The notes under the pieces: generated by a model
What the model was told of the DNA's origin: nothing
Seen by the model: the letters and a program-made list of their open reading frames with translations, nothing else
Databases searched by the model: none
Shown here: in pieces, positions 1 to 64,000 of the stretch
Layout: each line of letters begins with the position of its first letter
How positions within the stretch are numbered: position 1 is the stretch's first letter
Assembly (NCBI RefSeq): GCF_000744815.1
Contig: NZ_JQMQ01000005.1
Span: 1,930,055-1,994,054, forward strand
DNA from: Phaeacidiphilus oryzae TH49
GTDB lineage: Bacteria > Actinomycetota > Actinomycetes > Streptomycetales > Streptomycetaceae
Reading direction: 5' to 3'
DNA length: 64,000 nucleotides
Translations under genes and position numbers: made by a program

Positions 1-375
1 CTCGGACAGGATCCGGTCGATGTCGGCGAGCACCGCCCCGGACTGGACGGTGGCGGTGCCGGCGACCGGGTCCACGTCCAGTACCCGGTTCATCTCGGTG
101 GTGAGCAGCAGTCCGCCGCGCTGCGGCTGCTGGACGGCGGTGACCAGCTCGTTGCTGGAGTGGGCCTGGCCGCGCAGCACCGGGGGCTCGCCGAGCAGCG
201 CGCACTCCCGCAGCGCGCGGGCGGCCTCCTCGGCGTCGCGCGGCAGGTAGACCTTGAAGGGCGGGCGCGGCGGCCGGTCCGGCTCCGCGACCACGGACCA
301 GTCCTGGCCCAGCTCCTCCAGCCACTGGTGGTGGAGGCCCTTGTGACTGGTCGGGACGTACGGCGGTACGGGCAT
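1..375 (-). CDS. FAD-linked oxidase, N-terminal part (partial)
   Basis: The gene runs off the left edge, so only its first 125 residues are visible. They include a stretch ending ELVTAVQQPQRGGLLLTTEM followed by RVLDVDPVAGTATVQSGAVL, which is how the FAD-binding PCMH fold (FAD_binding_4) of flavoprotein oxidases begins: flavin site first, then a strand and turn. The start is the ATG 17 nt after the stop of the upstream hydrolase gene on the same strand, so the two are probably co-transcribed. The substrate cannot be told from this piece. Oxidase plus hydrolase pairs are known around sterol and lipid oxidation, but that link is inference. Confidence 0.7.
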   Translation of the reverse strand, partial: MPVPPYVPTSHKGLHHQWLEELGQDWSVVAEPDRPPRPPFKVYLPRDAEEAARALRECALLGEPPVLRGQAHSSNELVTAVQQPQRGGLLLTTEMNRVLDVDPVAGTATVQSGAVLADIDRILSE

Positions 376-392
376 GCGGATCCCCTCCCCGG

Positions 393-1574
393 TCAGCCGC
401 TGTGCCGCTTGAGGAAGTCGAGGACGGTCGGAAAGACGTCCCGGTGGACGTTGCGGCCCATGAAGACGTCCTGATGGCCGTAGCCGGGGATGACGGCGAG
501 CTCGTGGAGGCCCGGCGAGGCGTGTTCCAGGCGCTCGAAGCAGACCTGATTGCCGCCGTCGAAGACGTGGTTGTGCTCCCCCGTCATCAGCAGCAGTGGG
601 GTCTCCAGGTCGGCGGCCGCCCGCAGGTAGTCGTCCGGGAGTTCGGCGTACTGGGGGGTGCGGTGGTACTTGACCGCCCGGCCGGCGGTGACCATCCGGA
701 AGACGTGCCGGTAGTAGCGGAAGCTGGTGGCGCCGTAGAGGTCGCCACCGCGGCGGTGGGTGACGTCCAGCAGGTTGCGGTGCTCGTAGAGGGCCGGCCA
801 GCCGCTCCCCCACATCAGGCTGAGGAGGTGGCAGGCGGGGACGTCGCACTCGGGGTGGACGATGTCGACCAGCTTGGAGATCAGCCAGCCGCGGGTGAAC
901 CGCGGGTTCTCCGCCCAGGTCGGGTCGAGGTAGGGCAGGGCGATGCCGTACTCGGCGAGCGCCGGGAAGGTCGCCAGCTTCACCGCCGACCAGGCGGGGA
1001 CGCGCGGGGTGAGGGCGGCGCTGTTGGCGACACAGCTGGTGATGCCGGTGACAGTGCGGGCCGCCAGCGCCATGGTGAAGGAGACCGCTCCCAGGCAGTG
1101 GGTGACGGCGTGCACCCGGGGTTCCTCGCCGACCTCGGCGCGGAGCACCCGCAGCGCCGCCGGGAAGTCGTAGAGGGCCAGGTCGTCCATGGTCCAGCCG
1201 TGCTCGATCCGGTCGTACGGGAAGCGGTTGGACATCCGGGTGTCGAGGGTCCAGACGTCCGGGTAGCCGTTGTCGAGGAGGTGGGTCACCAGGTTGACGT
1301 GCTCCGGCATGATGAACATGTCGCTGGAGGTGGTCAGCCCGTGGACGATGAGGACCACGTCCGGCGGGGGGCCCGAGCCGGTCCGCGGGCCGGGGTTCCG
1401 GCGGCGGAAGCGCAGCATGGACAGGCCGAGGCCGTCCGCCGTGTCGAATGGGTGGACGCTGACCTCGGCGTCCGGGACGCCGGCGGTGGTCCACAGCGGG
1501 ATCTCGCGCCCGCCCGGGATCGGCGCCGAGCGCGGTGCGGGGTGCGGGGCAGGGCTCGGCCCAGGGGTCGGCAT
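393..1574 (-). CDS. alpha/beta hydrolase with a cysteine at the nucleophile elbow
   Basis: A 393-residue cytoplasmic alpha/beta hydrolase. The oxyanion-hole strand VVLIVHGLTTSSDMF is near residue 73. The nucleophile elbow reads THCLGA, with Cys160 where most members carry Ser. The acid is in the segment LLLMTGEHNHVFDGG and the histidine in PGYGHQDVF near the C-terminus. Residues 1-25 are proline-rich and probably disordered. The ATG at 1574 has GAGAGGAAG about 6 nt upstream. A longer frame runs back into argF but has no support. The next gene, an FAD oxidase, follows after 17 nt. An esterase or lipase-like role is likely; the substrate is unknown. Confidence 0.8.
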   Translation of the reverse strand: MPTPGPSPAPHPAPRSAPIPGGREIPLWTTAGVPDAEVSVHPFDTADGLGLSMLRFRRRNPGPRTGSGPPPDVVLIVHGLTTSSDMFIMPEHVNLVTHLLDNGYPDVWTLDTRMSNRFPYDRIEHGWTMDDLALYDFPAALRVLRAEVGEEPRVHAVTHCLGAVSFTMALAARTVTGITSCVANSAALTPRVPAWSAVKLATFPALAEYGIALPYLDPTWAENPRFTRGWLISKLVDIVHPECDVPACHLLSLMWGSGWPALYEHRNLLDVTHRRGGDLYGATSFRYYRHVFRMVTAGRAVKYHRTPQYAELPDDYLRAAADLETPLLLMTGEHNHVFDGGNQVCFERLEHASPGLHELAVIPGYGHQDVFMGRNVHRDVFPTVLDFLKRHSG

Positions 1575-1789
1575 GGCAGGGCTTCCTCTCGCGAGGCTCA
1601 CGGGATCGGGCGCCCGGCCGCGGAGGCGGCCCGGCACGCGGTGTTGCCTGACTGCCTGACGTACTGTCGTCGCGGCCGGGCCCAGATCGCCATCCCTGCG
1701 CGGGAGGAGTTGCAAAACGCCCAATCGGAACCGCGGCGCTCCCTTTCGCCCGGGCTCCGCCGGGCCGCCGATCGCCCGGAGCGGCCCGG

Positions 1790-2803
1790 TCAGTCGCCGA
1801 GGGTGGCGACCAGCACCGCCTTGATGGTGTGCATCCGGTTCTCCGCCTCGTCGAAGACCAGCGAGTACTCGGACTCGAAGACCTCGTCGGTGACCTCCAG
1901 CTCGGTCAGCCCGGTCGTGGCGTGGAGATCGCGGGCGACCTGGGTGCCGAGGTCGTGGAAGGCGGGGAGGCAGTGGAGGAAGCGGACGCCCGGGTTCCCG
2001 GTGGCCCGGATGACGTCCATGTTGATCTGGTACGGCGTCAGCAGCTCGATCCGCTCGGCCCAGACCTCCTTGGGCTCGCCCATGGAGACCCAGACGTCGG
2101 TGTAGACGTAGTCGGCGCCGGCCACCCCCTGCTCGACGTCCGCGGTCAGGGTGATCCGGGCGCCCGAGCGGGCGGCCAGGCGCTCGGCCTCGGCCCGCAC
2201 CTCGGCGGTGGGCCACAGCGACTCGGGGGCGACGATCCGGATGTCCATCCCCATCAGGGCGCCGGTGACCAGCAGCGAGTTGCCCATGTTGTTGCGGGCG
2301 TCGCCGAGGTAGGCGAGCGCGGTCCGGGCCAGCGGCTTCCCGTTGGTGGCCGCGTTGTGCTCCTCGATGGTGAGGAGGTCGGCGAGCATCTGGGTGGGGT
2401 GCCACTCGTCGGTGAGGCCGTTCCAGACCGGGACGCCGGCGTAGGCGGCCAGCTCCTCGACGACCGCCTGGCCGTGGCCGCGGTACTGGATTCCGTCGAA
2501 CATCCGGCCGAGCACCCGGGCCGAGTCCTTGATCGACTCCTTGGCGCCCAGGTGGGAGCCGCTGGGGTCGAGGTAGGTGGTGTGGGCGCCCTGGTCGGCG
2601 GCGGCGACCTCGAAGGAGCAGCGGGTCCGGGTGGAGCCCTTCTCGAAGACCAGCGCGATGTTCCTCCCGCGCAGCCTGGGCTGCTCGGTCCCGGCGTACT
2701 TGGCCGCCTTGAGCTGGGCGGCCAGGTCGAGGAGGAAGCGGAACTCCTGGGCGGTGAAGTCCAGCTCCTTGAGGAAGTGCCGGTGCCGGAGGTTGAACGC
2801 CAT
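1790..2803 (-). CDS. argF: ornithine carbamoyltransferase (ArgF/ArcB type)
   Basis: A 337-residue transcarbamylase that interconverts ornithine plus carbamoyl phosphate with citrulline plus phosphate. The carbamoyl-phosphate motif STRTR is at residues 57-61, and the ornithine-binding HCLPAFHD is near residue 272. The length is normal. It lies just downstream of arginine deiminase on the same strand, so a catabolic ArcB role (citrulline to ornithine plus carbamoyl phosphate) is as likely as biosynthesis. No carbamate kinase gene is seen nearby. The gene has its own promoter with an ARG-box-like site. Its start is the ATG at 2803, with GGAG 8 nt upstream. An imperfect hairpin just past the stop (1752-1787) may end transcription. 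Confidence 0.92.
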
Positions 2804-2839
2804 CGCGCGCTCCGATCGTCGAGGGGACTAAGCCGGTAG

Positions 2840-2868
2840 TCTATACAGAGCACGACATGTTTATGCAA
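2840..2868 (-). promoter_or_regulatory. argF promoter with overlapping ARG box
   Basis: Read on the minus strand, TTGCAT (2868-2863) and TATAGA (2845-2840) are 17 nt apart, a near-consensus primary-sigma promoter about 40 nt ahead of argF. The -35 overlaps TGCATAAACATG (2867-2856), which fits the two-half ARG-box pattern TGCAT-N2-3-ATG bound by ArgR in Gram-positive bacteria. The overlap suggests repression by ArgR with arginine. The second palindromic arm is short, so binding is inferred. Confidence 0.65.
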
Positions 2869-2916
2869 ACAACTGGTCGACCAGGCTACGGGAGCCTACG
2901 GCAGACGGTTGTCGGC

Positions 2917-3014
2917 CCACGGCCGTCGGTCTACGGACTTCGATCCACGGCGGTCCGTCCACGGCCGTCGGTCTACGGCTGTCCGTCCACGGCCGTCGGT
3001 CTACGCCGGGCCGA
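2917..3014. repeat. 14-bp minisatellite at the arcA 3' end
   Basis: Seven tandem 14-nt units begin at 2917, 2931, 2945, 2959, 2973, 2987 and 3001, built on C(C/T)ACGGCCGTCGGT. Units alternate CCACGG and CTACGG starts, giving a 28-nt higher-order period. The last unit contains the arcA stop codon (CTA on the plus strand at 3001). The array fills most of the arcA-argF spacer. Confidence 0.85.
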
Positions 3015-4251
3015 CCGGCTCGCGCTCGACCGGGCAGCTCATACAGCGCGGGCCGCCCCGGCCCCGGCCGAGCTCGCTGCCCCGGATCGGGATCACCTCG
3101 ACGCCGTTCCGGCGCAGATGCGCGTTGGTGGTCGCGTTCCGCTCGTAGGCGACCACCACGCCGGGGCTGACCGCCAGCACGTTGCAGCCGTCGTCCCACT
3201 GCTCGCGCTCCGCCGAGTGGACGTCCTGGAAGGGCGTCAGCACCCGGATCCGGTCCAGGCCGAGGGCCGCCGCGATGGCCGTGTGCATCTCCTTCGGGGC
3301 GTGGTCGGTGACCCGCACCGTGCCGGGGTCCCAGCCCGGCTCGAAGGTGTAGGAGGGCAGCATCCCCAACCCCTCGTACTGGGTGAAGGTCTCCCCGTCG
3401 ACCATCGTCATCACCGTGTCCAGGTGCATGAACGCGCGGCCCTTCGGCATGTCCAGGGCCACGATCCGGCGGGCCGAGCCGGCCCGGAACATCTCCTGGG
3501 CCAGCATCTCCACGGCCTGCGGGGTGGTCCGCTCGCTCATCCCGATCAGCACCGCGCCGTTGCCGATCACCAGCACGTCGCCGCCCTCGATCGTGGACGG
3601 GTAGTCCGCCTCCCCCTTCGACCAGACCCGGAAGCCGCCCGGCTTGCCGTACCCCTCGGCGAAGAGCGGGTGGTACTGGTACACCGCCTCGAAGTGGACG
3701 GTCTCCCGTCGCCTGGCCCGCATCCGCATGGCGTTGATCGACACCCCGTCGTAGATCCAGCAGGAGGTGTCCCGGGTGAAGAGGTGGTTGGGCAGCGGCG
3801 CCAGCAGGAAGTCGTCCGGGCCGGTCACATGCAGCCGGACCGAGGCCGGCTCGGCCGGCACCCGCTCCAGGAACTCGCGCTTGGTCAGGCCGCCGACCAG
3901 GAAGTCGGCCATCTCGCCGGCCTCCAGCCCCTCGAACCAGGAGCGCAGCGGGCCCGCGGCCATCGGGCCGAACTCCTTCTCGTCGAAGACCCGGTCCAGG
4001 ACCAGGCGGCGGGCCTCCGGGACGCCGAGGGTCTCCCGCAGCAGATCGCCGAAGAGGTGGACGCCCACGCCGAGGTCGCGGAGGAGGGCCGCGAAGGCGT
4101 CGTGCTCCTCCTGGGCTCTGCGCACCCAGAGCACCTCGTCGAAGAGGAGCTCACGGCGATTGCTCGGCGTCAGCCGCTTCAATTCGAGCCCCGGACGGTG
4201 CAGCACCACCTGCCGCAACCGGCCGACCTCGGAGTCAACCCGATAGACCAT
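3001..4251 (-). CDS. arcA: arginine deiminase
   Basis: A 416-residue enzyme hydrolysing arginine to citrulline and ammonia, the first step of the arginine deiminase pathway. The catalytic set is visible: FTRDTS near 170 (Asp), HLDTVMT near 280 (His), and GGPRCMSCP at the C-terminus, with nucleophilic Cys403. The citrulline can be used by the carbamoyltransferase encoded next on the same strand. The ATG at 4251 has GAGAAGG almost touching it, so translation may be weak or leaderless. Minisatellites lie just before and after the gene (16-bp and 14-bp units), and dapD diverges upstream. Streptomycetes are aerobes, so the role is more likely acid or nitrogen balance than fermentation; that is inference. 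Confidence 0.93.
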
Positions 4252-4311
4252 GCCTTCTCGCTACCCGCGGAAACGGGGCCACGCAACACGGGGGCGGCAG
4301 GAGAGGCGGCG

Positions 4312-4407
4312 GAGCCGCGAGGTCACGGAGCCGCGAGGCCACCGAGCCGCGAGGCCACCGAGCCGCGAGGCCACGGAGGCGCGAGGTCACGGAGGCGCCA
4401 GGCCGCG
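4312..4407. repeat. 16-bp minisatellite between arcA and dapD
   Basis: Six tandem 16-nt units start at 4312, 4328, 4344, 4360, 4376 and 4392, with consensus GAGCCGCGAGGCCACG. The first four differ by at most two bases and the last two are more diverged. The array occupies the divergent promoter region, 61 nt upstream of arcA and 54 nt upstream of the dapD start. Unit length and sequence differ from the 14-bp array at the other end of arcA. Confidence 0.88.
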
Positions 4408-4447
4408 AGGCCGATGGTCCGGTTCGGCGGCGGGCCGGGTGATTGGT

Positions 4448-4461
4448 TAGGTTTCGGGGTG
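4448..4461 (+). promoter_or_regulatory. dapD -10 element, probable leaderless start
   Basis: TAGGTT at 4448-4453 is a good actinobacterial -10 hexamer, and the GTG of dapD is 8 nt past it. No Shine-Dalgarno sequence fits in that space. The mRNA therefore probably begins at or within a base of the start codon. A weak -35 candidate, TTCGGC, is at 4423-4428 with a 19-nt spacer. Confidence 0.5.
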
Positions 4462-5462
4462 TGACGAATGAAGCTGTTTCCTCATCTGACGCGCTGAGCG
4501 GCGCGGTCGCCGCCGGTCTGGCCACCCTCGCCGCGGACGGCACCGTCCTCGACACCTGGTTCCCGGCGCCGGAGCTGACCGCCTCCCCCAGCGAGCCCGC
4601 CGGTACGGAGCGGCTGACCGCCGAGCAGGCCGTCGCCGCCCTCGGCGAGGGGGCCGCCGAGGCGATCGGCCCGGACCCGCGCCGCGGCGTCGAGGTCGTC
4701 GCCGTGCGCACCACCATCTCCTCGCTGAGCGAGGAGCCGGCCGACGCCTACGACGTGTACCTCCGCCTCCACCTGCTCAGCCACCGGCTGGTCCGGCCGA
4801 ACGTGCAGAGCCTGGAGGGGATCTTCGCCCACCTGGCCAACGTCGCCTGGACCAGCGTCGGCCCGGTGCCGGTGGACCGGATCGAGTCGACGCGGCTCGC
4901 GGTCCGGGCCCAGGGCGGCTCGCTGACCGTCTACGGCGTGGACAAGTTCCCGCGGATGCTGGACTACGTCGTCCCGGCGGGCGTCCGGATCGCCGACGCG
5001 GACCGCGTCCGGCTCGGCGCCCACCTGGCCGCCGGGACCACCGTGATGCACGAGGGCTTCGTCAACTTCAACGCCGGCACGCTGGGCACCTCCATGGTCG
5101 AGGGCCGGATCAGCCAGGGCGTGGTGGTCGGCGACAGCAGCGACATCGGCGGCGGAGCCTCGATCATGGGCACCCTCTCCGGCGGCGGCAAGGAGGTCGT
5201 CTCGATCGGCGAGCGCTGCCTGCTGGGCGCGAACGCCGGCATCGGCATCTCGCTGGGCGACGACTGCGTGGTCGAGGCCGGCCTCTACGTCACCGCGGGC
5301 ACCCGGGTCACCACCCCGGACGGCCAGGTCGCCAAGGCGGCCGAGCTCTCCGGCCAGTCCAACCTGCTGTTCCGCCGCAACTCGCAGACCGGCGCGGTGG
5401 AGGTACTGGCCCGCAAGGGCTCCTGGGGCGGCCTCAACGAGGTACTCCACGCCCACAACTGA
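4461..5462 (+). CDS. dapD: tetrahydrodipicolinate N-succinyltransferase (DapD)
   Basis: A 333-residue enzyme adding succinyl from succinyl-CoA to tetrahydrodipicolinate in the lysine/diaminopimelate pathway, so it feeds peptidoglycan synthesis. The C-terminal half is a left-handed beta helix with hexapeptide repeats (for example [18 protein letters not shown], then [15 protein letters not shown]), followed by [20 protein letters not shown], as in actinobacterial DapD. The start is the GTG at 4461 (VTNEAVSSS); the TTG 18 nt upstream lies in the promoter. The gene is monocistronic and convergent with the LLM gene; a hairpin separates them. Confidence 0.93.
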
Positions 5463-5472
5463 CGCGGCGACA

Positions 5473-5494
5473 CCCGCCCGCCCCGGCGGGCGGG
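5473..5494. terminator. bidirectional hairpin between dapD and the LLM oxidoreductase gene
   Basis: CCCGCCCG (5473-5480) and CGGGCGGG (5487-5494) form a perfect 8-bp stem with a CCCCGG loop. It lies 10 nt after the dapD stop, between convergent genes. No T-tract follows, as is usual for streptomycete terminators. Confidence 0.55.
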
Positions 5495-5547
5495 GGCGGA
5501 GGACCGCGCGGTTCCCCGCCCCTGCCCGCTGTGCGTACCGCAGTGCC

Positions 5548-6477
5548 CTACAGGGACGCGACCTGGGGGCGGACGCGCTCGGCGATCAGCGCGAGGTGGT
5601 CCAGGTCCGAGAGGTCGAGGATCTGGAGGTAGACCCGCTCGGAGCCGGCCGCCGCGTACTCGGCCAGCTTCGCGGCGGCCTCGTCCGGCGTGCCGGCGAC
5701 CCCGTTCTGCTTCAGCTCGTCGACCTCGCGGCCGATCGCCGCCGCCCGGCGGGCCACCTCCGCGTCGTCCTTGCCCACGCAGGCGATCAGCGCGTTGGAG
5801 TAGACGAGCTCGTCCCCCGACCGCCCGGTCGCCTCCGTGGCCGCCCGCACCCGGCCGAACTGCTCGCGGGTGGCGTCCACCGACTGGAACGGCATGTTGA
5901 ACTCCGTCGCGTACTTCGCCGCCAGCGCAGGGGTCCGCTGGGCGCCGTTGCCGCCGATCAGCACCGGGATCCGGTCCTGCACCGGCTTCGGCAGCCCCGG
6001 AGAGTCCTTGAGGGTGTAGTAGGTGCCCTCGAAATCGAAGGTCTCGCCGAGCTTGCTCTGCCACAGCCCGGTGATGATCGCCAGTTGCTCCTCCAGCCGC
6101 CCGAACTTGGCCTTGGGGAACGGAATCCCATACGCCGTGTGCTCGTCCCCGTACCAGCCGGCGCCGATGCCCAGCTCCACCCGGCCGCCGGACATCTGGT
6201 CCACCTGGGCGACCTGGATCGCCAGGACGCCCGGGTAGCGGAAGGTCGCCGAGGTCATCAGCGTGCCGAGGCGGATCCGGGAGGTCTCCCGGGCCAGGCC
6301 GGCCAGCGTGGTCCAGGCGTCGGTCGGGCCCGGGAGCCCGGAGACGTCGCCCATCTTCAGGTAGTGGTCGGAGCGGAAGAACGCCCCGTAGTCCAGGTCC
6401 TCGGCGGCCTTGGCCACCGCCAGCAGCGTGTCGTAGCTCGCCCCCTGCTGGGGCTCGGTGAAGATGCGCAGATCCAT
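5548..6477 (-). CDS. LLM-class F420-dependent oxidoreductase
   Basis: A 309-residue TIM-barrel flavin/F420 enzyme of the luciferase-like monooxygenase class. It opens MDLRIFTEPQQGASYDTLLA and has the barrel strands RIRLGTLMTSATFRYPGVLA (cofactor side) and RVELGIGAGWYGDEHTAYGI, with IPVLIGGNGAQRTP in the middle, all typical of F420-dependent members. The ATG at 6477 is preferred because AGGATGG lies 5-7 nt upstream; an ATG three codons earlier is possible. It diverges from a small gene at 6702. No substrate can be assigned. Confidence 0.85.
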   Translation of the reverse strand: MDLRIFTEPQQGASYDTLLAVAKAAEDLDYGAFFRSDHYLKMGDVSGLPGPTDAWTTLAGLARETSRIRLGTLMTSATFRYPGVLAIQVAQVDQMSGGRVELGIGAGWYGDEHTAYGIPFPKAKFGRLEEQLAIITGLWQSKLGETFDFEGTYYTLKDSPGLPKPVQDRIPVLIGGNGAQRTPALAAKYATEFNMPFQSVDATREQFGRVRAATEATGRSGDELVYSNALIACVGKDDAEVARRAAAIGREVDELKQNGVAGTPDEAAAKLAEYAAAGSERVYLQILDLSDLDHLALIAERVRPQVASL

Positions 6478-6701
6478 GCGCACCATCCTGACATCCCGCC
6501 AGCGGCGGGACCGCGCGGCGCCGGGTGCGCGCGGACACTCTTAACATCCCCTGCCCCTCCCGCTCAAGCGACTGACCGCTGGTGAATGAATCCGTGCGCC
6601 CGCGCAACCTCCCTGGGAGTGACGGATGGTGACCTTGCGTCAGAAGCGGTCGTTGGCCGGGCGGACCCGTCCCCACTCAGTGACTTCAGGAGGTGCGCTC
6701 C

Positions 6702-6884
6702 ATGTCCGAGGCACCCGTTCCTTCCGATACCGCCGCCGGCTCAGCCGGGGCCGAGGCCGAGGAGCAGTCGAAGAGCCTGCTCCAGCAGATGGAGGAGCTG
6801 CTGGCGGCGGTGAGCGCGGACCTCTCCCAGCTGGATGCGAACCTCCAGGGCGACACCACCGCCCGTGGGGCGGACGAGGCCTAG
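6702..6884 (+). CDS. small acidic protein with a C-terminal helix, unknown function
   Basis: A 60-residue protein. The first 20 residues are Ala/Ser/Pro-rich. Then EEQSKSLLQQMEELLAAVSA and DLSQLDANLQG form an amphipathic helix that could pair as a coiled coil. CAGGAGG sits 8 nt before the ATG, so translation looks real. There is no signal peptide or membrane segment. Its stop codon overlaps the stop of the convergent gene within the tetranucleotide CTAG. I do not recognise the family. Confidence 0.65.
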   Translation: MSEAPVPSDTAAGSAGAEAEEQSKSLLQQMEELLAAVSADLSQLDANLQGDTTARGADEA

Positions 6885-7717
6885 GGTTGCGGTTCGGGCG
6901 CGGGCTCGTATTCGTATTCGGACTCGGGCGCGGCCTCGTATTCGGGCTCGCGTTCGGAGTCAGGCTCGTGTTCGGAGTCGGGTTCGGGCAGTGACAGGGC
7001 GGTCTCCGGCCGGCGGTCCGGCGGCACGGTCTCGCCCAGCGCCCGCAGCAGGTCGGTGACCAGCGACTTGCACTCGGCCGCCGCGTCGACCGCGTCGATG
7101 CAGCGCCAGTAGAGGTCCTCGTCGGAGGCGTCGCAGGCGAGAGCGATCAGCGCCTCCGCGGTCTCATGGACGAGCCGGCGCATCTCGTGGACGGCGGCCG
7201 GCGGATCGGCCACCCCGGTGAGCCGGCAGGCCGCCTCCCCCGGCCCCGCCAGGACCGGCCCGTGGGAAGCCCCGACGACCGGCCGGCCAGACTCTCGGAC
7301 CGGCTCGTGGTCCGGCTCGTGGTCCGGCTCGTGGACGGGTCCCCCGACGGCTCGGGCGACCTGCGCCGCCGCTTCGGCGAGCGAGCGCGCGGCCTCCGCG
7401 GCGGCTCCCGCCGACCAGGCGCCGTCCGCGGGCGGCGGCTCCCCGGCCTCCGTGGCCGGGGACACCGTCGCCGCCAGGGGCGAGGCCGCGAACGTGGCAG
7501 AAGCCGCTGAAGCCGCCGAGGTCCCCGCCCCCACCCCCGCCCTCGGCGGCTCCCCACCGAGGAACTCCAGGCCGTCCAGCGCCCCGGCGATCCCCGCCCC
7601 CACCGCCTCGACCAGCTCGCAGCACCGCCGCACCTCCGCCAGCACGGCCGCCGGGCCGTCCTCGTGCGCGGCGGCCAGACTCCGCCGGCTGCCCCTGATC
7701 AGTCGCGTCGCGTCCAT
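6881..7717 (-). CDS. helical protein with charged repeats, DUF6099-like
   Basis: A 278-residue protein. The N-terminal part (MDATRLIRGSRRSLAAAHED) and the segment after residue 165 (HEMRRLVHETAEALIALACD, then YWRCIDAVDAAAECKSL) look helical and conserved. Between them is an Ala/Pro-rich linker with tandem HEPD repeats encoded by 12-bp DNA repeats at 7310-7345. The last 45 residues are Glu/Pro/Tyr-rich. From memory it resembles DUF6099 of streptomycetes, with low certainty. The mazG-like gene lies upstream on the same strand, 128 nt away. Its TAG overlaps the convergent gene's stop. Confidence 0.65.
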   Translation of the reverse strand: MDATRLIRGSRRSLAAAHEDGPAAVLAEVRRCCELVEAVGAGIAGALDGLEFLGGEPPRAGVGAGTSAASAASATFAASPLAATVSPATEAGEPPPADGAWSAGAAAEAARSLAEAAAQVARAVGGPVHEPDHEPDHEPVRESGRPVVGASHGPVLAGPGEAACRLTGVADPPAAVHEMRRLVHETAEALIALACDASDEDLYWRCIDAVDAAAECKSLVTDLLRALGETVPPDRRPETALSLPEPDSEHEPDSEREPEYEAAPESEYEYEPAPEPQP

Positions 7718-7845
7718 CGCCCGTCTCCTCCCCTACGCGCCGCCCTTCCCGGCCGGCGTTCAGGTACCAGACTGACCGCCCCAGGGCAGCCGTGCGGCGG
7801 TCCGCCGCCCGCCTGTGGACAACCCGGGAGCTGCGGGAAACACCG

Positions 7846-8220
7846 TCACCCGGACGTGGGAAACCGCAGCTCATTGCGATCGATCTTGGCGTGGAGGGCG
7901 GCCACCGGATCCACCCCGACCGCCGAGCAGAACTGGAGCAGGTACGCCAGCACGTCGGCCACCTCGTCCCGGACCCGGAGGGCCTCCTCCGGCCGCTCCA
8001 TCACCGAGGCGGACTGCTCCGGCGTCAGCCACTGGAAGATCTCCAGCAGTTCGCCCGCCTCGACGACCAGCGCCGCCGCGAGGTTCTTCGGGTTGTGGTA
8101 CGGCCCCCACTCCCGCGCCTCGGCGAACCGCCGCAACCGCTCCTGCAGTTCGCCCACGGCGCCGCCACCCTCGCCATCGCCCGCGCCGCCACCGCTCCGC
8201 ACCGCCTTGTCGCTCTCCAT
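7846..8220 (-). CDS. MazG-like nucleotide pyrophosphohydrolase
   Basis: A 124-residue all-helical NTP pyrophosphohydrolase of the MazG-like class. The metal-binding pattern is visible as VVEAGELLEIFQW (ExxE) followed by VRDEVADVLAYLLQF (ExxD), and KIDRNELRFP closes the fold. Such enzymes hydrolyse (d)NTPs to monophosphates and clean the nucleotide pool. The ATG at 8220 (MESDKAV) lies 10 nt after the stop of the ATPase gene on the same strand, suggesting co-transcription. The longer frame back to 8301 only reads a poly-Gly repeat region as Ala-Val and is unlikely. The ribosome site is weak. Confidence 0.8.
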   Translation of the reverse strand: MESDKAVRSGGGAGDGEGGGAVGELQERLRRFAEAREWGPYHNPKNLAAALVVEAGELLEIFQWLTPEQSASVMERPEEALRVRDEVADVLAYLLQFCSAVGVDPVAALHAKIDRNELRFPTSG

Positions 8221-8230
8221 GGGCGCAGGT

Positions 8231-9532
8231 CTACCGCATCGCCCCAGCGCTCCCGCTCCCGGCACCGCCACCGCCACCGCCACCGCCACCGCCACCGCCA
8301 CCGGTACCCGTACCCGTACCCGTACCGCTCGCGGTACCGGCCCGCGGATTCGGCACCAGCACGCTGAGGCCGGTCTCCGGCACGCGGCGGCAGCTGACCA
8401 GCGAGACCGAGCCCGGGTCGGAGCCGCGCGCGACCTCGCGGTCCTGGAGGGTCGCCACCAACCGCGTCTGGCCGCGCGCCGTCATCTCCGTGGCGAGGTC
8501 CAGCAGCTTCGCGGCCTGCTCCCGGCCCAGCCCCGCGTCCAGGTCGTACGCGGACACCGTCAGCTGCCGCCGGGCGCCGAGCACCTCCTCGGCCGGTGCC
8601 ATCTCCAGCACGTCCGCACCCGTCAGCAGCACGGCGGCGAAGGCGATGAAGCGCAGGGAGCCGGTGGGCAGCCGGTCCAGGCCGGTGCGCCCGTACGGCC
8701 CCTCGTCCAGCCCGGCCAGCAGGCCGCCGTCGACCGACTCGACGTACAGGTCCTCGACCCGGCCGGCGGGGCTGAGCGGGTCCATCGCCCGGACCAGCCG
8801 GGCGGCCCGGATCGGGCACTGGGCCTTGATCCGCGGCAGCACCGCCGACAGGTTGGCGGCGTCGCTGCGCAGCCGCGCGCGGTCGGGATACGGGCCGGGC
8901 GGTGCCGGCCGCCGCATCCGCTCGGGCACCGGAGCCACCGGGAAGATCTCCCGCAGGGGCGTCAGGACCTGCTCCGCGGCCGTCAGGACGGCGAGTTCGC
9001 TGTCCGTCAGCCCGCCGATCTTCAGCGGCAGCTGGGCGGTCACCGAACTGGCGCTGGAGAGCGGCAGCCGTGTCGTCCCGCGACGGCCCCCGCAGGGCCA
9101 GGCGGTGTTGATCCGGCCGCGCTTGGCGTCCTCCTCACCGGTCTCCACCAGCACCTCTCCGGTGTCCGGACACCACAGCCGCTCGGAGAGGAGCCGGACC
9201 GGTCCGGCCGTGGACACCTCGATGTCCAGCGCGAGCAGCCTCCCTCCGGCCGCCACCGTGCAGCCGAGCGCGAACCGCGAACTGCCGTACGGAGCACAGC
9301 CGGCGGCCCCGCCGCGCGGGCTGTCGGGACGCTCCGACAGCGCCTCGGCGATCGACTCCCCCTCCGCGAGGGCGGAGAGCACCGCCAGGGCCTCCAGCAG
9401 ATTCGACCGTCCCGCTCCGGATGGACCGTGCAGAATGGTGACCGGAGCGAGGCGGATGGCGGCTCCGCGATAGGACTTGAAGGCCGTCAGCCTGAGCTCG
9501 ACGAGAGCCGGCCGAACCGGATGATCACTCAT
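8231..9532 (-). CDS. SMC/RecF-like AAA ATPase with Arg in Walker A and a poly-Gly tail
   Basis: A 433-residue ATPase of the AAA_21/OLD-like group. ELRLTAFKSYRGAAIRLAPV is the RecF-like N-terminus. The P-loop is HGPSGAGRSN (residues 35-44), with Arg42 where the invariant Lys is expected. LPTGSLRFIAFAAVLLTGA near residue 310 looks like the signature-helix region. The C-terminal 30 residues are Gly/Thr repeats encoded by hexanucleotide repeats. The start at ATG 9532 (MSDHPVRP) has no clear ribosome site, and longer starts are possible. The mazG-like gene follows after 10 nt. Function is unknown. Confidence 0.75.
   Translation of the reverse strand: MSDHPVRPALVELRLTAFKSYRGAAIRLAPVTILHGPSGAGRSNLLEALAVLSALAEGESIAEALSERPDSPRGGAAGCAPYGSSRFALGCTVAAGGRLLALDIEVSTAGPVRLLSERLWCPDTGEVLVETGEEDAKRGRINTAWPCGGRRGTTRLPLSSASSVTAQLPLKIGGLTDSELAVLTAAEQVLTPLREIFPVAPVPERMRRPAPPGPYPDRARLRSDAANLSAVLPRIKAQCPIRAARLVRAMDPLSPAGRVEDLYVESVDGGLLAGLDEGPYGRTGLDRLPTGSLRFIAFAAVLLTGADVLEMAPAEEVLGARRQLTVSAYDLDAGLGREQAAKLLDLATEMTARGQTRLVATLQDREVARGSDPGSVSLVSCRRVPETGLSVLVPNPRAGTASGTGTGTGTGGGGGGGGGGGGGAGSGSAGAMR
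8263..8327. repeat. hexanucleotide microsatellites inside the ATPase gene
   Basis: About seven CACCGC units (8263-8303) run straight into three to four GTACCC units. On the coding strand they give a poly-Gly tract and alternating Gly-Thr at the ATPase C-terminus. Hexamers keep frame when they expand, so length variation would be tolerated. Confidence 0.85.
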
Positions 9533-9771
9533 ACGGCCGCACGCTAGCGCCCGCCAGAGCCGCGTCCACCTGCGGAAACGTGTCTGCGACGGCAGTTCAC
9601 CCATCCGTGGCGGAGCAGCGGCACGGCAGCGGCCGACGGGACCCGACGAGCTCCGACGAGCCGCGACGACACCGGAGGCAGTCGACGCGAACGGACGCAT
9701 GGTGACGCCGGCGCTCCGAGCACCGAGCTCCGAGCACCGAGACCCAGCACCCAAACGCAGCGCCAAGCCCG

Positions 9772-10689
9772 TCAACGCTCCGCGCTAAGCCGTCGGAAGC
9801 GGTCGATCCGGACCGACGCCGTGACGGTGACCGGGTCATCGAGGCCGGCGATGCGCTGCCGCAGTTCCCCGGGGTCGGTGTGCCAGGCGCTCGGTCCCAT
9901 CCGGACGACGGTCTCCACCGCGCGGTGGTCGAGTGCCATCCGGAACTCCGCCTCCTGGCCGCCGGCCGGGGCCAGATGCGGGGTGAGGGCCGCGGCCAGC
10001 CGCTCTGGTTTGCGGTCGTCCACGCCGATCAGACCCAACTCCCCCACCAGTTCGGCGAGATGCCCGGGCCCGGGGGTGACCACCAGCAGGCTGCCGCCGG
10101 GACGCAGCACCCGGCGGATCTCCGCGCCGTTGCGCGGGGCGAAGACGTTCAGCACCAGCGAGACCGAGGCGTCCCGCACCGGCAGCCGCTGCCAGGCGTC
10201 CGCGAGCACCGCCCCGGCCCGCGGATGCGCCTTCGCCGCTCGGCGCAGGGCGTACTTGGAGGCGTCCAGCACGATCCCGCAGGCGTCCCCGTCCGGCAGC
10301 GCGTCGAGCACCGGCGCCAGGTAGTACCCCGTCCCGCCGCCCAGATCGAGGACGCAATCGCCGAAGTCGCTTCGGTCACCGCGTTCGCCGCGTTCGCCGC
10401 GATCACCGCCGCCCGCGAGCGCCGCCGCCCCGGCGAGCGCCTCCGCGATGGGCGCGTAGTGCCCCGCCGCCTGGAACTCCTCCCGCGCGGCCACCATCTC
10501 CGCGGTGTCCGCGGTCCCCAGCCGCGCGTCCCCGCGCAGCAGACTGACGTACCCCTGCCGGGCCAGATCGAAGCTGTGCCGGCCCCCCGCGCAGCGCAGT
10601 GTCCCCGCCCCGGCGGCCGCGGGATCGCCCCGCAACGCCTCCCCGCAATGCGGGCAGGCCAGCCGTTCAACCACGTCAGGGAGGATCAC
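9772..10689 (-). CDS. 23S rRNA (guanine-N1)-methyltransferase, RlmA/TlrB family
   Basis: A 305-residue SAM-dependent methyltransferase. The N-terminal zinc site is Cys12, Cys15 (CPHC), Cys33 and His38, followed by the SAM motif VLDLGGGTGYY near 113-123 and LNVFAPRNGAEIRRVLRPGG near 185, as in RlmA/TlrB. Family members methylate G745 or G748 of 23S rRNA; in tylosin producers TlrB adds to macrolide resistance. Here no antibiotic cluster is seen, so housekeeping is more likely. Residues 94-109 (GDRGERGERGDRS) come from 9-bp tandem repeats at 10378-10404 and look like an inserted loop. The ATG is at 10689. Confidence 0.88.
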   Translation of the reverse strand: MILPDVVERLACPHCGEALRGDPAAAGAGTLRCAGGRHSFDLARQGYVSLLRGDARLGTADTAEMVAAREEFQAAGHYAPIAEALAGAAALAGGGDRGERGERGDRSDFGDCVLDLGGGTGYYLAPVLDALPDGDACGIVLDASKYALRRAAKAHPRAGAVLADAWQRLPVRDASVSLVLNVFAPRNGAEIRRVLRPGGSLLVVTPGPGHLAELVGELGLIGVDDRKPERLAAALTPHLAPAGGQEAEFRMALDHRAVETVVRMGPSAWHTDPGELRQRIAGLDDPVTVTASVRIDRFRRLSAER

Positions 10690-10736
10690 CCAGCCAACAT
10701 ACGCGACCCGCCGCGCCCTACAGCCACCCCCGCCGC

Positions 10737-10880
10737 ATCGGCGACAAGCTGAACGACGTCACCTCGGACTCCAACGGCCCGTGCGGCGCCGAATGCACCG
10801 CCGGCCGCGGCTACGACACGGTGACCGCCCTCGGCTCCCCGCTCGCCGGGGTGGATCGGGCACTCGCCGCCATGAAGTAG
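10737..10880 (+). pseudogene. remnant of an S53 (sedolisin) peptidase C-terminus
   Basis: About 47 codons ending in TAG read KLNDVTSDSNGPCGAECTAG, then GYDTVTALGSPLAGVDRAL. This matches the end of S53 serine peptidases, where the calcium-site loop DVTSG.N and the GYD.VTGLGSP motif occur just before the C-terminus. Nothing of the roughly 400-residue catalytic part remains; upstream lies the divergent methyltransferase gene. It has no start codon or ribosome site and is best read as a deletion relic. Confidence 0.75.
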
Positions 10881-10928
10881 TCAGAGAGCATCCCGCGACG
10901 GCCTCCTGAACAGCCGTCAGCAGGGCCC

Positions 10929-10965
10929 CGCCGGCCCCGCGGCTCACCAGGCCGCGGGGCCGGCG
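10929..10965. terminator. perfect 15-bp hairpin upstream of the SHOCT operon
   Basis: CGCCGGCCCCGCGGC (10929-10943) pairs fully with 10951-10965 across the 7-nt loop TCACCAG. It follows the sedolisin remnant by 48 nt, so it may be that gene's old terminator. It now isolates the operon that starts at 11086. Confidence 0.65.
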
Positions 10966-11085
10966 GCGTATTCTGGGCCTCACCCGGGCGGCCCACAGCA
11001 GAGGGACGACACGCCGACGGCGCAACAAGACTGGCATCCCATCAGCTCTGGGCGACCAGCCCAGCGACGCGGACCGGGAGCGGCC

Positions 11086-11508
11086 ATGTCGAACTATCCT
11101 CTGCTCGACCTGTTCTGGACCATGCTCGAGTTCTTCGTCTGGGTCCTCTGGTTCTTCCTGCTCTTCAAGGTCATCAGCGACGTCTTCCGCAGCCACGACA
11201 TGGGTGGCGGGGCCAAGGCGCTGTGGATCGTCTGCGTCATCCTGCTGCCGTTCCTCGGCGTCCTCGTCTACGTCATCGTCCGCGGCCGCTCGATGGGCGA
11301 GCGCGACCGGGCCGCCGCCAAGCAGAACGAGGAGGCCGTCCGCGCCTACATCCGGGACGCCGCCGGCGGCGGTGACGCCGGCAGCGGGAGCGGCGGTGGC
11401 GGCGACAGCCACGTGAACGAACTCCGGCGACTCGCCGACCTGCGCCGGGAGGGCGCGCTCAGCGAGGAGGAGTTCCAGAAGGCCAAGGACAAGCTGCTGA
11501 ACGCCTGA
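11086..11508 (+). CDS. PLDc_N and SHOCT domain membrane protein
   Basis: A 140-residue protein. Two hydrophobic segments (MLEFFVWVLWFFLLFKVISD and ALWIVCVILLPFLGVLVYVI) form the PLDc_N module, a two-helix membrane anchor. After a Gly/Ser linker, ELRRLADLRREGALSEEEFQ is a SHOCT domain, a short helical module often found at protein termini. GGGAG lies 6 nt before the ATG. It is the first gene of an apparent operon with the next two: SHOCT-PLDc_N, DUF6325, SHOCT. The function is unknown; similar sets are thought to relate to stress. Confidence 0.82.
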   Translation: MSNYPLLDLFWTMLEFFVWVLWFFLLFKVISDVFRSHDMGGGAKALWIVCVILLPFLGVLVYVIVRGRSMGERDRAAAKQNEEAVRAYIRDAAGGGDAGSGSGGGGDSHVNELRRLADLRREGALSEEEFQKAKDKLLNA

Positions 11509-11554
11509 CCCCCCTTCAGCGCGGCCCCACCGAGACCCGAGAGAGGACACCGGC

Positions 11555-11986
11555 ATGCAACCATCCGACCTGGGACCGGTCGAGTACGCGGTGATCGCCT
11601 TCCCCGGCAACCACTTCCACGGCGAGATCGCGGCCGAGCTCCAGCGCCTCACCGACCAGGGCGTGGTCCGGATCATCGACCTGACGTTCGTCCTCCGGGA
11701 CACCGACGGCAGTCTGGTGGTCCGCGAGCTGGACGCCCTGGACGCCGAGGACGCCGACCTCTTCGCCGCCCTCGACGGCGAGGTCAACGGGCTGGTCAGC
11801 GAGGAGGACATCGCACTGATCGCCGAGGAGGTGCCGCCCGGCAACTCGGCCGCGATCATCGTCTGGGAGAACTCCTGGGCGAAGCGGCTGGCCCAGGCGG
11901 TCCGCCGGGCGGACGGCCAGGTGATCAGCCAGGAGCGCGTCCCGCAGGCCATCGCCGAGCGCAGCTTCGCCGCGGCCGCGGTCTGA
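11555..11986 (+). CDS. DUF6325 family protein
   Basis: A 143-residue soluble protein. It begins DLGPVEYAVIAFPGNHFHGE and contains GVVRIIDLTFVLRDTDGSLV and NSAAIIVWENSWAKRLAQAV, the conserved blocks of DUF6325. GAGAGGAC precedes the ATG. It sits 46 nt after the first SHOCT gene and 38 nt before the second, a conserved arrangement in actinobacteria. The conserved VWENSWA stretch suggests a ligand- or protein-binding fold, but no function is established. Confidence 0.85.
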   Translation: MQPSDLGPVEYAVIAFPGNHFHGEIAAELQRLTDQGVVRIIDLTFVLRDTDGSLVVRELDALDAEDADLFAALDGEVNGLVSEEDIALIAEEVPPGNSAAIIVWENSWAKRLAQAVRRADGQVISQERVPQAIAERSFAAAAV

Positions 11987-12024
11987 CGGGCAGCAGACAC
12001 CACCGGACCCCACAGGAGGTCACC

Positions 12025-12402
12025 GTGCTCATCGGAAGAGGCCCCGTCCGCCGCGCCGGGCGGCCAGGACTGATCGGCGCCGCCGCCCGTACCGCGGTGG
12101 TCGCCGGCACCGCGACCGCGGTCAGCGGCCGGGTGTCGGCCCGCCAGCAGCGCCGCGAGGCCGAGCAGCAGGCCTACCAGCAGCAGGCCTACGAGCAGCA
12201 GATGTTCGACCAGCAGCCGGTCGTCCAGCAGCCGCAGGCCCCCGCCCAGCCGGCTCCCGCCCCGCAGGCCCCCACCCAGCCGGCGGCGGCCGGCGGCGGC
12301 ACGATCACCGATCAGATCGAGCGCCTGGCCGCGCTCCACGCCCAGGGCGCCATCAGTGCCGAGGAGTTCACCGCCGCCAAGCAGCGCCTCCTCGGCCTCT
12401 GA
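12025..12402 (+). CDS. SHOCT domain protein
   Basis: A 125-residue protein. The N-terminus is basic with a short hydrophobic stretch (LIGAAARTAVVAGTATAVSG). The middle is Gln/Pro-rich, including QQQAYEQQMFDQQ, and the C-terminus ITDQIERLAALHAQGAISAE is a SHOCT domain. The start is a GTG with AGGAGG 6 nt upstream. It is the third gene of the SHOCT-DUF6325-SHOCT operon. A membrane-associated or scaffold role alongside the first SHOCT protein is inference. Confidence 0.8.
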   Translation: MLIGRGPVRRAGRPGLIGAAARTAVVAGTATAVSGRVSARQQRREAEQQAYQQQAYEQQMFDQQPVVQQPQAPAQPAPAPQAPTQPAAAGGGTITDQIERLAALHAQGAISAEEFTAAKQRLLGL

Positions 12403-12474
12403 GGGCACGCAGCCCCCGGCCACCGGCGCCGGCCGACCGGCCGCTCCCACCTACCGCGAGCGGGAGGAGCCCAC

Positions 12475-12693
12475 CGAGGCCGTCGACGCCCTGGTCGAGG
12501 AGCTGCTGCGGTATCTGTCGGTGGTGCAGGTGGCCTTCCCGCGCTTCGTTCGCCGGGACACCGAGGTGGCCGGGGTGCGGATGCGGAGAGGCGACCTGGT
12601 GCTCTGCTCTCTGAGCCGGGCCAACCGGGACTACCGTTCCGCGAGGTCTCCGTCGTCTACGGGGTGGACTCCCTGCCGGTGCTGCTGAGTTGA
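12475..12693 (+). pseudogene. cytochrome P450 remnant with internal deletion
   Basis: Two pieces of a P450 are fused out of frame. The first reads EELLRYLSVVQVAFPRFVRR then DLVLCSLSRANRD, which is the K-helix (ExxR) and following strands. The second, in another frame, reads PFREVSVVYGVDSLPVLLS then TGA, the typical P450 C-terminus. The heme-binding Cys loop between them is gone, so the product cannot be active. The junction is near 12630. The 3' end overlaps the convergent MMPL gene by about 37 nt. Confidence 0.8.
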
Positions 12694-15029
12694 GGCCGCA
12701 GCGGCGCACGCGCCGGTACCGGCGCCGACGCCGGCGCCTTCGGCAGCCACCAGTTCGCCCGGCCGGCCAGCTGCATCACCGCCGGTACCAGAAGGGCCCG
12801 GATCACCGAGCTGTCCAGCAGGACGGCCACCGCGAGGCCGGTGCCCACCACCCGCAGGTCCAGCAGGTCGGACAGCGCCAGCGAGCCCATCACGGTGGCG
12901 AAGACCACCGCCGCCGAGGTGAACAGCCGTCCGCTGCGCTGGAGTCCGGTGGCCACGGCGAGCGGGGTGGGGACCCCGCGGCGGTGCTCCTCGAGGATGC
13001 GGGAGAGGAGGAACATCTCGTAGTCCATGGAGAGCCCGAAGGCCACGCAGAACATCAGCGGGGCGATCACGTCGGTGATCCCCGCGCCCGCCGGACCGTG
13101 GAACAGCCCGCCGGGCCAGCCGAGTTGGAAGACCGCCACCAGCACCCCGAACGAGGCGGCCAGCCCCAGGACGTTCAGCAGCAGCGCCTTGAGCGGGATG
13201 AGGAGGCTGCGGGTGAAGGCCAGCAGCAGCAGGTAGACCGCGGCGGCGGAGACGCCCAGGGCCAGCGGCAGCCGGCCGGTCAGGGTGCGCTCGACGTCGT
13301 CCAGTTGGGCCCCAGGGCCGGCGATCAGCGGGTCCCCGGGCGCGGGCACCTCGCGCAGCCGCTCGACCAGCGCCCGGCCCTCCGGGGTGGCGGCGTCCGC
13401 CGCGCTCGGGACGATCGACAGCCAGCACCCGGCGGCGGAGGCGTACACGGGGCCGCTGCGGGCGGGCCCCGCGGACCGGCGCCGGCCGTCGGCGTAGGAG
13501 CCGGTCCCGGTGTCCACCCGGCGTACCCCGGGCAGCAGGGAGAGCCGGCGGGCGTAGCCGTCGAGCGCGCTGCCGCCGCCCGGCGCCACAGCCCCGGGCC
13601 GGAGCCCGCGCACCAGGACCGCGGGTCCGCCCGCGGCCGTCCCCGGGAAGCTCTCCCGCAGCTCCCGCGAGGCGGCCGCGACCGGCGAGGAGGACGGCAG
13701 GATGCGGTCCCCGTAGAGCCCGAACCTGACCAGCGCCGAGGGCGCGGCGAGCAGCCCGAGCAGCAGCAGCGAGCCTACGGCGACCGCCACCGGCCGCCGG
13801 GTCACCCACAGCCCGAGCCGGTACCAGGCGCCCCGCTCGGGCGCCCCGCCCGGCCCGGCTCCCCGCCGGCCGGCCGCCCGCAGCGCGGTCGCCCCCGTCC
13901 CGGTCGCCCGCCGCCCGGTCGCCCGCGTCCCCGCCGCCCCCGTCCCGGTCGCCCGCAGCCGGGCGAAGACGTCCCCCCGGTTCACCCGCCGGCCGAGGAG
14001 CAGCAGCAACGCGGGCGCCACCAGCAGCGCCCCCGCCGCGGCGGTGAGGACCACGGCGACGCCCCCGTACGCGATCGACCGCACCAGCGGCAGCGGGAAG
14101 GCCAGCAGGGTGCACAGGGAGACCGCGACGATCGCCCCGGAGAACCCCACCGCTCGCCCGGCCGTCCGCAGCACGGTCCGCACCGCGGCGACCGGCTCCC
14201 GGCCGTCGTCGAGCTCCTCCCGGAAGCGGCTGACCAGGAGCAGGCAGTAGTCCACGGCGAGGCCGAAGCCCAGGGCCGTGGTGATGTTGAGGGCGAAGGA
14301 GGACACCGCGGTCAGGTCGGTGATCAGCCGCAGCAGCGCGGTGGCGCCCAGCACCGCGAAGACCCCCACCGCCAGCGGGATCGCCGCGGCCGCCGCGCTG
14401 CCGAAGGTCCACAGCAGCACCGCCAGCACCAGCGGCAGGGTGACCAGCTCGGCCAGCCGCAGTCCGCGCTCGCTGAGCCGGTCGCCCTCGGAGCGCACCG
14501 CGACGTCCCCGGCGGCGGAGAGCCGGAGCGGGCCGTCCCGGCCGGTGTACCGGGCGATGGCGGCCTCCCCGGCCGCCCGCACCGCACGGTCGTCCCCCCG
14601 GAACCTGACGAGCACCAGCGCGCGGTGCCGGTCGGGCGACCGCAGCCCCGGCACCCGGTACGGCCAGTACCCCCGCACCCAGGCGGTACGGCGGTCCGCC
14701 GCGAGCCGCTCACCGATCCCCCGGCCGGCCCGTACCGCCGCCGGCGCGTCCACCGAGCCCGCGGTGCTGGCGACCAGCACCAACTGCGGCTGCCCGGCGC
14801 CGAATCCGGCCGCCCACAGCGCGTCGGCGCGCGAGGACTCCGCGTCTCCCGGCACCAGGCTCTCGGGCACCAGCCGACCGCCGATCCCCAGCGCCCCCAC
14901 CGCCGCCAGCGCTCCGACCACTCCGGCCAGCAGCAGTGCGGCCCAGGCCCGCCCGCGCTCCCGGCGCCCGGGGACCGACCGCCTCCGCTTCCCCGGTCCC
15001 TTGCCGACCACTCCCGCGATTCCGGACAT
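12657..15029 (-). CDS. MMPL/RND-family exporter
   Basis: A 790-residue transporter of the MMPL branch of RND exporters, likely moving lipids or hydrophobic compounds out with proton flow. It has two repeats of one plus five membrane helices, each with an extracytoplasmic loop. The two Asp-containing helices are GFGLAVDYCLLLVSRFREE and AFGLSMDYEMFLLSRILEE, the expected proton-relay sites. A central loop near 370-410 is a run of Ala-Thr-Gly-Arg repeats from a low-complexity tract at 13850-13970. The ATG at 15029 lacks an obvious ribosome site. The end overlaps the P450 relic. No partner genes are evident. Confidence 0.88.
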   Translation of the reverse strand: MSGIAGVVGKGPGKRRRSVPGRRERGRAWAALLLAGVVGALAAVGALGIGGRLVPESLVPGDAESSRADALWAAGFGAGQPQLVLVASTAGSVDAPAAVRAGRGIGERLAADRRTAWVRGYWPYRVPGLRSPDRHRALVLVRFRGDDRAVRAAGEAAIARYTGRDGPLRLSAAGDVAVRSEGDRLSERGLRLAELVTLPLVLAVLLWTFGSAAAAAIPLAVGVFAVLGATALLRLITDLTAVSSFALNITTALGFGLAVDYCLLLVSRFREELDDGREPVAAVRTVLRTAGRAVGFSGAIVAVSLCTLLAFPLPLVRSIAYGGVAVVLTAAAGALLVAPALLLLLGRRVNRGDVFARLRATGTGAAGTRATGRRATGTGATALRAAGRRGAGPGGAPERGAWYRLGLWVTRRPVAVAVGSLLLLGLLAAPSALVRFGLYGDRILPSSSPVAAASRELRESFPGTAAGGPAVLVRGLRPGAVAPGGGSALDGYARRLSLLPGVRRVDTGTGSYADGRRRSAGPARSGPVYASAAGCWLSIVPSAADAATPEGRALVERLREVPAPGDPLIAGPGAQLDDVERTLTGRLPLALGVSAAAVYLLLLAFTRSLLIPLKALLLNVLGLAASFGVLVAVFQLGWPGGLFHGPAGAGITDVIAPLMFCVAFGLSMDYEMFLLSRILEEHRRGVPTPLAVATGLQRSGRLFTSAAVVFATVMGSLALSDLLDLRVVGTGLAVAVLLDSSVIRALLVPAVMQLAGRANWWLPKAPASAPVPARAPLRPQLSSTGRESTP

Positions 15030-15239
15030 ACAGGTTCAACGAACGCTCCACGGCCCTGTCACGCACCGCCCCTAGGCTGGCGAGCACGGCGGGCCGGCCG
15101 GGCCGGCCGGCCCGCTGGAGAGCTCGCAGGAGATCCCGCAGGAGATTCAGAGCGAACTCAGAAACGCAGTTAACCGCAGCGGACCGTGAACCAGGCATCC
15201 TGGCATGCGCACGACATAAGTTCTCCCCAGGAGTGATTC

Positions 15240-15683
15240 ATGCCGTCTGCGCGCACCACCACCAGTGTCTCCGCCGCCGTCCTCTGCCTAGCGGTGTCCT
15301 GGATCCACATCCAGGATCAGGGCGGCTTCCCCGGAGACAAGACCCCCTCCTATGTAGCCGTGGGCTACTACCTGCTGGAGGCCGCCGGCGTCGTCTGTGC
15401 CGGGCTCCTCCTCTTCCCGAGGACCCGGTCCACCGTCGGCACCTGGGTGCTCGCCGCAGGGGTGGCCCTCGGGCCGCTGCTCGGCTACATCCTCTCCCGC
15501 GGACCGGGACTGCCGGATTACAGCGACGACAAGGGGAACTGGACAGAACCCCTCGGTCTGGTGAGCCTCGCCGTGGAGATCGTCCTGCTGTTGCTCGCGG
15601 CCTTCGCCGTGACCGGCCGGGGCGCGGCCCCGGTCCGCAGCCGCCCGCAGGTGAACGCCATGGAGCGCACCCCCAGCGCCTAA
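15240..15683 (+). CDS. four-helix membrane protein, unknown function
   Basis: A 147-residue protein with about four hydrophobic segments: one at residues 7-20 before WIHIQDQGGFPGDKTPSYVA, then GYYLLEAAGVVCAGLLLF, TWVLAAGVALGPLLGYIL and LVSLAVEIVLLLLAAFAV. The conserved-looking loop IQDQGGFPGDKTP and the PGLPDYSDDKGNW loop would lie outside. CCAGGAG is 7 nt before the ATG. The gene stands alone and is convergent with the acyltransferase. I do not recognise a named family. Confidence 0.75.
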   Translation: MPSARTTTSVSAAVLCLAVSWIHIQDQGGFPGDKTPSYVAVGYYLLEAAGVVCAGLLLFPRTRSTVGTWVLAAGVALGPLLGYILSRGPGLPDYSDDKGNWTEPLGLVSLAVEIVLLLLAAFAVTGRGAAPVRSRPQVNAMERTPSA

Positions 15684-15689
15684 CCGGTG

Positions 15690-15770
15690 CCGGGCGCCCG
15701 AACCCCGCGCCCGAACCCCGCGCCCGCACAGCGGCCGGCGCCCGGTCGGGCCCCGAGCCCGGCCGGGCTC
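15690..15770. terminator. paired palindromes between convergent genes
   Basis: CCGGGCGCC (15690-15698) pairs with GGCGCCCGG (15737-15745), enclosing a 13-bp direct repeat (CCGAACCCCGCGC twice). A second, perfect 16-bp palindrome GAGCCCGGCCGGGCTC is at 15755-15770. Together they fill the space between the membrane protein and acyltransferase stops and probably terminate from both sides. Confidence 0.55.
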
Positions 15771-15776
15771 CACGCG

Positions 15777-16994
15777 CTACCGCCGCGCCGTCGGATGCAT
15801 GCCGAAGTCGGCGTTGTTCAGATACCGCCGCATGGCCAGCGCCATCGGCCGCTCGACGAACCGGTGCGCCAGGTACGACAGCACGATCAGCCCACTGACC
15901 GTGACCCCCACCAGCGCCCATGGATCGACCTGCTCGCCATAGCGGTGGGCGACGGTCATCCCGATGGTGTCGTGCAGCAGATACAGGGGGAAGGTCATCG
16001 TCCCGGCGACGGTCAGCCCGCGCCAGCTGATCCAGCGGGTCCAGCCGAGGGCGATCGCCCCGATCAGCACGAAGAACAGGGTCATCGCCAGGATCAGCCA
16101 GAACCGCCAGGGCGACCAGGTGTCCCAGTCGTTGCGGCCGCCGCTGGGCGCCATCAGGAAGTGCAGCGCCAGCAGCCACGACATGATCACCACACCCCAC
16201 AGCAGCGGCGTCGGCCGGTAGCGGTACATGAGGTAGAAGGCCATCCCCGCGATGAAGTCCGGGGCGGAGGTGGGGTTGACCACCAGGCTGAGCAGCGCGA
16301 TGTGGGCGCTGGTGGCCAGCACCGCCGCGATCGTCCACAGCCCGCAGAAGATCACCACGCGCTGGTAGGTGAGCCCCTTCCACACCACCGCCGCGAAGGT
16401 GAGGTAGAAGCAGAGCTCCGGCCAGAGCGTCCAGTAGACCGGGTCCAGGTTGTCCACCCCGAGCGGCGTCTGCAGCATGGTGAGGTTCGCGAAGAGCATC
16501 CGCGGGTTCGGGTGCCCGAACGGGCTGTCGGCGAAGTAGATGACGCACGCCGATGCCGCGATCGCGATCCAGTACATCGGGTACAGCCGGGTGACCCGGG
16601 AGATGAAGAACTGCCGCGGCGTACGCCCCCAGGCGCTCATGCAGATGACGAAGCCGCTGATCATGAAGAACAGGTCGACACCGAGCCGCCCGAATGCGGC
16701 GTAGCGGTGCATCTCGGGAAAGATACTTTGATACGGCCGACCCCATACGAAGATCATTGCTCCGGGAGTCTGACCGATGAAATGAAACAGCACCACGGAA
16801 AGCGCGGCGAGGAACCGCAGACCGTCCAGTGCGGCGAGCCGGTCGCGACGGGCTCCGGCCCGCGGGCGGGCCATGTTCGGCGCGTTGAGTGTCGCCACGG
16901 ACGACGGTGCTTCGGGTGCGATCGTCCCCCCGGGCCCCGAGGACCCTTGATCTGGGATTGCGCGGACAGGACCGTTATGGCCTGCCTGAGTCAT
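15777..16994 (-). CDS. acyltransferase 3 (OafA/YrhL-like) membrane protein
   Basis: A 405-residue integral membrane O-acyltransferase. RLAALDGLRFLAALSVVLFH opens the domain and carries the conserved catalytic-site His; RLGVDLFFMISGFVICMSAW and FFISRVTRLYPMYWI follow, all hallmarks of the family. About ten membrane helices follow. Members acylate surface glycans or secondary metabolites using cytoplasmic acyl-CoA. The ATG at 16994 (MTQAGHNG) has GAAGGGGGA 6 nt upstream; a longer frame to 17129 is less likely. No glycan genes adjoin, so the acceptor is unknown. Confidence 0.87.
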   Translation of the reverse strand: MTQAGHNGPVRAIPDQGSSGPGGTIAPEAPSSVATLNAPNMARPRAGARRDRLAALDGLRFLAALSVVLFHFIGQTPGAMIFVWGRPYQSIFPEMHRYAAFGRLGVDLFFMISGFVICMSAWGRTPRQFFISRVTRLYPMYWIAIAASACVIYFADSPFGHPNPRMLFANLTMLQTPLGVDNLDPVYWTLWPELCFYLTFAAVVWKGLTYQRVVIFCGLWTIAAVLATSAHIALLSLVVNPTSAPDFIAGMAFYLMYRYRPTPLLWGVVIMSWLLALHFLMAPSGGRNDWDTWSPWRFWLILAMTLFFVLIGAIALGWTRWISWRGLTVAGTMTFPLYLLHDTIGMTVAHRYGEQVDPWALVGVTVSGLIVLSYLAHRFVERPMALAMRRYLNNADFGMHPTARR

Positions 16995-17312
16995 CCGTCC
17001 CCCTTCAGTGTCCTGTGCCGGATTTCCGAAATCCGCGTGCACATGGTTTATATTCCGCTGGGCGATAACCTCGACTTTCCTGCTCACCGGCACGGTGACC
17101 GCAGTGAGCAAAATGCCCGCCTTGGTCATCTCTTGAAGAGATTAGGGACCGGAGTTTACCTTGATTTCTCATAGAGATGACAGAGAAACCACGATCGGCG
17201 GGCCACCAACCGCCCCTCCCGCCAGACCGTGCAGGCCAGAGGCTACATCTCGGGCCGACTCAGACGCATCCGACCCTCTGGAGCGCCAAACGAGCGTCAC
17301 CGCTGCGAAGCA

Positions 17313-17853
17313 GGGGACCACGACGCAGATCCACCGGCATCGGCGGGAGCTCGCCGACCGCTTCGACGAGCATCCTGCTCCGGGCATGGACCGCCGCGCC
17401 GAGATCGCGGACGGCCGACTCCTCTTGACGATGAGCCCCTCCGGACGCCACGACCACGACATCGTCCAGATCCGGAAGCGGCTCGCCCGCGGGCTTACCG
17501 GCGAGCTCGTCGCCGCCACCGCGGCGACCTCGGAGACCCCGCCAACGATCTCCTGCGCCGCCCCGGCCTGCTGGTCCTGCCCACCGAGGCACTCGACTCC
17601 CGGATGACGACGGCCTCAGCACCGAACGGAACCATCGCTTCGACGGGCCCACCGTCATCCCTGCCGTCGAGATCGCCTCCCCGCCCACCCCCGGCACCGA
17701 CCACCGCCCCAGGGTCGCCGGCTACGCCGGAATGGGCACCGAGCACTACCTGATCGTGGCCCCCCGCACCGGCACCACCCGCCACCTGCGGGGCCTCCGC
17801 GACCACCCGCAAGCCGACACCGCCGCCGTCCGCCGCTTCCGGAGCGCGACGTG
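17313..17853 (+). pseudogene. decayed Uma2-family endonuclease gene
   Basis: This is a broken paralogue of the intact gene at 32943. One frame reads RELADRFDEHPAPGMDRRAE and SPSGRHDHDIVQIRKRL. A second frame continues DLGDPANDLLRRPGLLVLPT. A third reads VIPAVEIASPPTPGTDHRPR and MGTEHYLIVAPRTGTTR to a TGA at 17853. At least two frameshifts and a deletion of about 20 codons near the end are visible compared with the intact copy. Residues matching the nuclease Asp and Lys (PDLLV, DHRTK) are changed to Gly and Arg. Confidence 0.88.
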
Positions 17854-18051
17854 ACCGACCTCGGGCGGCTCGTCACCCAGCTACGTCAGGCCGCCGGCAT
17901 GACCCAGGCCAACTCGCCGACGGCGCCCGGAACCCCCAGCCCGCCCCCCCTTCCGCATCGAGAACGGGAAGACCTCCTTCCGCCCACCGCGGAACGCATC
18001 ACCCCGGGCCGGCCGCTCACCCTCACCGTCGGTGACACCACCCGGGCGTGA
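17851..18051 (+). pseudogene. decayed XRE-family regulator gene
   Basis: Downstream half of the decayed module. It starts with the same GTGA overlap as the intact pair and reads MTDLGRLVTQLRQAAGMTQA. One C is then missing relative to the intact copy (GCCAACTC against GCCCAACTC), so the HTH recognition helix is out of frame. The frame returns for RPLTLTVGDTTRA at the end. The product would lack a working helix-turn-helix. Confidence 0.85.
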
Positions 18052-18126
18052 GCCGACCGGCCCTGTCGGGCCGGCACACAGCGCGCTAGACCGACAGGTG
18101 TGCGGCCGTTCGGGGAGGTGGCAGGC

Positions 18127-18894
18127 ATGGCCGGAGGTCCGCGGGGCGGGGAGCGCGTCCTGGCTGTGGTCGCGCACCCCGATGACGAGTCCTTCGCTCT
18201 GGGGGCCCTGCTGTCCGGCTACGCCGCACACGGCGTACGCACTGCCGTGCTCTGTTTCACCCGCGGTGAGGCGTCCACCCTCAATCCCGGCGGTCGAGAA
18301 GACCTCGGGCGCGTGCGCGCCCAGGAGTTCAGCCGTGCCGCTCGGATTCTGGCGGTGGATCGGGCAGTGCTCCTGGACTACCCCGACGGCCGCCTCTCGG
18401 CGTTCTCGCTACCCGAACTCACCGCGCGCGTCCGCGACATGATCGACAGTTGGGGGGCCACCCGGCTGCTGGCCTTCGATGCCGGTGGCGTCACCGGGCA
18501 CCCGGATCACGTGCGGGCGACCGAGGCCGCCCTGACGGCTGCCGAAGAGCGAGGCGTGCCCGTACTCGGCTGGACGCTCCCCACGATGGTCGCCGACCGT
18601 CTCACAAGGGAGTTCGGCATCCCCTTTCACGGCAGGGCGCTGTCGACGCTGGATCAGTCCACACCTGTCGACCGAGCTGCCCAGCGACGGGCGATCGCCT
18701 GCCACCGCAGTCAGTCGGCCGACAATCCGGTCCTGTACCGACGTCTGGAACTGCTGGGCGACTTCGAGTCGGTGGTTCTGCTCGGCGGCACCGCCCGTCC
18801 CAGCGGCACGTCGAGCCAGGACGATGGGCACCTTCCGGAGCATGTCGCCCAGTGGCCGTCACCGGTGGAGTGTCCCCGCCGTAGTCGTTGCTGA
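18127..18894 (+). CDS. PIG-L family (LmbE-like) N-acetyl hydrolase
   Basis: A 255-residue zinc amidohydrolase. AHPDDES at residues 16-22 supplies two zinc ligands plus the catalytic Asp, and GGVTGHPDHVRATEAAL supplies the third His. Members deacetylate GlcNAc-inositol (mycothiol), its conjugates (Mca) or other amino sugars. The sequence is not clearly MshB or Mca. GGGGAGG is about 9 nt before the ATG at 18127. The C-terminal 45 residues are polar and probably disordered. It follows the decayed Uma2-XRE pair and is monocistronic. Confidence 0.87.
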   Translation: MAGGPRGGERVLAVVAHPDDESFALGALLSGYAAHGVRTAVLCFTRGEASTLNPGGREDLGRVRAQEFSRAARILAVDRAVLLDYPDGRLSAFSLPELTARVRDMIDSWGATRLLAFDAGGVTGHPDHVRATEAALTAAEERGVPVLGWTLPTMVADRLTREFGIPFHGRALSTLDQSTPVDRAAQRRAIACHRSQSADNPVLYRRLELLGDFESVVLLGGTARPSGTSSQDDGHLPEHVAQWPSPVECPRRSRC

Positions 18895-19022
18895 CCTGCC
18901 TGGGGAGCTGTCGCCGGCAGTGATCCCGGCCTGCTGAGCGCCCTTCCGTGCCGAGATCGCTCTGGCCAGCCGCCAGCCGCCAGCCGTCGGGCGCGGCCAC
19001 CCTGATCCCGCACTCGATACGG

Positions 19023-20054
19023 TCAGCCGCCGCTCGTCCCCGCCACCCCCGGGGATGGCGCCCGGCCCGAGGCGTTCCGGGAGATGGCCGGGGCCCGGAT
19101 CGGTTCCGCGGTGTGGGCGTACTTGGCGATCTTCGCGACGACGAACAGCCGCTGGGTGTCCTGGGCCGCTCCGGCCAGGCAGGCCCAGCAGACCAGCAGC
19201 AGGACGGCGAAGGCGGCCAACGGCGCACGGTGCGGGCGCGGCGCCGGTGCGAGCAGTGCGCGTACCCGGCGCAGGACCGGGCCCCCGTCGGCGGTCATGA
19301 CGGCAGCGGGGCCGCGTCCCGCACCGACACCGCAGCCGGTCCCGGCCTGCTTTCGAGCCACCGCGGCTCGGGCCACGGCCCGCGCGGTGACCCCGCGGTC
19401 CCCGACGTGCTCGGCCGCATCCTCGTCCGCCCAGCGTTCCAGGACGAAGGCACCCTCCCGGGCCAGCGGCAGCAGCAGCGGGCAGGCGGTCGCGGCCAGT
19501 TGGACCGCGAGCAGGAACAGGAAGTGGCGGTGATGCAGGTGGGAACGCTCATGGGCGAGCAGGGCCCGGCGCTCGTCCTCGTTCAGCGCGGAGAGCATTC
19601 CGGTGGAGACGACCATCCGGCCCGGGAATCCGGCCAGCGTGAACGCCTCCAGCCGGGCGTCGTCGATCACCGTCAACTCACCGCCCCCGGGCAGCCGGCG
19701 GCACTCGCGATAAGCCGCGAGCAGCGACCGCGCCCGCCACCAGGCGGCCACCGAGACGGCCAGCACCGTGAGCGCCAGCAGGACGACGCCGGCATCCGCC
19801 ACCACGGCACCGATCGGGTCCGCGGCCCGTAGTGCCCGCGCCGACCAGTGTCCGAGCACGGCGATGGCGTGCAGCCGCCCGAAGCCGTTCACGGCCAGCA
19901 GCGTCAACGCGCCCACCCAGCCGCCGGCGGCGACCGGTCCGGCGCAGCCGAGCGTCCAGGCCGCGGCCCTTGGCATCATCCGCCGCGCCAGCGGCGCCGC
20001 TACCAGGCCGAGCACGACCGAGGTGGCCAGCGGGACGTAGACGGCGAGCAGCAC
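19023..20054 (-). CDS. M56-family (BlaR1-like) membrane metalloprotease
   Basis: A 343-residue membrane protease with about three N-terminal helices, then the zinc motif HERSH (168-172) in LLAHERSHLHHRHFLFLL, the conserved ERWADEDAAEHVGDR, and a C-terminal helix (AFAVLLLVCWACLAG). It lacks the penicillin-binding sensor domain of true BlaR1. In this family, activation of the protease leads to loss of the partner BlaI repressor. The start is a GTG 3 nt after the stop of the BlaI-like gene, so translation is probably coupled. The signal it senses is unknown. Confidence 0.9.
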   Translation of the reverse strand: MLLAVYVPLATSVVLGLVAAPLARRMMPRAAAWTLGCAGPVAAGGWVGALTLLAVNGFGRLHAIAVLGHWSARALRAADPIGAVVADAGVVLLALTVLAVSVAAWWRARSLLAAYRECRRLPGGGELTVIDDARLEAFTLAGFPGRMVVSTGMLSALNEDERRALLAHERSHLHHRHFLFLLAVQLAATACPLLLPLAREGAFVLERWADEDAAEHVGDRGVTARAVARAAVARKQAGTGCGVGAGRGPAAVMTADGGPVLRRVRALLAPAPRPHRAPLAAFAVLLLVCWACLAGAAQDTQRLFVVAKIAKYAHTAEPIRAPAISRNASGRAPSPGVAGTSGG

Positions 20055-20057
20055 CTG

Positions 20058-20447
20058 TCAGGCCCTCTTCGGAGGGTCGGGGTGCCGCAGCAGCTCCTGG
20101 AGGACCTGCTCGTCCTCATCGCTGAGCCCGGAGACGAACCGGCTGAGTACCGCCCGGCGGTCCGAGCCCTGCTCCAGCAGTTGGTACATCCCCTCGGCCA
20201 TCTGCGTCGCCTCGTCCCGCACCGGGGCGTAGGCGTGGCCGCGGCCGGCCTTCTGCCGGGTCAGCTGCCCCTTCTCCAGCAGGCGGGAGAGGATGGTCAG
20301 CACGGTCGTGTGGGCGAGCCGACCGGGCAGCCGTTCCAGGACCTGAGCCGCCGTCAAGGGGCTGTCCGCGGCCCACAGCACCGCCATCACCTGGCCTTCG
20401 AGCTCTCCCGCCGCCCGGCGGCCCGCCGGTCGCCCAGTCCCGCCCAT
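20058..20447 (-). CDS. BlaI/MecI/CopY-family transcriptional repressor
   Basis: A 129-residue winged-helix repressor. The recognition helix region LAHTTVLTILSRLLEKGQLT and wing KAGRGHAYAP are characteristic. The C-terminal part (SRFVSGLSDEDEQVLQELL) is the dimer domain. It is coupled to the M56 protease gene. The ATG at 20447 has GGGTGG 6 nt ahead; a GTG at 20456 is also possible. CTACA-N3-TGT(A/C)G operator-like sites upstream of this gene and its neighbours suggest that it controls itself and an adjacent group of membrane genes. Confidence 0.9.
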   Translation of the reverse strand: MGGTGRPAGRRAAGELEGQVMAVLWAADSPLTAAQVLERLPGRLAHTTVLTILSRLLEKGQLTRQKAGRGHAYAPVRDEATQMAEGMYQLLEQGSDRRAVLSRFVSGLSDEDEQVLQELLRHPDPPKRA

Positions 20448-20509
20448 GTCTGCCACCCGTCCTGCCGACTCCGCTGCCGTTTCCCGCCCGAGGCGCCGCC
20501 CTGAAGCTA

Positions 20510-21556
20510 CTACACGCGTTCCCGACCCGGCCGCGGTCGCCGGAGACGGGAAATGGGAGATGGGCGAGGAAGTTCGCGGTCTGCCATCATCGCTCTACTA
20601 CAGGCTGTAGAATTCGGGACGCCCGGTCGCCAGGCCCCAGACGGCCCAGCCTCGAATTCCCCCGCCGGGCCGGACACGGGGCTCGGCGACCCGGATCGGC
20701 TCAGCAATCCGGGCCCAAGCGCGCGGCAGCCGGTCAGCGCGTACTGGACGGCGAAGCCGAGCATCGCGGTGAGGAGTCCGGCCAGGGCGTCGGCCTCGAA
20801 GTGGTTGGCGGTGGCCAGGATGACGACGCAGGTCGCCACCGGGTAGAGCAGGCCGAGGATGCGGACGAGTCGGCGCCGGGCCAGTCGGTACAGCACGATC
20901 CCGCACCAGGAGGACCAGGCGATGTGGATCGAGGGCATCGCCGCGTACTGGTTGGAGACGTCCGTGACCGGACCGGAGGCCCAGGAGCCCCACGTGTGAT
21001 GGACGACCACGGTGTCGATGAACCCGTCGGAGGACAGGAAGCGCGGTGGGGCCAGAGCGAAGGCGTAGAAGCCGACGAGGGCCAGCAGGGTGGCGGCGTA
21101 CAGGGCGGTGCGCGCGCCCCGGAAGGCGCCGGGGCGGTAGGTGTACAGCCATACCAGCAGGCCGATGACGACGACGAAGTGCAACACCGCGTAGTAGTAG
21201 TCCATACCGACGATAAGCCAGTCGACGCGGTCCACGGCATGGTTCAGGGCCAGTTCGAAGCTGATGTGCAGCTCCCGCTCGATCTCCAGCAGCCGCCTGG
21301 CACGGTGGAGGGCCGCGAGCCGGTGGTCCGGTACCGCGTTGCGGGTGAGGGTGTAGGCGGCGTAGCCGATGCCGATCAGCAGCAGTTCGGCCCACCAGCG
21401 CGGTCGCCCGACGCGAGGCCGCCGGAGGCGCGCGAGGAGCCGATCGGGTAGACCGGGTCGCGTGCGGGCTTCAGCCGGGGCGGAACCTTCACCCGCTTCC
21501 CTCGGCGTCCGGTGTGGTGTCGATGGGTGAGCCGGTTTCGGCCTGGTGCGTTCCAC
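20510..21556 (-). CDS. PAP2-like (PAP2_3) membrane phosphatase/transferase
   Basis: About 348 residues. Membrane segments alternate with the motifs AMPSIHIAWSSWCGIVLYRL and ANHFEADALAGLLTAMLG, the Ser-His and His-Asp sites of the PAP2_3 group. That group includes inositol-phosphate transferases and lipid phosphatases. The start is uncertain: I used the GTG at 21556 (VERTRPKP), with GAGGAAGG about 13 nt ahead. The last 70 residues are low-complexity and read straight through an operator-like palindrome at 20598, so the tail may be non-native. The 67-residue membrane protein gene precedes it closely. Confidence 0.75.
   Translation of the reverse strand: MERTRPKPAHPSTPHRTPREAGEGSAPAEARTRPGLPDRLLARLRRPRVGRPRWWAELLLIGIGYAAYTLTRNAVPDHRLAALHRARRLLEIERELHISFELALNHAVDRVDWLIVGMDYYYAVLHFVVVIGLLVWLYTYRPGAFRGARTALYAATLLALVGFYAFALAPPRFLSSDGFIDTVVVHHTWGSWASGPVTDVSNQYAAMPSIHIAWSSWCGIVLYRLARRRLVRILGLLYPVATCVVILATANHFEADALAGLLTAMLGFAVQYALTGCRALGPGLLSRSGSPSPVSGPAGEFEAGPSGAWRPGVPNSTACSRAMMADRELPRPSPISRLRRPRPGRERV
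20598..20610. promoter_or_regulatory. operator-like palindrome upstream of the blaI-like gene
   Basis: CTACAGGCTGTAG is a perfect 5-3-5 inverted repeat, extended as CTACTACAGGCTGTAGAA. It is the best copy of the CTACA-N3-TGT(A/C)G motif seen three times in this island and matches the TACA/TGTA half-sites typical of BlaI-family operators. It lies 150 nt before the repressor gene, inside the reading-frame tail of the PAP2 gene. A further half-site, CTACTACA, is at 20507-20514. Confidence 0.65.
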
Positions 21557-21594
21557 CGCGAGCGGCGTTCCTTCCTCGGTCGAGTGCGGCCATG

Positions 21595-21798
21595 TCAGAA
21601 GAGATGCCCGGTGACCCAGGCCGCGAGGCAGGTGAACGCCGCCGGCGCGGACAGGCACAGCAGGGCGAAGCTGGCGTCGGGGCCGAGGCCCCTGCGCAGT
21701 GCCGGGCTGGCCACCAGACCGGCGAAGAGCAGCGCCATCAGGAAGAGCAGGGCGATAGCGCCGTGATAGGTGATCGAGTACCCCGGCCCCTGCGGCAT
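21595..21798 (-). CDS. two-helix small membrane protein
   Basis: A 67-residue protein. After the short N-terminus MPQGPGYSITYHG come two hydrophobic segments, AIALLFLMALLFAGLVASPA and FALLCLSAPAAFTCLAAWV, with a polar loop between. GAGGGGGAG is 2-3 nt before the ATG. It is the first gene after an operator-like site and lies about 40 nt before the PAP2-like gene on the same strand, so the two probably form one transcript. The family is not recognised. Confidence 0.7.
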   Translation of the reverse strand: MPQGPGYSITYHGAIALLFLMALLFAGLVASPALRRGLGPDASFALLCLSAPAAFTCLAAWVTGHLF

Positions 21799-21835
21799 GG
21801 CTCCCCCTCGGCCCGGGCCGAACACCCGGTTGCTC

Positions 21836-21848
21836 CTACAAGCTGTCG
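21836..21848. promoter_or_regulatory. operator-like site before the small membrane protein-PAP2 operon
   Basis: CTACAAGCTGTCG repeats the CTACA-N3-TGT(A/C)G pattern with one arm mismatch. It lies 38 nt upstream of the small membrane protein start and just after the MFS stop, where a repressor would block a promoter serving the two-gene operon. Confidence 0.6.
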
Positions 21849-21860
21849 GATGTCGGTACT

Positions 21861-23306
21861 CTACCCGTTGCGTCGACGGCCTTGTGGCAGCGCGGTGAGG
21901 ACGGCGACGAGCGAAACCGCCAGCAGCACGAGGACGGCGACGCGATCCGCAGCCGAGCCCTGGCCCGCCAGGTGCAGGGCCAGGGTCACGGCAGCCACGC
22001 CGAGCGCGGTGCCCAGGCCGCGGGCCATGTTGACCAGCCCTCCCCCGGTGCCCGCCGATGCGGCCGGGACGGCGCTCATCACCAGGGTGTTGTTGGCCGG
22101 GGTGAAGACCCCCAGTGCGATTCCCAGCAGGGCGAGCAGCACGGGCAGTACAGTCGGCGTCGCCGGCAGCGCGGCCATCAGCGCCAGCGCCGCCGCACAG
22201 CCCAGCGCCCCGGCCCAGGCCCGCCTGCGGTCGTCCCAACGGGTCGGCAGCGCCCGGTCGCCGAGCGTGGCGGCGAGCGCGAACCCGAACGGCAGCGCGG
22301 TCAGCACCGCGCCGGAGACCAGCACCGGCAGGTGCAGCCGGTCGAACTCGACGGGTACCAGCACCAGCGGCCCGAAGAGCACCAGGTAGCCGCAGAGGGC
22401 GCCCAGCAGTCCCGAACCGATCCGCTCGGCCGCGAGCAGTCGCAGGTCCACCATCGGCCGGCGAAGCCGTAGTTGGCGGCGCACGAACAGCGCTCCGGCC
22501 GCGACCGCCACCGCGGCGAGCGCGCCGATCGACCAGTCGGGCAACCGCAACCCGGAGGCCGCGGAGAGGGCGAGCAGCCCCGCGGTGGTGGCCCCACCGA
22601 GCAACAGCACCCCGGCGGGGTCGGTGCGCGCCCCCTCGGCGCGGTGCCGGGTGCGGGGAAGCAGGTAGTGGCCGGCGACCATGGCGACGATGCCGACGGG
22701 CACGTTGATCCCGAAGACCCAGCGCCAGCCGACCGTGGCCACCAGCACGCCACCGACGGTGGGCCCCAGCGCGAGGCCGATGGCCTGGCCGGCGGCCTGC
22801 ATCCCCAGCGCCCCACGCATCCGTTCGCGCGGAGCGCTGGTGGTCACCAGAGCCACGCTGTTGGCCTGCAGCAGGGCGGCGCCGACCGCCTGCAGCACCC
22901 GGAAGGCGATCAGCGCCACCAGTCCCGGCGCGAGCCCGCACGCGGCGGACGCGGCGGTGAACAGCGCGAAACCGTACAGGTACATCAGCTTGCGGCCACG
23001 GGCGTCGGAGAACCGGCCGACCGGCACCAGCAGTGCGACGAGGGTCAGGAGGTAGGAGAGCGAGACCCACTGCACGGCGGCGAGCGGCGCGTGGAACTCA
23101 GCACCGAGCGCCGGGTAGGTCAGGGTGACGATGCTGGCGTCCAGTTGCCCCATGAAGGCGCCGAAGCAGACCGTCAGGACGGCCAGCCTCCAGGCGTCGG
23201 GCCGCCTGCGTATCCGCTCCGGGCGCGCCCGCTCCGAGGCGAGCAGCCGCCAGGGGCGGGAGGTTCGGTCGGAGTGGGGAGTGGTGGGCGGATCGCCGAT
23301 GCCCAT
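21861..23306 (-). CDS. MFS multidrug exporter, DHA2 (EmrB/QacA) type
   Basis: A 481-residue exporter with about 14 membrane helices. Helix 1 carries FMGQLDASIVTLTYPALGAE. Motif A is GRFSDARGRKLMY after helix 2, and the antiporter motif C is GPTVGGVLVATVGWRWVFGI, typical of proton-driven drug efflux. The ATG at 23306 has GGGAGG 6 nt ahead. A long palindrome lies about 60 nt upstream. It probably exports an amphiphilic drug, possibly as part of an envelope-stress response shared with the BlaI-like pair. Confidence 0.88.
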   Translation of the reverse strand: MGIGDPPTTPHSDRTSRPWRLLASERARPERIRRRPDAWRLAVLTVCFGAFMGQLDASIVTLTYPALGAEFHAPLAAVQWVSLSYLLTLVALLVPVGRFSDARGRKLMYLYGFALFTAASAACGLAPGLVALIAFRVLQAVGAALLQANSVALVTTSAPRERMRGALGMQAAGQAIGLALGPTVGGVLVATVGWRWVFGINVPVGIVAMVAGHYLLPRTRHRAEGARTDPAGVLLLGGATTAGLLALSAASGLRLPDWSIGALAAVAVAAGALFVRRQLRLRRPMVDLRLLAAERIGSGLLGALCGYLVLFGPLVLVPVEFDRLHLPVLVSGAVLTALPFGFALAATLGDRALPTRWDDRRRAWAGALGCAAALALMAALPATPTVLPVLLALLGIALGVFTPANNTLVMSAVPAASAGTGGGLVNMARGLGTALGVAAVTLALHLAGQGSAADRVAVLVLLAVSLVAVLTALPQGRRRNG

Positions 23307-23943
23307 ACGCGCCTCCCGGTCTGCGCGGACGCGTGCCCGGTTCCGGGCCGGCCCTCCCTGCCATGGTATGTCGGACTACGACATAATCGGAAGGGGAGGT
23401 ATTCGGTCTCCGCTCCATCGGCCCGAGGCACGAAGCGCTCCACATGACGCAGCGTCTGCGGCCAGAACCTTGGCCTTGGTAGTGGCCCGCATGGTCCAGT
23501 ACGACCCGCGCCGCGGAGATCCCGGCCAGACTCGCGGCCACCAGCACCACGGCCGCGGTGGCCACGGCGGCCGGATTGCCGGCAAAACCCCCGGGTCCCC
23601 GCACGGCAGCCCGGCGAACGGCTTCCCAGCGCCCGCAGGCGGCGATCGCCAGCCAGCCCGCCAGGAGCAGGCAGGCCACCGCGAGCAGCAGCCGCAGCTC
23701 CGGAAGCGGGAGCCTCGGCAGTGCCCCCAGGGCCGTCCCGGCCGCGATCAGCGCCAGGCAGGTGCGTAGCCAGGCGAGGAAGGTCCGCTCCGCGGCGAGC
23801 ACATCGCGTCGCCCCCAACCGCCCCCGGCTCCGCATGCGGCCGGCGCGTCCAGCCGCTCGCCCGCTCTCCTCTCGGGCCGCTCCCGGCCCGCTGCGGAAT
23901 CGGTGCTATGTGTACGCACTGCCTCGTCCGCACGAGTGGACAC
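23098..23943 (-). CDS. DUF202 (YidH-like) membrane protein with run-on C-terminus
   Basis: 281 residues by the open frame, but only the first 150 look real. RRDVLAAERTFLAWLRTCLA is the DUF202 signature. Three helices follow, ending in ATAAVVLVAASLAGISAARV. The usual family length is 110-140 residues. The rest is Arg/Gly-rich, crosses the MFS promoter palindrome and overlaps the MFS start by 209 nt, so a lost stop or a frameshift is likely. The GTG at 23943 has GGAGGG 6 nt upstream. The function of DUF202 is unknown; its position suggests co-regulation with the MFS gene. Confidence 0.65.
   Translation of the reverse strand: MSTRADEAVRTHSTDSAAGRERPERRAGERLDAPAACGAGGGWGRRDVLAAERTFLAWLRTCLALIAAGTALGALPRLPLPELRLLLAVACLLLAGWLAIAACGRWEAVRRAAVRGPGGFAGNPAAVATAAVVLVAASLAGISAARVVLDHAGHYQGQGSGRRRCVMWSASCLGPMERRPNTSPSDYVVVRHTMAGRAGPEPGTRPRRPGGAYGHRRSAHHSPLRPNLPPLAAARLGAGAPGADTQAARRLEAGRPDGLLRRLHGATGRQHRHPDLPGARC
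23367..23385. promoter_or_regulatory. palindrome upstream of the MFS exporter gene
   Basis: TATGTCG (23367-23373) and CGACATA (23379-23385) are perfect 7-bp arms around GACTA. The arms use the same TGTCG/CGACA half-sites as the local CTACA-N3-TGTCG motif but in the opposite order. The site is 60 nt before the MFS start, a usual repressor position. Confidence 0.55.
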
Positions 23944-24160
23944 TTCGCACCCTCCGTCACCTGGTCCGCACCCGGCCGACTCTCAGCGGACGGGGGCCCG
24001 CCATCGCGTCGCCCCCCGCCGCGCCGTTACCGTGGAACAAAGCAGCAGCCTAGGAGCCCGGGGGCGGTGGCTTCGCCAAGACCGCTCCGCTTGGCCGCCT
24101 TCTTACTCCGGGCGGGGCGCGCCTCTCATGCACACGCGCTCGCCGATATCGAGCGCGCCG

Positions 24161-24182
24161 GTTCATCCGATGTTCATCAAAC
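24161..24182 (+). promoter_or_regulatory. PHO-box-like direct repeat before the PHS transporter gene
   Basis: GTTCATCCGAT and GTTCATCAAAC are adjacent 11-nt units sharing GTTCATC, the arrangement of PhoP direct-repeat units in streptomycetes. Another GTTCACC heptamer is at 24230-24236. The repeat lies 160 nt upstream of a PHS-type phosphate transporter, which fits induction by PhoP under phosphate limitation. Confidence 0.6.
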
Positions 24183-24235
24183 GTTGGATCAGCATTCGCG
24201 ACGGCATCCCCGGCCGGTCGATCACGCGCGTTCAC

Positions 24236-24248
24236 CTACATGTTGTCG
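24236..24248. promoter_or_regulatory. operator-like site before the PHS transporter gene
   Basis: CTACATGTTGTCG is the third copy of CTACA-N3-TGT(A/C)G. It overlaps the end of a GTTCACC heptamer and sits 96 nt before the transporter start. A BlaI-type repressor could block here what PhoP activates; that is inference. Confidence 0.55.
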
Positions 24249-24343
24249 GACTTCCCCGGGCCATCGTGCGAGTCCGCGATCCGGAGAACGTCCGGCACGG
24301 GGAACCAGGACCACCACAGCAAGCGACAGGGAGCTCCCGCCTC

Positions 24344-25801
24344 ATGGCTGACAGCACCCCCGCGGGGATCACCGCGGCACTGGACGAAGCGCCTCTGAGC
24401 CGGTTCCACACCCGGGCGGTCATCACCGCCGGGATGGGCTTCTTCACCGACGCGTACGACCTGTTCATCGTCGGCACGGCAAGCACCCTCATCGCCGCGC
24501 AGTGGCATCTGAGCACGAGCCAGACCGGCCTGGTGAACTCGATGACGCTGCTGGCCGCTTTCATCGGCGCCTTCGTCTTCGGCCGGATCGCCGACCTGGC
24601 CGGCCGCAAGAAGGTCTACGGGCTGGAAGCCTCCCTGATGGTGGTCGGCGCCGTCGCATCGGCCTTCGCGCCCAACCTGGTATGGCTGCTGGTCTTCCGG
24701 TTCATCCTCGGTATCGGTGTCGGCGGCGACTACCCGGTCTCGGCGGTGCTGATGAGCGAGTACGCCAACCGCCGCGACCGCGGCAAACTGGTCGGCCTGG
24801 TCTTCTCCATGCAGGCGCTGGGCACGGTGGCCGGCTACATAGCCGGTCTCGTACTGCTCTCCACCGGGATGAGCCACGACCTGACCTGGCGACTGCTGCT
24901 CGGCCTCGGCGCCGTCCCCGCGGCCTGCGTGATCTACCTGCGGCACAAGATGCCCGAGTCCCCGCGCTACACCGAGCGCGTCCGCGGCGACAGTCGAGGC
25001 GCCGCCGCCAACCTCAACCGCTACGCCGACGGCGCGGTCCACGCCTCCGCCGGCCGGGCCCCCGGCACCGCCGCCCCGGCCGGTGAGACCCGCAGCAGGC
25101 TGCGCGGCCTGCGCACCCTCTTCGCCGACCGGCGCAACCTGAAGATGCTGATCGGTACCGCGGGGACCTGGTTCGTCTTCGACTACGCCTACTACGGCAA
25201 CTCCGTCTCCGCCCCCTTGATCGTCAAGAGTGTGCTGGGCGGCGGGAACCACCCGACCACCCAGGTACTCGCGCTGAATCTGATCGTGTTCAGCATCGCC
25301 GCGATCCCCGGCTACTACCTGGCCACCGCCTTCATGGACCGGATCGGGCACCGCAGGCTGCAGCTGATCGGCTTCGCCTGCATGGGTCTCGCCTTCCTGC
25401 TCATCGGTGTCATCCCCGGGATCACCACCATGGTGGTGCCATTCCTGCTGCTCTTCGGCCTCAGCTACTTCTTCGCCGAGTTCGGCCCCAACACCACCAC
25501 GTTCGTGCTCTCCGCGGAATGCTTCCCCACCAGCATCCGCAGCACCGCGCACGGCATCTCCTCCGGCGTGGCCAAGATCGGCGCCTTCATCGGCGTCTTC
25601 CTCTTCCCGGTCATCCAGAAGGCCCTCGGCACCGCCGGCGCCCTGGAGCTGTCGGCCGGCTTCGCCCTGGTCGGCATCCTGCTGACGCTGCTCATCCCCG
25701 AGACCTCCCAGCGCAGCCTGGACGAGGTGTCCGAGGAACAGCGGGTCGTCGCCGAAGCCGAGCGGATCGCTGTCGGAGCGGCAGCGGCCGAACCGAGATG
25801 A
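24344..25801 (+). CDS. PHS-family phosphate:H+ symporter (MFS)
   Basis: A 485-residue MFS transporter of the PHS/sugar-porter type. AGMGFFTDAYDLFIVG in helix 1 carries the Asp expected in phosphate:proton symporters. GRIADLAGRKKVYG is motif A, and GIGVGGDYPVSAVLMSEYAN and ECFPTSIRSTAHGISSGVAK are the second and fifth signature regions. Twelve helices are evident with a central loop. GGGAG lies 11 nt before the ATG. PHO-box-like repeats upstream support phosphate as the substrate. A 15-bp hairpin ends the unit. Confidence 0.85.
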   Translation: MADSTPAGITAALDEAPLSRFHTRAVITAGMGFFTDAYDLFIVGTASTLIAAQWHLSTSQTGLVNSMTLLAAFIGAFVFGRIADLAGRKKVYGLEASLMVVGAVASAFAPNLVWLLVFRFILGIGVGGDYPVSAVLMSEYANRRDRGKLVGLVFSMQALGTVAGYIAGLVLLSTGMSHDLTWRLLLGLGAVPAACVIYLRHKMPESPRYTERVRGDSRGAAANLNRYADGAVHASAGRAPGTAAPAGETRSRLRGLRTLFADRRNLKMLIGTAGTWFVFDYAYYGNSVSAPLIVKSVLGGGNHPTTQVLALNLIVFSIAAIPGYYLATAFMDRIGHRRLQLIGFACMGLAFLLIGVIPGITTMVVPFLLLFGLSYFFAEFGPNTTTFVLSAECFPTSIRSTAHGISSGVAKIGAFIGVFLFPVIQKALGTAGALELSAGFALVGILLTLLIPETSQRSLDEVSEEQRVVAEAERIAVGAAAAEPR

Positions 25802-26173
25802 GGTGAGGGCGGTGCGCTCGGCCCGGCTCGTCGCCCGGGCCGAGCGCACGCCCTCCGGCAGCGGTTCCGCGCGGCGGCGCGGCGACCTCGTCCGCTCACC
25901 GCCGCCCTGTCCTGCGGTCCGCTCTCCCCGCGGTCGCGCGCCGGCGGGCGCAGACCGCCGGCGCGAGGACGGCGACCCAGCGCCCCTGAAGGGCGGTCCC
26001 GGCGCCACCTCATTCCGGTAGGAGACGCACGCGATCCCGGTTCGGCGCACCAGACCCGCTCGACGACCACCGGCGCCGCAGTGCCGCCGCCGCTCGGAGG
26101 CCTCGCGTAGTCTGCGGGGGGAAGAGCAGGGTCAGGGCCGCTCGTACGTGGCCTGGAGGGGACAGGGCAGCTG
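25802..26173. other. gene-free spacer after the PHS transporter
   Basis: No supported gene in about 370 nt. It starts with two strong hairpins (25812-25849 and 25937-25965). The rest, up to the ChrB-like start, is ordinary GC-rich sequence in which I see no clear promoter. Confidence 0.55.
25812..25849 (+). terminator. terminator hairpin of the PHS transporter gene
   Basis: GTGCGCTCGGCCCGG (25812-25826) pairs perfectly with 25835-25849 around the 8-nt loop CTCGTCGC, 10 nt past the stop. A second 11-bp hairpin (CGCGCCGGCGG at 25937 with 25955-25965) follows as a back-up. Confidence 0.75.
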
Positions 26174-26740
26174 GTGGGTGGGAGCGCGGCTTCGGAGGTT
26201 GAGGGCGCGGGGCGCCGGTGGCTGATGCTGGTGTACAAGGTGCCGGCGGAACCGACCCGGCTGCGGGCCGGGGTGTGGCGGAAGATCAAGGGCCTGGGCG
26301 CGATCTATCTGCAGAACTCGGCGGCCGCCCTGCCGCACAGCGCGGCCGCCGAACGTGCGTTGCGGGTACTGCGCAACGAGATCGTGGAGATGGGCGGCAG
26401 CGGCTATCTGATGGAGTCCCGGGTGCTCGCCGGGCACTCCGACATAGAGCAGGCCTTCAACGCCGCCCGGGACGACGAGTACGAGGAGATCGTCGACCGC
26501 TGCGAGGACTTCCTGAAGCAGATCGACAAGGAGTACCGGGCCGAGCACTTCACCTACGCCGAACTGGAGGAGAACGACGAGGATCTGGCGAAGCTGCGCA
26601 ACTGGTTCGCCAAGGTGGAGGCGCGCGACGTGCTGGGCGCCGGCGGCAGGGACGCGGCGGTCTCCGCGCTCCAGCGCTGCGCCGAGACCCTCGACGGCTA
26701 CGCGGCGCGGGTGTACGCGGAGGAGGGGGAGGGCCGCTGA
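26174..26740 (+). CDS. ChrB N-terminal domain protein
   Basis: A 188-residue protein. WLMLVYKVPAEPTRLRAGVW, then KIKGLGAIYLQNSAAALPHS, is the opening of the ChrB N-terminal domain, a regulator-like module linked to chromate resistance. The C-terminal half is helical and charged, with EIVDRCEDFLKQIDKEYRAE and LRNWFAKVEARDVLGAG. The transporter ChrA is not nearby, and the C-terminal part of full-length ChrB is absent. The GTG at 26174 has GGAGGGG about 13 nt ahead; an ATG at 26224 is the alternative. A chromate role is only a family-name guess. Confidence 0.7.
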   Translation: MGGSAASEVEGAGRRWLMLVYKVPAEPTRLRAGVWRKIKGLGAIYLQNSAAALPHSAAAERALRVLRNEIVEMGGSGYLMESRVLAGHSDIEQAFNAARDDEYEEIVDRCEDFLKQIDKEYRAEHFTYAELEENDEDLAKLRNWFAKVEARDVLGAGGRDAAVSALQRCAETLDGYAARVYAEEGEGR

Positions 26741-26780
26741 AGCGCTGTCGGCCCCGCCCCCGCCCCCTCTCCGTGCCCGC

Positions 26781-26990
26781 TCAGCCTCGGCGCGCGACCG
26801 ACACGGCCCGGCGAAGCGAGAGCGCCAGCAGGCCGGCCACCGCCACCGGCAGCAGCCACCAGGCCGGCAGGCCGGCGTGGGCCAGGCCCGCGGTCGCGCC
26901 CAGGGCGACCACCACTCCGGCTGCGACCCGCCAGTCGTCGCCGACCACGAAGTCGTACCAGAACAGCAGGAACGAGCGGATCGCGGTCAT
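26781..26990 (-). CDS. small two-helix membrane protein, last gene of the uptake operon
   Basis: A 69-residue protein. MTAIRSFLLFWYDFVVGDDW leads into VAAGVVVALGATAGLAHAG and WWLLPVAVAGLLALSLR, two membrane helices. Its ATG overlaps the upstream COG4280-type gene by ATGA, so translation is coupled. It may be an accessory subunit of that protein. No named family is recognised. Confidence 0.7.
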   Translation of the reverse strand: MTAIRSFLLFWYDFVVGDDWRVAAGVVVALGATAGLAHAGLPAWWLLPVAVAGLLALSLRRAVSVARRG

Positions 26991-27778
26991 CGCAGTCCTC
27001 CTTGAACCGGCGCCGCGGTCGCGGTCGTCGCGGTGGCGGTGGTCTCGGTGGAGGGCGGCGTCCGCCGCAGTACAGCCGCGCAGCCGAGGGCGAACAGCGC
27101 GACGGCCGGAACCAGCACCAGCAGCGCGCCGTCCGAGCCCGGCCAGTGGGCGCCCGCGCCCTCGCCGGCCCAGAAGACGCCGAACGAGGTGAGCATGGTG
27201 CCCACCGCGAACTTCAGGGTGTTCTCCGGGACCCGGGCCAGCGGCGCCCGTACGGCGACACCGATTCCGGTGACGACCAGCACCGCGGCCGCCGCTCCCA
27301 GCGCGGCGAGCGGGATGTCGTGCTGGTTGTCGCCGAAGGTGAGCACGATGAAGGCGACTTCGAGGCCCTCCAGGAAGACGCCCTTGAAGGAGAGGGTGAA
27401 GGAGTACCAGTCGGGTACGCCCACCCGGCCTCCGGTCGCCGCCGTGCGGGCGGCCGCGGTCTCCTTCGCGAAGGCCGCCTCCTCGTCGTGCAGTGCCTTG
27501 TGCCCGGAGGCCCGCAGCACGGCCTTTCGCAGCCACTGCAGGCCGAAGACGAGCAGCAGCCCGCCGACGACCAGGCGCAGCCCGCCGAGCGGTATCAGGG
27601 CCACGGCCGGACCGAGCACGGCGATCACCGCGGCCAGCACGACCAGGGCGGCGCCTGCGCCCTGGAGGGTGGAGCGCCAGTCCCGGCTGGTGCCGGCGGC
27701 AAGCACGATGGTGAGGGCCTCCACGGCCTCCACCGCGCAGGCGAGGAAGACGGTGATGAACAGGGCGGCGGAATTCAT
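26987..27778 (-). CDS. COG4280-type membrane protein, possible cation permease
   Basis: A 263-residue protein with about seven helices. The first helix has AVEAVEALTIVLAAG and a central helix has EGLEVAFIVLTFG; both carry an E-x-x-E-type motif reminiscent of the REGLEA motif of FTR1 iron permeases. Between them are GLQWLRKAVLRASGHKALHD and a conserved VPDWYSFTLSFKGVFLEG. I place it in COG4280, whose function is undefined. It is fourth in an operon after a substrate-binding protein, a fused permease and an ATPase, 43 nt downstream of the last. A cation-transport role is inference. Confidence 0.75.
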   Translation of the reverse strand: MNSAALFITVFLACAVEAVEALTIVLAAGTSRDWRSTLQGAGAALVVLAAVIAVLGPAVALIPLGGLRLVVGGLLLVFGLQWLRKAVLRASGHKALHDEEAAFAKETAAARTAATGGRVGVPDWYSFTLSFKGVFLEGLEVAFIVLTFGDNQHDIPLAALGAAAAVLVVTGIGVAVRAPLARVPENTLKFAVGTMLTSFGVFWAGEGAGAHWPGSDGALLVLVPAVALFALGCAAVLRRTPPSTETTATATTATAAPVQGGLR

Positions 27779-27821
27779 CGGCGGCCTCCTGCCCGGGGTC
27801 CGAAGGGATTTCCACGGGGTG

Positions 27822-29038
<1,217 letters not shown>

Positions 29039-29042
<4 letters not shown>

Positions 29043-30832
29043 GTCAGAGCCTCCAGGCGGTGGGCGGCCGGGTTGAGCCGGCGCAGCAGGAGAAGCGCGA
29101 GCGCGACGACCGCCAGCGCGCCCAGCACGACCAGGTCGGTCATGGCCGCTCCGCCGCCCAGGTCGTAGCCGGCCAGGTGCTTGGTGATGGCCACGGAAAG
29201 CGGCTCTTGGCCGGGCGGCGCGAGCAGTTGGGAGACGGGTAGTTCGAGGAGGGTGCCGCAGAAGGCGATCAGCCAGCTCCACACCAGGCCGCCGGCGACG
29301 AGCGGCAGCACGGACCCGGTCCAGGCCGCCGCGGGCCGGCGGCCGTGCACCCGGGCCGCCTCCGACAGCGATCCGTTGACCTGTCCGAGGGTGCCGGAGA
29401 GCAGCCGGGCCGAGGTGGGCACCACGCCGGCCAGGTAGCCCAGGAACAGCAGGCTGCTGGTCCCGTACAGGTTGAATCCGAGGTCGGAGGCCAGCGGGAG
29501 GTTGAAGGCGAAGATGTAACCGCAGGCCAGCAGGGTGGAGGGGAGGGCGATGGCGGTGATGAGCAGCATGTCCAGGGCGCGCGCCGACCGGCCGTCCCCT
29601 CCCCTGGCCAGCGCCCGCCCGGCCACCGCGCCGAGAACGGTCGCCGCGCAGGCGGCGAGGGCGGCCAAGGCGGCGGAGTAGCCGAGCGGGCCGGTGAGTT
29701 CACCGCTGTGCAGAACGGCCGAGAAGTGGGCCAGGGTCAGGGTGGAGAGGCTGACCCGACCGTCCGAGGGCAGCAGGGCCGCCGCCGCGGCGCCGAAGGC
29801 CGGGACTCCGAGGGCCAGGCCGAAGAAGCCGATGGCGCCGGTCAGCCCCAGCGCCTGCCGGAGCGGCGTGAGCCGGCTCCGCACGGCGGGCCTGGTACGC
29901 CCGGACAGGACGGCGAAACTGCGTCCGCGCAGCGAGCGGCGCTGGACGTAGAGGGCCAGCGCGACCAGCAGCAGGAGCAGCCAGCCCATCGCGGAGGCCG
30001 GTCCGAACTGGGCCGGGAAGGTGGCGATGGACTGCTCCATGGCGAAGGTGGCGATCGGGAAGTGCGCCTGCGCGGCCAGCGTTCCGGCGACCCCGTAGTC
30101 GCTGATCGACTCAGCGAAGACGATGGCGAGGCCGGCCCACAGGCCGGGGCCGAGGATCGGCAGCACCACGCGCACGGTGGCCAGCCGGCTCGCGCCGTGG
30201 GTGCGGGCGGCGTCCTCGAACTCCCGTCCCATGTTGCGGATCAGTCCCGCGACGGCCAGGTAGGCGAACGGCACGCCGCGCGAGGCCAGTACCCACACCA
30301 CACCGACCGGCCCGAAGACGACGGAGTAGAGCGCGGTCGGGTTGTGCCCGAGCAGCCGGGCGAGCACACCCTGCGGCTCCACCAGCCAGCTCCAGCCGAG
30401 CGATTCCAGGTAGGAGGGCGCGAGGAGGAGCGCCCACAGCAGCAGCCGCCACAGCGCCCGGCCGCGCAGTGTGGTGCGCTCGGTCGCCCAGGCCAGCGCC
30501 GTGGCGACGGCGGTGGCCAGCACCGCGGCACCGATCCCGACGAGGAGCGAGTCGAGCAGCGCCTGCGCGGTCCAACCGCTCAGTACCTGGCGGAAGTTGT
30601 CCAGGGTGAACCAGGAGCCGCCCTGGCCGACCGCCCGCGGGCTGAGCGCGACCAGCAGGAAACCGACGACGGGCAGCAGCAGCGCCACCGCGCACACCAC
30701 CCAGGGCAGCGTCGCCAGCGGACGCCGCAGCGCGAAGGCCAGGCGGCGCGGCTCGAACGACGGCCTGCGGGCCGGGCCCGGTGTGCGGGGCGCGTCCGGA
30801 TCGGTTGCGGATTCGGTGATCTGCTGGGTCAT
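29039..30832 (-). CDS. fused ABC importer permease (FbpB-like)
   Basis: A 597-residue protein with two BPD_transp_1 halves and about twelve helices. Each half has an EAA-type loop for the ATPase: EFEDAARTHGASRLATVRVV and SLSEAARVHGRRPAAAWTGS. A single two-domain permease of this kind is typical of ferric iron (FbpB), thiamine (ThiP) and related importers. The start is 1 nt after the SBP stop, and the end overlaps the ATPase start, so three genes are tightly coupled. Confidence 0.9.
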
Positions 30833-30833
30833 C

Positions 30834-31895
30834 TCAGCGCACGATCGTCGAGGTGAACCAGGAGTTGATCCGGCCCTCCTTAGGGCCCCAGACGTACGGG
30901 TCGATCGCCTGGGTGGGCACCGCGGAGAGCTCGGGCAGAGCCCGGTTGGGCGCGACGCCCTGCACGACCGGCCAGTACAGCGAGTCCCCGCCGGGGTCAC
31001 CGGTCAGCATGACGTGCTGCCCCTGGGCGCTGAGCACATAGGAGGCGAAGCGCTCGGCCTCGGACCGGACCTGCGCGGAGGCCTTCGCGTCGATGCCGAT
31101 CACGCTCGGCAGCGAGGTGACCTTCGGCAGGTACGCGATCTTGATGTGCGGGTCCTTCAGGCCGGCGGCGAGCCCGGCCGAACTCTGGATCAGCGCCAGC
31201 CTGATCGCCCCGGTCTGCAGGGCGTGCAGGGTGTCGCCGTTCGTCTGGTAGACGTGCAGCCCGTTGGCCTTCAACCGGCTGAAGTACGCCTGCCCCTGGC
31301 TGTCCCCGCCGAGCTGCCGGAGCATTCCGGCCACGAAGGGATAGGTGGGCCCGGACACGGACGGGTCGTTCATGCCGGTCTGCCCCTTCCACGCGGCGGA
31401 CAGCAGGTCCTGCCACCCGGTAGGCGGCTTGGGGGTCTTGGTGCTGTCGTAGACGAGTGCGGCGGTGGCGGTGAGGCCGGTCGGCACGTAGCTCTTGTCG
31501 GCGGGCTGCACGGCCTTGCCCGCGCTGTTCAGAGCGGCCTTGGGCGCGAAGCCCTTGACCAGCATGCCCTGCTTGTCGAGCGCGGCGAACGCCTCGTCGC
31601 CGTCCACCCACAGCGCGCCCCACTGCGGGTTGGCCTGCTCGGCCTGGACGCGCGCCAGCAACGGCCCGGTACTGTCGTCGACCAGCTTCACGGGGATACC
31701 GGTGGCCTTCTGGAATGCCTGGGTCACCGCCTTGTCGTATCCCTGAGCGGAGTACACCACCAGCGGCACCGGTTTGCCCGAGGAGGAGCTCTCAGAGGCC
31801 GCGCTGCTTGTGCCGCAGGCCGCCGCACCGCCCAGCAGAGCGACGGCGGTCGAGGCCGCAAGCAGTCTCTTGATCACGACGGGCCGTACTCGCAT
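30834..31895 (-). CDS. substrate-binding lipoprotein of the ABC importer
   Basis: A 353-residue lipoprotein. The signal peptide ends at LLGGAAACG, with lipid-anchored Cys27. The body is a family-1-type binding protein (PLVVYSAQGYDKAVTQAFQK, then KATGIPVKLVDDSTG), like ferric-iron and aminoethylphosphonate binders (AfuA/PhnS group). GGAGGCGAC precedes the ATG. It leads a five-gene operon: SBP, permease, ATPase, COG4280 protein, small membrane protein. No iron box is seen in the promoter; a small palindrome is present instead. Confidence 0.87.
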   Translation of the reverse strand: MRVRPVVIKRLLAASTAVALLGGAAACGTSSAASESSSSGKPVPLVVYSAQGYDKAVTQAFQKATGIPVKLVDDSTGPLLARVQAEQANPQWGALWVDGDEAFAALDKQGMLVKGFAPKAALNSAGKAVQPADKSYVPTGLTATAALVYDSTKTPKPPTGWQDLLSAAWKGQTGMNDPSVSGPTYPFVAGMLRQLGGDSQGQAYFSRLKANGLHVYQTNGDTLHALQTGAIRLALIQSSAGLAAGLKDPHIKIAYLPKVTSLPSVIGIDAKASAQVRSEAERFASYVLSAQGQHVMLTGDPGGDSLYWPVVQGVAPNRALPELSAVPTQAIDPYVWGPKEGRINSWFTSTIVR

Positions 31896-31919
31896 GTCGC
31901 CTCCATCACGTTCTGAATG

Positions 31920-31931
31920 TAACAGTCGTTA
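31920..31931. promoter_or_regulatory. TAAC-N4-GTTA palindrome in the ABC operon promoter
   Basis: TAACAGTCGTTA lies 25 nt before the SBP start, between it and the LysR relic. The arms are short, but the form suits a TetR-type or similar dimeric regulator. Its role is a guess. Confidence 0.4.
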
Positions 31932-31982
31932 GAACCATGGAGGGAGCGGCGAACGCCGCCGACATCAGCAAGCAGCCACCAC

Positions 31983-32465
31983 ATGAACACTCGGCGACAG
32001 AAGCACCGACGGCGTCCCCGGGACGGGCGACCGCCCGGATCGCCGCGAGGACGCCAGGGCCGGGGCCATCCGCTGACGCTGACCGACGCCGGCCGGGTGC
32101 TCGTCGCCCGGGGCGGACGGATCGAGCGCAACCTGGCCGCCGCCTGCCAGGAACTGGACGACATCGCGGGCCTGCGCGCTGGAGCACTGCGGATCGGCAC
32201 CTACCCGACCGCCGGCGCCGCCCTGCTGCCGCCGGCCGTGACCCGCTTCCGCAGCGAGCACCCGGACATCGAGCTGACAGTGCGCAGCGCGCGCATCGCC
32301 GGACTGTGGTCGATGCTCGACAACGCCGAGATCGAGCTGTCCCTGATGTGGGACTACGACTGGTGCCGGATCGACCGCGAGGACGCCGTCGTCACCCCGC
32401 TGCTGGAGGACCCACCGACCCTCCTCGTCTCCTCCGAACACCCCTGTGCCGGACTGCCGGCCGGG
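31983..32465 (+). pseudogene. LysR-family regulator remnant
   Basis: The reading frame keeps the end of a LysR DNA-binding domain (HPLTLTDAGRVLVARGG) and the linker helix, then the first part of the effector domain (LRIGTYPTAGAALLPPAVTR to EDPPTLLVSSEHP). The recognition helix is missing upstream, and the effector domain stops at about half length, where DUF1214 sequence begins in the same frame. A LysR gene divergent from an uptake operon is a usual regulator arrangement, so it may be the lost controller of the ABC genes. Confidence 0.75.
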
Positions 32466-32761
32466 GCCCTCCCACCGGTCAAGGGCTTCTGGTCGCTGAC
32501 GCTCTACAACGAGCACCACTTCTTCCACCCCAACGAGCTGGACCGGTACTCGCTCGGCACCAAGGACGCCGACCTGCGCCACGGCGAGGACGGCTCACTC
32601 ACGCTGTACGCGGGAGCCCTGCCGCCCGCCGACGAGCACCGCGCCAACTGACTCCCGGCCCCGGACGGCCGCTCGCCCTCTACCTGCGCGCCTACTGGCC
32701 CGAGCAGTCCGTCCTGGACGGCAGCTGGCAAGCGCCCGCGGTGGCCAACCGCTCCCGATGA
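32466..32761 (+). pseudogene. DUF1214 C-terminal remnant fused to the LysR relic
   Basis: LPPVKGFWSLTLYNEHHFFH and NELDRYSLGTKDADLRHGED are the last blocks of DUF1254/DUF1214 proteins. At 32651 a TGA stands where the family has Trp (AN-stop-LPAP against ANWLPAP). A 1-nt shift after that lets LALYLRAYWPEQSVLDGSWQ continue in another frame. So the piece carries a nonsense change and a frameshift. Confidence 0.8.
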
Positions 32762-32929
32762 GGCCAAGACCTCTTTGGCCCGTCCCACTCGGCCGGCCAG
32801 AGGCCGCGTCCCGGGCCGGCGCGGGCGCCGGCGCGGGGACGGCGACGGCCAGGGCAACGTGGCTGCCCTCGCGCCGGTCGCACCGCCTCCTTGACGATCG
32901 CGAGCCCAACCCGGTCTTCGGAGGCGCCA

Positions 32930-32943
32930 TATACTTAACGACA
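32930..32943 (+). promoter_or_regulatory. -10 element of a probable leaderless Uma2 transcript
   Basis: TATACT (32930-32935) is a near-perfect -10, and the Uma2 ATG is only 7 nt past it, with no room for a ribosome site. TTGACG at 32891 is too far away (33 nt) to be its -35. Leaderless translation is the likely mode. Confidence 0.55.
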
Positions 32944-33557
32944 TGGACACCGAGCTGGAGACCAGGACGCAGATCTACCGGCGTCTGCGGGAGCTCGCCG
33001 ACCACTTCTACGAGCATCCGGCTCCCGGCATGGACCGCCGCGCCGAGATCGCCGACGGCCAACTCGTCATGATGATGAGTCCGTCCGGCCGCCACGACTA
33101 CAACATCGTCCAGATCCAGAAGCAGCTCACCCGCCAGCTGGCCGACGAACTCGCCGCCGCCACCGTCGGCGACGTCGAAGACCCCGCCAACGGTCTCCTG
33201 CGCCGCCCCGACCTGCTGGTCCTGCCCATCGACGCCCTCGACCCCCCGGACGACGACGGCGTCGACGCCGAACGGGACCACCGTATCGACGCGCACGCCG
33301 TCATCCTCGCCGTCGAGATCGTCTCCCCGTCCAACCCCGGTAACGACCACCGCACCAAGGTCGCCGACTACGCCCGGATGGGCATCGAGCACTACCTGAT
33401 CGTGGACCCCCGCACCGGCACTCTTCGCTACCTGTGGGGCATCCGCGACCACGCGTACGTCAACACCATCGAGCACTCCTTCGGCGAGACCATCACCGTC
33501 GGCGACGGCTGGAAGATCGACACCACCGCCGTCCGCCGCTACCGGAGCACCACGTGA
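32943..33557 (+). CDS. Uma2-family (PD-(D/E)XK) endonuclease-like protein
   Basis: A 204-residue protein of the Uma2/DUF820 group, with a restriction-endonuclease fold. The catalytic-type residues are visible as RRPDLLVLPIDALDP (Asp), ILAVEIVSPSNPGNDHRTKV (Glu and Lys) and YARMGIEHYLIVDPRTGTLR. The N-terminal PGMDRRAEIADGQLVMMMSP is the usual E-x-x-x-G start. The start is the ATG after a -10 with no ribosome site. The stop overlaps the XRE gene by GTGA. The family is very common in streptomycetes with unknown biological role. Confidence 0.87.
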   Translation: MDTELETRTQIYRRLRELADHFYEHPAPGMDRRAEIADGQLVMMMSPSGRHDYNIVQIQKQLTRQLADELAAATVGDVEDPANGLLRRPDLLVLPIDALDPPDDDGVDAERDHRIDAHAVILAVEIVSPSNPGNDHRTKVADYARMGIEHYLIVDPRTGTLRYLWGIRDHAYVNTIEHSFGETITVGDGWKIDTTAVRRYRSTT

Positions 33558-33763
33558 CCGACCTCGGACGGCTCATCACCCAGCAGCGCCACGCCGCCGG
33601 CATGACCCAGGCCCAACTCGCCGACGGCGCCGGGATCACCCAGGCCGCCCTCTCCCGCATCGAGAACGGGAAGACCTCCCCCCGCCTCTCCACCGTCGAA
33701 CGCATCGCCCACGCCCTTGGGCGCCCTCTTACCCTCACCGTCGGTGACACCACTGGGGTTTGA
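33554..33763 (+). CDS. XRE-family small HTH regulator paired with Uma2
   Basis: A 69-residue protein that is a single XRE helix-turn-helix: MTQAQLADGAGITQAALSRI, then ENGKTSPRLSTVERIAHALG, and a short beta tail LTLTVGDTT. It starts at GTG overlapping the Uma2 stop, so the two are translated in tandem. Such small XRE proteins often repress their own operon. Whether it also binds or restrains the Uma2 protein is not known. The same pair occurs decayed at 17.3-18.05 kb. Confidence 0.88.
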   Translation: MTDLGRLITQQRHAAGMTQAQLADGAGITQAALSRIENGKTSPRLSTVERIAHALGRPLTLTVGDTTGV

Positions 33764-34103
33764 GTCGACATCACAACCAGCGCTGCGCGCGCCACGAGCC
33801 TCGCCGCAGCATCGGGACACCGCGCGCGATACTCGTGGGAGACGACAGTCAGGGGCGAAGCCCCAGAAGCCATCTCCGCCACCGGCGCCCGTCACCTCAT
33901 GCACTCGACCAGGAAACGCCGCCCGAGCCTGCGCCAGGTGCCGCCGGGCGGGTCCTACCTGACCACCCTCCGCCGCCGCGGGTACCGGACCGGCCAGGGG
34001 TACGGACGGACGCCTCACAGTCCGCATGATCGCGGCATGAATCACCGTCACTCTGGCCGACGGAACCCAGGCCGCTCTGAATACACAGGCGAAGTGGCGT
34101 GAC

Positions 34104-34419
34104 GTGCACGTCGCCATGGGTAGCCCGGCCCGCCATCTCGACGATGCCGCTACGTCGTACACGCAGGCGCCCGACGCGCTGCGTGCGGCCGAGGTCGTCC
34201 CCTCGTTCGCCCCGCTGGTCGCACACCACCGCCGAGCTGTACCTGGGCCTGGCGGGTGACGCACGGGCCACCGCCACCGAGCTCGGACTGCACCGCGCGA
34301 GCGTGTACCACCGCGTCCGCCACATCGAAGACATCACCGGACTCAATCTCGCGGACGGGCAGCATCGCCTCATCCTTCACGTGGGCATCAAAGTCTGCCG
34401 ACTCCTGGGCCTCGCCTGA
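34104..34419 (+). pseudogene. PucR/CdaR-type regulator C-terminal remnant
   Basis: One frame gives VHVAMGSPARHLDDAATSYT followed by ALRAAEVVPSFAPLVAHH, the conserved linker before the HTH_30 domain. The next frame gives ATATELGLHRASVYHRVRHI and EDITGLNLADGQHRLILHVG, which is HTH_30 itself, to a TGA. The frameshift lies near 34225. Nothing recognisable remains upstream. It is a broken tail of a PucR-like activator. Confidence 0.78.
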
Positions 34420-34595
34420 TCCGCCAGGGCACGAAACACGTGAACAAAGGCCCGCATACCGCCGATTTCCACCGGCAGGCGGCAAAGGCAACCTGACGAC
34501 CCATCAGAACGAGCGTCAAACGAGCGTCGTTTCAGCGTCGGAATATCGCCGGCAACGCCCATAAGGCGCATCACGCACACCAACGAAACCGCAGG

Positions 34596-36023
34596 TCAGA
34601 CACCCTCGCCCGCCGGCTCGAGCACCGCCACGCACTCGAAGTGGTGCGTCATCGGGAACAGGTCGAAGGCCCGCAGGGAGACCGGGCGGTAGCCGGACTC
34701 GCGGAAGAAGGCCAGATCGCGGGAGAGCGCGGCCGGGTCGCAGGCGACGTACGCGATGCGGCGGGCGTTCAGACCGGCGATCTGACGAACCGTCGCCTTG
34801 CCCGCGCCCGCCCGCGGCGGGTCCAGGACGACCAGGTCCGCCTCCGTGATGCCGGTGCGCGGCAGCACCTGCTCGACCTTGCCCTGCTCGATCACCACCC
34901 GGCCGTCGCCGAGGAGGTCCTCCAGGTTGTGGTGGGCGTCCGCGACCGCGCCCTTGGACGACTCGATGCCGAGGACCACCCCGCGCTCCCCCAGCGCCTC
35001 CGCCAGCGCGCCGGTGAACAGGCCCACACCGCAGTACAGGTCCAGGGCGTTCTCGCCCTGCCGCGGGGCCAGCCCGCCCAGCACGGCGTCGACCAGGATC
35101 TCCGCCGCCGCCGGGTGGATCTGCCAGAATCCACCGGCGCTGACCCGCCAGGTGCGCCCGGCGGCCCGCTCGCGCACGACCGCCCGCCCGTGCACCCGGT
35201 GGAGCTCCCCGCGGCGGCCGACCCGCTGCACGGAGACCGGCCGGTCCAGCTCGACGATCGGCAGCCGGGCCTCCCCGCGCGGGGTGATGATCACCTGCCG
35301 GTCCCCGGAGCCGGTCGCGGTGATCGCCTCCACCGCAGCCACCCCCGGCCACTCCCGGGACTCGACGCCCAGCTCCTCCACGCCCGGCGCGGCGATCAGG
35401 CAGCGGTCCACCAGCTCGACCTCGTGCGAGCGGTGCCGGCGCAGCCCCACCCGCTCGGTCTCCGGGTCGACGGCGAACTGCACCCGGGTGCGCCAGGCCG
35501 GCACCTCGCCGGCGGGCAGCTTGTCGCCGGGGGCCGGCTCGATGCTGCCGTCCCAGCCGGCCTCCTCCGGGGTCAGCCCGCCGAGCCGCTCCAGCTGCTC
35601 GGTCAGCACCTGCACCTTGAGCTTGCGCTGCCCGCCCGGCGTGACGTGCTGCCAGTCGCAGCCCCCGCACTTGCCGGGGCCGGCGAACGCGCACGGCGCG
35701 GTGATCCGGTCCTTGGCGGGCTCCAGGATCTCGACCGCGTCCGCGCGCAGGAACCGCGAGGACTCGCCGCCCTCGGTCACCTGGACGACCACCCGCTCGC
35801 CCGGCAGGGCGTGCCGGACGAAGAGCACCCGGCCCTCGTGCCGGGCCACGCAGTGGCCGCCGTGGGCCACCGGGCCCACCTCGACCTCGTAGCGCCGGCC
35901 CACCAAGCCGTCGTCCCGCTCACCGGAGCGGTCCCCTCCGGTCTGCGGCTGGACGTGCCCGACCCGCTCCGGCCTCGGTCGGGGCTGGCGGCGCGGACGG
36001 GGGTTGGGCTGACGGCTCGTCAC
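34596..36023 (-). CDS. 23S rRNA (uracil-5)-methyltransferase, RumA/TrmA family
   Basis: A 475-residue SAM enzyme. After an Arg/Pro-rich N-terminus, a TRAM-like domain (RYEVEVGPVAHGGHCVARHE) is followed by the Fe-S loop PGKCGGCDWQH. The catalytic part has LDLYCGVGLF, VLDPPRAGAG and YVACDPAALSRDL, the last bearing the nucleophilic Cys. It probably methylates a uridine of 23S rRNA. The GTG at 36023 has GAGGA 9 nt ahead. It follows the KimA-like permease gene by 19 nt and is likely co-transcribed. Confidence 0.88.
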   Translation of the reverse strand: MTSRQPNPRPRRQPRPRPERVGHVQPQTGGDRSGERDDGLVGRRYEVEVGPVAHGGHCVARHEGRVLFVRHALPGERVVVQVTEGGESSRFLRADAVEILEPAKDRITAPCAFAGPGKCGGCDWQHVTPGGQRKLKVQVLTEQLERLGGLTPEEAGWDGSIEPAPGDKLPAGEVPAWRTRVQFAVDPETERVGLRRHRSHEVELVDRCLIAAPGVEELGVESREWPGVAAVEAITATGSGDRQVIITPRGEARLPIVELDRPVSVQRVGRRGELHRVHGRAVVRERAAGRTWRVSAGGFWQIHPAAAEILVDAVLGGLAPRQGENALDLYCGVGLFTGALAEALGERGVVLGIESSKGAVADAHHNLEDLLGDGRVVIEQGKVEQVLPRTGITEADLVVLDPPRAGAGKATVRQIAGLNARRIAYVACDPAALSRDLAFFRESGYRPVSLRAFDLFPMTHHFECVAVLEPAGEGV

Positions 36024-36042
36024 GTGTTGCTGTCCTCAGTCT

Positions 36043-38175
36043 TCAGTCGTCGGGCTGCCCGGGCTGCTTCGCCCGGTCGGAGTCGGCGGAGGGCGCGGTG
36101 CCGGCCAGGCTCTCGGGGCGGCCTCCCGGCCGCTTCCGGGGCCCTCGGACCTCACCGCGCCGCACCGACCCCGGCGCGTTCCAGTCCCTGGGCGCCTTGC
36201 GGCGCTCCGAGGACTCCAGCTGCCAGGGTACCGAGGTCACCATGACACCCGGAGTGAACAGCAGCCGGCCCTTGAGCCGAAGCGCGCTCTGGTTGTGCAG
36301 CAGCTGCTCGTACCAGTGCCCCAGCACGTACTCCGGCACGTACACCGCGACCACGTCCCGCGGCCGGGACTTCCGCAGCTTCTTGACGTACTCCACCACC
36401 GGGCGGGTGATCTCCCGGTACGGCGAGTCGAGCACCTTCAGCGGCACCTCGATGCCGCGCCTGGCCCACTCCTCCTGGAGCGCCTTGGTGTCCGCCGGGT
36501 CGACGTTCACCGAGACCGCCTCCAGCGTGTGGGAGCGGCTCAGCCGCGCGTACGCCAGGGCCCGCAGGGTGGGCTTGTGCAGCTTGGACACCAGGACCAC
36601 GGCGTGCACCCGGGAGGGCAGCACGGAGAGCTCGGCCTGGACGGACTCGGTGGCGCCGGTCTCCTCGCCGGCCGGCGAGGCCTCGACCGCCAGCTCGTCC
36701 GCGACCCGGTCGTAGTGCCGCCGGATGCTCTTCATCACCACGAAGAAGATCACCATCAGCATGCAGGACACCCAGGCGCCGGACATGAACTTGGTGGTCA
36801 GCACGACGACCAGGACGCAGGCGGTCATCGCCAGGCCGACGGTGTTGATCGTCCGGCTGCGGATCATCCGCCGCCGCTTCGCCGGGTCGGTCTCGGTCTT
36901 CAGCAGCCGGGTCCAGTGCCGGATCATCCCGGTCTGGCTCATGTTGAACGAGACGAACACGCCGATGATGTACAGCTGGATCAGCCGGGTGGAGTTGGCC
37001 CCGTAGATCACGATGAACACGCAGGCCATCCCGGCCAGCATGATGATGCCGTTGGAGAACGCCAGCCGGTCGCCGCGGGTGTGGAGCTGCCGCGGCAGGT
37101 AGCGGTCCTGGGCGAGGATCGAGCCGAGCACCGGGAAGCCGTTGAAGGCGGTGTTCGCGGCCAGCACCAGGATCAGCCCGGTGACCGCGGCGATGAAGTA
37201 GAAGCCCGGGGTGAAGTTCGAGAAGACGGCCTGGCTGATCTGCGCCAGCGCGGTCTTCTCCTGGTACCCGGCGGGCGCCCCGACCAGCTGGGAGGGCTGC
37301 TCGGCCATGTGGAGGCCGGTCATGTTCCCCATCCAGATGATGCCGATCAGCATGATGACCGCGAGCACCGCCATCATCAGCAGGGTGGTCGCCGCGTTCC
37401 TGCTCTTCGGCTTCCGGAAGGCCGGCACGCCGTTGGAGATCGCCTCCACACCGGTCAGCGCCGCACAGCCGGAGGAGAAGGTCCGCAGCAGCAGGAAGAC
37501 CATGGCCAGACCGGCCAGGTTGGAGTGCCCGGGCAGCGCGGCCAGGTGGTACTGCGAGCTCTCGGTCGCCATGTGCGAGCCGAACCCGAACCTCCGCACC
37601 GCCGCGTAGATCATCATCCCGATGACGCCGATCATGAACGCGTACGTGGGGACGGCGAACGCCGAGCCCGACTCCCGCACCCCGCGCAGGTTCATCGCCA
37701 TCAGCAGGATCACCAGCGCCACCGAGAGCAGCACCTCGTGCCCGTGCAGGGCGGGCACGGCCGACACGATGTTCGCCACGCCCGAGGTGGTGGAGACCGC
37801 CACGGTCAGCACGTAGTCCACCATCAGCGCGCTGGCCACGGTCAGGCCGGCGTTGTGCCCGAGATTCACGGTGGCGACCTCGTAGTCGCCGCCGCCGCTG
37901 GGGTAGGCGTGCACGTTCTGCCGGTACGAGGCCACCACGGTCAGCATGACCAGGGCCACCACCGCCCCGATCCACCAGGAGAAGTGGATCGTGGTGATTC
38001 CCGCCACAGAGAGTGACAGGAAGATCTCCTCCGGGGCGTAGGCCACCGAGGAGAGTGCGTCCGAGGCGAAGACCGGGAGGGCGATCCGCTTGGGCAGGAG
38101 CGTCTCCGCCAGCTTGTCGCTGCGCAGCGCCTGCCCGATGAGGATGCGTTTGGGGATATCGGCGAGTTTGGGCAC
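36043..38175 (-). CDS. KimA/APC-type potassium or amino-acid permease
   Basis: A 710-residue protein with twelve membrane helices and a soluble C-terminal domain of about 190 residues. LPVFASDALSSVAYAPEEIF in helix 1 and YPSGGGDYEVATVNLGHNAG are the APC/KimA signatures. ANTAFNGFPVLGSILAQDRY follows in the middle. KimA is a proton-coupled potassium importer controlled by c-di-AMP in Bacillus, and this protein has its layout. The next genes on the other side are TrkA-type potassium regulators, which supports potassium over amino acids. The last 40 residues are disordered. Confidence 0.8.
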   Translation of the reverse strand: MPKLADIPKRILIGQALRSDKLAETLLPKRIALPVFASDALSSVAYAPEEIFLSLSVAGITTIHFSWWIGAVVALVMLTVVASYRQNVHAYPSGGGDYEVATVNLGHNAGLTVASALMVDYVLTVAVSTTSGVANIVSAVPALHGHEVLLSVALVILLMAMNLRGVRESGSAFAVPTYAFMIGVIGMMIYAAVRRFGFGSHMATESSQYHLAALPGHSNLAGLAMVFLLLRTFSSGCAALTGVEAISNGVPAFRKPKSRNAATTLLMMAVLAVIMLIGIIWMGNMTGLHMAEQPSQLVGAPAGYQEKTALAQISQAVFSNFTPGFYFIAAVTGLILVLAANTAFNGFPVLGSILAQDRYLPRQLHTRGDRLAFSNGIIMLAGMACVFIVIYGANSTRLIQLYIIGVFVSFNMSQTGMIRHWTRLLKTETDPAKRRRMIRSRTINTVGLAMTACVLVVVLTTKFMSGAWVSCMLMVIFFVVMKSIRRHYDRVADELAVEASPAGEETGATESVQAELSVLPSRVHAVVLVSKLHKPTLRALAYARLSRSHTLEAVSVNVDPADTKALQEEWARRGIEVPLKVLDSPYREITRPVVEYVKKLRKSRPRDVVAVYVPEYVLGHWYEQLLHNQSALRLKGRLLFTPGVMVTSVPWQLESSERRKAPRDWNAPGSVRRGEVRGPRKRPGGRPESLAGTAPSADSDRAKQPGQPDD

Positions 38176-38543
38176 GGGAGGATGTTAAGGGGTCATCAAG
38201 ATGCCGAGGTCCAGGACTCCGGACCCGAGGTCTCGGATAGATTGCGGATTCGTTTCGGCTGCCGCACCTCAGGCCACCCCCGCAGGGGCGGCAGGACCCG
38301 CCGACACCCCGTATCCGCACGGGGTCGGTGCCGGGTCTCCCCGGAATCCGCATGGACTGGCGCCCCCGCGGAGGGTACGCGCGGGGGCCGCACGGGTAAC
38401 GGGCTCTGTGTCAATCGGCTCAGCCGGTGCGACCCTGGTGCAGGACACCCCCGGCGGCGGTGTCACCATCGAACGACGGCCCGGTGTCAGCACCGGGTCA
38501 CCAGGTCGACACCGGACCGAGGCAAAACACCGGAAGGACGGTT
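38176..38543. other. structured divergent intergenic region, kimA-like / trkA
   Basis: About 370 nt with no gene, carrying several strong hairpins. They include GACCCCGT/ACGGGGTGTC (near 38308-38330), GCCCCCGCG/CGCGGGGGC (near 38361-38390), and CCCGGTG (38480-38486) with CACCGGG (38491-38497). The density of stems on both strands suggests a leader RNA, for example a ligand-sensing one, but I cannot match a known riboswitch consensus such as ydaO. Confidence 0.45.
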
Positions 38544-39206
38544 GTGCACATCGTCATCATGGGCTGCGGCCGCGTGGGTTCCGCCCTCGCGCGCACCCTG
38601 GAGAAGCAGGGTCACTCGGTCGCAGTGGTCGACCAGGACCCGACGGCGTTCCGCCGTCTCGGTTCGGCCTTCGGCGGCAAGCGGGTGACCGGCGTCGGCT
38701 TCGACCAGGACACCCTCCGCGAAGCCGGGATCGAGGAGGCCGGAGCCTTCGCCGCGGTCAGCAGCGGGGACAACTCCAACATCATCGCGGCCCGGGTGGC
38801 CCGGGAGACCTTCGGCGTGGAGAACGTCGCGGCCCGGATCTACGACCCCCGCCGAGCCGAGGTCTACCAGCGCCTCGGCATCCCCACCGTGGCCACCGTG
38901 AAGTGGACCGCGGACCAGATGCTCCGCCGCCTGCTGCCGAGCGGCGCTGAGCCGGAGTGGCAGGACCCCAGCGGCAAGGTGCAGCTCGCCGAGGTTCCGG
39001 TGTCGGCGGCCTGGATCGGACGCCGCGTCAACTCCCTGGAGCAGGAGGCCAACGTCCGGGTGGCTTTCCTCACCCGCCTGGGCCAGGGCACCCTGCCGGG
39101 TCCGGACACCGTGCTGCAGGAAGGCGACCTGGTCCACCTGGTGCTGTACAGCACAGACCTGGAGACCGTCGAGGCGATCTTCGCCAAGGGCCCCGAGGAG
39201 AACTGA
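38544..39206 (+). CDS. trkA: TrkA-family potassium uptake subunit (CeoB type)
   Basis: A 220-residue cytoplasmic protein. The N-terminal RCK/TrkA-N domain starts HIVIMGCGRVGSALARTLEK, a glycine-rich NAD(H)-binding Rossmann motif, with DQDP at the end of strand 2. A TrkA-C domain (from VQLAEVPVSAAWIGRRVNSL) follows. Such subunits gate potassium channels or symporters. The GTG at 38544 has GGAAGGA 5 nt ahead. The second TrkA gene follows after 4 nt. A Trk membrane subunit is not in the window; the KimA-like permease diverges. Confidence 0.9.
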   Translation: MHIVIMGCGRVGSALARTLEKQGHSVAVVDQDPTAFRRLGSAFGGKRVTGVGFDQDTLREAGIEEAGAFAAVSSGDNSNIIAARVARETFGVENVAARIYDPRRAEVYQRLGIPTVATVKWTADQMLRRLLPSGAEPEWQDPSGKVQLAEVPVSAAWIGRRVNSLEQEANVRVAFLTRLGQGTLPGPDTVLQEGDLVHLVLYSTDLETVEAIFAKGPEEN

Positions 39207-39210
39207 AGAA

Positions 39211-39879
39211 ATGCGTGTCGCGATTGCGGGGGCCGGCGCCGTAGGCCGTTCCATCGCGGGCGAGCTGCTCGAGAACGGGCACGAGGTCCTGCTGATCGAC
39301 AAGAACCCGAAGGCCATCTCGGTCGAGCGGGTACCCCAGGCGGAGTGGCTGCTCGCCGACGCCTGCGAGATCACCTCCCTCGACGAGGCGGCGCTCCAGC
39401 GCTGCAACGTCGTCATCGCCGCCACCGGCGACGACAAGGTCAACCTGGTGGTCTCCCTGCTGGCCAAGACGGAGTACGGCGTCCCGCGGGTCGTCGCCCG
39501 GGTCAACAACCCCAAGAACGAGTGGCTCTACAACGAGTCCTGGGGCGTGGACGTGGCCGTGTCCACCCCGCGCCTGATGTCCGCGCTGGTCGAGGAAGCC
39601 GTCAGCGTCGGCGACCTGGTCCGCCTGATGCGCTTCTCGCAGGGTGACGCCAACCTGGTCGAGCTCACCCTCCCGGAGGACGCGGAGCTGGTCGGCACGC
39701 GGGTCGGCAACGTCTCCTGGCCCGAGGACACCTCCCTGGTCACCATCATCCGCGAGGGCCGGGTCCTTACCCCCAGCAAGGACGACACCCTGGAGGCGGG
39801 CGACGAGCTGCTGTTCGTGGCCGCGCCGGACCGGGAGTCCGAGCTGGAGCGCCTGCTGTCGCCCGCGGCGGCGGTCTGA
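39211..39879 (+). CDS. trkA: TrkA-family potassium uptake subunit (CeoC type)
   Basis: A 222-residue paralogue of the previous product. MRVAIAGAGAVGRSIAGELL is the Rossmann loop, IDKNP marks strand 2, and VVARVNNPKNEWLYNESWGV is a core TrkA-N block. The C-terminal TrkA-C domain starts near residue 140 (LVELTLPEDAELVGTRVGNV). It sits 4 nt after the CeoB-type gene and the two probably form one regulator. A large palindrome ends the operon. Confidence 0.9.
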   Translation: MRVAIAGAGAVGRSIAGELLENGHEVLLIDKNPKAISVERVPQAEWLLADACEITSLDEAALQRCNVVIAATGDDKVNLVVSLLAKTEYGVPRVVARVNNPKNEWLYNESWGVDVAVSTPRLMSALVEEAVSVGDLVRLMRFSQGDANLVELTLPEDAELVGTRVGNVSWPEDTSLVTIIREGRVLTPSKDDTLEAGDELLFVAAPDRESELERLLSPAAAV

Positions 39880-39911
39880 CGCGATCTCCCGCGAGTTGCG
39901 CGGCGACTCAA

Positions 39912-39969
39912 GGGGCGCGGGGAACCGCGCGGCGCCGTAGTCGGTTGGCCGCGCAGTTCCCCGGGCCCC
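39912..39969. repeat. palindromic 3' element, copy B (likely terminator)
   Basis: A long imperfect inverted repeat. The left arm (39912-39933) begins GGGGCGCGGGGAACC, the right arm (39947-39969) contains GCGCAGTTCCCCGGGCCCC, and the loop includes GCCGTAGTCGG. It lies between the convergent trkA and DUF3159 genes. The right half (39929-39969) recurs at 51315-51356 and 61110-61150 and, partly, at 5504-5526. Confidence 0.75.
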
Positions 39970-40018
39970 ATATTCGCCCTTCGGGCTCACCGGGGCCCGG
40001 GGCGGCGGGGCAGATCAA

Positions 40019-40924
40019 TCAGCGTGAGCGCGCATGCCGCGCGCGCCCGGCCGTCGCCGACGGGGAGCCCCCGTCGCCGTCGCCGTCCTCCTGCTCCGCC
40101 TTGATCGGCGGCGGCGCCTTCGCCAGCAGCAGGTAGGTGAACCACACCGCCAGCAGGAACGGCGGGATCCCCAGCGCGACCTTCAGCCAGCCCAGCAGGT
40201 TGACGTCGCCGGTGAAGTACAGCGGGAACAGCACCACCGGCTTCACGGCCATGATCCCGGCCCACAGCCAGGTCGCCTTCGTATAGGCCGCCAGCCGCCC
40301 CGGATTGCGGTCCCGCCAGGTGAACATCTCCCCGGTGACCGGCCCGAGCATCACGCCGATCAGCGGCCAGCGCACCATCGCCGAGACCGCGTACACCAGG
40401 CACAGCCCGACGTTGTACAGCAGCCCCGGCAGGTAGAAGTCCTGGGCCCGTCCGGACTTCATCGCGATGAAGGCCCCGATGGCCACCCCGAACACCCCGC
40501 TGAAGGCGTGCTGGAGGGTCTCCCGGCGGAACAGCCGGACCACCGCGAAGAGCGCGCTCAGCGCCAGCGCCGACCAGGCCGAGGTCGAGACCGTGTGGGT
40601 CAGGTTGAAGACCACGATGAAGACCAGCCCGGGCAGGGTCATGTCGACCATGCCCCGCACCCCGCCGAAGGCCTTCACCAGCGAGGCCGCCGCCTCCCGC
40701 GAGGCCTCCGCGTCGGCCTGGGCCCGGGCCTCGGCGTCCGCCCCGGTCCCGGCGGCCGCCGGCCCGGCCGCGGAGGCGGAGGCGGCCATCACCTCGGTCG
40801 CGAGGAACTCCGGGCCGAGCACCTCGTCGACCCGGGCGCCCACCGGATCGCCCGCCGGGTCCCCGTCTCCGCTCCGTACCTGCTGCTCGGCGCCGGTCGC
40901 ATCAGGCCGCCGCGGCATACTCAC
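40019..40924 (-). CDS. DUF3159 membrane protein
   Basis: A 301-residue protein. An acidic, Ala-rich N-terminal region of about 90 residues precedes six or so membrane helices. LVKAFGGVRGMVDMTLPGLV, then VFIVVFNLTHTVSTSAWSAL, opens the DUF3159 domain, and TGEMFTWRDRNPGRLAAYTK is a conserved cytoplasmic loop. The GTG at 40924 is preferred, with GGGAG 8 nt ahead; an ATG is 6 nt later. The stop of the OB-fold gene is 1 nt upstream, so the two are coupled. The function is unknown. Confidence 0.85.
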   Translation of the reverse strand: MSMPRRPDATGAEQQVRSGDGDPAGDPVGARVDEVLGPEFLATEVMAASASAAGPAAAGTGADAEARAQADAEASREAAASLVKAFGGVRGMVDMTLPGLVFIVVFNLTHTVSTSAWSALALSALFAVVRLFRRETLQHAFSGVFGVAIGAFIAMKSGRAQDFYLPGLLYNVGLCLVYAVSAMVRWPLIGVMLGPVTGEMFTWRDRNPGRLAAYTKATWLWAGIMAVKPVVLFPLYFTGDVNLLGWLKVALGIPPFLLAVWFTYLLLAKAPPPIKAEQEDGDGDGGSPSATAGRARHARSR

Positions 40925-40925
40925 G

Positions 40926-41342
40926 TCATTCGCTCCCGTGTCCGGTGGGTCGCAGCTCGTACCGCGGGTTGAACAGCACACGCCGTCCCCGCGCATGGCC
41001 GATCCGCCCGTGGGCGATCAGCTTCCGCCCGGGTTCTATCCCGGTGATCGAGCGGCGGCCGAGCCAGACCACGTCCAGCGCGTCGGTGCCGTCGAAGAGT
41101 TCGGCCTCCAGAGCGGGCACCCCCGCCCGCGGGCGGAGGGTCACGGCCCGCAGCGTGCCCGTGACGGTGACCAGCTCGCGGTCGTCGCACCGGGCGATCG
41201 GGGTGCAGCCGACGACCTGCGCGTCCTCGCGCTCCTCGGCGGCGTTCAGCTCCTCCTGGGTGGAGGTCAGCCGGGTGAACATCCGCCGCAGCCGGCCACC
41301 GCCCTGGCGCCGGTCGTCGTCGCTGCTGAAGTCAGCACTCAT
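40926..41342 (-). CDS. OB-fold nucleic-acid-binding domain protein
   Basis: A 138-residue protein. The OB-fold strands are RELVTVTGTLRAVTLRPRAG, ALEAELFDGTDALDVVWLGR and PGRKLIAHGRIGHARGRRVL. The N-terminal helix has FTRLTSTQEELNAAEERED. It is the usual neighbour of DUF3159 in actinobacteria. I used the ATG at 41342 (MSADFSS); a GTG at 41348 is equally possible, and neither has a strong ribosome site. KdpE ends 20 nt upstream. Confidence 0.82.
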   Translation of the reverse strand: MSADFSSDDDRRQGGGRLRRMFTRLTSTQEELNAAEEREDAQVVGCTPIARCDDRELVTVTGTLRAVTLRPRAGVPALEAELFDGTDALDVVWLGRRSITGIEPGRKLIAHGRIGHARGRRVLFNPRYELRPTGHGSE

Positions 41343-41361
41343 AGTCACGCAGGGTACGAGA

Positions 41362-42045
41362 TCAGGCTTCGAAGCGGTAACCCATCCCCGGTTCGGTGAT
41401 GAAATGCCGCGGGTGCGCCGGGTCCCCCTCCAGCTTCCGGCGGAGCTGCGCCATGTAGACCCGCAGGTAGTTGGTCTCCGTCCCGTACGCGGGCCCCCAC
41501 ACCTCGCGCAGCAGCTGCTTCTGGCTGACCAGCCGCCCGGCGTTGCGCACCAGCACCTCCAGCAGGTGCCACTCGGTCGGGGTGAGCCGCACGTCCGCCC
41601 CGTCCCTGACCACCTTCTTGGCCGCCAGGTCGACCGTGAAGGAGTCCGTCTCGAGGACCGCGTCGTCGCCGCCGGGGCCGGCCGGAGCGGCCCGGCGGAC
41701 CGCGGCCCGCAGCCGGGCCAGCAGCTCGTCCATCCCGAAGGGCTTGGTGACGTAGTCGTCGGCGCCCGCGTCCAGCGCGTCGACCTTCTCGTCCGAGGCG
41801 TGCCGGGCGGAGAGGACGATGATCGGGACCCGGGTCCAGCCGCGCAGCCCCTTGATCACCTCCACCCCGTCCATGTCCGGCAGCCCCAGGTCGAGGACGA
41901 CCACGTCGGGGTGGCGGGCGGCGGCCAGCTCCAGCGCCGACGTGCCGTCGTGAGCCGCGTCCACCTCGTACTTCCGGGCCCGCAGATTGATCACCAGAGC
42001 GCGCACGATCTGCGGCTCGTCGTCGATCACCAACACCCGCGTCAT
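41362..42045 (-). CDS. kdpE: response regulator KdpE
   Basis: A 227-residue OmpR-type regulator. The receiver starts VLVIDDEPQIVRALVINLRA, the phosphorylated Asp lies in VVVLDLGLPDMDG, and the domain closes with LSARHASDEKVDALDAGADD and YVTKPF. The winged helix includes LTPTEWHLLEVLVRNAGRLV and TETNYLRVYMAQLRRKLEGD, the latter being the KdpE signature. The ATG overlaps the kdpD stop by ATGA. It would activate kdpFABC at low potassium or high ionic stress, but that operon is not in the window. Confidence 0.92.
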   Translation of the reverse strand: MTRVLVIDDEPQIVRALVINLRARKYEVDAAHDGTSALELAAARHPDVVVLDLGLPDMDGVEVIKGLRGWTRVPIIVLSARHASDEKVDALDAGADDYVTKPFGMDELLARLRAAVRRAAPAGPGGDDAVLETDSFTVDLAAKKVVRDGADVRLTPTEWHLLEVLVRNAGRLVSQKQLLREVWGPAYGTETNYLRVYMAQLRRKLEGDPAHPRHFITEPGMGYRFEA

Positions 42046-44627
42046 GCGGCACGGCCTCTCTCGTCGGACTCGTCGGACTCGTGGGAGTCGTCGGCCGGCG
42101 TACCGGCCGGAAGGGTGAAGACCATGGTCAGCCCGCCGCCCGGGGTGTCCTCCGCGCTCAGGCTGCCGCCCATGGCCTCCACGAAGCCCCGGGCGACGGC
42201 GAGCCCGAGGCCCACCCCCGCCGCCCGCGAGGAGGAGTCGCCGAGCCGCTGGAAGGGCTCGAAGACGGCCTCCTTGGCATGGTCCGGGATGCCCCTGCCG
42301 CGGTCCGCCACCCGCAGCTCGACCCGCGGCCGCTCGCCGGGCAGCCGCAGCGCGCTCGCCGAGACGACCACCGGGCCCGCCCCGCCGCCGTACTTCACCG
42401 CGTTCTCCACCACGTTGGCCACCGCCCGCTCCAGCAGGCCCGGATCGGCGGAGACCAGCGGCAGGGACTCCGGCACGTCCATCCGCACCGAGCCGGGCGG
42501 CACCCCGTGCAGCGCCATCGGCACCACCTCGTCCAGGCCGACGGGGCGGAGCAGCGGCGCCACGGTGCCGGTCTGCAGCCGGCTCATGTCCAGCAGGTTG
42601 CCGATCAGCTGGTCCAGCCGGTCGGCTCCGGCCTCGATCCCGGCCAGCAGCTCCGCCTCGTCCTCCGGCGCCCAGTCCACGTCCTCGGCGCGCAGCGAGG
42701 AGACCGCCGCCTTGATCCCGGCCAGCGGCGTCCGCAGGTCGTGCGAGACCGCCGCCAGCAGGGCGGTGCGGATCCGGTTGCCCTCGGCCAGCCGGCGCGC
42801 CCTGGCGGCCTCGTCGGCCAGCCGGTTGCGGTCCAGCACCACCGCCGCCTGGGCGGCGAAGGCGCCGAGCACCCGGCGGTCGTCGGCGGGCAGCACCCGG
42901 CCGCTGAGGGCCAGCGCCAGCCGGTCGCCCACGGGCACGTCCACATCGGCGTCCTCGGGCCGTCCGGCCGGGCGCGGGCCCACCGAGCCGGCGATGGTCC
43001 ACCGGCCGAAGGCCCCGTTCCCGCCGTCCCGCTCCAGCAGCGCCACCGACTCCAGACCGAAGGTCTCCCGCAGCCGCTCCAGCAGGGCCTCCAGCGCGGT
43101 CTCCCCGCGCAGCACGCTGCCGGCCAGCAGGCTCAGCGTCTCCGCCTCGGCCCGGCTGCGGGCCGCGTCCAGGGTGCGCCGGGCGGCCAGGTCGACCACC
43201 GAGGCCACCGACAGCCCGACCGCGGCGAAGATCGCCAGCGCCAGGATGTTCTGCGGCGACTGGATGGTCAGGGTGTGCTGCGGCGGGGTGAAGTACCAGT
43301 TGAGCAGCGCGGAGCCGAAGAGCGCCGAGGCCAGGGCCGGGAACAGGCCGCCGAGGAGGGCCGCCGTCACGGTGAGGCTGAGGAAGAGCAGCATGTCGGT
43401 CGGCAGCAGGGCGCTGTCGCCGCCCAGCGCGATCAGCAGCGCGGTGAGGAGGATCGGCCCGAGGAGTCCGACCAGCCAGCCGGCGATCACCCGCCGGGCG
43501 CCCAGCACCGCCATCCGCCGGACCGGCCTGGTCCGCTGCGGGGGCACCGCCTCGTGCGGCACGAGATGGACGTCGAGGTCGCCGAAGTCCCCGGACCCCC
43601 GGACCACTCCGGCGCCCACCCCGGGCCCCAGCACCCGCCGCCACGGCCGCCGGCGGCTGCTGCCGACGACGATCTGGGTGGCGTTGACCCCGCGGGCGAA
43701 CTCCAGCAGCGCCGCCGCCGGGTCGTTCCCGAGGACCTGGTGGAACGATCCGCCGAGGTTCTCCACCATCCCCCGCTGGACGGTCAGCTCGGACGGCGAG
43801 GCGCCGGTCAGCCCATCGCTGCGGGCCACGTAGACGGCGAGCAGCTCGTTGCCCGCCTTGGCCGCGATCCGCGCCGCCCGGCGGATCAGGGTGCGGCCCT
43901 CGGGGCCGCCGCTGAGACCGACCACGATCCGCTCCCTGGCCGGCCAGCTGGCCTTGATCGCGTGGTCCGCGCGGTACTTCTGGAGGTACTCGTCGACCCG
44001 GTCGGCGGTCCACAGCAGGGCCAGTTCCCGAAGGGCGGTCAGATTGCCGGGGCGGAAGTAGTTGGAGAGCGCCGCGTCCACCCGCCCGGCCGGGTAGACG
44101 TTGCCGTGGGCGAGGCGGCGGCGGAGCGCCTCCGGCGTCATGTCCACCAGCTCGACCTGGTCGGCCCGGCGCACCACCTCGTCCGGCACGGTCTCCTGCT
44201 GCCGCACCCCGGTGATCCCCCGGACCACGTCCCCCAGCGACTCCAGATGCTGGATGTTGAGGGTGGATATGACGTCGATCCCGGCGTCCAGCAGCTCCTC
44301 GATGTCCTGCCAGCGCTTCTCGTTGCGCGAGCCGGGGACGTTGGTGTGGGCCAGCTCGTCGACCAGGGCCACGGCGGGGCGCCTGGCCAGCACGGCGTCC
44401 ACGTCCATCTCGGTGAAGGCGCTGCCGCGGTGGACCAGTTCCCTGCGCGGGACGATCTCGAGGCCCGCTGCCAGCTCCCGGGTGAGCGGCCGCTCGTGGT
44501 CCTCGACCAGCCCGGCGACGACGTCGGTGCCCCGGTCCCGCCTGCGGCGCGCCTCGGCGAGCATGGCGTAGGTCTTGCCCACGCCGGGGGCTGCCCCGAG
44601 GTATATCCGCAGCGTGCCGCGCGCCAT
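42042..44627 (-). CDS. kdpD: sensor histidine kinase KdpD
   Basis: An 861-residue kinase. The N-terminal KdpD domain has Walker A GAAPGVGKTYAM (11-22) and VDELAHTNVPGSRNEKRWQD. A Usp-like domain follows (VVGLSGGPEGRTLIRRAARI), then four helices (VIAGWLVGLLGPILLTALLI onward), a GAF region, the His box SHDLRTPLAGIKAAVSSL and the ATPase N/G boxes (VVENAVKYGGGAG, GVGLGLAVARGFVEAMGG). The ATG at 44627 has GGAG just upstream. It senses potassium and turgor and signals to KdpE. Its gene is the first of an apparent kdpD-kdpE-OB-DUF3159 unit. Confidence 0.93.
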   Translation of the reverse strand: MARGTLRIYLGAAPGVGKTYAMLAEARRRRDRGTDVVAGLVEDHERPLTRELAAGLEIVPRRELVHRGSAFTEMDVDAVLARRPAVALVDELAHTNVPGSRNEKRWQDIEELLDAGIDVISTLNIQHLESLGDVVRGITGVRQQETVPDEVVRRADQVELVDMTPEALRRRLAHGNVYPAGRVDAALSNYFRPGNLTALRELALLWTADRVDEYLQKYRADHAIKASWPARERIVVGLSGGPEGRTLIRRAARIAAKAGNELLAVYVARSDGLTGASPSELTVQRGMVENLGGSFHQVLGNDPAAALLEFARGVNATQIVVGSSRRRPWRRVLGPGVGAGVVRGSGDFGDLDVHLVPHEAVPPQRTRPVRRMAVLGARRVIAGWLVGLLGPILLTALLIALGGDSALLPTDMLLFLSLTVTAALLGGLFPALASALFGSALLNWYFTPPQHTLTIQSPQNILALAIFAAVGLSVASVVDLAARRTLDAARSRAEAETLSLLAGSVLRGETALEALLERLRETFGLESVALLERDGGNGAFGRWTIAGSVGPRPAGRPEDADVDVPVGDRLALALSGRVLPADDRRVLGAFAAQAAVVLDRNRLADEAARARRLAEGNRIRTALLAAVSHDLRTPLAGIKAAVSSLRAEDVDWAPEDEAELLAGIEAGADRLDQLIGNLLDMSRLQTGTVAPLLRPVGLDEVVPMALHGVPPGSVRMDVPESLPLVSADPGLLERAVANVVENAVKYGGGAGPVVVSASALRLPGERPRVELRVADRGRGIPDHAKEAVFEPFQRLGDSSSRAAGVGLGLAVARGFVEAMGGSLSAEDTPGGGLTMVFTLPAGTPADDSHESDESDERGRAA

Positions 44628-44656
44628 GGCTCCGTTCTCCGGTCGAGTCGACGACC

Positions 44657-44679
44657 CACGTCGATTACTCACGTCGATT
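44657..44679. promoter_or_regulatory. 13-nt-period direct repeat upstream of kdpD
   Basis: CACGTCGATT occurs at 44657-44666 and again at 44670-44679, 30-50 nt before the kdpD start. It may be a binding site for a tandem-binding regulator such as KdpE itself, but no known KdpE consensus was compared. Confidence 0.35.
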
Positions 44680-44781
44680 GGAGCGTATGCGACGTCCGCG
44701 GCGAACGAGGCCCGGTGCGCCCCCGCCCCGGACGAATTAGCGCGGCCTTAGCGCTGACCTGCGAGGAAGGGGGGCACCAAA

Positions 44782-44833
44782 CCCCGCGCCCCCGGCGAGC
44801 GGCCGCGAAGGGCCGACCACCGGGGGCGCGGGG
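44782..44833 (-). terminator. terminator of the dut-DUF3710 operon
   Basis: CCCCGCGCCCCCGG (44782-44795) and its perfect complement (44820-44833) form a 14-bp stem with a 24-nt loop that can fold further (GCGGCC/GGCC). It begins 17 nt after the DUF3710 stop, and kdpD transcription starts beyond it. Confidence 0.7.
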
Positions 44834-44849
44834 ACTGCTGCGGACCGCC

Positions 44850-45656
44850 TCAGCGGACCTCGGTGATCTCCGGGCCGCGCTCGAACGGGTTCAGCGAGGC
44901 CGAGCCGGCGAAGCGGCTCTCCTCGCCGTCGGCCGTCGCGGACTGCTGCGGCAGCCCGTCGGCCACCATCTGCGCGTCGTCCGGAAGCTTCAGCACCAGC
45001 GGGTCGCGCGGCGCCATCGGCGCCTCCCCGCGGACCACCACGGTCTCCCGGAAGACCTGCTCCAGCAGTCCGGCCGCCTCCGGCTGCACGGCGGCCTGGC
45101 CGGAGATCACTCCGCGCAGGAACCAGCGCGGGCCGTCGCAGCCGATGAACCTGACCACCTGCACGCCGTGGGCGCCGTCCGGCAGCTGCACCGGCACCTG
45201 GGCCCGCAGCGACCAGCCGAGCGGGCCCTCCTCCTCGTCCACGACACCACCCTGCTGGGTGATGCCGGCGGCGATCTCGGCCCGGACCTCGGACCAGATC
45301 CCCTCGGACTTCGGCGCGGCGAACGCCTGCAACTGGATCGCGCTGCTGCCCACCACCAGGGTGGCCGCGACGATCGAGTCGCCGGCCACCTCGACCCGCA
45401 GCTCCATGCCCTGGACCATGGGCACCAGCAGTCCGCCGAGGTCGACCCGGCCCTCGTGCGGGTCCGCGCCGTCCTCGCTGATCTCGCTCAGGTCCCACGG
45501 ACCGTCCGGACGTGGCGCGGGCGGAAGCCCGACGCGGTCCTCCTCGGAGTCGGCGGCCTCGACGCCGGTGTCCTCGGCGTACTCCAGGCCGGCCTCGGCC
45601 TGGCCCTGCTGATCGGCAGCGTCCTCGCTCTTACGGCGACGACCGAACACGGTCAC
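44850..45656 (-). CDS. DUF3710 family protein
   Basis: A 268-residue cytoplasmic protein. The N-terminus is basic then acidic ([15 protein letters not shown]). The DUF3710 core has [40 protein letters not shown] and [27 protein letters not shown] precedes the GTG, which overlaps the dut stop by GTGA. The function is unknown; it accompanies dut in many actinobacteria. Confidence 0.88.
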
Positions 45657-46201
45657 TGTCCTTCCCGATGGGGAGCGGAAGCGGTTTTCCCCCGGGGCAG
45701 GGTAGCCGCGGCGTGACCGCCAGTCGACCCGAACCCGGCGTCGGCGCGGGCCGATGCGGGCAGCCCGAGCGCGTCGGCCCCGCCGGTCTCCCCGTCTCCC
45801 CCGTCCACCTCGAGGAACCGCACCCTCTCCACTTGCTGGACCACCAGTTGCGCGATGCGATCACCGCGTTGGAAACGCACGGGCTCGCGCGGGTCCAGGT
45901 TTACGACGATCACCTTGATCTCTCCACGGTACCCGGCATCGATGGTCCCCGGGGCATTCACCAGCGCCACGCCGCAGCGCACCGCCAGGCCGGAGCGCGG
46001 GTGGACGAAGGCCGCGTAGCCCTCCGGGAGGGCGATCGCCACCCCTGTGGGCAGCAGCGCCCGCTCCCCGGGGGCGAGCTCCGCGTCCACCGCGGTGCGG
46101 AGGTCGGCGCCCGCGTCGCCGGGATGGGCGTAGCCCGGCAGGGGCAGTTCGGGGTCGAGTCGACGGATCATCACATCGACGGGGGCGCGCTCGCCGGACA
46201 C
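45653..46201 (-). CDS. dut: dUTP diphosphatase
   Basis: A 182-residue trimeric dUTPase hydrolysing dUTP to dUMP and PPi. The five motifs are present: [52 protein letters not shown] and the C-terminal lid GFGSTGGH. The last 15 residues are an extra tail. The GTG at 46201 has GAGGAG 11 nt ahead, and DUF3710 is translationally coupled downstream. It diverges from the DUF3093 gene. Confidence 0.93.
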
Positions 46202-46333
46202 GTGCGGTGGTGCTCCTCGGAACGGTGGTACCGGAAGGGCCCGAGCCTACCGTCCCGGCCGCCTCCCCGGGGCTCGCGGCGGCGGGGCCGCAGCGGCGGG
46301 GCTGTCTCCTCCCCGGGGCGGGGAGGTATCAGA

Positions 46334-46849
46334 ATGGAGGCCATGTACGACGAACGCCTCTCCGCCCCGCCGTCGTGGTGGCTGCTGCCGGTCGGCAGCG
46401 GCATCTCCTTCGGGCTGATCTTCCTCTTCTTCGGGCTGGTGCCCGGCATCATCGGCCTGGTCGCCGGCGCCGCGGTGGCGGCGATGCTGCTGAGCTCCTA
46501 CGGCTCGGTGCGGATCCGGGTCACCCAGGGACTGCTGGTCGCGGGCGACGCCCGGATCCCCGTCGAGGCGCTCGGCGAGGCCGAGCCGCTGGACCAGGAG
46601 GGCGCCTTCAAGTGGCGCACGGCCAAGGCGGACCCGCGGGCCTTCATGCTGCTCCGCTCGTACGTCCGGACGGCGCTGCGGGTGGAGATCACCGACCCTG
46701 CGGACCCGACCCCCTACGCCTACCTCTCCACCCGTACCCCGGAGCGGCTGGCGAAGGCGCTGGCCAAGGCCAAGTCGAAGCAGCTGGCGAAGTCGGCCGC
46801 CGAGGCGGAGTCCGGCGCCGGGGCGGCGCAGGCCCCAGAACAGGCCTGA
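46334..46849 (+). CDS. DUF3093 membrane protein
   Basis: A 171-residue protein. MYDERLSAPPSWWLLPVGSG, then ISFGLIFLFFGLVPGIIGLV, is the DUF3093 start with two membrane helices. A cytoplasmic domain with RTAKADPRAFMLLRSYVRTA and STRTPERLAKAL follows. The tail is Ala/Lys-rich. GGGGAGG is 7 nt before the ATG at 46334; the ATG at 46343 has its GGAGG too close. It is the usual divergent neighbour of dut. Confidence 0.87.
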   Translation: MEAMYDERLSAPPSWWLLPVGSGISFGLIFLFFGLVPGIIGLVAGAAVAAMLLSSYGSVRIRVTQGLLVAGDARIPVEALGEAEPLDQEGAFKWRTAKADPRAFMLLRSYVRTALRVEITDPADPTPYAYLSTRTPERLAKALAKAKSKQLAKSAAEAESGAGAAQAPEQA

Positions 46850-46941
46850 CGGCCCCACCTGGAGGTTCGCGGGGGCGGCGGCGGGCGGGGGCGGGGGCGG
46901 TCCCCGGGCCCGTCAGCGGCCCCTGAGCGGTCGCGCGGGGG

Positions 46942-47853
46942 TCAGCGGTCGCGGTCGGCGGGACGGGCCTCCAGCGCCGCGGCCCAGTAGCCGCGCTCGG
47001 TGGGCTCCCGGCGACGCAGTTCGCGCCGGACCTCCTGGGCCAGTTTGAAGGTGTCCCGTCGGTTGAGCTCGGCTCCCACGACGGCACCCATCAGCAGCGG
47101 GGCGAGCGAGGGCAGCTTCCGCATGGAGCTGCGGGTGAGCCGGCGGCGCAGCTGGCGGCGCAGCTCGCCTCCGGTGCTGAGCGCGGCCAGTCCGGCCGGC
47201 TTGGTGATGTCGATGCCGCGGCGCTCGGTCCACACCGCGAGGTAGGCGCCGGCCCGCTGGGTCGCGTTCCCGGTCGCCGGCTGGCCGTAGACGGCGTACA
47301 GCTCGGCGATCATCTTGAACTCCACCGCGGCGGCGCCGAAGACGTCCGCGGCGATCTCCACCGGCATCGCGGGCGGCGTGGGCAGCATCGCCGCGCTGCC
47401 GACCCCGGCCCCGACGGCGGCCGAGGACCTCGCGGCCCCCGAGACGATCTTGTCGGCGAGCTCCTCCGGGGTCTCGGCCCTGGGGTGCTGCGCTCGCAGC
47501 GTCGCCAGGTCACGGACCGGGATCCGGGGGGCCGCGTCGAGCAGCCGGTCGGCCAGCGCCTGCACGCTGATCATGGCGCCGCGTCCGGCGGCGCGTCCGC
47601 CGCGGGCGACTCCGTCCACGGTGCCCCGCCGCAACGCGGACGCGAGCGAGGCCAGACGGCGGCCCCGCTCGCGTGCGTCGTGCTCCAGTGTGTCCGGGTC
47701 GGTCGTGACGAGCCGGGCGAGCTCATCGCCGGTGGCGCCGGCCGGCCCGCCCTGCCCGTCCTCTCCGCCCGTGGTGCCCACCGGGCGCTTCTCCCTGCGT
47801 TTCCCCTGCTCGTCCTGCTTTCGGAACGGTCCCACGAGACCTCCCTTGGGCAT
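46942..47853 (-). CDS. Arg/Ala-rich conserved protein with two hydrophobic stretches
   Basis: A 303-residue protein. The first 60 residues are charged and disordered. The core has ISVQALADRLLDAAPRIPVR, PPAMPVEIAADVFGAAAVEF and GAAAVEFKMIAELYAVYGQP, then KLPSLAPLLMGAVVGAELNR and a conserved ending (RREPTERGYWAAALEARP). The hydrophobic runs around 130-160 and 255-275 may be amphipathic or membrane helices. I do not recognise the family. It is convergent with DUF3093 and follows DUF4193. Confidence 0.7.
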   Translation of the reverse strand: MPKGGLVGPFRKQDEQGKRREKRPVGTTGGEDGQGGPAGATGDELARLVTTDPDTLEHDARERGRRLASLASALRRGTVDGVARGGRAAGRGAMISVQALADRLLDAAPRIPVRDLATLRAQHPRAETPEELADKIVSGAARSSAAVGAGVGSAAMLPTPPAMPVEIAADVFGAAAVEFKMIAELYAVYGQPATGNATQRAGAYLAVWTERRGIDITKPAGLAALSTGGELRRQLRRRLTRSSMRKLPSLAPLLMGAVVGAELNRRDTFKLAQEVRRELRRREPTERGYWAAALEARPADRDR

Positions 47854-47888
47854 GGTCAGCGATGATCGGGTGACAGCCGGGAGCGCCC

Positions 47889-48188
47889 TCAGGCGGCGCA
47901 GTCACGGCAGATCGGCTGCCCGTTCTTCTCGGCGGCCAGCTGGCTGCGGTGGTGCACCAGGAAGCACTTGGAACAGGTGAACTCGTCGGCCTGGCGCGGG
48001 AGGACGCGAACCGAGAGCTCCTCATTGGAAAGGTCCGCGCCGGGCAGCTCCAGACCTTCGGCCTGCTCGAACTCGTCGACGTCGACGTTGCTGGTCGACT
48101 TGTCGTTCCTACGGGCCTTCAGTTCCTCGATGCTGTCCTCGTTGAGGTCGTCATCGGTCTTGCGTGGCGTGTCGTAATCGGTTGCCAT
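47889..48188 (-). CDS. DUF4193 zinc-ribbon protein
   Basis: A 99-residue protein. The acidic N-terminal half (MATDYDTPRKTDDDLNEDSI) precedes FTCSKCFLVHHRSQLAAEKN and PICRDCAA, a CxxC...CxxC zinc ribbon. It resembles DUF4193, an actinobacterial small protein thought to act on transcription or ribosomes. The ATG at 48188 has GGGGGAG about 6 nt upstream. A hairpin and a possible promoter lie in the leader. Confidence 0.88.
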   Translation of the reverse strand: MATDYDTPRKTDDDLNEDSIEELKARRNDKSTSNVDVDEFEQAEGLELPGADLSNEELSVRVLPRQADEFTCSKCFLVHHRSQLAAEKNGQPICRDCAA

Positions 48189-48613
48189 GTCGCTCTCCCC
48201 CTGTGGGTGCGTGCGGTATCTCCAGCGCACGTAACGCGCGGGGGGTCGGTCTTGTGCCCGACCCGAAGCGGAGATTTTGCCCTACTTCAAGCCCCGTTAC
48301 TCAATCGACACCCAACCGCACCCCCGAAGAGGTGATCGGTTCGGACGTCCGAGACGGGTGCCGCTTCCACGTGCCGCCGCCCTCGCACTTCGACTGACGG
48401 CCACTTACCGTGACCGAGGCCGCAGAAAACCTAGCGGGCGGCCGAGAATTCGGCTACTCGGCGTGATCAGCGGCGAATAGCGGTTTGGCTGGTTCCCACT
48501 ACCGGGCGCCCGCCGCGCGAACACGCGTGTGAACTTGGTCACGGTACCGCTACATCAGCGGCTTTTTCTGGACATAGGGCAATGAATCGCCGGGACTTTC
48601 GTCACCCGTTCCG
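48189..48613. other. 425-nt spacer upstream of the DUF4193 gene
   Basis: No gene is supported. On the minus strand TTGAGT (48303-48298) and CAAAAT (48278-48273) are a possible -35/-10 pair with a 19-nt gap. A leader hairpin (GGGTCGG 48242-48248 with CCGACCC 48257-48263) follows. The stretch 48420-48613 is AT-richer than its neighbours and holds the palindrome GCCGAGAATTCGGC. The tail of cutS ends it. Confidence 0.5.
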
Positions 48614-49930
48614 TCAGTCGTTGCGGGACGCCTCGGCCTTCGGCGGCGCCTTCGGAATCCGCACCCGGACGCCCAGACCGCCCTCCGGACGGGCGGTCAC
48701 CTCGATCGCCCCGCCGTGGGCGCGGACCACCGAGCGGACGATCGAGAGGCCGAGTCCGACGCCCTTGTCGCTGCCGGTCCTGTTCTTCCCCTTCAGCCGC
48801 CGGAACGGCTCGAAGATGTGCTCCAGCTCGTACCCCGGGACCTGCGGTCCGGAGTTGGTCACCACCAGCACCCCGTAGCCGCCGCTCTCCGAGATGGAGA
48901 CCTCCGCCCAGCCGTCCTCCGGCAGGTTGTAGCGGACGGCGTTCTGGGTCAGGTTGAGCGCGATCCGCTCCAGCAGCACCCCGTTCCCCGCGACCACCGC
49001 GGGACGCAGCTCCGAGCGCAGCTCCACACCCCTGCTCTCGGCCTCAGGACGCACCTGCTCCAGCGCCTGGGCGCCGACCTCGGCCAGGTCGACCGGGCGG
49101 CGGTCGGTCAGCTCGTTCTCGCTGCGGGCGAGCAGCAGCAGGCCCTCCACCAGCTGCTCGCTGCGCTCGTTGGTGGCCAGCAGGGTCTTCCCCAGCTGCT
49201 GGAGGTCGGCGGAGGCCTGCGGGTCGGAGAGCTGCACCTCCAGCAGGGTGCGGTTGATCGCCAGCGGGGTGCGCAGCTCGTGGGAGGCGTTGGCGACGAA
49301 GGTGCGCTGCGTCTCGAAGGACCGGTCGAGGCGGTCCAGCATGTCGTCGAAGGTGTCCGCGAGCTCCTTGAACTCGTCGTCCGGGCCCTCCAGTTCGATC
49401 CGGCGGTGGAGGTCGGAGCCGGCCACCTCGCGGGCGGTGCGGGTGATCCGGCCGAGCGGCCGCAGCACCCGGCCGGCCATCGCGTAGCCGAAGGCGAAGG
49501 CGATCAGGGTGAGGGCGACCAGGGCGCTGATCGACCGGCGCAGCAGATCGACCAGAGCCTGGTGGCGCAGGTCGGACTGCCAGCCGTTCATCAGCTCCTG
49601 GAACTGGTGGCCGGTCAGGGTCTGCCCGTTCATCTGCACCGTGACGCTGTTGTCGAAGGTGTAGGGGGTGCGGGTGGCCTCGGTGATGGCGTCGTTCGCC
49701 AGGAAGTAGATGAGCAGCAGCAGCACGATGCCGGCCGCCAGGAACATCCCCCCGTAGAGGAGGGTGAGGCGGATCCTGATGGTGGGCCGGAAGGGCAGCA
49801 CGATGGTGGTGCGCTCCGGATCGCCCTCCGGTATCGAGCCCCACTCCCGGACGGTGGGCGGGGACTGCTGCTCGGGCGAGGGCTCGGCGGGGGCCCGCGC
49901 GGGCTCGCCGGAGGGGGTTTCGTGTCGCAT
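48614..49930 (-). CDS. cutS: sensor histidine kinase CutS
   Basis: A 438-residue kinase. A disordered N-terminus of about 50 residues is followed by helix 1 (LTLLYGGMFLAAGIVLLLLI), a short sensor loop (about 60 residues), helix 2 (ALVALTLIAFAFGYAMAG), HAMP, the His box ASHELRTPLAINRTLLEVQL and ATPase boxes (LNLTQNAVRYNLPEDGW, GVGLGLSIVRSVVRAHGG). The sensor loop has no Cys, although from memory the S. coelicolor protein has two conserved ones. The ATG is 1 nt after the cutR stop. Confidence 0.9.
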   Translation of the reverse strand: MRHETPSGEPARAPAEPSPEQQSPPTVREWGSIPEGDPERTTIVLPFRPTIRIRLTLLYGGMFLAAGIVLLLLIYFLANDAITEATRTPYTFDNSVTVQMNGQTLTGHQFQELMNGWQSDLRHQALVDLLRRSISALVALTLIAFAFGYAMAGRVLRPLGRITRTAREVAGSDLHRRIELEGPDDEFKELADTFDDMLDRLDRSFETQRTFVANASHELRTPLAINRTLLEVQLSDPQASADLQQLGKTLLATNERSEQLVEGLLLLARSENELTDRRPVDLAEVGAQALEQVRPEAESRGVELRSELRPAVVAGNGVLLERIALNLTQNAVRYNLPEDGWAEVSISESGGYGVLVVTNSGPQVPGYELEHIFEPFRRLKGKNRTGSDKGVGLGLSIVRSVVRAHGGAIEVTARPEGGLGVRVRIPKAPPKAEASRND

Positions 49931-49931
49931 C

Positions 49932-50585
49932 TCAGATCCGGTAGCCAGAGCCGGGGACGGTGACGATGACCGCGGGTTCGCCGAGCTTGCGGCGGAGGGT
50001 CATCACGGTCACCCGGACGACGTTGGTGAACGGGTCGGTGTGCTCGTCCCAGGCCTTCTCCAGCAGCTGCTCGGCCGAGACCACGGCGCCGTTGGCCCGC
50101 AGCAGCACCTCCAGGACGGCGAACTCCTTGGGCGCGAGCGCCACCGGCCTGCCGTCCCGCAGCACCTCGCGGCGGGACGGGTCGAGGGTGATCCCGGAGC
50201 GCTCCAGCACCGGCGGCAGCGGGATGGTCGCCCGGCGGCCCAGCGCCCGCACCCGGGCGACGAGTTCGCTGAAGGCGAACGGCTTGGGGAGATAGTCGTC
50301 CGCGCCGAGCTCCAGACCCGCGACCCGGTCGCTGATGTCGCCGGCCGCGGTGAGCATCAGCACCCGGGTGGGCAGCGACTGCTCGACGATGGCCCGGCAG
50401 ACGTCGTCGCCGTGCACCAGAGGCAGGTCGCGGTCCAGGACGACCACGTCGTAGTCGTTGACGCCGATCCGGTCGAGCGCCGCCTTCCCGTCGTAGACGA
50501 CGTCCACCGCCATCGCCTCCCGGCGCAGGCCGGTGGCGACGGCGTCGGCGAGCAGCTGCTCGTCCTCGACCACGAGTACCCGCAC
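49932..50585 (-). CDS. cutR: response regulator CutR
   Basis: A 217-residue OmpR-type regulator, almost certainly CutR. It has MRVLVVEDEQLLADAVATGL, the phosphorylated Asp in VVLDRDLPLVHGDDV, LGADDYLPKPFAFSELVARV, and a winged helix with PFTNVVRVTVMTLRRKLGEP and a TVPGSGYRI end. CutR controls secretion-stress and antibiotic genes in S. coelicolor. The GTG at 50585 has GGGAG 8 nt ahead, and cutS follows. A tandem GGTAA repeat lies 75 nt upstream. Confidence 0.93.
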   Translation of the reverse strand: MRVLVVEDEQLLADAVATGLRREAMAVDVVYDGKAALDRIGVNDYDVVVLDRDLPLVHGDDVCRAIVEQSLPTRVLMLTAAGDISDRVAGLELGADDYLPKPFAFSELVARVRALGRRATIPLPPVLERSGITLDPSRREVLRDGRPVALAPKEFAVLEVLLRANGAVVSAEQLLEKAWDEHTDPFTNVVRVTVMTLRRKLGEPAVIVTVPGSGYRI

Positions 50586-50970
50586 CGCGTGCTCCCTTTC
50601 CTCGGTGAGCGCTCAGCTCCGCGCTGATCCCCTTGGCCTCCCATCCTGCCCCTCCTCGCGGTAAAGGACTGGTAAGCGGGCGCGCTCGACGGAGGATTCC
50701 CCCACGGCCGCAGGTTTCCGGCGTGAGCCGGAGGGGCAGGACGACTGCACCGCGATCACACGCCTGGGTCCCCGTATCCACCCCCCAGGCGTCGTCTCGC
50801 ATCCGCAGCATCCCCAGCACCGCCGAAACCCGCCGTGCGGTATCCGCACCGGCCTCCGGACCGTCCCCGCAGGGACCCTCGGGACCCACACCCGAGCCGC
50901 CGCGTCCGGCGTCCGGAGCCGTCCGGCCCCTGTCCTGTTCCGCCCCTCATCTGCCAGGAGGTCTTGCTCC
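50586..50970. other. divergent spacer between cutR and a small gene
   Basis: 385 nt without a supported gene. It holds the tandem GGTAA repeat near cutR. The remainder is GC-rich, with short palindromic runs such as GGTCCCCG/GGGACC, and a good AGGAGG for the following small gene. No clear -35/-10 pair is visible. Confidence 0.5.
50660..50675. promoter_or_regulatory. tandem GGTAA repeat, possible CutR site
   Basis: GGTAA at 50660 and again at 50671 is an 11-nt-period direct repeat (GGTAAAGGACTGGTAA). OmpR-type regulators bind such spacing. It lies 75-90 nt upstream of the cutR start, a sensible place for autoregulation. Confidence 0.45.
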
Positions 50971-51153
50971 ATGGACGCCTTCACCGCCGGCATCCTCCAG
51001 CGCATCCGGAACACCGAGCAGGATCTGCGCCGCGCCCAGGAAAGCGACGACTACTTCCTGGCCGAGGTGGAGCTCGCCGAGCTCGACGATCTGCGCCGGC
51101 TGGCCGCCGAGCACGGTGTGGACGTGGCGGGCCGCCTGCCCGCAGCGAGCTGA
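50971..51153 (+). CDS. small helical protein, unknown function
   Basis: A 60-residue protein. ILQRIRNTEQDLRRAQESDD, then FLAEVELAELDDLRRLAAEH, form two charged helices suited to a helical hairpin. AGGAGG lies 7-12 nt before the ATG. There is no membrane segment. The family is not recognised. It diverges from cutR. Confidence 0.7.
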   Translation: MDAFTAGILQRIRNTEQDLRRAQESDDYFLAEVELAELDDLRRLAAEHGVDVAGRLPAAS

Positions 51154-51314
51154 GCGCTCCGCTTCTCTCCGCACGGTCCTCACCCTCCACGTTCCCCGCG
51201 CCCCGGGGGTCTGCGCGCAGCAGCCCCTGGAAGCGCGGGGTTCTGGCGTCCGCGCCTCCCCCGGCGCCCCGGGATCCGCACTTTGGGGTTGCCACCCGGG
51301 CGCCGTTGTCGGGT

Positions 51315-51356
51315 GCGGCGCCGTAGTCGCGTGGCCGCGCAGTTCCCCGCGCCCCT
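51315..51356 (+). repeat. palindromic 3' element, copy C
   Basis: GCGGCGCCGTAGTCG, then GGCCGCGCAGTTCCCCGCG, is the right half of the element at 39912 in the same orientation. It lies between the convergent small gene and inositol monophosphatase gene, followed by GCCGCCCCTGCGGGGCGGGG, a second hairpin-prone run. Confidence 0.75.
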
Positions 51357-51389
51357 GAAAGCCGCCCCTGCGGGGCGGGGCGGGGCCGG

Positions 51390-52199
51390 TCAGTCGTGCC
51401 AGGCGCCCAGGGCGTCCAGGGTCTGCTGGAGGACGGGGAAGAGGCCGGGGGACGCGGCGACGGTGAGGTCCGGGGAGGGGGCGTCGCCGGGGCGGCCGCC
51501 GATCGAGGCGCCCGCCTCGCTCGCGATCAGCGCGCCCGCCGCGTAGTCCCAGGGGTTGAGGCCGCGCTCGTAGAAGCCGTCCAGCCGGCCGAGGCCGACA
51601 TCGCTGAGGTCGATCGCCGCGGAGCCGGCCCGCCGGATGTCCCGCACCCGCGGGATCAGCTGCTGCACCACCGCCGCCTGGCGCTCACGCCGCTCGCGGA
51701 GGTAGCCGAAGCCGGTACCGATCAGCGCCCGTTCCAGCGGCGGCGAGGGACGGCAGTGCGCCGGCCGCCCGTTGACCTGCGCCCCGCGCCCGAGCACCGC
51801 CTCCACGGTCTCGCCGCGCGAGGGCACCTCGACCACGCCGACGACCGTCCGGCCCTGCCACTCGGCGGCGATCGAGACCGCCCAGCACGGCAGCCCGTAG
51901 AGGTAGTTGACGGTGCCGTCCAGCGGGTCGATCACCCAGCGGACCCCGCTGGTCCCGGTCGAGCTCGCGCCCTCCTCGCCGAGCAGCCCGTCGTCCGGAC
52001 GGCGGGCGGCGATCAGTTCGGTGATCAGCTTCTCGGAGGCCAGGTCCATCTCGGTGACCACGTCGACCGGGCTGGACTTGGTGGCGGCGACGCCCAGGTC
52101 GTCCGGGCGGCCGTCGCGCAGCAGGGCGCCTGCCCGGCGGCCCGCCTCAAGCGCCAGTGCGAGCAGTTCGTCCAGCAGTTGGGGAGAGGGATCGGTCAT
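51390..52199 (-). CDS. inositol monophosphatase family protein
   Basis: A 269-residue Mg-dependent phosphatase. LLGEEGAS, then WVIDPLDGTVNYLYGLPCWA, gives the metal-binding Glu and the DPLDGT motif, and LNPWDYAAGALIASEAGASI is the second motif (WDxxAG). VDVVTEMDLASEKLITELI is also typical. Substrates may be inositol phosphate, FBP, or NADP-like ones. It follows ferrochelatase by 27 nt, so the pair probably share a transcript. Confidence 0.9.
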   Translation of the reverse strand: MTDPSPQLLDELLALALEAGRRAGALLRDGRPDDLGVAATKSSPVDVVTEMDLASEKLITELIAARRPDDGLLGEEGASSTGTSGVRWVIDPLDGTVNYLYGLPCWAVSIAAEWQGRTVVGVVEVPSRGETVEAVLGRGAQVNGRPAHCRPSPPLERALIGTGFGYLRERRERQAAVVQQLIPRVRDIRRAGSAAIDLSDVGLGRLDGFYERGLNPWDYAAGALIASEAGASIGGRPGDAPSPDLTVAASPGLFPVLQQTLDALGAWHD

Positions 52200-52226
52200 G
52201 CGGGTACTCCTCGGAGATCGGGGTCG

Positions 52227-53411
52227 TCAGTCGGTCCAGTCGGCGCCGGCGGCCGCCGGCCGGGAGCCGCGCAGCGCCGGGCAGCAGCCCGCCGGGCACA
52301 GGTCGTGGCTCGGGCCAAGGTCGCCCAACGCGCAGCGCTCCGGGCGCTCGCCGCGCTCGGTGGCCGCCCGCTCCAGCACCAGCCGGCGCACCCCGGCGAC
52401 GAAGCGCTCGTCGGTGCCGACCGTCGCCGCCCGGGCGGCCGGCAGGCCCAGCTCCTCGGCCTTGGCCGCGGCCTCGGTGTCCAGGTCGTACTTGACCTCC
52501 ATGTGGTCCGAGACGAAGCCGATCGGGACCATCACCACGCCCGGCACGCCCTTGGCGTGCAGCGCCTCCAGGTGGTCGCAGACGTCCGGCTCCAGCCACG
52601 GGATGTGCGGGGCGCCGCTGCGGCTCTGGTAGACCAGCTCCCAGGGCCGTTCTGCCACCCCGGTGGCGTCCGCCACCCCCTGCGCCACCAGTCGGGCCAC
52701 GTCCAGGTGCTGGGCCACGTAGGCGCCGCCGGGGCGGGACCGGGCCGGGTCGTCCGGGGCGCCGGAGCTGTCCGCCATCGCGGTCGGGATGGAGTGGGTG
52801 GTGAAGGCGAGGTGGGCGCCGGCCCGCGCCTCGGCCGGGAGGGTGTCCAGGGCGGCCAGGGCGGCGTCCACCATCGGGCCGACGAAGCCCGGGTGGTTGT
52901 AGTACACCCGCAGCTTGTCCACCCGGAGTTCGTTCGCGCCCGGGGCGCCCTCGGCGCGCAGCTCCAGCAGGGCGTCGGCGAGGTTCTCCCGGTACTGCCG
53001 GCAGCCGGAGTAGGCGGAGTAGGCGGAGGTGGCCAGGGTCAGCACCCGGCGGTGCCCGGCCGCGGCGATCTCCCGCAGGGTGTCCGTCAGATAGGGGGCC
53101 CAGTTCCGGTTGCCCCAGTAGACCGGCAGATCGAGCCCCTGCTCGGCGAGGTCCGCGCGGATCGCGGAGAGCAGCCGGCGGTTCTGCTCGTTGATCGGGC
53201 TCACCCCGCCGAACCGGAAGTAGTGCTGCCCCACCTCGGCCAGCCGCTCGCGCGGGATGCCCCGGCCGCGGGTCACGTTCTCCAGGAAGGGCACCACGTC
53301 CTCCGGCCCCTCCGGCCCCCCGAAGGAGAGCAGCAGCAGGGCGTCGTAGGGCGCGTACGGGACGGCCGGCGAGGCGGCCGCGGTGGCGGGGGTTTCGGGC
53401 GCTTCGGGCAT
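52227..53411 (-). CDS. hemH: coproporphyrin/protoporphyrin ferrochelatase
   Basis: A 394-residue enzyme inserting Fe(II) into the porphyrin for heme. [20 protein letters not shown] opens the fold, [20 protein letters not shown] and [14 protein letters not shown] carry the substrate and catalytic His region, and [17 protein letters not shown] follows. The C-terminus has RCALGDLG...CPAGCCP, the Cys-rich [2Fe-2S] tail of actinobacterial CpfC. The ATG at 53411 has AGGAT about 9 nt ahead. Actinobacteria use the coproporphyrin route, so CpfC is the more precise name. Confidence 0.93.
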
Positions 53412-53545
53412 GCCTTGATCCTGCCATCGATCCGGCCGGGGCTCGGGAGGCCGCCCCCGAGCGGTCCGGTGGGGCGGGGCCGCGGGGGGCCGGTCTCCTG
53501 GGGATAGCCTGTGAAGGTTGATCACGTCCTTGTCCCGGAGCACCC

Positions 53546-54859
53546 GTGCTGAGCAGCTATCGCAGGATCTTCGCCGCGCCCGGCTCCCTCGGCTTCTCCG
53601 CCGCGGGCTTCGTCTCCCGGCTGCCGCTCTCGATGACCGGCATCGGCGTGGTGACCATGCTGTCCCAGCTCCGCGGCGAGTACGGGATCGCCGGGGCGGT
53701 CTCGGCCGCCCTGGCCCTCTCGGCCGCCGCGTTCGGCCCGCAGATCGCCCGCCTGGTGGACCGGTACGGGCAGCGGCGGGTGGCCCGGCCGGCCGCCGCG
53801 ATCTCGGTCGCCTCGGTGCTGGCGCTGCTGGCCTGCGCCGGCTGGGGGGCGCCGGCCTGGACGTACTTCGTCCTCGCGGTCGGCGCGGGCTGCATGCCGA
53901 ACATGGGCGCGCTGGTCCGCGCCCGCTGGGCCGGCCTCTACCGCGGCTCGGACGAACTGCTGCACATCGCCTATTCCCTCGAGTCGGTGGTGGACGAGCT
54001 GTGCTTCATCACCGGGCCGATCCTCTCGGTCGGGCTGTGCACGGCGGTCTTCCCGGAGGCGGGGCCGCTGCTCTCGGCGGCCTTCCTGGCGGTCGGAGTG
54101 GCGCTGTTCACCGCGCAGCGGCGTACCGAGCCGGCCGTGGAGGCACATCCGGCCGGCGGAGCGGGCGGGCCGCTCGGCGGGGCGCTGCGCTCCCCCGGGC
54201 TGCTCGTGCTGGCCTCGACCTTCGTCGCGGTCGGCGCGGTCTTCGGCTCGGTGGACGTGGTCACGGTGGCCTTCTCCGACGCCCACCGCCACAAGGGGCT
54301 CTCCAGCCTGCTGCTGGCGCTCTACGCGGCGGGCTCCGGGCTCTCCGGGATCGTCTACGGATCGCTGCGGATCCGCGGCCCGCTGCCGCGGAGGTTTCTC
54401 ACCGGTACGGCCGTGCTGGCCGTGAGTATGCTCCCCCTGCTAGTCGTGAAGAACCTCGTGGCCCTGGCGGCGGCCCTGTTCGTCGCCGGGCTCACCGTCT
54501 CGCCGCTCATGGTCACCGCGATGGGCCTGGTGGAGAGGATCGTCCCCGCGCGTCAGCTGACCGAGGGGATGACCTGGACCTCCACCGGGCTCGAGGTCGG
54601 GGTGGCGCTCGGCTCCTCCGCCGGCGGCTGGGTGGTGGACGGCGCGGGCGCCGGACACGGTTACCTGGTGACCGTCTCGGCCGGCCTCCTCGCCGCGGCC
54701 ACGGCGTTCCTCGGGTCGCGTCGGCTGAGGTCGGCGCCCAAACGGGAGGGCACGGTCACAGCGGATGCCAGAGACACGGCGCACGGCGGAGACTTCGACC
54801 ACGACGGGGGGCGCGGACCGGGTACCGGCGCCGGGGCGCGGGAGCGCGAGCTCCGCTGA
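53546..54859 (+). CDS. MFS transporter
   Basis: A 437-residue protein with about twelve helices. [20 protein letters not shown] opens the fold; [19 protein letters not shown] is motif A. A central loop (about residues 195-215) separates the halves. The last 35 residues are polar. CGGAG is 7 nt before the GTG at 53546. The 3' end overlaps the lactone oxidase gene by 95 nt, so the two are coupled. The substrate is unknown. Confidence 0.85.
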
Positions 54860-56156
54860 CCCGGTCGCCTGGCGGAACTGGGCGGGCAACCAGAGCGCCC
54901 GGCCCCGGCGGGTGGAGTCCCCCGCCGGCACCGAGGAGCTGGCCGCCGCGGTGCGCGCCGCGGCCGCGGACGGGCTGCCGGTGAAGGCGGTCGGCACCGG
55001 CCACTCCTTCACCCCGGCCGCGGTCACCGACGGCGTGCTGATCCGGCCCGAACGGCTGCGGGCGATCCGGGACGTGGACATCGCGGGCGGCACGGTCACC
55101 GTCGAGTCCGGGCTGCCGCTGGTCGAGCTGAACCGGCTGCTGGCGGCGGCCGGGCTGGCGCTGACCAACATGGGCGACATCATGGAGCAGACGGTGGCCG
55201 GCGCGGTCAGCACCGGCACCCACGGCACCGGCCGCTCCTCGGCCTCGCTCGCCGCCCAGCTGCGGGCGGTCGAACTGGTGCTGGCCGACGGCACGGTCAC
55301 CACCTGCTCCGCGGAGAAGGAGCCGGAGCTCTTCGCGGGCGCCCGGCTCGGCCTCGGCGCCCTCGGCGTGATCAGCGCGCTGACCTTCGCCGTCGAGCCG
55401 GCCTTCCTCCTCACCGCCCACGAGCAGCCGATGGGCTTCGACGAGGTGCTCTCCCGGCTCGACGAACTCACCTCGGAGAACGAGCACTTCGAGTTCTACT
55501 GGTTCCCGCACACCGACCGGTGCAGCACCAAGCGCAACAACCGCAGCGCCGGACCGGCCGCCCCGCTGCCGCGCTTTCGGGAGTGGCTGGACGACGACTT
55601 CGTCTCCAACACCGTCTGGGAGGGGGCCTGCCGGGTCGGCCGCCGGCTGCCGGGCGTGATCCCGAGGATCGCCCAGATATCCAGCCGCGCCTGGAGCGAG
55701 CGCACCTACACGGACACCGCGTACAAGGTCTTCACCAGTCCGCGCCGGGTCCGTTTCATCGAGATGGAGTACGCGGTTCCGCGGGCCGCCGCGAGCGAGG
55801 TGCTCCGGGAGGTGAAGTCCCTGGTCGAGCGGTCCGACTGGCGGATCAGCTTCCCGGTGGAGGTGCGCTTCGCGCCCGCCGACGACCTCTGGCTCTCCAC
55901 CGCGCACGGCCGGGACACCTGCTACATCGCGGTCCACCTCTACCAGGGGACCCCGGTCCGGGGGTACTTCGGCGAGGTGGAACGGATCATGACGGACTAT
56001 CAGGGCCGTCCGCACTGGGGGAAGCTGCACACCCGGGAGGCCGCGCAGCTGGCCGAGGTCTATCCGCGGTTCGCGGACTTCCTCGCGCTGCGCGACCGGG
56101 TGGACCCGGAGCGGCGGTTCGGCAACGACTATCTGCGACGGGTGCTGGGAGCTTAG
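54765..56156 (+). CDS. D-arabinono-1,4-lactone oxidase-type FAD oxidase
   Basis: A 463-residue FAD enzyme. The FAD domain has GLPVKAVGTGHSFTPAAVTD, NMGDIMEQTVAGAVSTGTHG and LADGTVTTCSAEKEPELFAG. The C-terminal ALO domain ends with RPHWGKLHTREAAQLAEVYP and RFGNDYLRRVLG, typical of aldonolactone oxidases. The ATG at 54765 is the only start in this frame; GGGAGGG lies about 16 nt ahead. It overlaps the MFS gene. Members oxidise sugar lactones or sugar alcohols to make ascorbate-like products. Confidence 0.88.
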   Translation: MPETRRTAETSTTTGGADRVPAPGRGSASSADPVAWRNWAGNQSARPRRVESPAGTEELAAAVRAAAADGLPVKAVGTGHSFTPAAVTDGVLIRPERLRAIRDVDIAGGTVTVESGLPLVELNRLLAAAGLALTNMGDIMEQTVAGAVSTGTHGTGRSSASLAAQLRAVELVLADGTVTTCSAEKEPELFAGARLGLGALGVISALTFAVEPAFLLTAHEQPMGFDEVLSRLDELTSENEHFEFYWFPHTDRCSTKRNNRSAGPAAPLPRFREWLDDDFVSNTVWEGACRVGRRLPGVIPRIAQISSRAWSERTYTDTAYKVFTSPRRVRFIEMEYAVPRAAASEVLREVKSLVERSDWRISFPVEVRFAPADDLWLSTAHGRDTCYIAVHLYQGTPVRGYFGEVERIMTDYQGRPHWGKLHTREAAQLAEVYPRFADFLALRDRVDPERRFGNDYLRRVLGA

Positions 56157-56172
56157 CGATGCCGGGCCGGTG

Positions 56173-57402
56173 TCAGCCGGTGGCGGAGTCGGCCGGCTGA
56201 CCGGCCTGGTCCTGGGCCGAACCCTGGCCCGCGCTCTGGCCCGCCCCCTGCCCCGCGCCCTGGGTGGAGCCCTGGCCGGCCGAGCCGCCGGAACCGCCGG
56301 AGCCGCCGGAGGCGCCGCTCGACGGGGTGCTGGAGGCGCCGCCGCTGCCGGAGGGTTCCGGGCTCGGACTGGCGGAGGTTCCGCCGCCGGTGCCGCCGGT
56401 GCCGCCGTCGCTGCCTGAGGAGGCTCCGGAGGACGGCTCGGCGCTGCCGGAGGGGCCGGCGCTCGGTCCGCCGCTGGAACCGCTGCCGCCGGCGCCGCCC
56501 GGGTTGCTCGGGGACGGGGTCGTCCTGCCGCGGCCAGAGTCGTGGCCGCCGCCGAGGGTGGTGCCGCTGCCGTCCTCACCCTGCACCGTGGCGGAGATCG
56601 GCTTGTCGGTGACCAGTTCGACGGCGGTGATCGTCCCCATGGCGAGGGCGAACACCAGCAGCGGGGCGAGCAGGGCGACCTTCCAGTTCCTGGGGCGCCA
56701 GCCGATCCGGCTTCGGTAGGTGCTGACGGACTCGCCGTCCTCGGGCGGCACCCGGGGCGGCGCCACCTCGTGCGCGGGGGCGGCGGGGCCGGCCTCGTCG
56801 CGCAGGTCGGCGGCGATCCCCGTCTCGGGGCCCGGGAGGAGCTCGGTCTCGGGCTCGGTGCCGGATTTGGGGGGGATTTTGGACTCGGTCCCGCTCTCCT
56901 GGGCCTCCTCGCCGGCCGGGGAGAGGATCCGCAGGGTGTGCGCCCGGTCCGGGTCGAAGCCGGAGGGGTTCTTCAGCGGGCGGGTCGGCTGCGAGGGGAG
57001 CCTCGTCGCCGGTAGGGGCTCGGTCGGCGGGGGCGCCAGCGCGCTCAGCTCGTCGCCGACCGGACCGCGGCGCGGTGCGCCGCTGCCCGCCCGGGGGACC
57101 CGGCGCTTCTCCGGGCCCGCTCCGCCGGGCCATCGGCCGCTTGCCCGCGGGGCCGGGGTGTTGCGCTCGGCCAGTTGCTTCAACTGGTCACCGGTGCGGT
57201 GGAAGAGGTGGGTGAATATCGCGCTGCCCGAGGTGGACAGCACACTCATCACCACCGCGCCGGCGATCGTTCCGTACACCCCGAGCCTGGATGCCAGGAT
57301 CGCGCCCACCACGGTCGCCAGTGCGCTCGCGACCACCTGGGTGACGCTCAGGTTCATGCCTCGCCGCTCACGTGTGCGGCCCTTGGACTGCTCTTCCGCC
57401 AC
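56173..57402 (-). CDS. two-helix membrane protein with long Ser/Gly/Pro tail
   Basis: A 409-residue protein. The N-terminal helix region (VTQVVASALATVVGAILASR and GTIAGAVVMSVLSTSGSAIF) is conserved. A disordered stretch then leads to a second segment (KVALLAPLLVFALAMGTITA). The C-terminal 130 residues are low-complexity Ser/Gly/Pro and, at the end, Gln/Gly repeats. The tail is probably outside the membrane. GAGGGAC is 7 nt before the GTG. I do not recognise the family. It is convergent with the lactone oxidase and divergent from sepH. Confidence 0.7.
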   Translation of the reverse strand: MAEEQSKGRTRERRGMNLSVTQVVASALATVVGAILASRLGVYGTIAGAVVMSVLSTSGSAIFTHLFHRTGDQLKQLAERNTPAPRASGRWPGGAGPEKRRVPRAGSGAPRRGPVGDELSALAPPPTEPLPATRLPSQPTRPLKNPSGFDPDRAHTLRILSPAGEEAQESGTESKIPPKSGTEPETELLPGPETGIAADLRDEAGPAAPAHEVAPPRVPPEDGESVSTYRSRIGWRPRNWKVALLAPLLVFALAMGTITAVELVTDKPISATVQGEDGSGTTLGGGHDSGRGRTTPSPSNPGGAGGSGSSGGPSAGPSGSAEPSSGASSGSDGGTGGTGGGTSASPSPEPSGSGGASSTPSSGASGGSGGSGGSAGQGSTQGAGQGAGQSAGQGSAQDQAGQPADSATG

Positions 57403-57908
57403 GTATGTCCCTCAATCGACGCCTTCCTCCATATTGCACAAAGAATGACTGTTCGAGGATCGGATCGGTTCCGGATGGAGGAACCGTGTGAAGATGATCA
57501 CCGTCCCTCCACCGGCTGACGCCCTTTCGGGTAGGGCCCCTTGAGATTCCGGTGATTCACGGGAGACTTGAGCGGCGAGCCGCACCACCTGTTGCCACGA
57601 ATGGAGTACTGTTCGTGAGGCCTGGCCGGTGTCTGCTGCTTGCTGCCGTTCACCCGGACGGCAGGCCTGCGGTGCTCTCCCGGGGCAGCCGAGGGTCGGC
57701 TCGCGGTCAGGGCGCTGGCTGTCGTGCCGAGATTCGGCACGCCGAATAGGTAACCGTGCCATAACGGCGCGCCGGGGGAGGGGCCCGACACGCCGTCGGA
57801 CTCTGCAAGGTTGTGAAGGATGTGGCCCGCCCGAGCCGGGACAGGCCACACTCAGTACGGGGAGCAGCGACGCAGGTGACGTCGGCAGGCACCACCCGGG
57901 AGGTAACC
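57403..57908. other. 500-nt divergent region upstream of sepH
   Basis: No gene is supported. It carries the inverted repeat CACGAA-N10-TTCGTG (57596-57617), with TACTGT inside as a possible -10, and the overlapping palindromes at 57723-57747. AT-richer tracts near 57425-57450 may hold the promoter of the leftward membrane protein gene. Confidence 0.5.
57723..57747 (+). promoter_or_regulatory. overlapping palindromes upstream of sepH
   Basis: CGTGCCGA (57723-57730) and TCGGCACG (57734-57741) form an 8-bp stem with a GAT loop. ATTCGG (57732-57737) and CCGAAT (57742-57747) form a second stem that uses the same middle bases. The two cannot form together, so the site may be either an operator or an RNA switch, 162 nt before sepH. 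Confidence 0.5.
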
Positions 57909-59114
57909 GTGCCCGAACTGCGTGTCGTGGCCGTCAGCAGTGACGGCGCACGGCTGGTGCTGAAGGCTGCCGACGCGACCGAGTACACCCTCCCGATCGA
58001 TGAACGGTTGCGCGCCGCCGTGCGCGGCGACCGTCCGCGACTCGGGCAGATCGACGTCGAGAGCCACCTCAGGCCGCGTGACATCCAGGCCCGGATACGG
58101 GCCGGGGCCACCGCCGAGGAGGTGGCGCAGCTCGCCGGGATCTCCGTGGAGCGGGTCCGCCGCTTCGAGGGACCGGTCCTGGCCGAGCGGGCGTTCATGG
58201 CCGAGCGGGCGCGGAAGACCGCGATCCGCCGTCAGGGAGAGTCCACCGGACCGCAGTTGGGCGACACCGTCGCCGAACGACTGCTGCTGCGCGGCGCCGA
58301 GAAGGACAGCGCGGCCTGGGACTCCTGGCGCAGGGACGACGGGACCTGGGAGGTCGTCCTCGCCTTCCGCGCCGACGGCCGTACGTTCAGGGCGAGTTGG
58401 ACCTACGACCCGCCGCGCCGGCTGGTGCAGGCCAACGACGACGAGGCGCGGGCGCTGATCGGCGAGGGCCCCGAGCGCGGTCCCGTCGAGGAGCCGACCT
58501 ACCCGTTCGTGCCGCGGATCGCGCGGCTGCCGCGAGAGCGCGACGGACGGGAGCGGGACGGGCGTGAGCGCGAGGCGTTCCGCGGCGGCGGGCTCGGCCC
58601 GGGCAGCGGAATCAGCGGCCCCGGCGGCATCGGGGCGGGCGAGGACGGTGCGGGCGCGCCGGACGAGACGCCGGCCGCACCCGCGGCGGGTACGGGCGGT
58701 GCCGCGGCGGGAGCCGGGGCCGGCTCGGTCGCGGCCGGCGGCGACGCGCTGACCAGTCTGCTGGACTCGATGCCCGGGTTCCGGGGCGGTCGGCCCGAGC
58801 GGGTCGAACGCGTCGAGCGGGTGGAGCGAGTCGAGCGCGGTGACGGGGCGGGCGAGGAGCCGGGCGGTGCGCCGCGGGCCCCGGAGCCGCCCGAGCCGGA
58901 GACCGAGGTCCCGCCGGCCGCGGCGGCCTCGGCCGGCGCGGGGGCGGCGTATGCGGACATCCTGATGCCGCGGTCGGTCACCCCGCATCGGGACCGGTTG
59001 GTGGGGACCACCGACCGGCAGGCGGAGGCGGACGGGGTGCGGCCGGGGCGCCGGGCCACGGTGCCGACCTGGGACGAGATCGTCTTCGGCAGCCGCCGGA
59101 AGAAGAAGGACTGA
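57909..59114 (+). CDS. sepH: septation protein SepH
   Basis: A 401-residue cell-division protein that binds FtsZ and supports Z-ring assembly in sporulating streptomycetes. ELRVVAVSSDGARLVLKAAD starts the conserved DUF3071 domain, and LRPRDIQARIRAGATAEEVA, then QLAGISVERVRRFEGPVL, is its HTH-like motif (55-90). RLPRERDGRERDGRER and a VERVERVERVERG repeat near the middle are charged low-complexity. The C-terminal TVPTWDEIVFGSRRKKK is conserved. GGGAGG is 6 nt before the GTG at 57909. A very strong terminator follows. Confidence 0.93.
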   Translation: MPELRVVAVSSDGARLVLKAADATEYTLPIDERLRAAVRGDRPRLGQIDVESHLRPRDIQARIRAGATAEEVAQLAGISVERVRRFEGPVLAERAFMAERARKTAIRRQGESTGPQLGDTVAERLLLRGAEKDSAAWDSWRRDDGTWEVVLAFRADGRTFRASWTYDPPRRLVQANDDEARALIGEGPERGPVEEPTYPFVPRIARLPRERDGRERDGREREAFRGGGLGPGSGISGPGGIGAGEDGAGAPDETPAAPAAGTGGAAAGAGAGSVAAGGDALTSLLDSMPGFRGGRPERVERVERVERVERGDGAGEEPGGAPRAPEPPEPETEVPPAAAASAGAGAAYADILMPRSVTPHRDRLVGTTDRQAEADGVRPGRRATVPTWDEIVFGSRRKKKD

Positions 59115-59131
59115 CGCGGGGTTCCCCGCAT

Positions 59132-59182
59132 CGGCGAGAGGGCGGGGCCGGGGCTTTTGCCCCCGGCCCCGCCCTCTCGCCG
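59132..59182. terminator. perfect 22-bp hairpin after sepH
   Basis: The left arm (59132-59153, starting CGGCGAGAGGG) is fully complementary to 59161-59182 (ending CCTCTCGCCG) across the 7-nt loop CTTTTGC. T-rich TTTCCTCC follows. It separates sepH from the convergent sulfurtransferase gene and should stop both. Confidence 0.85.
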
Positions 59183-59211
59183 TTTCCTCCGGGACTGCCG
59201 GCCCGCTCCGC

Positions 59212-60069
59212 TCAGGCGGTGGCAGCGGGCCGGTCCGTGGAGGACCACTCGCTCCAGGAGCCGGGGTAGAGGGCGGCTCGGTAGCCGGCGAGGGTGAGGG
59301 CCAGGATCTCGTGGGCGGCGGTGACCCCTGAGCCGCAGTAGACGCCGAGAGCCGGGGCGTCGTCGGCGCCCAGCGCGCGGAAGCGGGCGGCGAGCTTCTC
59401 CGGCGAGAGGAAGCGGCCGTCGGGGCCCACGTTGTCGGTGGTCGGCGCGGAGACCGCGCCGGGGATGTGGCCCGCGCGCGGATCGACCGGCTCGGTCTCC
59501 CCGCGATACCGCTCCCCCGCCCGGGCGTCCAGCAGCAGTCCGGGCCCCGCCGCCAGGGCCGCGGCGGCGTCCGCGTCCAGGGTGGGCAGGGCGCCTGGCC
59601 TGGGGGTGAAGTCGCCCTTCTCGTCGGCCGGGGTCTCGTCGCTGGTCGGGCGGCCGGAGTCGGTCCAGGCGCGCAGGCCGCCGTCCAGCACCCGCACCTG
59701 CGGGTGGCCGCCCCAGCGCAGCAGCCACCAGGCGCGGGCCGCCGCGGTGGCGGGGCCGGCGTCGTAGACGACCACCTCGCGGTCGGCGCGGACCCCGGCG
59801 CGGCGCAGCGCGGAGCCGAACACCTCCGGGTCGGGCAGCGGGTGGCGACCGCCGGCCGCGCCGGCCGGCGGGGCGGCGAGCTCGCTGTCCAGGGCGATGA
59901 AGTGGGCGCCCGGGATGTGCCCGGCGGCGTACTCCTCGGCACCGGAAGGGCCCCCGAGCTGCCAGCGGACGTCCAGCAGCGCGGGGGCCTCCGGGCCGGC
60001 GAGGCGCTCGGCCAGCTCGTCGGCGGTGATCAGCGGTCGGGTGTCGGTGCTGTGGTCGGCGTCATCCAT
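59212..60069 (-). CDS. thiosulfate/3-mercaptopyruvate sulfurtransferase
   Basis: A 285-residue two-domain rhodanese. The first domain is inactive-type (PALLDVRWQLGGPSGAEEYA, then HIPGAHFIALDSEL). The second ends GVYCGSGVTAAHEILALTLA, with the active-site Cys loop CGSGVT, as in SseA. The probable ATG is at 60069; an ATG at 60078 is also possible, and both lack a clear ribosome site. It moves sulfane sulfur to cyanide or thiols. It is convergent with sepH. Confidence 0.9.
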   Translation of the reverse strand: MDDADHSTDTRPLITADELAERLAGPEAPALLDVRWQLGGPSGAEEYAAGHIPGAHFIALDSELAAPPAGAAGGRHPLPDPEVFGSALRRAGVRADREVVVYDAGPATAAARAWWLLRWGGHPQVRVLDGGLRAWTDSGRPTSDETPADEKGDFTPRPGALPTLDADAAAALAAGPGLLLDARAGERYRGETEPVDPRAGHIPGAVSAPTTDNVGPDGRFLSPEKLAARFRALGADDAPALGVYCGSGVTAAHEILALTLAGYRAALYPGSWSEWSSTDRPAATA

Positions 60070-60262
60070 GGCGGCCATTGTGGTGGGTCGAGGGTCCTGA
60101 TTGCCGGGAGTCGACCCGGGGCAGGGTTCTTTTCGGTGGTCTTTCGGCTCCGTCCCCGCGCGGCCGGGGGGCGTGGCGCACCGGATGGTGGCACCATCGG
60201 CGGGGGCCTGGCCGCGGGGTTCGCCGGTTCGGGCGCACCGTCCGTCATGAGGAGGCGAAGCG

Positions 60263-61033
60263 ATGGCCGATGTCGGGACCCGGTGCGTGCAGGGGAGCCC
60301 GTGCTGGGCCAGCCTGATGGCGCGCGATCTGGACACCGCATGCCGCTTCTACGGGCCCCTGCTCGGCTGGGACTTCGGCCCCGGCCCCACGCACATGGGC
60401 CCGTATGTGCGGGCCATGGTGGGCGGTGAGCCGGTGGCCGGGATCGGCGTGCTGCAGGAGCGGCTGGGAGCCTTTCCGGTCGCCTGGACCACGTACTTCG
60501 CGGCGGACAGCGCGGACGAGGTGGCGCAGCGGGCGCGGGAGTACGGCGGGACGGTGGCGGTGGGGCCGCTGGACGCCGAGAAGGCGGGGCGGTTGGTGAT
60601 CGCCGCCGACCTGTTCGGGGCGGTCTTCGGGGTGTGGGAGGGGATGGACCACCCGGGCTGGCGCCGGCACGGGGAGCCGGGGTCGGTGGCGTGGTGCGAG
60701 CTGCATTCCCAGCAGGTGCAGGGGTCGGCGGCGTTCTACGCGGGGACCTTCGGGATGGCGGCGGTGGAGCGGCGGCCGGACTGGGCCGAGCTGCTGGCCG
60801 GGGGCACGGCGGTGGCCTGGATCTCCGGGCGGGGGGTCGATCCGAACAGCCGGCCCCGGTGGCGGATCTGCTTCGCGGTGGAGGATGTGGACGCCACGGC
60901 GGTGCGGGCGGCGGAGCTGGGCGGGTCCGTGCTGCAGCCGCCTCATGACCGGCCGTACGGGCGGGTGGCGGTGCTGCGGGATGTGGAGGGCGAGGAGTTC
61001 GCGGTGTCCGCGCTGGTGCCTGCGGCGGGCTAG
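60263..61033 (+). CDS. two-domain VOC (glyoxalase-like) protein
   Basis: A 256-residue protein of two VOC repeats: CWASLMARDLDTACRFYGPL with LLGWDFGPGPTHMGPYVRAM, and SVAWCELHSQQVQGSAAFYA with FCFAVEDV-like ICFAVEDVDATAVRAAELGG. VOC proteins bind metal in paired beta-alpha-beta-beta-beta units and include dioxygenases, glyoxalases and antibiotic-binding proteins. GAGGAGG lies 8 nt before the ATG. The role is unspecific. Confidence 0.85.
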   Translation: MADVGTRCVQGSPCWASLMARDLDTACRFYGPLLGWDFGPGPTHMGPYVRAMVGGEPVAGIGVLQERLGAFPVAWTTYFAADSADEVAQRAREYGGTVAVGPLDAEKAGRLVIAADLFGAVFGVWEGMDHPGWRRHGEPGSVAWCELHSQQVQGSAAFYAGTFGMAAVERRPDWAELLAGGTAVAWISGRGVDPNSRPRWRICFAVEDVDATAVRAAELGGSVLQPPHDRPYGRVAVLRDVEGEEFAVSALVPAAG

Positions 61034-61109
61034 GGCGCTGAGCCGCCCCTGCCCGAGACCGGAGGTGGGCTCGGATGCGGGGCGGCGACTTTCGGTCGCG
61101 TCGCCGGGG

Positions 61110-61150
61110 GCGGCGCCGTGGTGGGCTGATCGCGCAGTTCCCCGTGCCCC
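61110..61150 (+). repeat. palindromic 3' element, copy D
   Basis: GCGGCGCCGTGGTGGGCTGA then CGCGCAGTTCCCCGTGCCCC is the same element as copies B and C in the same orientation. It lies between convergent stops of the VOC and phosphodiesterase genes. Confidence 0.7.
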
Positions 61151-61175
61151 TTGCCTGGACCTGCGGCTCGCTGGG

Positions 61176-62390
61176 TCAGGGGCGGTGGACGGTGAGGAGG
61201 GGGACCAGTTGTTCTGCGGGGACCATGGAGCCGTGGAGGCCGATCATGGCGGATTCGCCTGGTTCCCGGCGGGTGGCGGTGATGGCGATGTCGTCGTGGG
61301 CCACGGCGACCACGTCGCCGATGCGCTCGCGCACCCGGGACTCGACGACGGGGCCGAACCAGCCCAGGTCGATGGCCTGGTCGCGGGTCGCCACCCACAT
61401 CTGCTCGCCGAGCACCTCGGACCAGACGGCGGCCACGTCGCGGGCGGCGCCCGGGACGGCGTAGACGTGCCGGGCGCGGGCCTCGCCGCCGAGGAGGCGA
61501 ACGCCGGCGCCGAGCTCCCAGTCCTCGTCGAAGTCGATCCGCTGCTCCTCCGGGATGTCCACCATGCCGTGGTCGGCGGTGATGTGGAGGGCGGAGCGCG
61601 GCGGGAGCTGCTCGGCCAGGCGCTGGGCGAGGCGGTCGACGACCATCAGGCGGCCGCGCCAGGCGTCGGAGTCGACGCCGTGCCGATGGCCCATCGCGTC
61701 CAGCTCGCTGTAGTACGTGTAGACCAGGGAGCGGTCGGCGGCGGCCAGGCGCTCGGCGGCCAGGTCCATCCGCTCCTCGCCGGTGAGGCGGCCGAGGAAG
61801 GTGCCGCCGGAGAGCGCGACCTTGGTCAGCGGGGTGTGCTCGAAGGCCGGCAGGGACACCTGGCAGGCGGCCACGCCGGCGGCGTGGGCGCGCTGGAAGA
61901 CGGTGGCGTGCGGCTGCCACTCGGCGGGGCTGCCGGGGGGCGCGGGCTGCCAGCGGAGCTGGTTCATCAGGTGGTCGGTGCCGGGAACGGCGACCGTGTA
62001 CCCGGCGAGGCCGTGCCGGCCGGGCGGGAGGCCGGTGCCGACGGAGGCCAGGCTCGTGGCGGTGGTCGCCGGGAAGCCCGCGGTGATCCTGCCGCCCGCC
62101 CCCCCGGCGGCGGCCGCCTCGGCCAGCAGGGAGGCCAGGAACGGGGCCTCGTCCGGGTGGTCCCTGAGAAGTTCCCAGCCCATGCCGTCGACCAGGAAGA
62201 CGCAGACCCGGTCGGCGGGCACCAGGTCCAGTCCGGGGCCGGGGCCGTGGCCGTGGGAGCCGTCCGGCTCGTAGCCGGGCACGCCGAGGCCCCGGGCCAC
62301 CATCGGCAGCAGGTCGGCGAGGGAACCGCTGCCGTAGGCCGGCACGGGGGCGTCCGCGGGGTCGAGCGGGCGGAAGTCGGTGTGGGTCAT
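61176..62390 (-). CDS. alkaline-phosphatase-superfamily nucleotide pyrophosphatase/phosphodiesterase
   Basis: A 404-residue protein. CVFLVDGMGWELLRDHPDEA (first metal Asp), AGFPATTATSLASVGTGLPP (nucleophile Thr), YYSELDAMGHRHGVDSDAWR (Asp/His) and LHITADHGMVDIPEEQRID (Asp-His) are the metal sites of the type I phosphodiesterase/nucleotide pyrophosphatase family. There is no signal peptide, so it acts inside the cell. It follows DUF5998 by 46 nt on the same strand. Confidence 0.88.
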   Translation of the reverse strand: MTHTDFRPLDPADAPVPAYGSGSLADLLPMVARGLGVPGYEPDGSHGHGPGPGLDLVPADRVCVFLVDGMGWELLRDHPDEAPFLASLLAEAAAAGGAGGRITAGFPATTATSLASVGTGLPPGRHGLAGYTVAVPGTDHLMNQLRWQPAPPGSPAEWQPHATVFQRAHAAGVAACQVSLPAFEHTPLTKVALSGGTFLGRLTGEERMDLAAERLAAADRSLVYTYYSELDAMGHRHGVDSDAWRGRLMVVDRLAQRLAEQLPPRSALHITADHGMVDIPEEQRIDFDEDWELGAGVRLLGGEARARHVYAVPGAARDVAAVWSEVLGEQMWVATRDQAIDLGWFGPVVESRVRERIGDVVAVAHDDIAITATRREPGESAMIGLHGSMVPAEQLVPLLTVHRP

Positions 62391-62436
62391 ATCCGTCTGT
62401 GGACCAGTCTCATGAGGGGCGGGGGCTGACGACCGG

Positions 62437-63027
62437 TCAGGGACGGGCCTCGATGGTGGCGTCGGAGACGGCCTGGGCGAAGGCGAGGGCCTGCGCCACC
62501 GTCTCGGGACCGTCGCCGGCCTCGCTGACCCGCAGCTGGAGGTCGTCGGCGGTGGCCGAGCCGGTGTAGCCGTGGTCGGCCTCGCACTCGGGATCGCCGC
62601 AGGTGGCCGGCTCCAGGTCGAGGCGGGAGACGGCGCCCCAGCCGATGGTCAGCACCACCTCGCGGGGCAGGGTGCCGGGGGTGTAGGACTCCGGGTTGGC
62701 GACCACCCGGCTCACCACCACCGAGGAGACGTTGCCGATCCGGACGCTCTCGGTCGAGGTGGTCGCGTAGGGCACCGGGGAGGTGTCGTCGGCCCCCTGC
62801 TCGTCGGTGTGGCTGACCAGGAAGCGACTGGGGGTGAGCACCAGGACGGTGACGTGCCGACGGACCTCGTTGGCGTCGAAGGTGGTCTCCTGGTGCACCA
62901 GGTAGGACGTGATCGGCTCGGCGCCCACGACCGACTCGACGGCCTCGGCCACGAGCGCGGGGTAGTAGCCGCTGCGCTCGATCGCTGTGCGCAGGCCCTG
63001 GGAGGTACTGGTACCGGTCTTCGCCAT
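62437..63027 (-). CDS. DUF5998 family protein
   Basis: A 196-residue cytoplasmic protein. LRTAIERSGYYPALVAEAVE, SYLVHQETTFDANEVRRHVT and VLVLTPSRFLVSHTDEQG are typical DUF5998 blocks; ATCGDPECEADHGYTGS is a Cys-His pair region. The C-terminus has ETVAQALAFAQAVSDATIEA. The ATG is at 63027. The function is unknown. It is conserved in actinobacteria before the phosphodiesterase gene. Confidence 0.85.
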   Translation of the reverse strand: MAKTGTSTSQGLRTAIERSGYYPALVAEAVESVVGAEPITSYLVHQETTFDANEVRRHVTVLVLTPSRFLVSHTDEQGADDTSPVPYATTSTESVRIGNVSSVVVSRVVANPESYTPGTLPREVVLTIGWGAVSRLDLEPATCGDPECEADHGYTGSATADDLQLRVSEAGDGPETVAQALAFAQAVSDATIEARP

Positions 63028-63110
63028 GGGTCCATCCTGGCATGCGGAGCCGACAGCCCGGGCCTCACGGGCTCGTGGAACCCCGACGGAGTGGCGGGGC
63101 CCCGGCCGGG

Positions 63111-64000
63111 TCAGGCCGGCGGGAGGGGGAGGGCGCGGGGGCCGAGGTCGTTGCGCGGCTGCGGCGGGGTCAGCCGGATGCCCGCGTTGAGCACGGTCAG
63201 GCCGTGTGGGGCGACCACCACCGGCTCCAGTTCGAGGGCCGCGATCTCCGGCTGGTCGTCGACCAGGCGGGAGATCCGCAGCAGCAGGTCCTCCAGGGCC
63301 GGGGTGTCCACCGGTTCGGCTCCGCGCCAGCCGAAGAGCCGCGGGGCCGCCTTGATCTCGCGGATCTGCGAGGCGACGTCCCGGTCGGTGGCCGGGATCA
63401 GGCGGTGCGAGAGGTCGCCGAGCAGCTCGCTGGCCGCTCCGGCCAGGCCGAAGGAGAGGATGGCGCCGACGGCGGGGTCCACCGCGGCCCGGACGACGGT
63501 GTCCACCCCGCGCGGGGCCATGTGCTGGACGACCAGCCGGGCCCGCTCGGCACCGCCGAGGTTCGCGCAGACCTGGCGGTAGGCGAGGCGGAGCTGGGCC
63601 TCGTCGGGGAGGTCGAGGCGGACCGCGCCCAGGTCGGGGCGGTGCCGGAGGTGTCCGGCGACCGATTTGAGTGCGACCGGGTAGCCGAGTTCGGCGGCGG
63701 CCCGGACGGCGGCCTCCTCGTCCGGGGCGGGCAGCGCGGACGGGACGCGGATGCCGTAGTCGGCGAGGAGGCCGCGGGCGTCGGCGTCCGCCATCAGGAG
63801 GGCCCGGGACGGCGAGTCGCCCGGCGCGGCCGGCGGGAGCGCGGAGAGGGCGGCCTGGACGCGGGTGCGGGCGGCCTCCTCGTCGATGTCGGGGAAGGCG
63901 TCGTCCCGTGGGACCCGGCCGCCGGCGGCCTCGGCGCGGCGCCAGGCCGCGTACCGGACGCTGTGGGCGAGGGCGCGGACGGCCCGCTCGGGGGCCGGGT
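63111..64000 (-). CDS. acyl-CoA synthetase/GNAT (Pat-like) protein, C-terminal part (partial)
   Basis: The gene runs off the right edge; 296 residues are visible and end at a TGA. PERAVRALAHSVRYAAWRRA is the linker typical of NDP-forming acyl-CoA synthetases. The ATP-grasp domain then has LLADYGIRVPSALPAPDEEA, GYPVALKSVAGHLRHRPDLG, VVQHMAPRGVDTVVRAAVDP and LELEPVVVAPHGLTVLNAGI. Full-length members are about 900 residues, some with an N- or C-terminal GNAT domain (protein lysine acetyltransferases). Here no GNAT domain is at the C-terminus, so it would be N-terminal or absent. Confidence 0.82.
   Translation of the reverse strand, partial: PAPERAVRALAHSVRYAAWRRAEAAGGRVPRDDAFPDIDEEAARTRVQAALSALPPAAPGDSPSRALLMADADARGLLADYGIRVPSALPAPDEEAAVRAAAELGYPVALKSVAGHLRHRPDLGAVRLDLPDEAQLRLAYRQVCANLGGAERARLVVQHMAPRGVDTVVRAAVDPAVGAILSFGLAGAASELLGDLSHRLIPATDRDVASQIREIKAAPRLFGWRGAEPVDTPALEDLLLRISRLVDDQPEIAALELEPVVVAPHGLTVLNAGIRLTPPQPRNDLGPRALPLPPA

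Follow-up and report, generated by a model that had tools for sequence, protein, structure and literature searches.

The repressors of the BlaI/MecI-BlaR1/MecR1 and CopY systems belong to the same family as the one considered here and share its TACA/TGTA dyads; their operator, quoted as TACANNTGTA, has two bases between the half-sites, whereas three separate them in the present locus (PMC7253601, in the part of that source available). BlaR orthologues that lack an external β-lactam sensor have been described in mycobacteria. In particular, the M. tuberculosis BlaI-BlaR pair (Rv1846c-Rv1845c) combines, like the pair in the window (the whole stretch of 64,000 nucleotides analysed), a BlaI repressor with a sensorless BlaR-type membrane protease (PMC5473688, available part). 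The features of the locus are as follows.

19023–20054, minus strand: BlaR-type membrane metalloprotease, 343 aa, HERSH motif; Pfam Peptidase_M48, E 3.8e-12
20058–20456, minus strand: BlaI-type repressor, 132 aa; Pfam Penicillinase_R (PF03965), E 1.8e-24
20507–20514, plus strand: half-site CTACTACA, about 50–58 bp upstream of blaI
20510–21658, minus strand: PAP2_3 family protein; Pfam PAP2_3, E 5.9e-48
20595–20610, plus strand: predicted blaI operator CTACTACA-GGC-TGTAG; start codon of blaI 142 bp from the 13-mer core
20598–20610, plus strand: 13-mer CTACAGGCTGTAG, core of the predicted blaI operator
21595–21799, minus strand: small membrane protein of 68 aa, matching no Pfam or NCBIfam family
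21836–21848, plus strand: candidate variant operator CTACA-AGC-TGTCG, CTACAAGCTGTCG; start of the small membrane protein (21799) 37 bp away, downstream
21861–23306, minus strand: DHA2-type MFS transporter; MFS_1, E 9.1e-49; TIGR00711 at 178.4 bits, below the cut-off of 230.2
23367–23385, no strand assigned: palindrome TATGTCGGACTACGACATA upstream of the MFS gene, probably the operator of another regulator
24236–24248, plus strand: candidate variant operator CTACA-TGT-TGTCG, CTACATGTTGTCG; transporter start (24344) 95 bp downstream
24344–25801, plus strand: phosphate:H+ symporter-like MFS transporter; TIGR00887, E 1.9e-105, at 353.6 bits, below the cut-off of 610.3

The Penicillinase_R match spans profile positions 2–114 of 115 and covers most of the BlaI protein. 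Two solved chains match it at E 0.001 or better, 1p6r and 2g9w, the latter of which we take to be M. tuberculosis BlaI. The sequence contains no cysteine, hence no CXC metal motif was found, and the CopY/CopR model TIGR02698 reaches 38.7 bits, short of its cut-off of 121.95. The blaI frame ends at 20058 and that of the protease starts at 20054. The protease carries its HExxH at residue 168 and several hydrophobic stretches, up to residues 274–300, with 43 residues after the last; no C-terminal penicillin-binding sensor domain was found there or with Pfam at E 0.001. The initial annotation had described an M56 protease without a β-lactam sensor: no sensor was indeed found, but Pfam assigns the protein to M48 and not to M56, Peptidase_M48 being its only match at E 0.001; there is no NCBIfam match. 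Unlike BlaR1/MecR1 and CopY, the pair thus shows neither a sensor domain nor a CXC metal motif.

Operator-like sites in the window

Three 13-mers of the form CTACA-N3-TGT(A/C)G, at 20598, 21836 and 24236, and a half-site at 20507 had been proposed as BlaI-type sites, and each is present where it was placed. The dyad at 20595–20610, a TACA/TGTA dyad upstream of blaI, is the sole CTACTACA-N3-TGTAG of the genome, with a matrix score of 29.8 (training range 25.6–47.2). The sites at 21836 and 24236 stay under that range, with 13.3 and 10.1. The site at 20598 overlaps the coding frame of PAP2 (20510–21658), inside its 3′ end.

The window contains four strand-wise matches to the 13-mer pattern, one site being palindromic and so scored on both strands, against a mean of 0.02 in shuffled sequence; none of 100 shuffles reached four. 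The initial annotation had also suggested a genome-wide check, which was run as a pattern search. Across 7.8 Mb there are nine strand-wise matches at seven places, three of which lie within 3.65 kb at this locus, and reading the pattern backwards yields 31 strand-wise matches; the 13-mer is therefore rare and clustered rather than abundant. In simulation, seven uniformly placed sites give a cluster of three as tight as 3,651 bp with P = 2.6e-5, a value for a pattern picked once the sites had been seen. Three of the other four places apparently lie inside coding frames, and the fourth (C5:2856078, CTACAGACTGTAG) falls in the intergenic region that separates a typA-like gene from one for a solute-binding lipoprotein, as named from frame reading. 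A scan for sigma-70-type promoters between 20400 and 24400, ill-suited to a GC-rich genome, returned none at the operators and one match at the MFS palindrome.

The operator in relatives of the window BlaI

The spacing of the dyad was profiled in 40 family loci around the nearest relatives of the window BlaI (624,871 bp). CTACA-N3-TGTAG occurs 43 times, in 31 of the 40 loci, and CTACA-N4-TGTAG 13 times, in 12 loci; at the remaining spacers from 0 to 12 the dyad was seen once. Reversed half-sites gave one match in all, and a control dyad between zero and three per spacer. CTACA-N2-TGTAG, the spacing of CopY that is also quoted for BlaI/MecI, did not occur in these loci, nor did CTACA-N3-TGTCG. 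An exact N3 site lies within 320 bp upstream of blaI in 15 of the 40 loci, or 21 with one mismatch allowed. In seven loci a one-mismatch N3 site, comparable in position to the half-site at 20507, is found about 40–72 bp before the inferred blaI start, and four of these also have a farther site. Locus L056, whose BlaI is closest by identity, has no recognisable site within its 16 kb.

At the level of genomes, the 16-mer CTACTACA-N3-TGTAG is present in 38 of 200, all of them among the 45 whose BlaI match reaches at least 118 bits; the 155 genomes without a window-type BlaI have none, and seven of the 45 lack it. The association (Fisher P 3.7e-34, similar at thresholds of 115–130) overstates independence, as the family genomes are related. 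The backwards pattern, with 69 matches in 55 genomes, is unlinked to the window-type BlaI (8/45 vs 47/155, P 0.13). These comparisons establish, for sequence, an operator that co-occurs with the BlaI type and is positioned before blaI, and they support the 13-mer as the operator type of the window BlaI subfamily, to which binding is predicted.

The same comparisons establish the classes of its neighbours in relatives. Flanking-gene clusters were named through representatives, against which the four largest clusters were checked. Beside the 66 non-own sites are a glycosyltransferase resembling diacylglycerol glycosyltransferases (31), BlaI (13), DedA (7) and PAP2 (6), followed by PAP2_3, FA_desaturase_2, GT87, TarS-like GT2 and an unassigned 224-aa family (3 each), polysaccharide deacetylase (2), and class A PBP, Lgt and MMPL (1 each); nine sites have none of these families. 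The neighbours in relatives are mostly envelope genes, in keeping with the earlier description of sites at successive membrane genes, and we infer that the regulon of the window-type BlaI consists of envelope-lipid genes. A glycosyltransferase homologue in the own genome (49%), considered as a target, has no site.

Candidate targets and alternative readings

It is probable that BlaI (20058–20456) recognises the CTACA-N3-TGTAG dyad, with the outer bases of CTACTACA on one side, and controls its own unit and the PAP2 unit, possibly also the transporter. In such a model, whose binding, repression and cleavage steps we infer along with the signal that induces it, blaI and the sensorless metalloprotease form a two-gene unit that BlaI would most likely repress through 20595–20610. 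BlaI would most likely also repress the unit of small membrane protein and PAP2, acting at the variant operator 21836–21848, and possibly the phosphate-transporter-like gene through 24236–24248. Disturbance of the membrane or envelope would activate the protease, BlaI would be cut or released, and envelope-lipid functions would be induced.

The evidence differs between the two variant sites. The PAP2 operon, named as a target in the initial annotation, has a weak TGTCG variant in the window; exact sites, however, lie upstream of PAP2_3 genes that adjoin blaI in L053, L061 and L066, and in L073 behind an lgt-type gene, which makes the operon a plausible target. For the phosphate transporter, also put forward earlier, the position of the site fits, but the variant is again the weak TGTCG form. 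Close homologues of the transporter occur in only four of 200 family genomes, the own included, and those of the three other genomes have no site, so that the gene is a possible and uncertain target.

A narrower reading, unlikely but deserving weight, is that only the blaI-protease unit is BlaI-regulated here and that both TGTCG sites are vestigial or fortuitous, leaving no multi-gene local regulon. The scores of these sites, far under the training range, do not stand out from unrelated window matches at 6007 (13.8) and 21182 (10.3), and 28 matches scoring 10–14 occur in 625 kb of family loci, part of them weak strands of strong sites. The absence of the TGTCG form from the 40 loci and of sites from the transporter homologues points the same way, and the chance that any two of the five TGTCG places in the genome lie within 2,413 bp, P = 0.006, is not vanishing. 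Against this, two of those five places are no more than 3,651 bp from the blaI operator (simulated P 5.5e-6, analytic P 8.7e-6), both near start codons; the exact sites at the PAP2_3 genes of relatives also speak for a wider regulon, and in L019, a metagenome-assembled actinomycete, a TGTCG-form site (CTACACCATGTCG) is directly upstream of blaI. That a change in the recognition helix, LAHTT for LAYTT, gave rise to the TGTCG variants is not supported, because L079 pairs LAHTT with an exact operator; this comparison left out the L010 row (wrong reading frame).

The full regulon of the initial annotation, with blaI, PAP2, MFS and phosphate transporter genes all under BlaI, appears very improbable. 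A palindrome with CGACA/TGTCG elements does lie upstream of the MFS gene, with the sequence and position first reported, and an MFS homologue (69%) is found near blaI and PAP2 in L073. The palindrome, however, is a 19-bp TAT(A/G)TC dyad, a different motif rather than the 13-mer half-sites reversed. Its half-site recurs in 26 of 30 MFS homologue upstream regions, including 19 of 20 in genomes without a window-type BlaI, against about 5% in shuffles, and the MFS gene is therefore not supported as a target and probably lies outside the BlaI regulon. By eye, no regulator gene was recognised adjoining the 12 MFS loci whose frames were listed.

Least probable of all is binding of the N3 sites by one of the three further BlaI-type genes of the genome instead of the neighbouring BlaI, since the two nearest paralogues (53% and 50%) have CTACA-N4-TGTAG upstream and the N3 16-mer is confined to genomes with a window-type BlaI, whereas the spacer-4 17-mer is held by 81 of the 155 others.

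Spacing and described BlaI systems

The spacer-4 sites upstream of the two paralogues suggest that operator spacing may separate paralogous BlaI systems. The neighbours of N4 sites include, in single loci, DedA-like and UppP-like genes. Tentatively, and with a little less than even confidence, we propose that actinomycetes contain parallel BlaI-protease envelope switches insulated by spacing, the window type with CTACTACA-N3-TGTAG and the commoner paralogue with CGTCTACA-N4-TGTAG, both acting on genes for membrane lipids and lipid carriers, such as those for glycolipid synthase, DedA and PAP2. If so, sensorless BlaR-BlaI pairs would be a general lipid-homeostasis system and not a β-lactam system.

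The locus would thus represent a conserved variant of BlaI regulation that we did not find described in the literature covered. The matches listed for BlaI in Streptomyces or mycobacteria, undecaprenyl/DedA and glycolipid synthase included no paper on such a regulon, which, as they came mostly from non-subscription literature, is weak evidence of novelty. The initial annotation knew of no description of the combination; a sensorless protease as such is already known from mycobacteria (PMC5473688, available part).

Analogous to the window-type BlaI, BlaI_0696 and BlaI_1845 of Clostridium thermocellum are self-regulated and have inverted repeats and paired sites, but with the half-sites GTCTAT and GACTAT and other targets (PMC8457756, available part). 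In Clostridioides difficile, HexSDF comprises an enzyme of the monogalactosyldiacylglycerol synthase type and a polysaccharide deacetylase, which are required for a glycolipid and for resistance to daptomycin and bacitracin; both gene types also occur next to N3 sites in genomes related to that of the window, although HexSDF is controlled by a two-component system and not by BlaI (PMC10128005, available part). The M. tuberculosis BlaI likewise has a regulon wider than a β-lactamase (PMC5473688, PMC12565901, available parts), with blaC, ATP synthase, cytochrome bd and ftsQ as targets where the window type would have genes of envelope-lipid type, and the operators of the two repressors could be alike. 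What the sensorless BlaR-BlaI of M. tuberculosis responds to is an open question (PMC5473688, available part). A defined operator, together with a catalogue of target families and the difference between paralogues with spacers 3 and 4, makes this question testable, and would also show how a single base of operator spacing can insulate the members of a duplicated repressor family.

Gene layout and clustering of the 13-mer

The initial annotation proposed a BlaI regulon of blaI, a PAP2 operon, an MFS gene and a phosphate transporter, and all of the sequences that it listed were found in the window. The genes and sites concerned are as follows, with the minus-strand genes in order from high to low coordinates.

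Minus strand: DUF202 protein
Minus strand: DHA2-type MFS transporter
Minus strand: 68-aa membrane protein
Minus strand: PAP2_3 protein
Minus strand: BlaI-type repressor
Minus strand: membrane metalloprotease
Plus strand: phosphate-symporter-like gene
20598, 21836 and 24236: 13-mers at blaI, the PAP2 unit and the transporter

The DUF202 frame (23098-23943) runs without a stop into the MFS start, a possible frameshift or unusual end. In the region 20510-20750, the PAP2 frame carries a tail at its C-terminal end that overlaps the blaI operator and is, by eye, absent from the homologue in the fetched locus L066; it possibly stems from a lost stop codon. A protein with a ChrB N-terminal domain lies downstream of the transporter, at 26174-26740.

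In the whole genome (7.8 Mb, 6 contigs), CTACA-N3-TGT(A/C)G occurs at seven places (nine strand-wise matches), three of them in the window, and the backwards-read pattern gives 31 strand-wise matches. The argument for the 13-mer rests on clustering: the probability that three of seven uniformly placed sites fall inside 3,651 bp is 2.6e-5. The sole other own-genome place within two mismatches of CTACTACA-N3-TGTAGTAG is ACTACAGACTGTAGT (L005:1501-1513; G000:C5:2856078), which is in the intergenic space separating a typA-like gene from one for a solute-binding lipoprotein (both named by reading of frames). Identical 19-mers, CTACGACACCATGCAGTAC, stand 783 bp apart at G000:C5:4986082 and 4986865 on the same contig, which suggests a repeated module.

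Proposed operators of window-type BlaI and its paralogues

At E 1e-15, the window BlaI protein is matched in 187 of the 200 family genomes. DNA around the 40 strongest non-own matches (identity 58-72%; three loci short at contig ends) was scanned for CTACA-Nk-TGTAG with k from 0 to 12. Spacer 3 gave 43 sites in 31 of the 40 loci, spacer 4 gave 13 sites in 12 loci and spacer 12 a single site, with zero at every other spacer; reversed-order half-sites occurred once in total and a control dyad zero to three times per spacer. In the 320 bp before blaI, 15 of the 40 loci have an exact N3 site, and 21 have one if a single mismatch is allowed; the N3 sites of other loci are found next to other genes. 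The same upstream scan at spacer 6 returned 16 loci, a result interpreted as reflecting the outer repeat in CTACTACA. One-mismatch N3 sites occur some 40-72 bp ahead of the inferred start of blaI in seven of the 40 loci, four of which also carry a farther site; they are comparable to the window half-site at 20507. At this position, a further set of eight loci had N3 sites in L017, L018 and L019 (metagenome-assembled actinomycetes; one site of TGTCG form), an N4 site in L013, and neither N3 nor N4 in four.

The longer form CTACTACA-N3-TGTAG was present in 38 of the 200 genomes, from 11 of 17 genera. With BlaI match scores of at least 130, 125, 120, 118 and 115 bits, it was found in 32/37, 35/40, 37/44, 38/45 and 38/50 genomes versus 6/163, 3/160, 1/156, 0/155 and 0/150 of the rest, respectively, the 118-bit threshold having been picked post hoc on data already seen. 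The BlaI matches listed cover the whole score range used. Since a backwards control was equally abundant (69 matches versus 67 places of the 16-mer), spread over 55 genomes and showed no association with window-type BlaI (8/45 versus 47/155 genomes, P 0.13), abundance alone is uninformative, and the association and the neighbouring genes carry the weight.

Three further BlaI-type genes are present in the own genome. The two nearest to the window BlaI (53% and 50%) have CTACA-N4-TGTAG upstream (L010 at about 1936, L011 at about 1434), a spacing one base longer than that of the window type, and one of these sites faces a gene that is DedA-like by reading of its frame. CGTCTACA-N4-TGTAG occurs in 120 of the 200 genomes (control matches in five, by hand count), all of them BlaI-positive at E 1e-15 (120 of 187, versus none of the 13 BlaI-negative genomes; P 3.6e-6); 67 BlaI-positive genomes do not carry it. 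Among the 155 genomes without window-type BlaI, 81 have this form and none has the N3 16-mer. The own genome has zero matches to it, and its two N4 sites deviate at outer bases. Neighbours of N4 sites in single loci include DedA-like and UppP-like frames (the latter named by reading of the frame).

Flanking genes and extent of the proposed regulon

Genes flanking the 66 non-own sites of the N3 16-mer (one overlapping pair counted twice; some genes shared by several sites) were assigned by a custom caller as the best frame to either side and clustered by blastp, one representative naming each cluster.

Families flanking N3 sites in relatives
Glycosyltransferase with MGDG_synth domain: 31 sites, 29 loci
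BlaI: 13 sites
DedA/VTT: 7 sites
PAP2: 6 sites
PAP2_3: 3 sites
FA_desaturase_2: 3 sites
GT87: 3 sites
TarS-like GT2: 3 sites
224-aa family without assignment: 3 sites
Polysaccharide deacetylase: 2 sites
Class A penicillin-binding protein: 1 site
Lgt: 1 site
MMPL: 1 site
None of the named families: 9 sites

In the four largest clusters, every member checked fits its representative at E 1e-10 or better (glycosyltransferases, 1e-127 or better). NCBIfam places the glycosyltransferase near diglucosyl-diacylglycerol synthase and a DedA protein near UptA, both under the model cut-offs. The family names point to membrane lipid and lipid-carrier metabolism as a common theme.

The explanation that we consider likely is that BlaI reads the N3 dyad and would control its own unit and the PAP2 unit, possibly the transporter, and probably not the MFS gene. 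A less probable, and on balance unlikely, alternative is that only the blaI-protease unit is regulated, both TGTCG sites being relics or chance. The operator of blaI, at 20595, belongs fully to this class of sites (matrix score 29.8; training range 25.6-47.2). Sites 21836 and 24236, with TGTCG in one half, score 13.3 and 10.1, much as unrelated window places do (13.8 at 6007, 10.3 at 21182), and this form was not found in the 40 family loci. Both are nevertheless kept as candidate operators, because two of the five own-genome TGTCG places adjoin the blaI operator (with that operator given, P 5.5e-6; for any two of the five so close anywhere in the genome, 0.006), exact sites lie upstream of blaI-adjoining PAP2_3 genes in L053, L061 and L066, and also in L073 behind an lgt-type gene, and L019 has the TGTCG form upstream of its blaI. 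The PAP2 site is thus a probable operator and the transporter site a possible one. For the transporter as a possible target, site 24236 is the only point in favour; close homologues of the gene occur in four of the 200 genomes, own included, and the three others, over about 4.3 kb each, contained neither the 13-mer nor a matrix score of at least 7.

The MFS gene probably lies outside the proposed regulon. Homologues occur in 54 of the 200 genomes, and in 26 of 30 loci examined (own included) the 190 bp spanning the MFS start contain a TAT(A/G)TC half-site, where shuffles predict about 5%. Paired with its best partner, the half-site forms a 19-bp dyad in 25 of these 26 loci, as at 23367-23385. 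The half-site was found in 7 of 10 genomes with window-type BlaI and in 19 of 20 without, and the dyad recurs upstream of DHA2 MFS homologues throughout the family. The palindrome is read as the putative operator of another regulator.

Proposed mechanism and known systems

The protease sequence shows a HERSH motif along with several hydrophobic stretches; Pfam recognised no sensor domain in it. By analogy with BlaI-BlaR1, membrane disturbance would cause the protease to cut or release BlaI, whose removal would open blaI, PAP2 and perhaps the transporter. A limited literature search turned up no description of a regulon in which BlaI governs glycolipid, DedA and PAP2 genes, nor of spacer-3 versus spacer-4 BlaI paralogues. 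Newness is not claimed for the N3 dyad itself, the published operator of M. tuberculosis BlaI lying outside the comparison. Passages in PMC5473688 and PMC12565901 indicate that sensorless BlaR and broader BlaI regulons are already known in mycobacteria. The CopY operator, quoted also for BlaI and MecI, is given in a passage of PMC7253601 with two bases between the half-sites.
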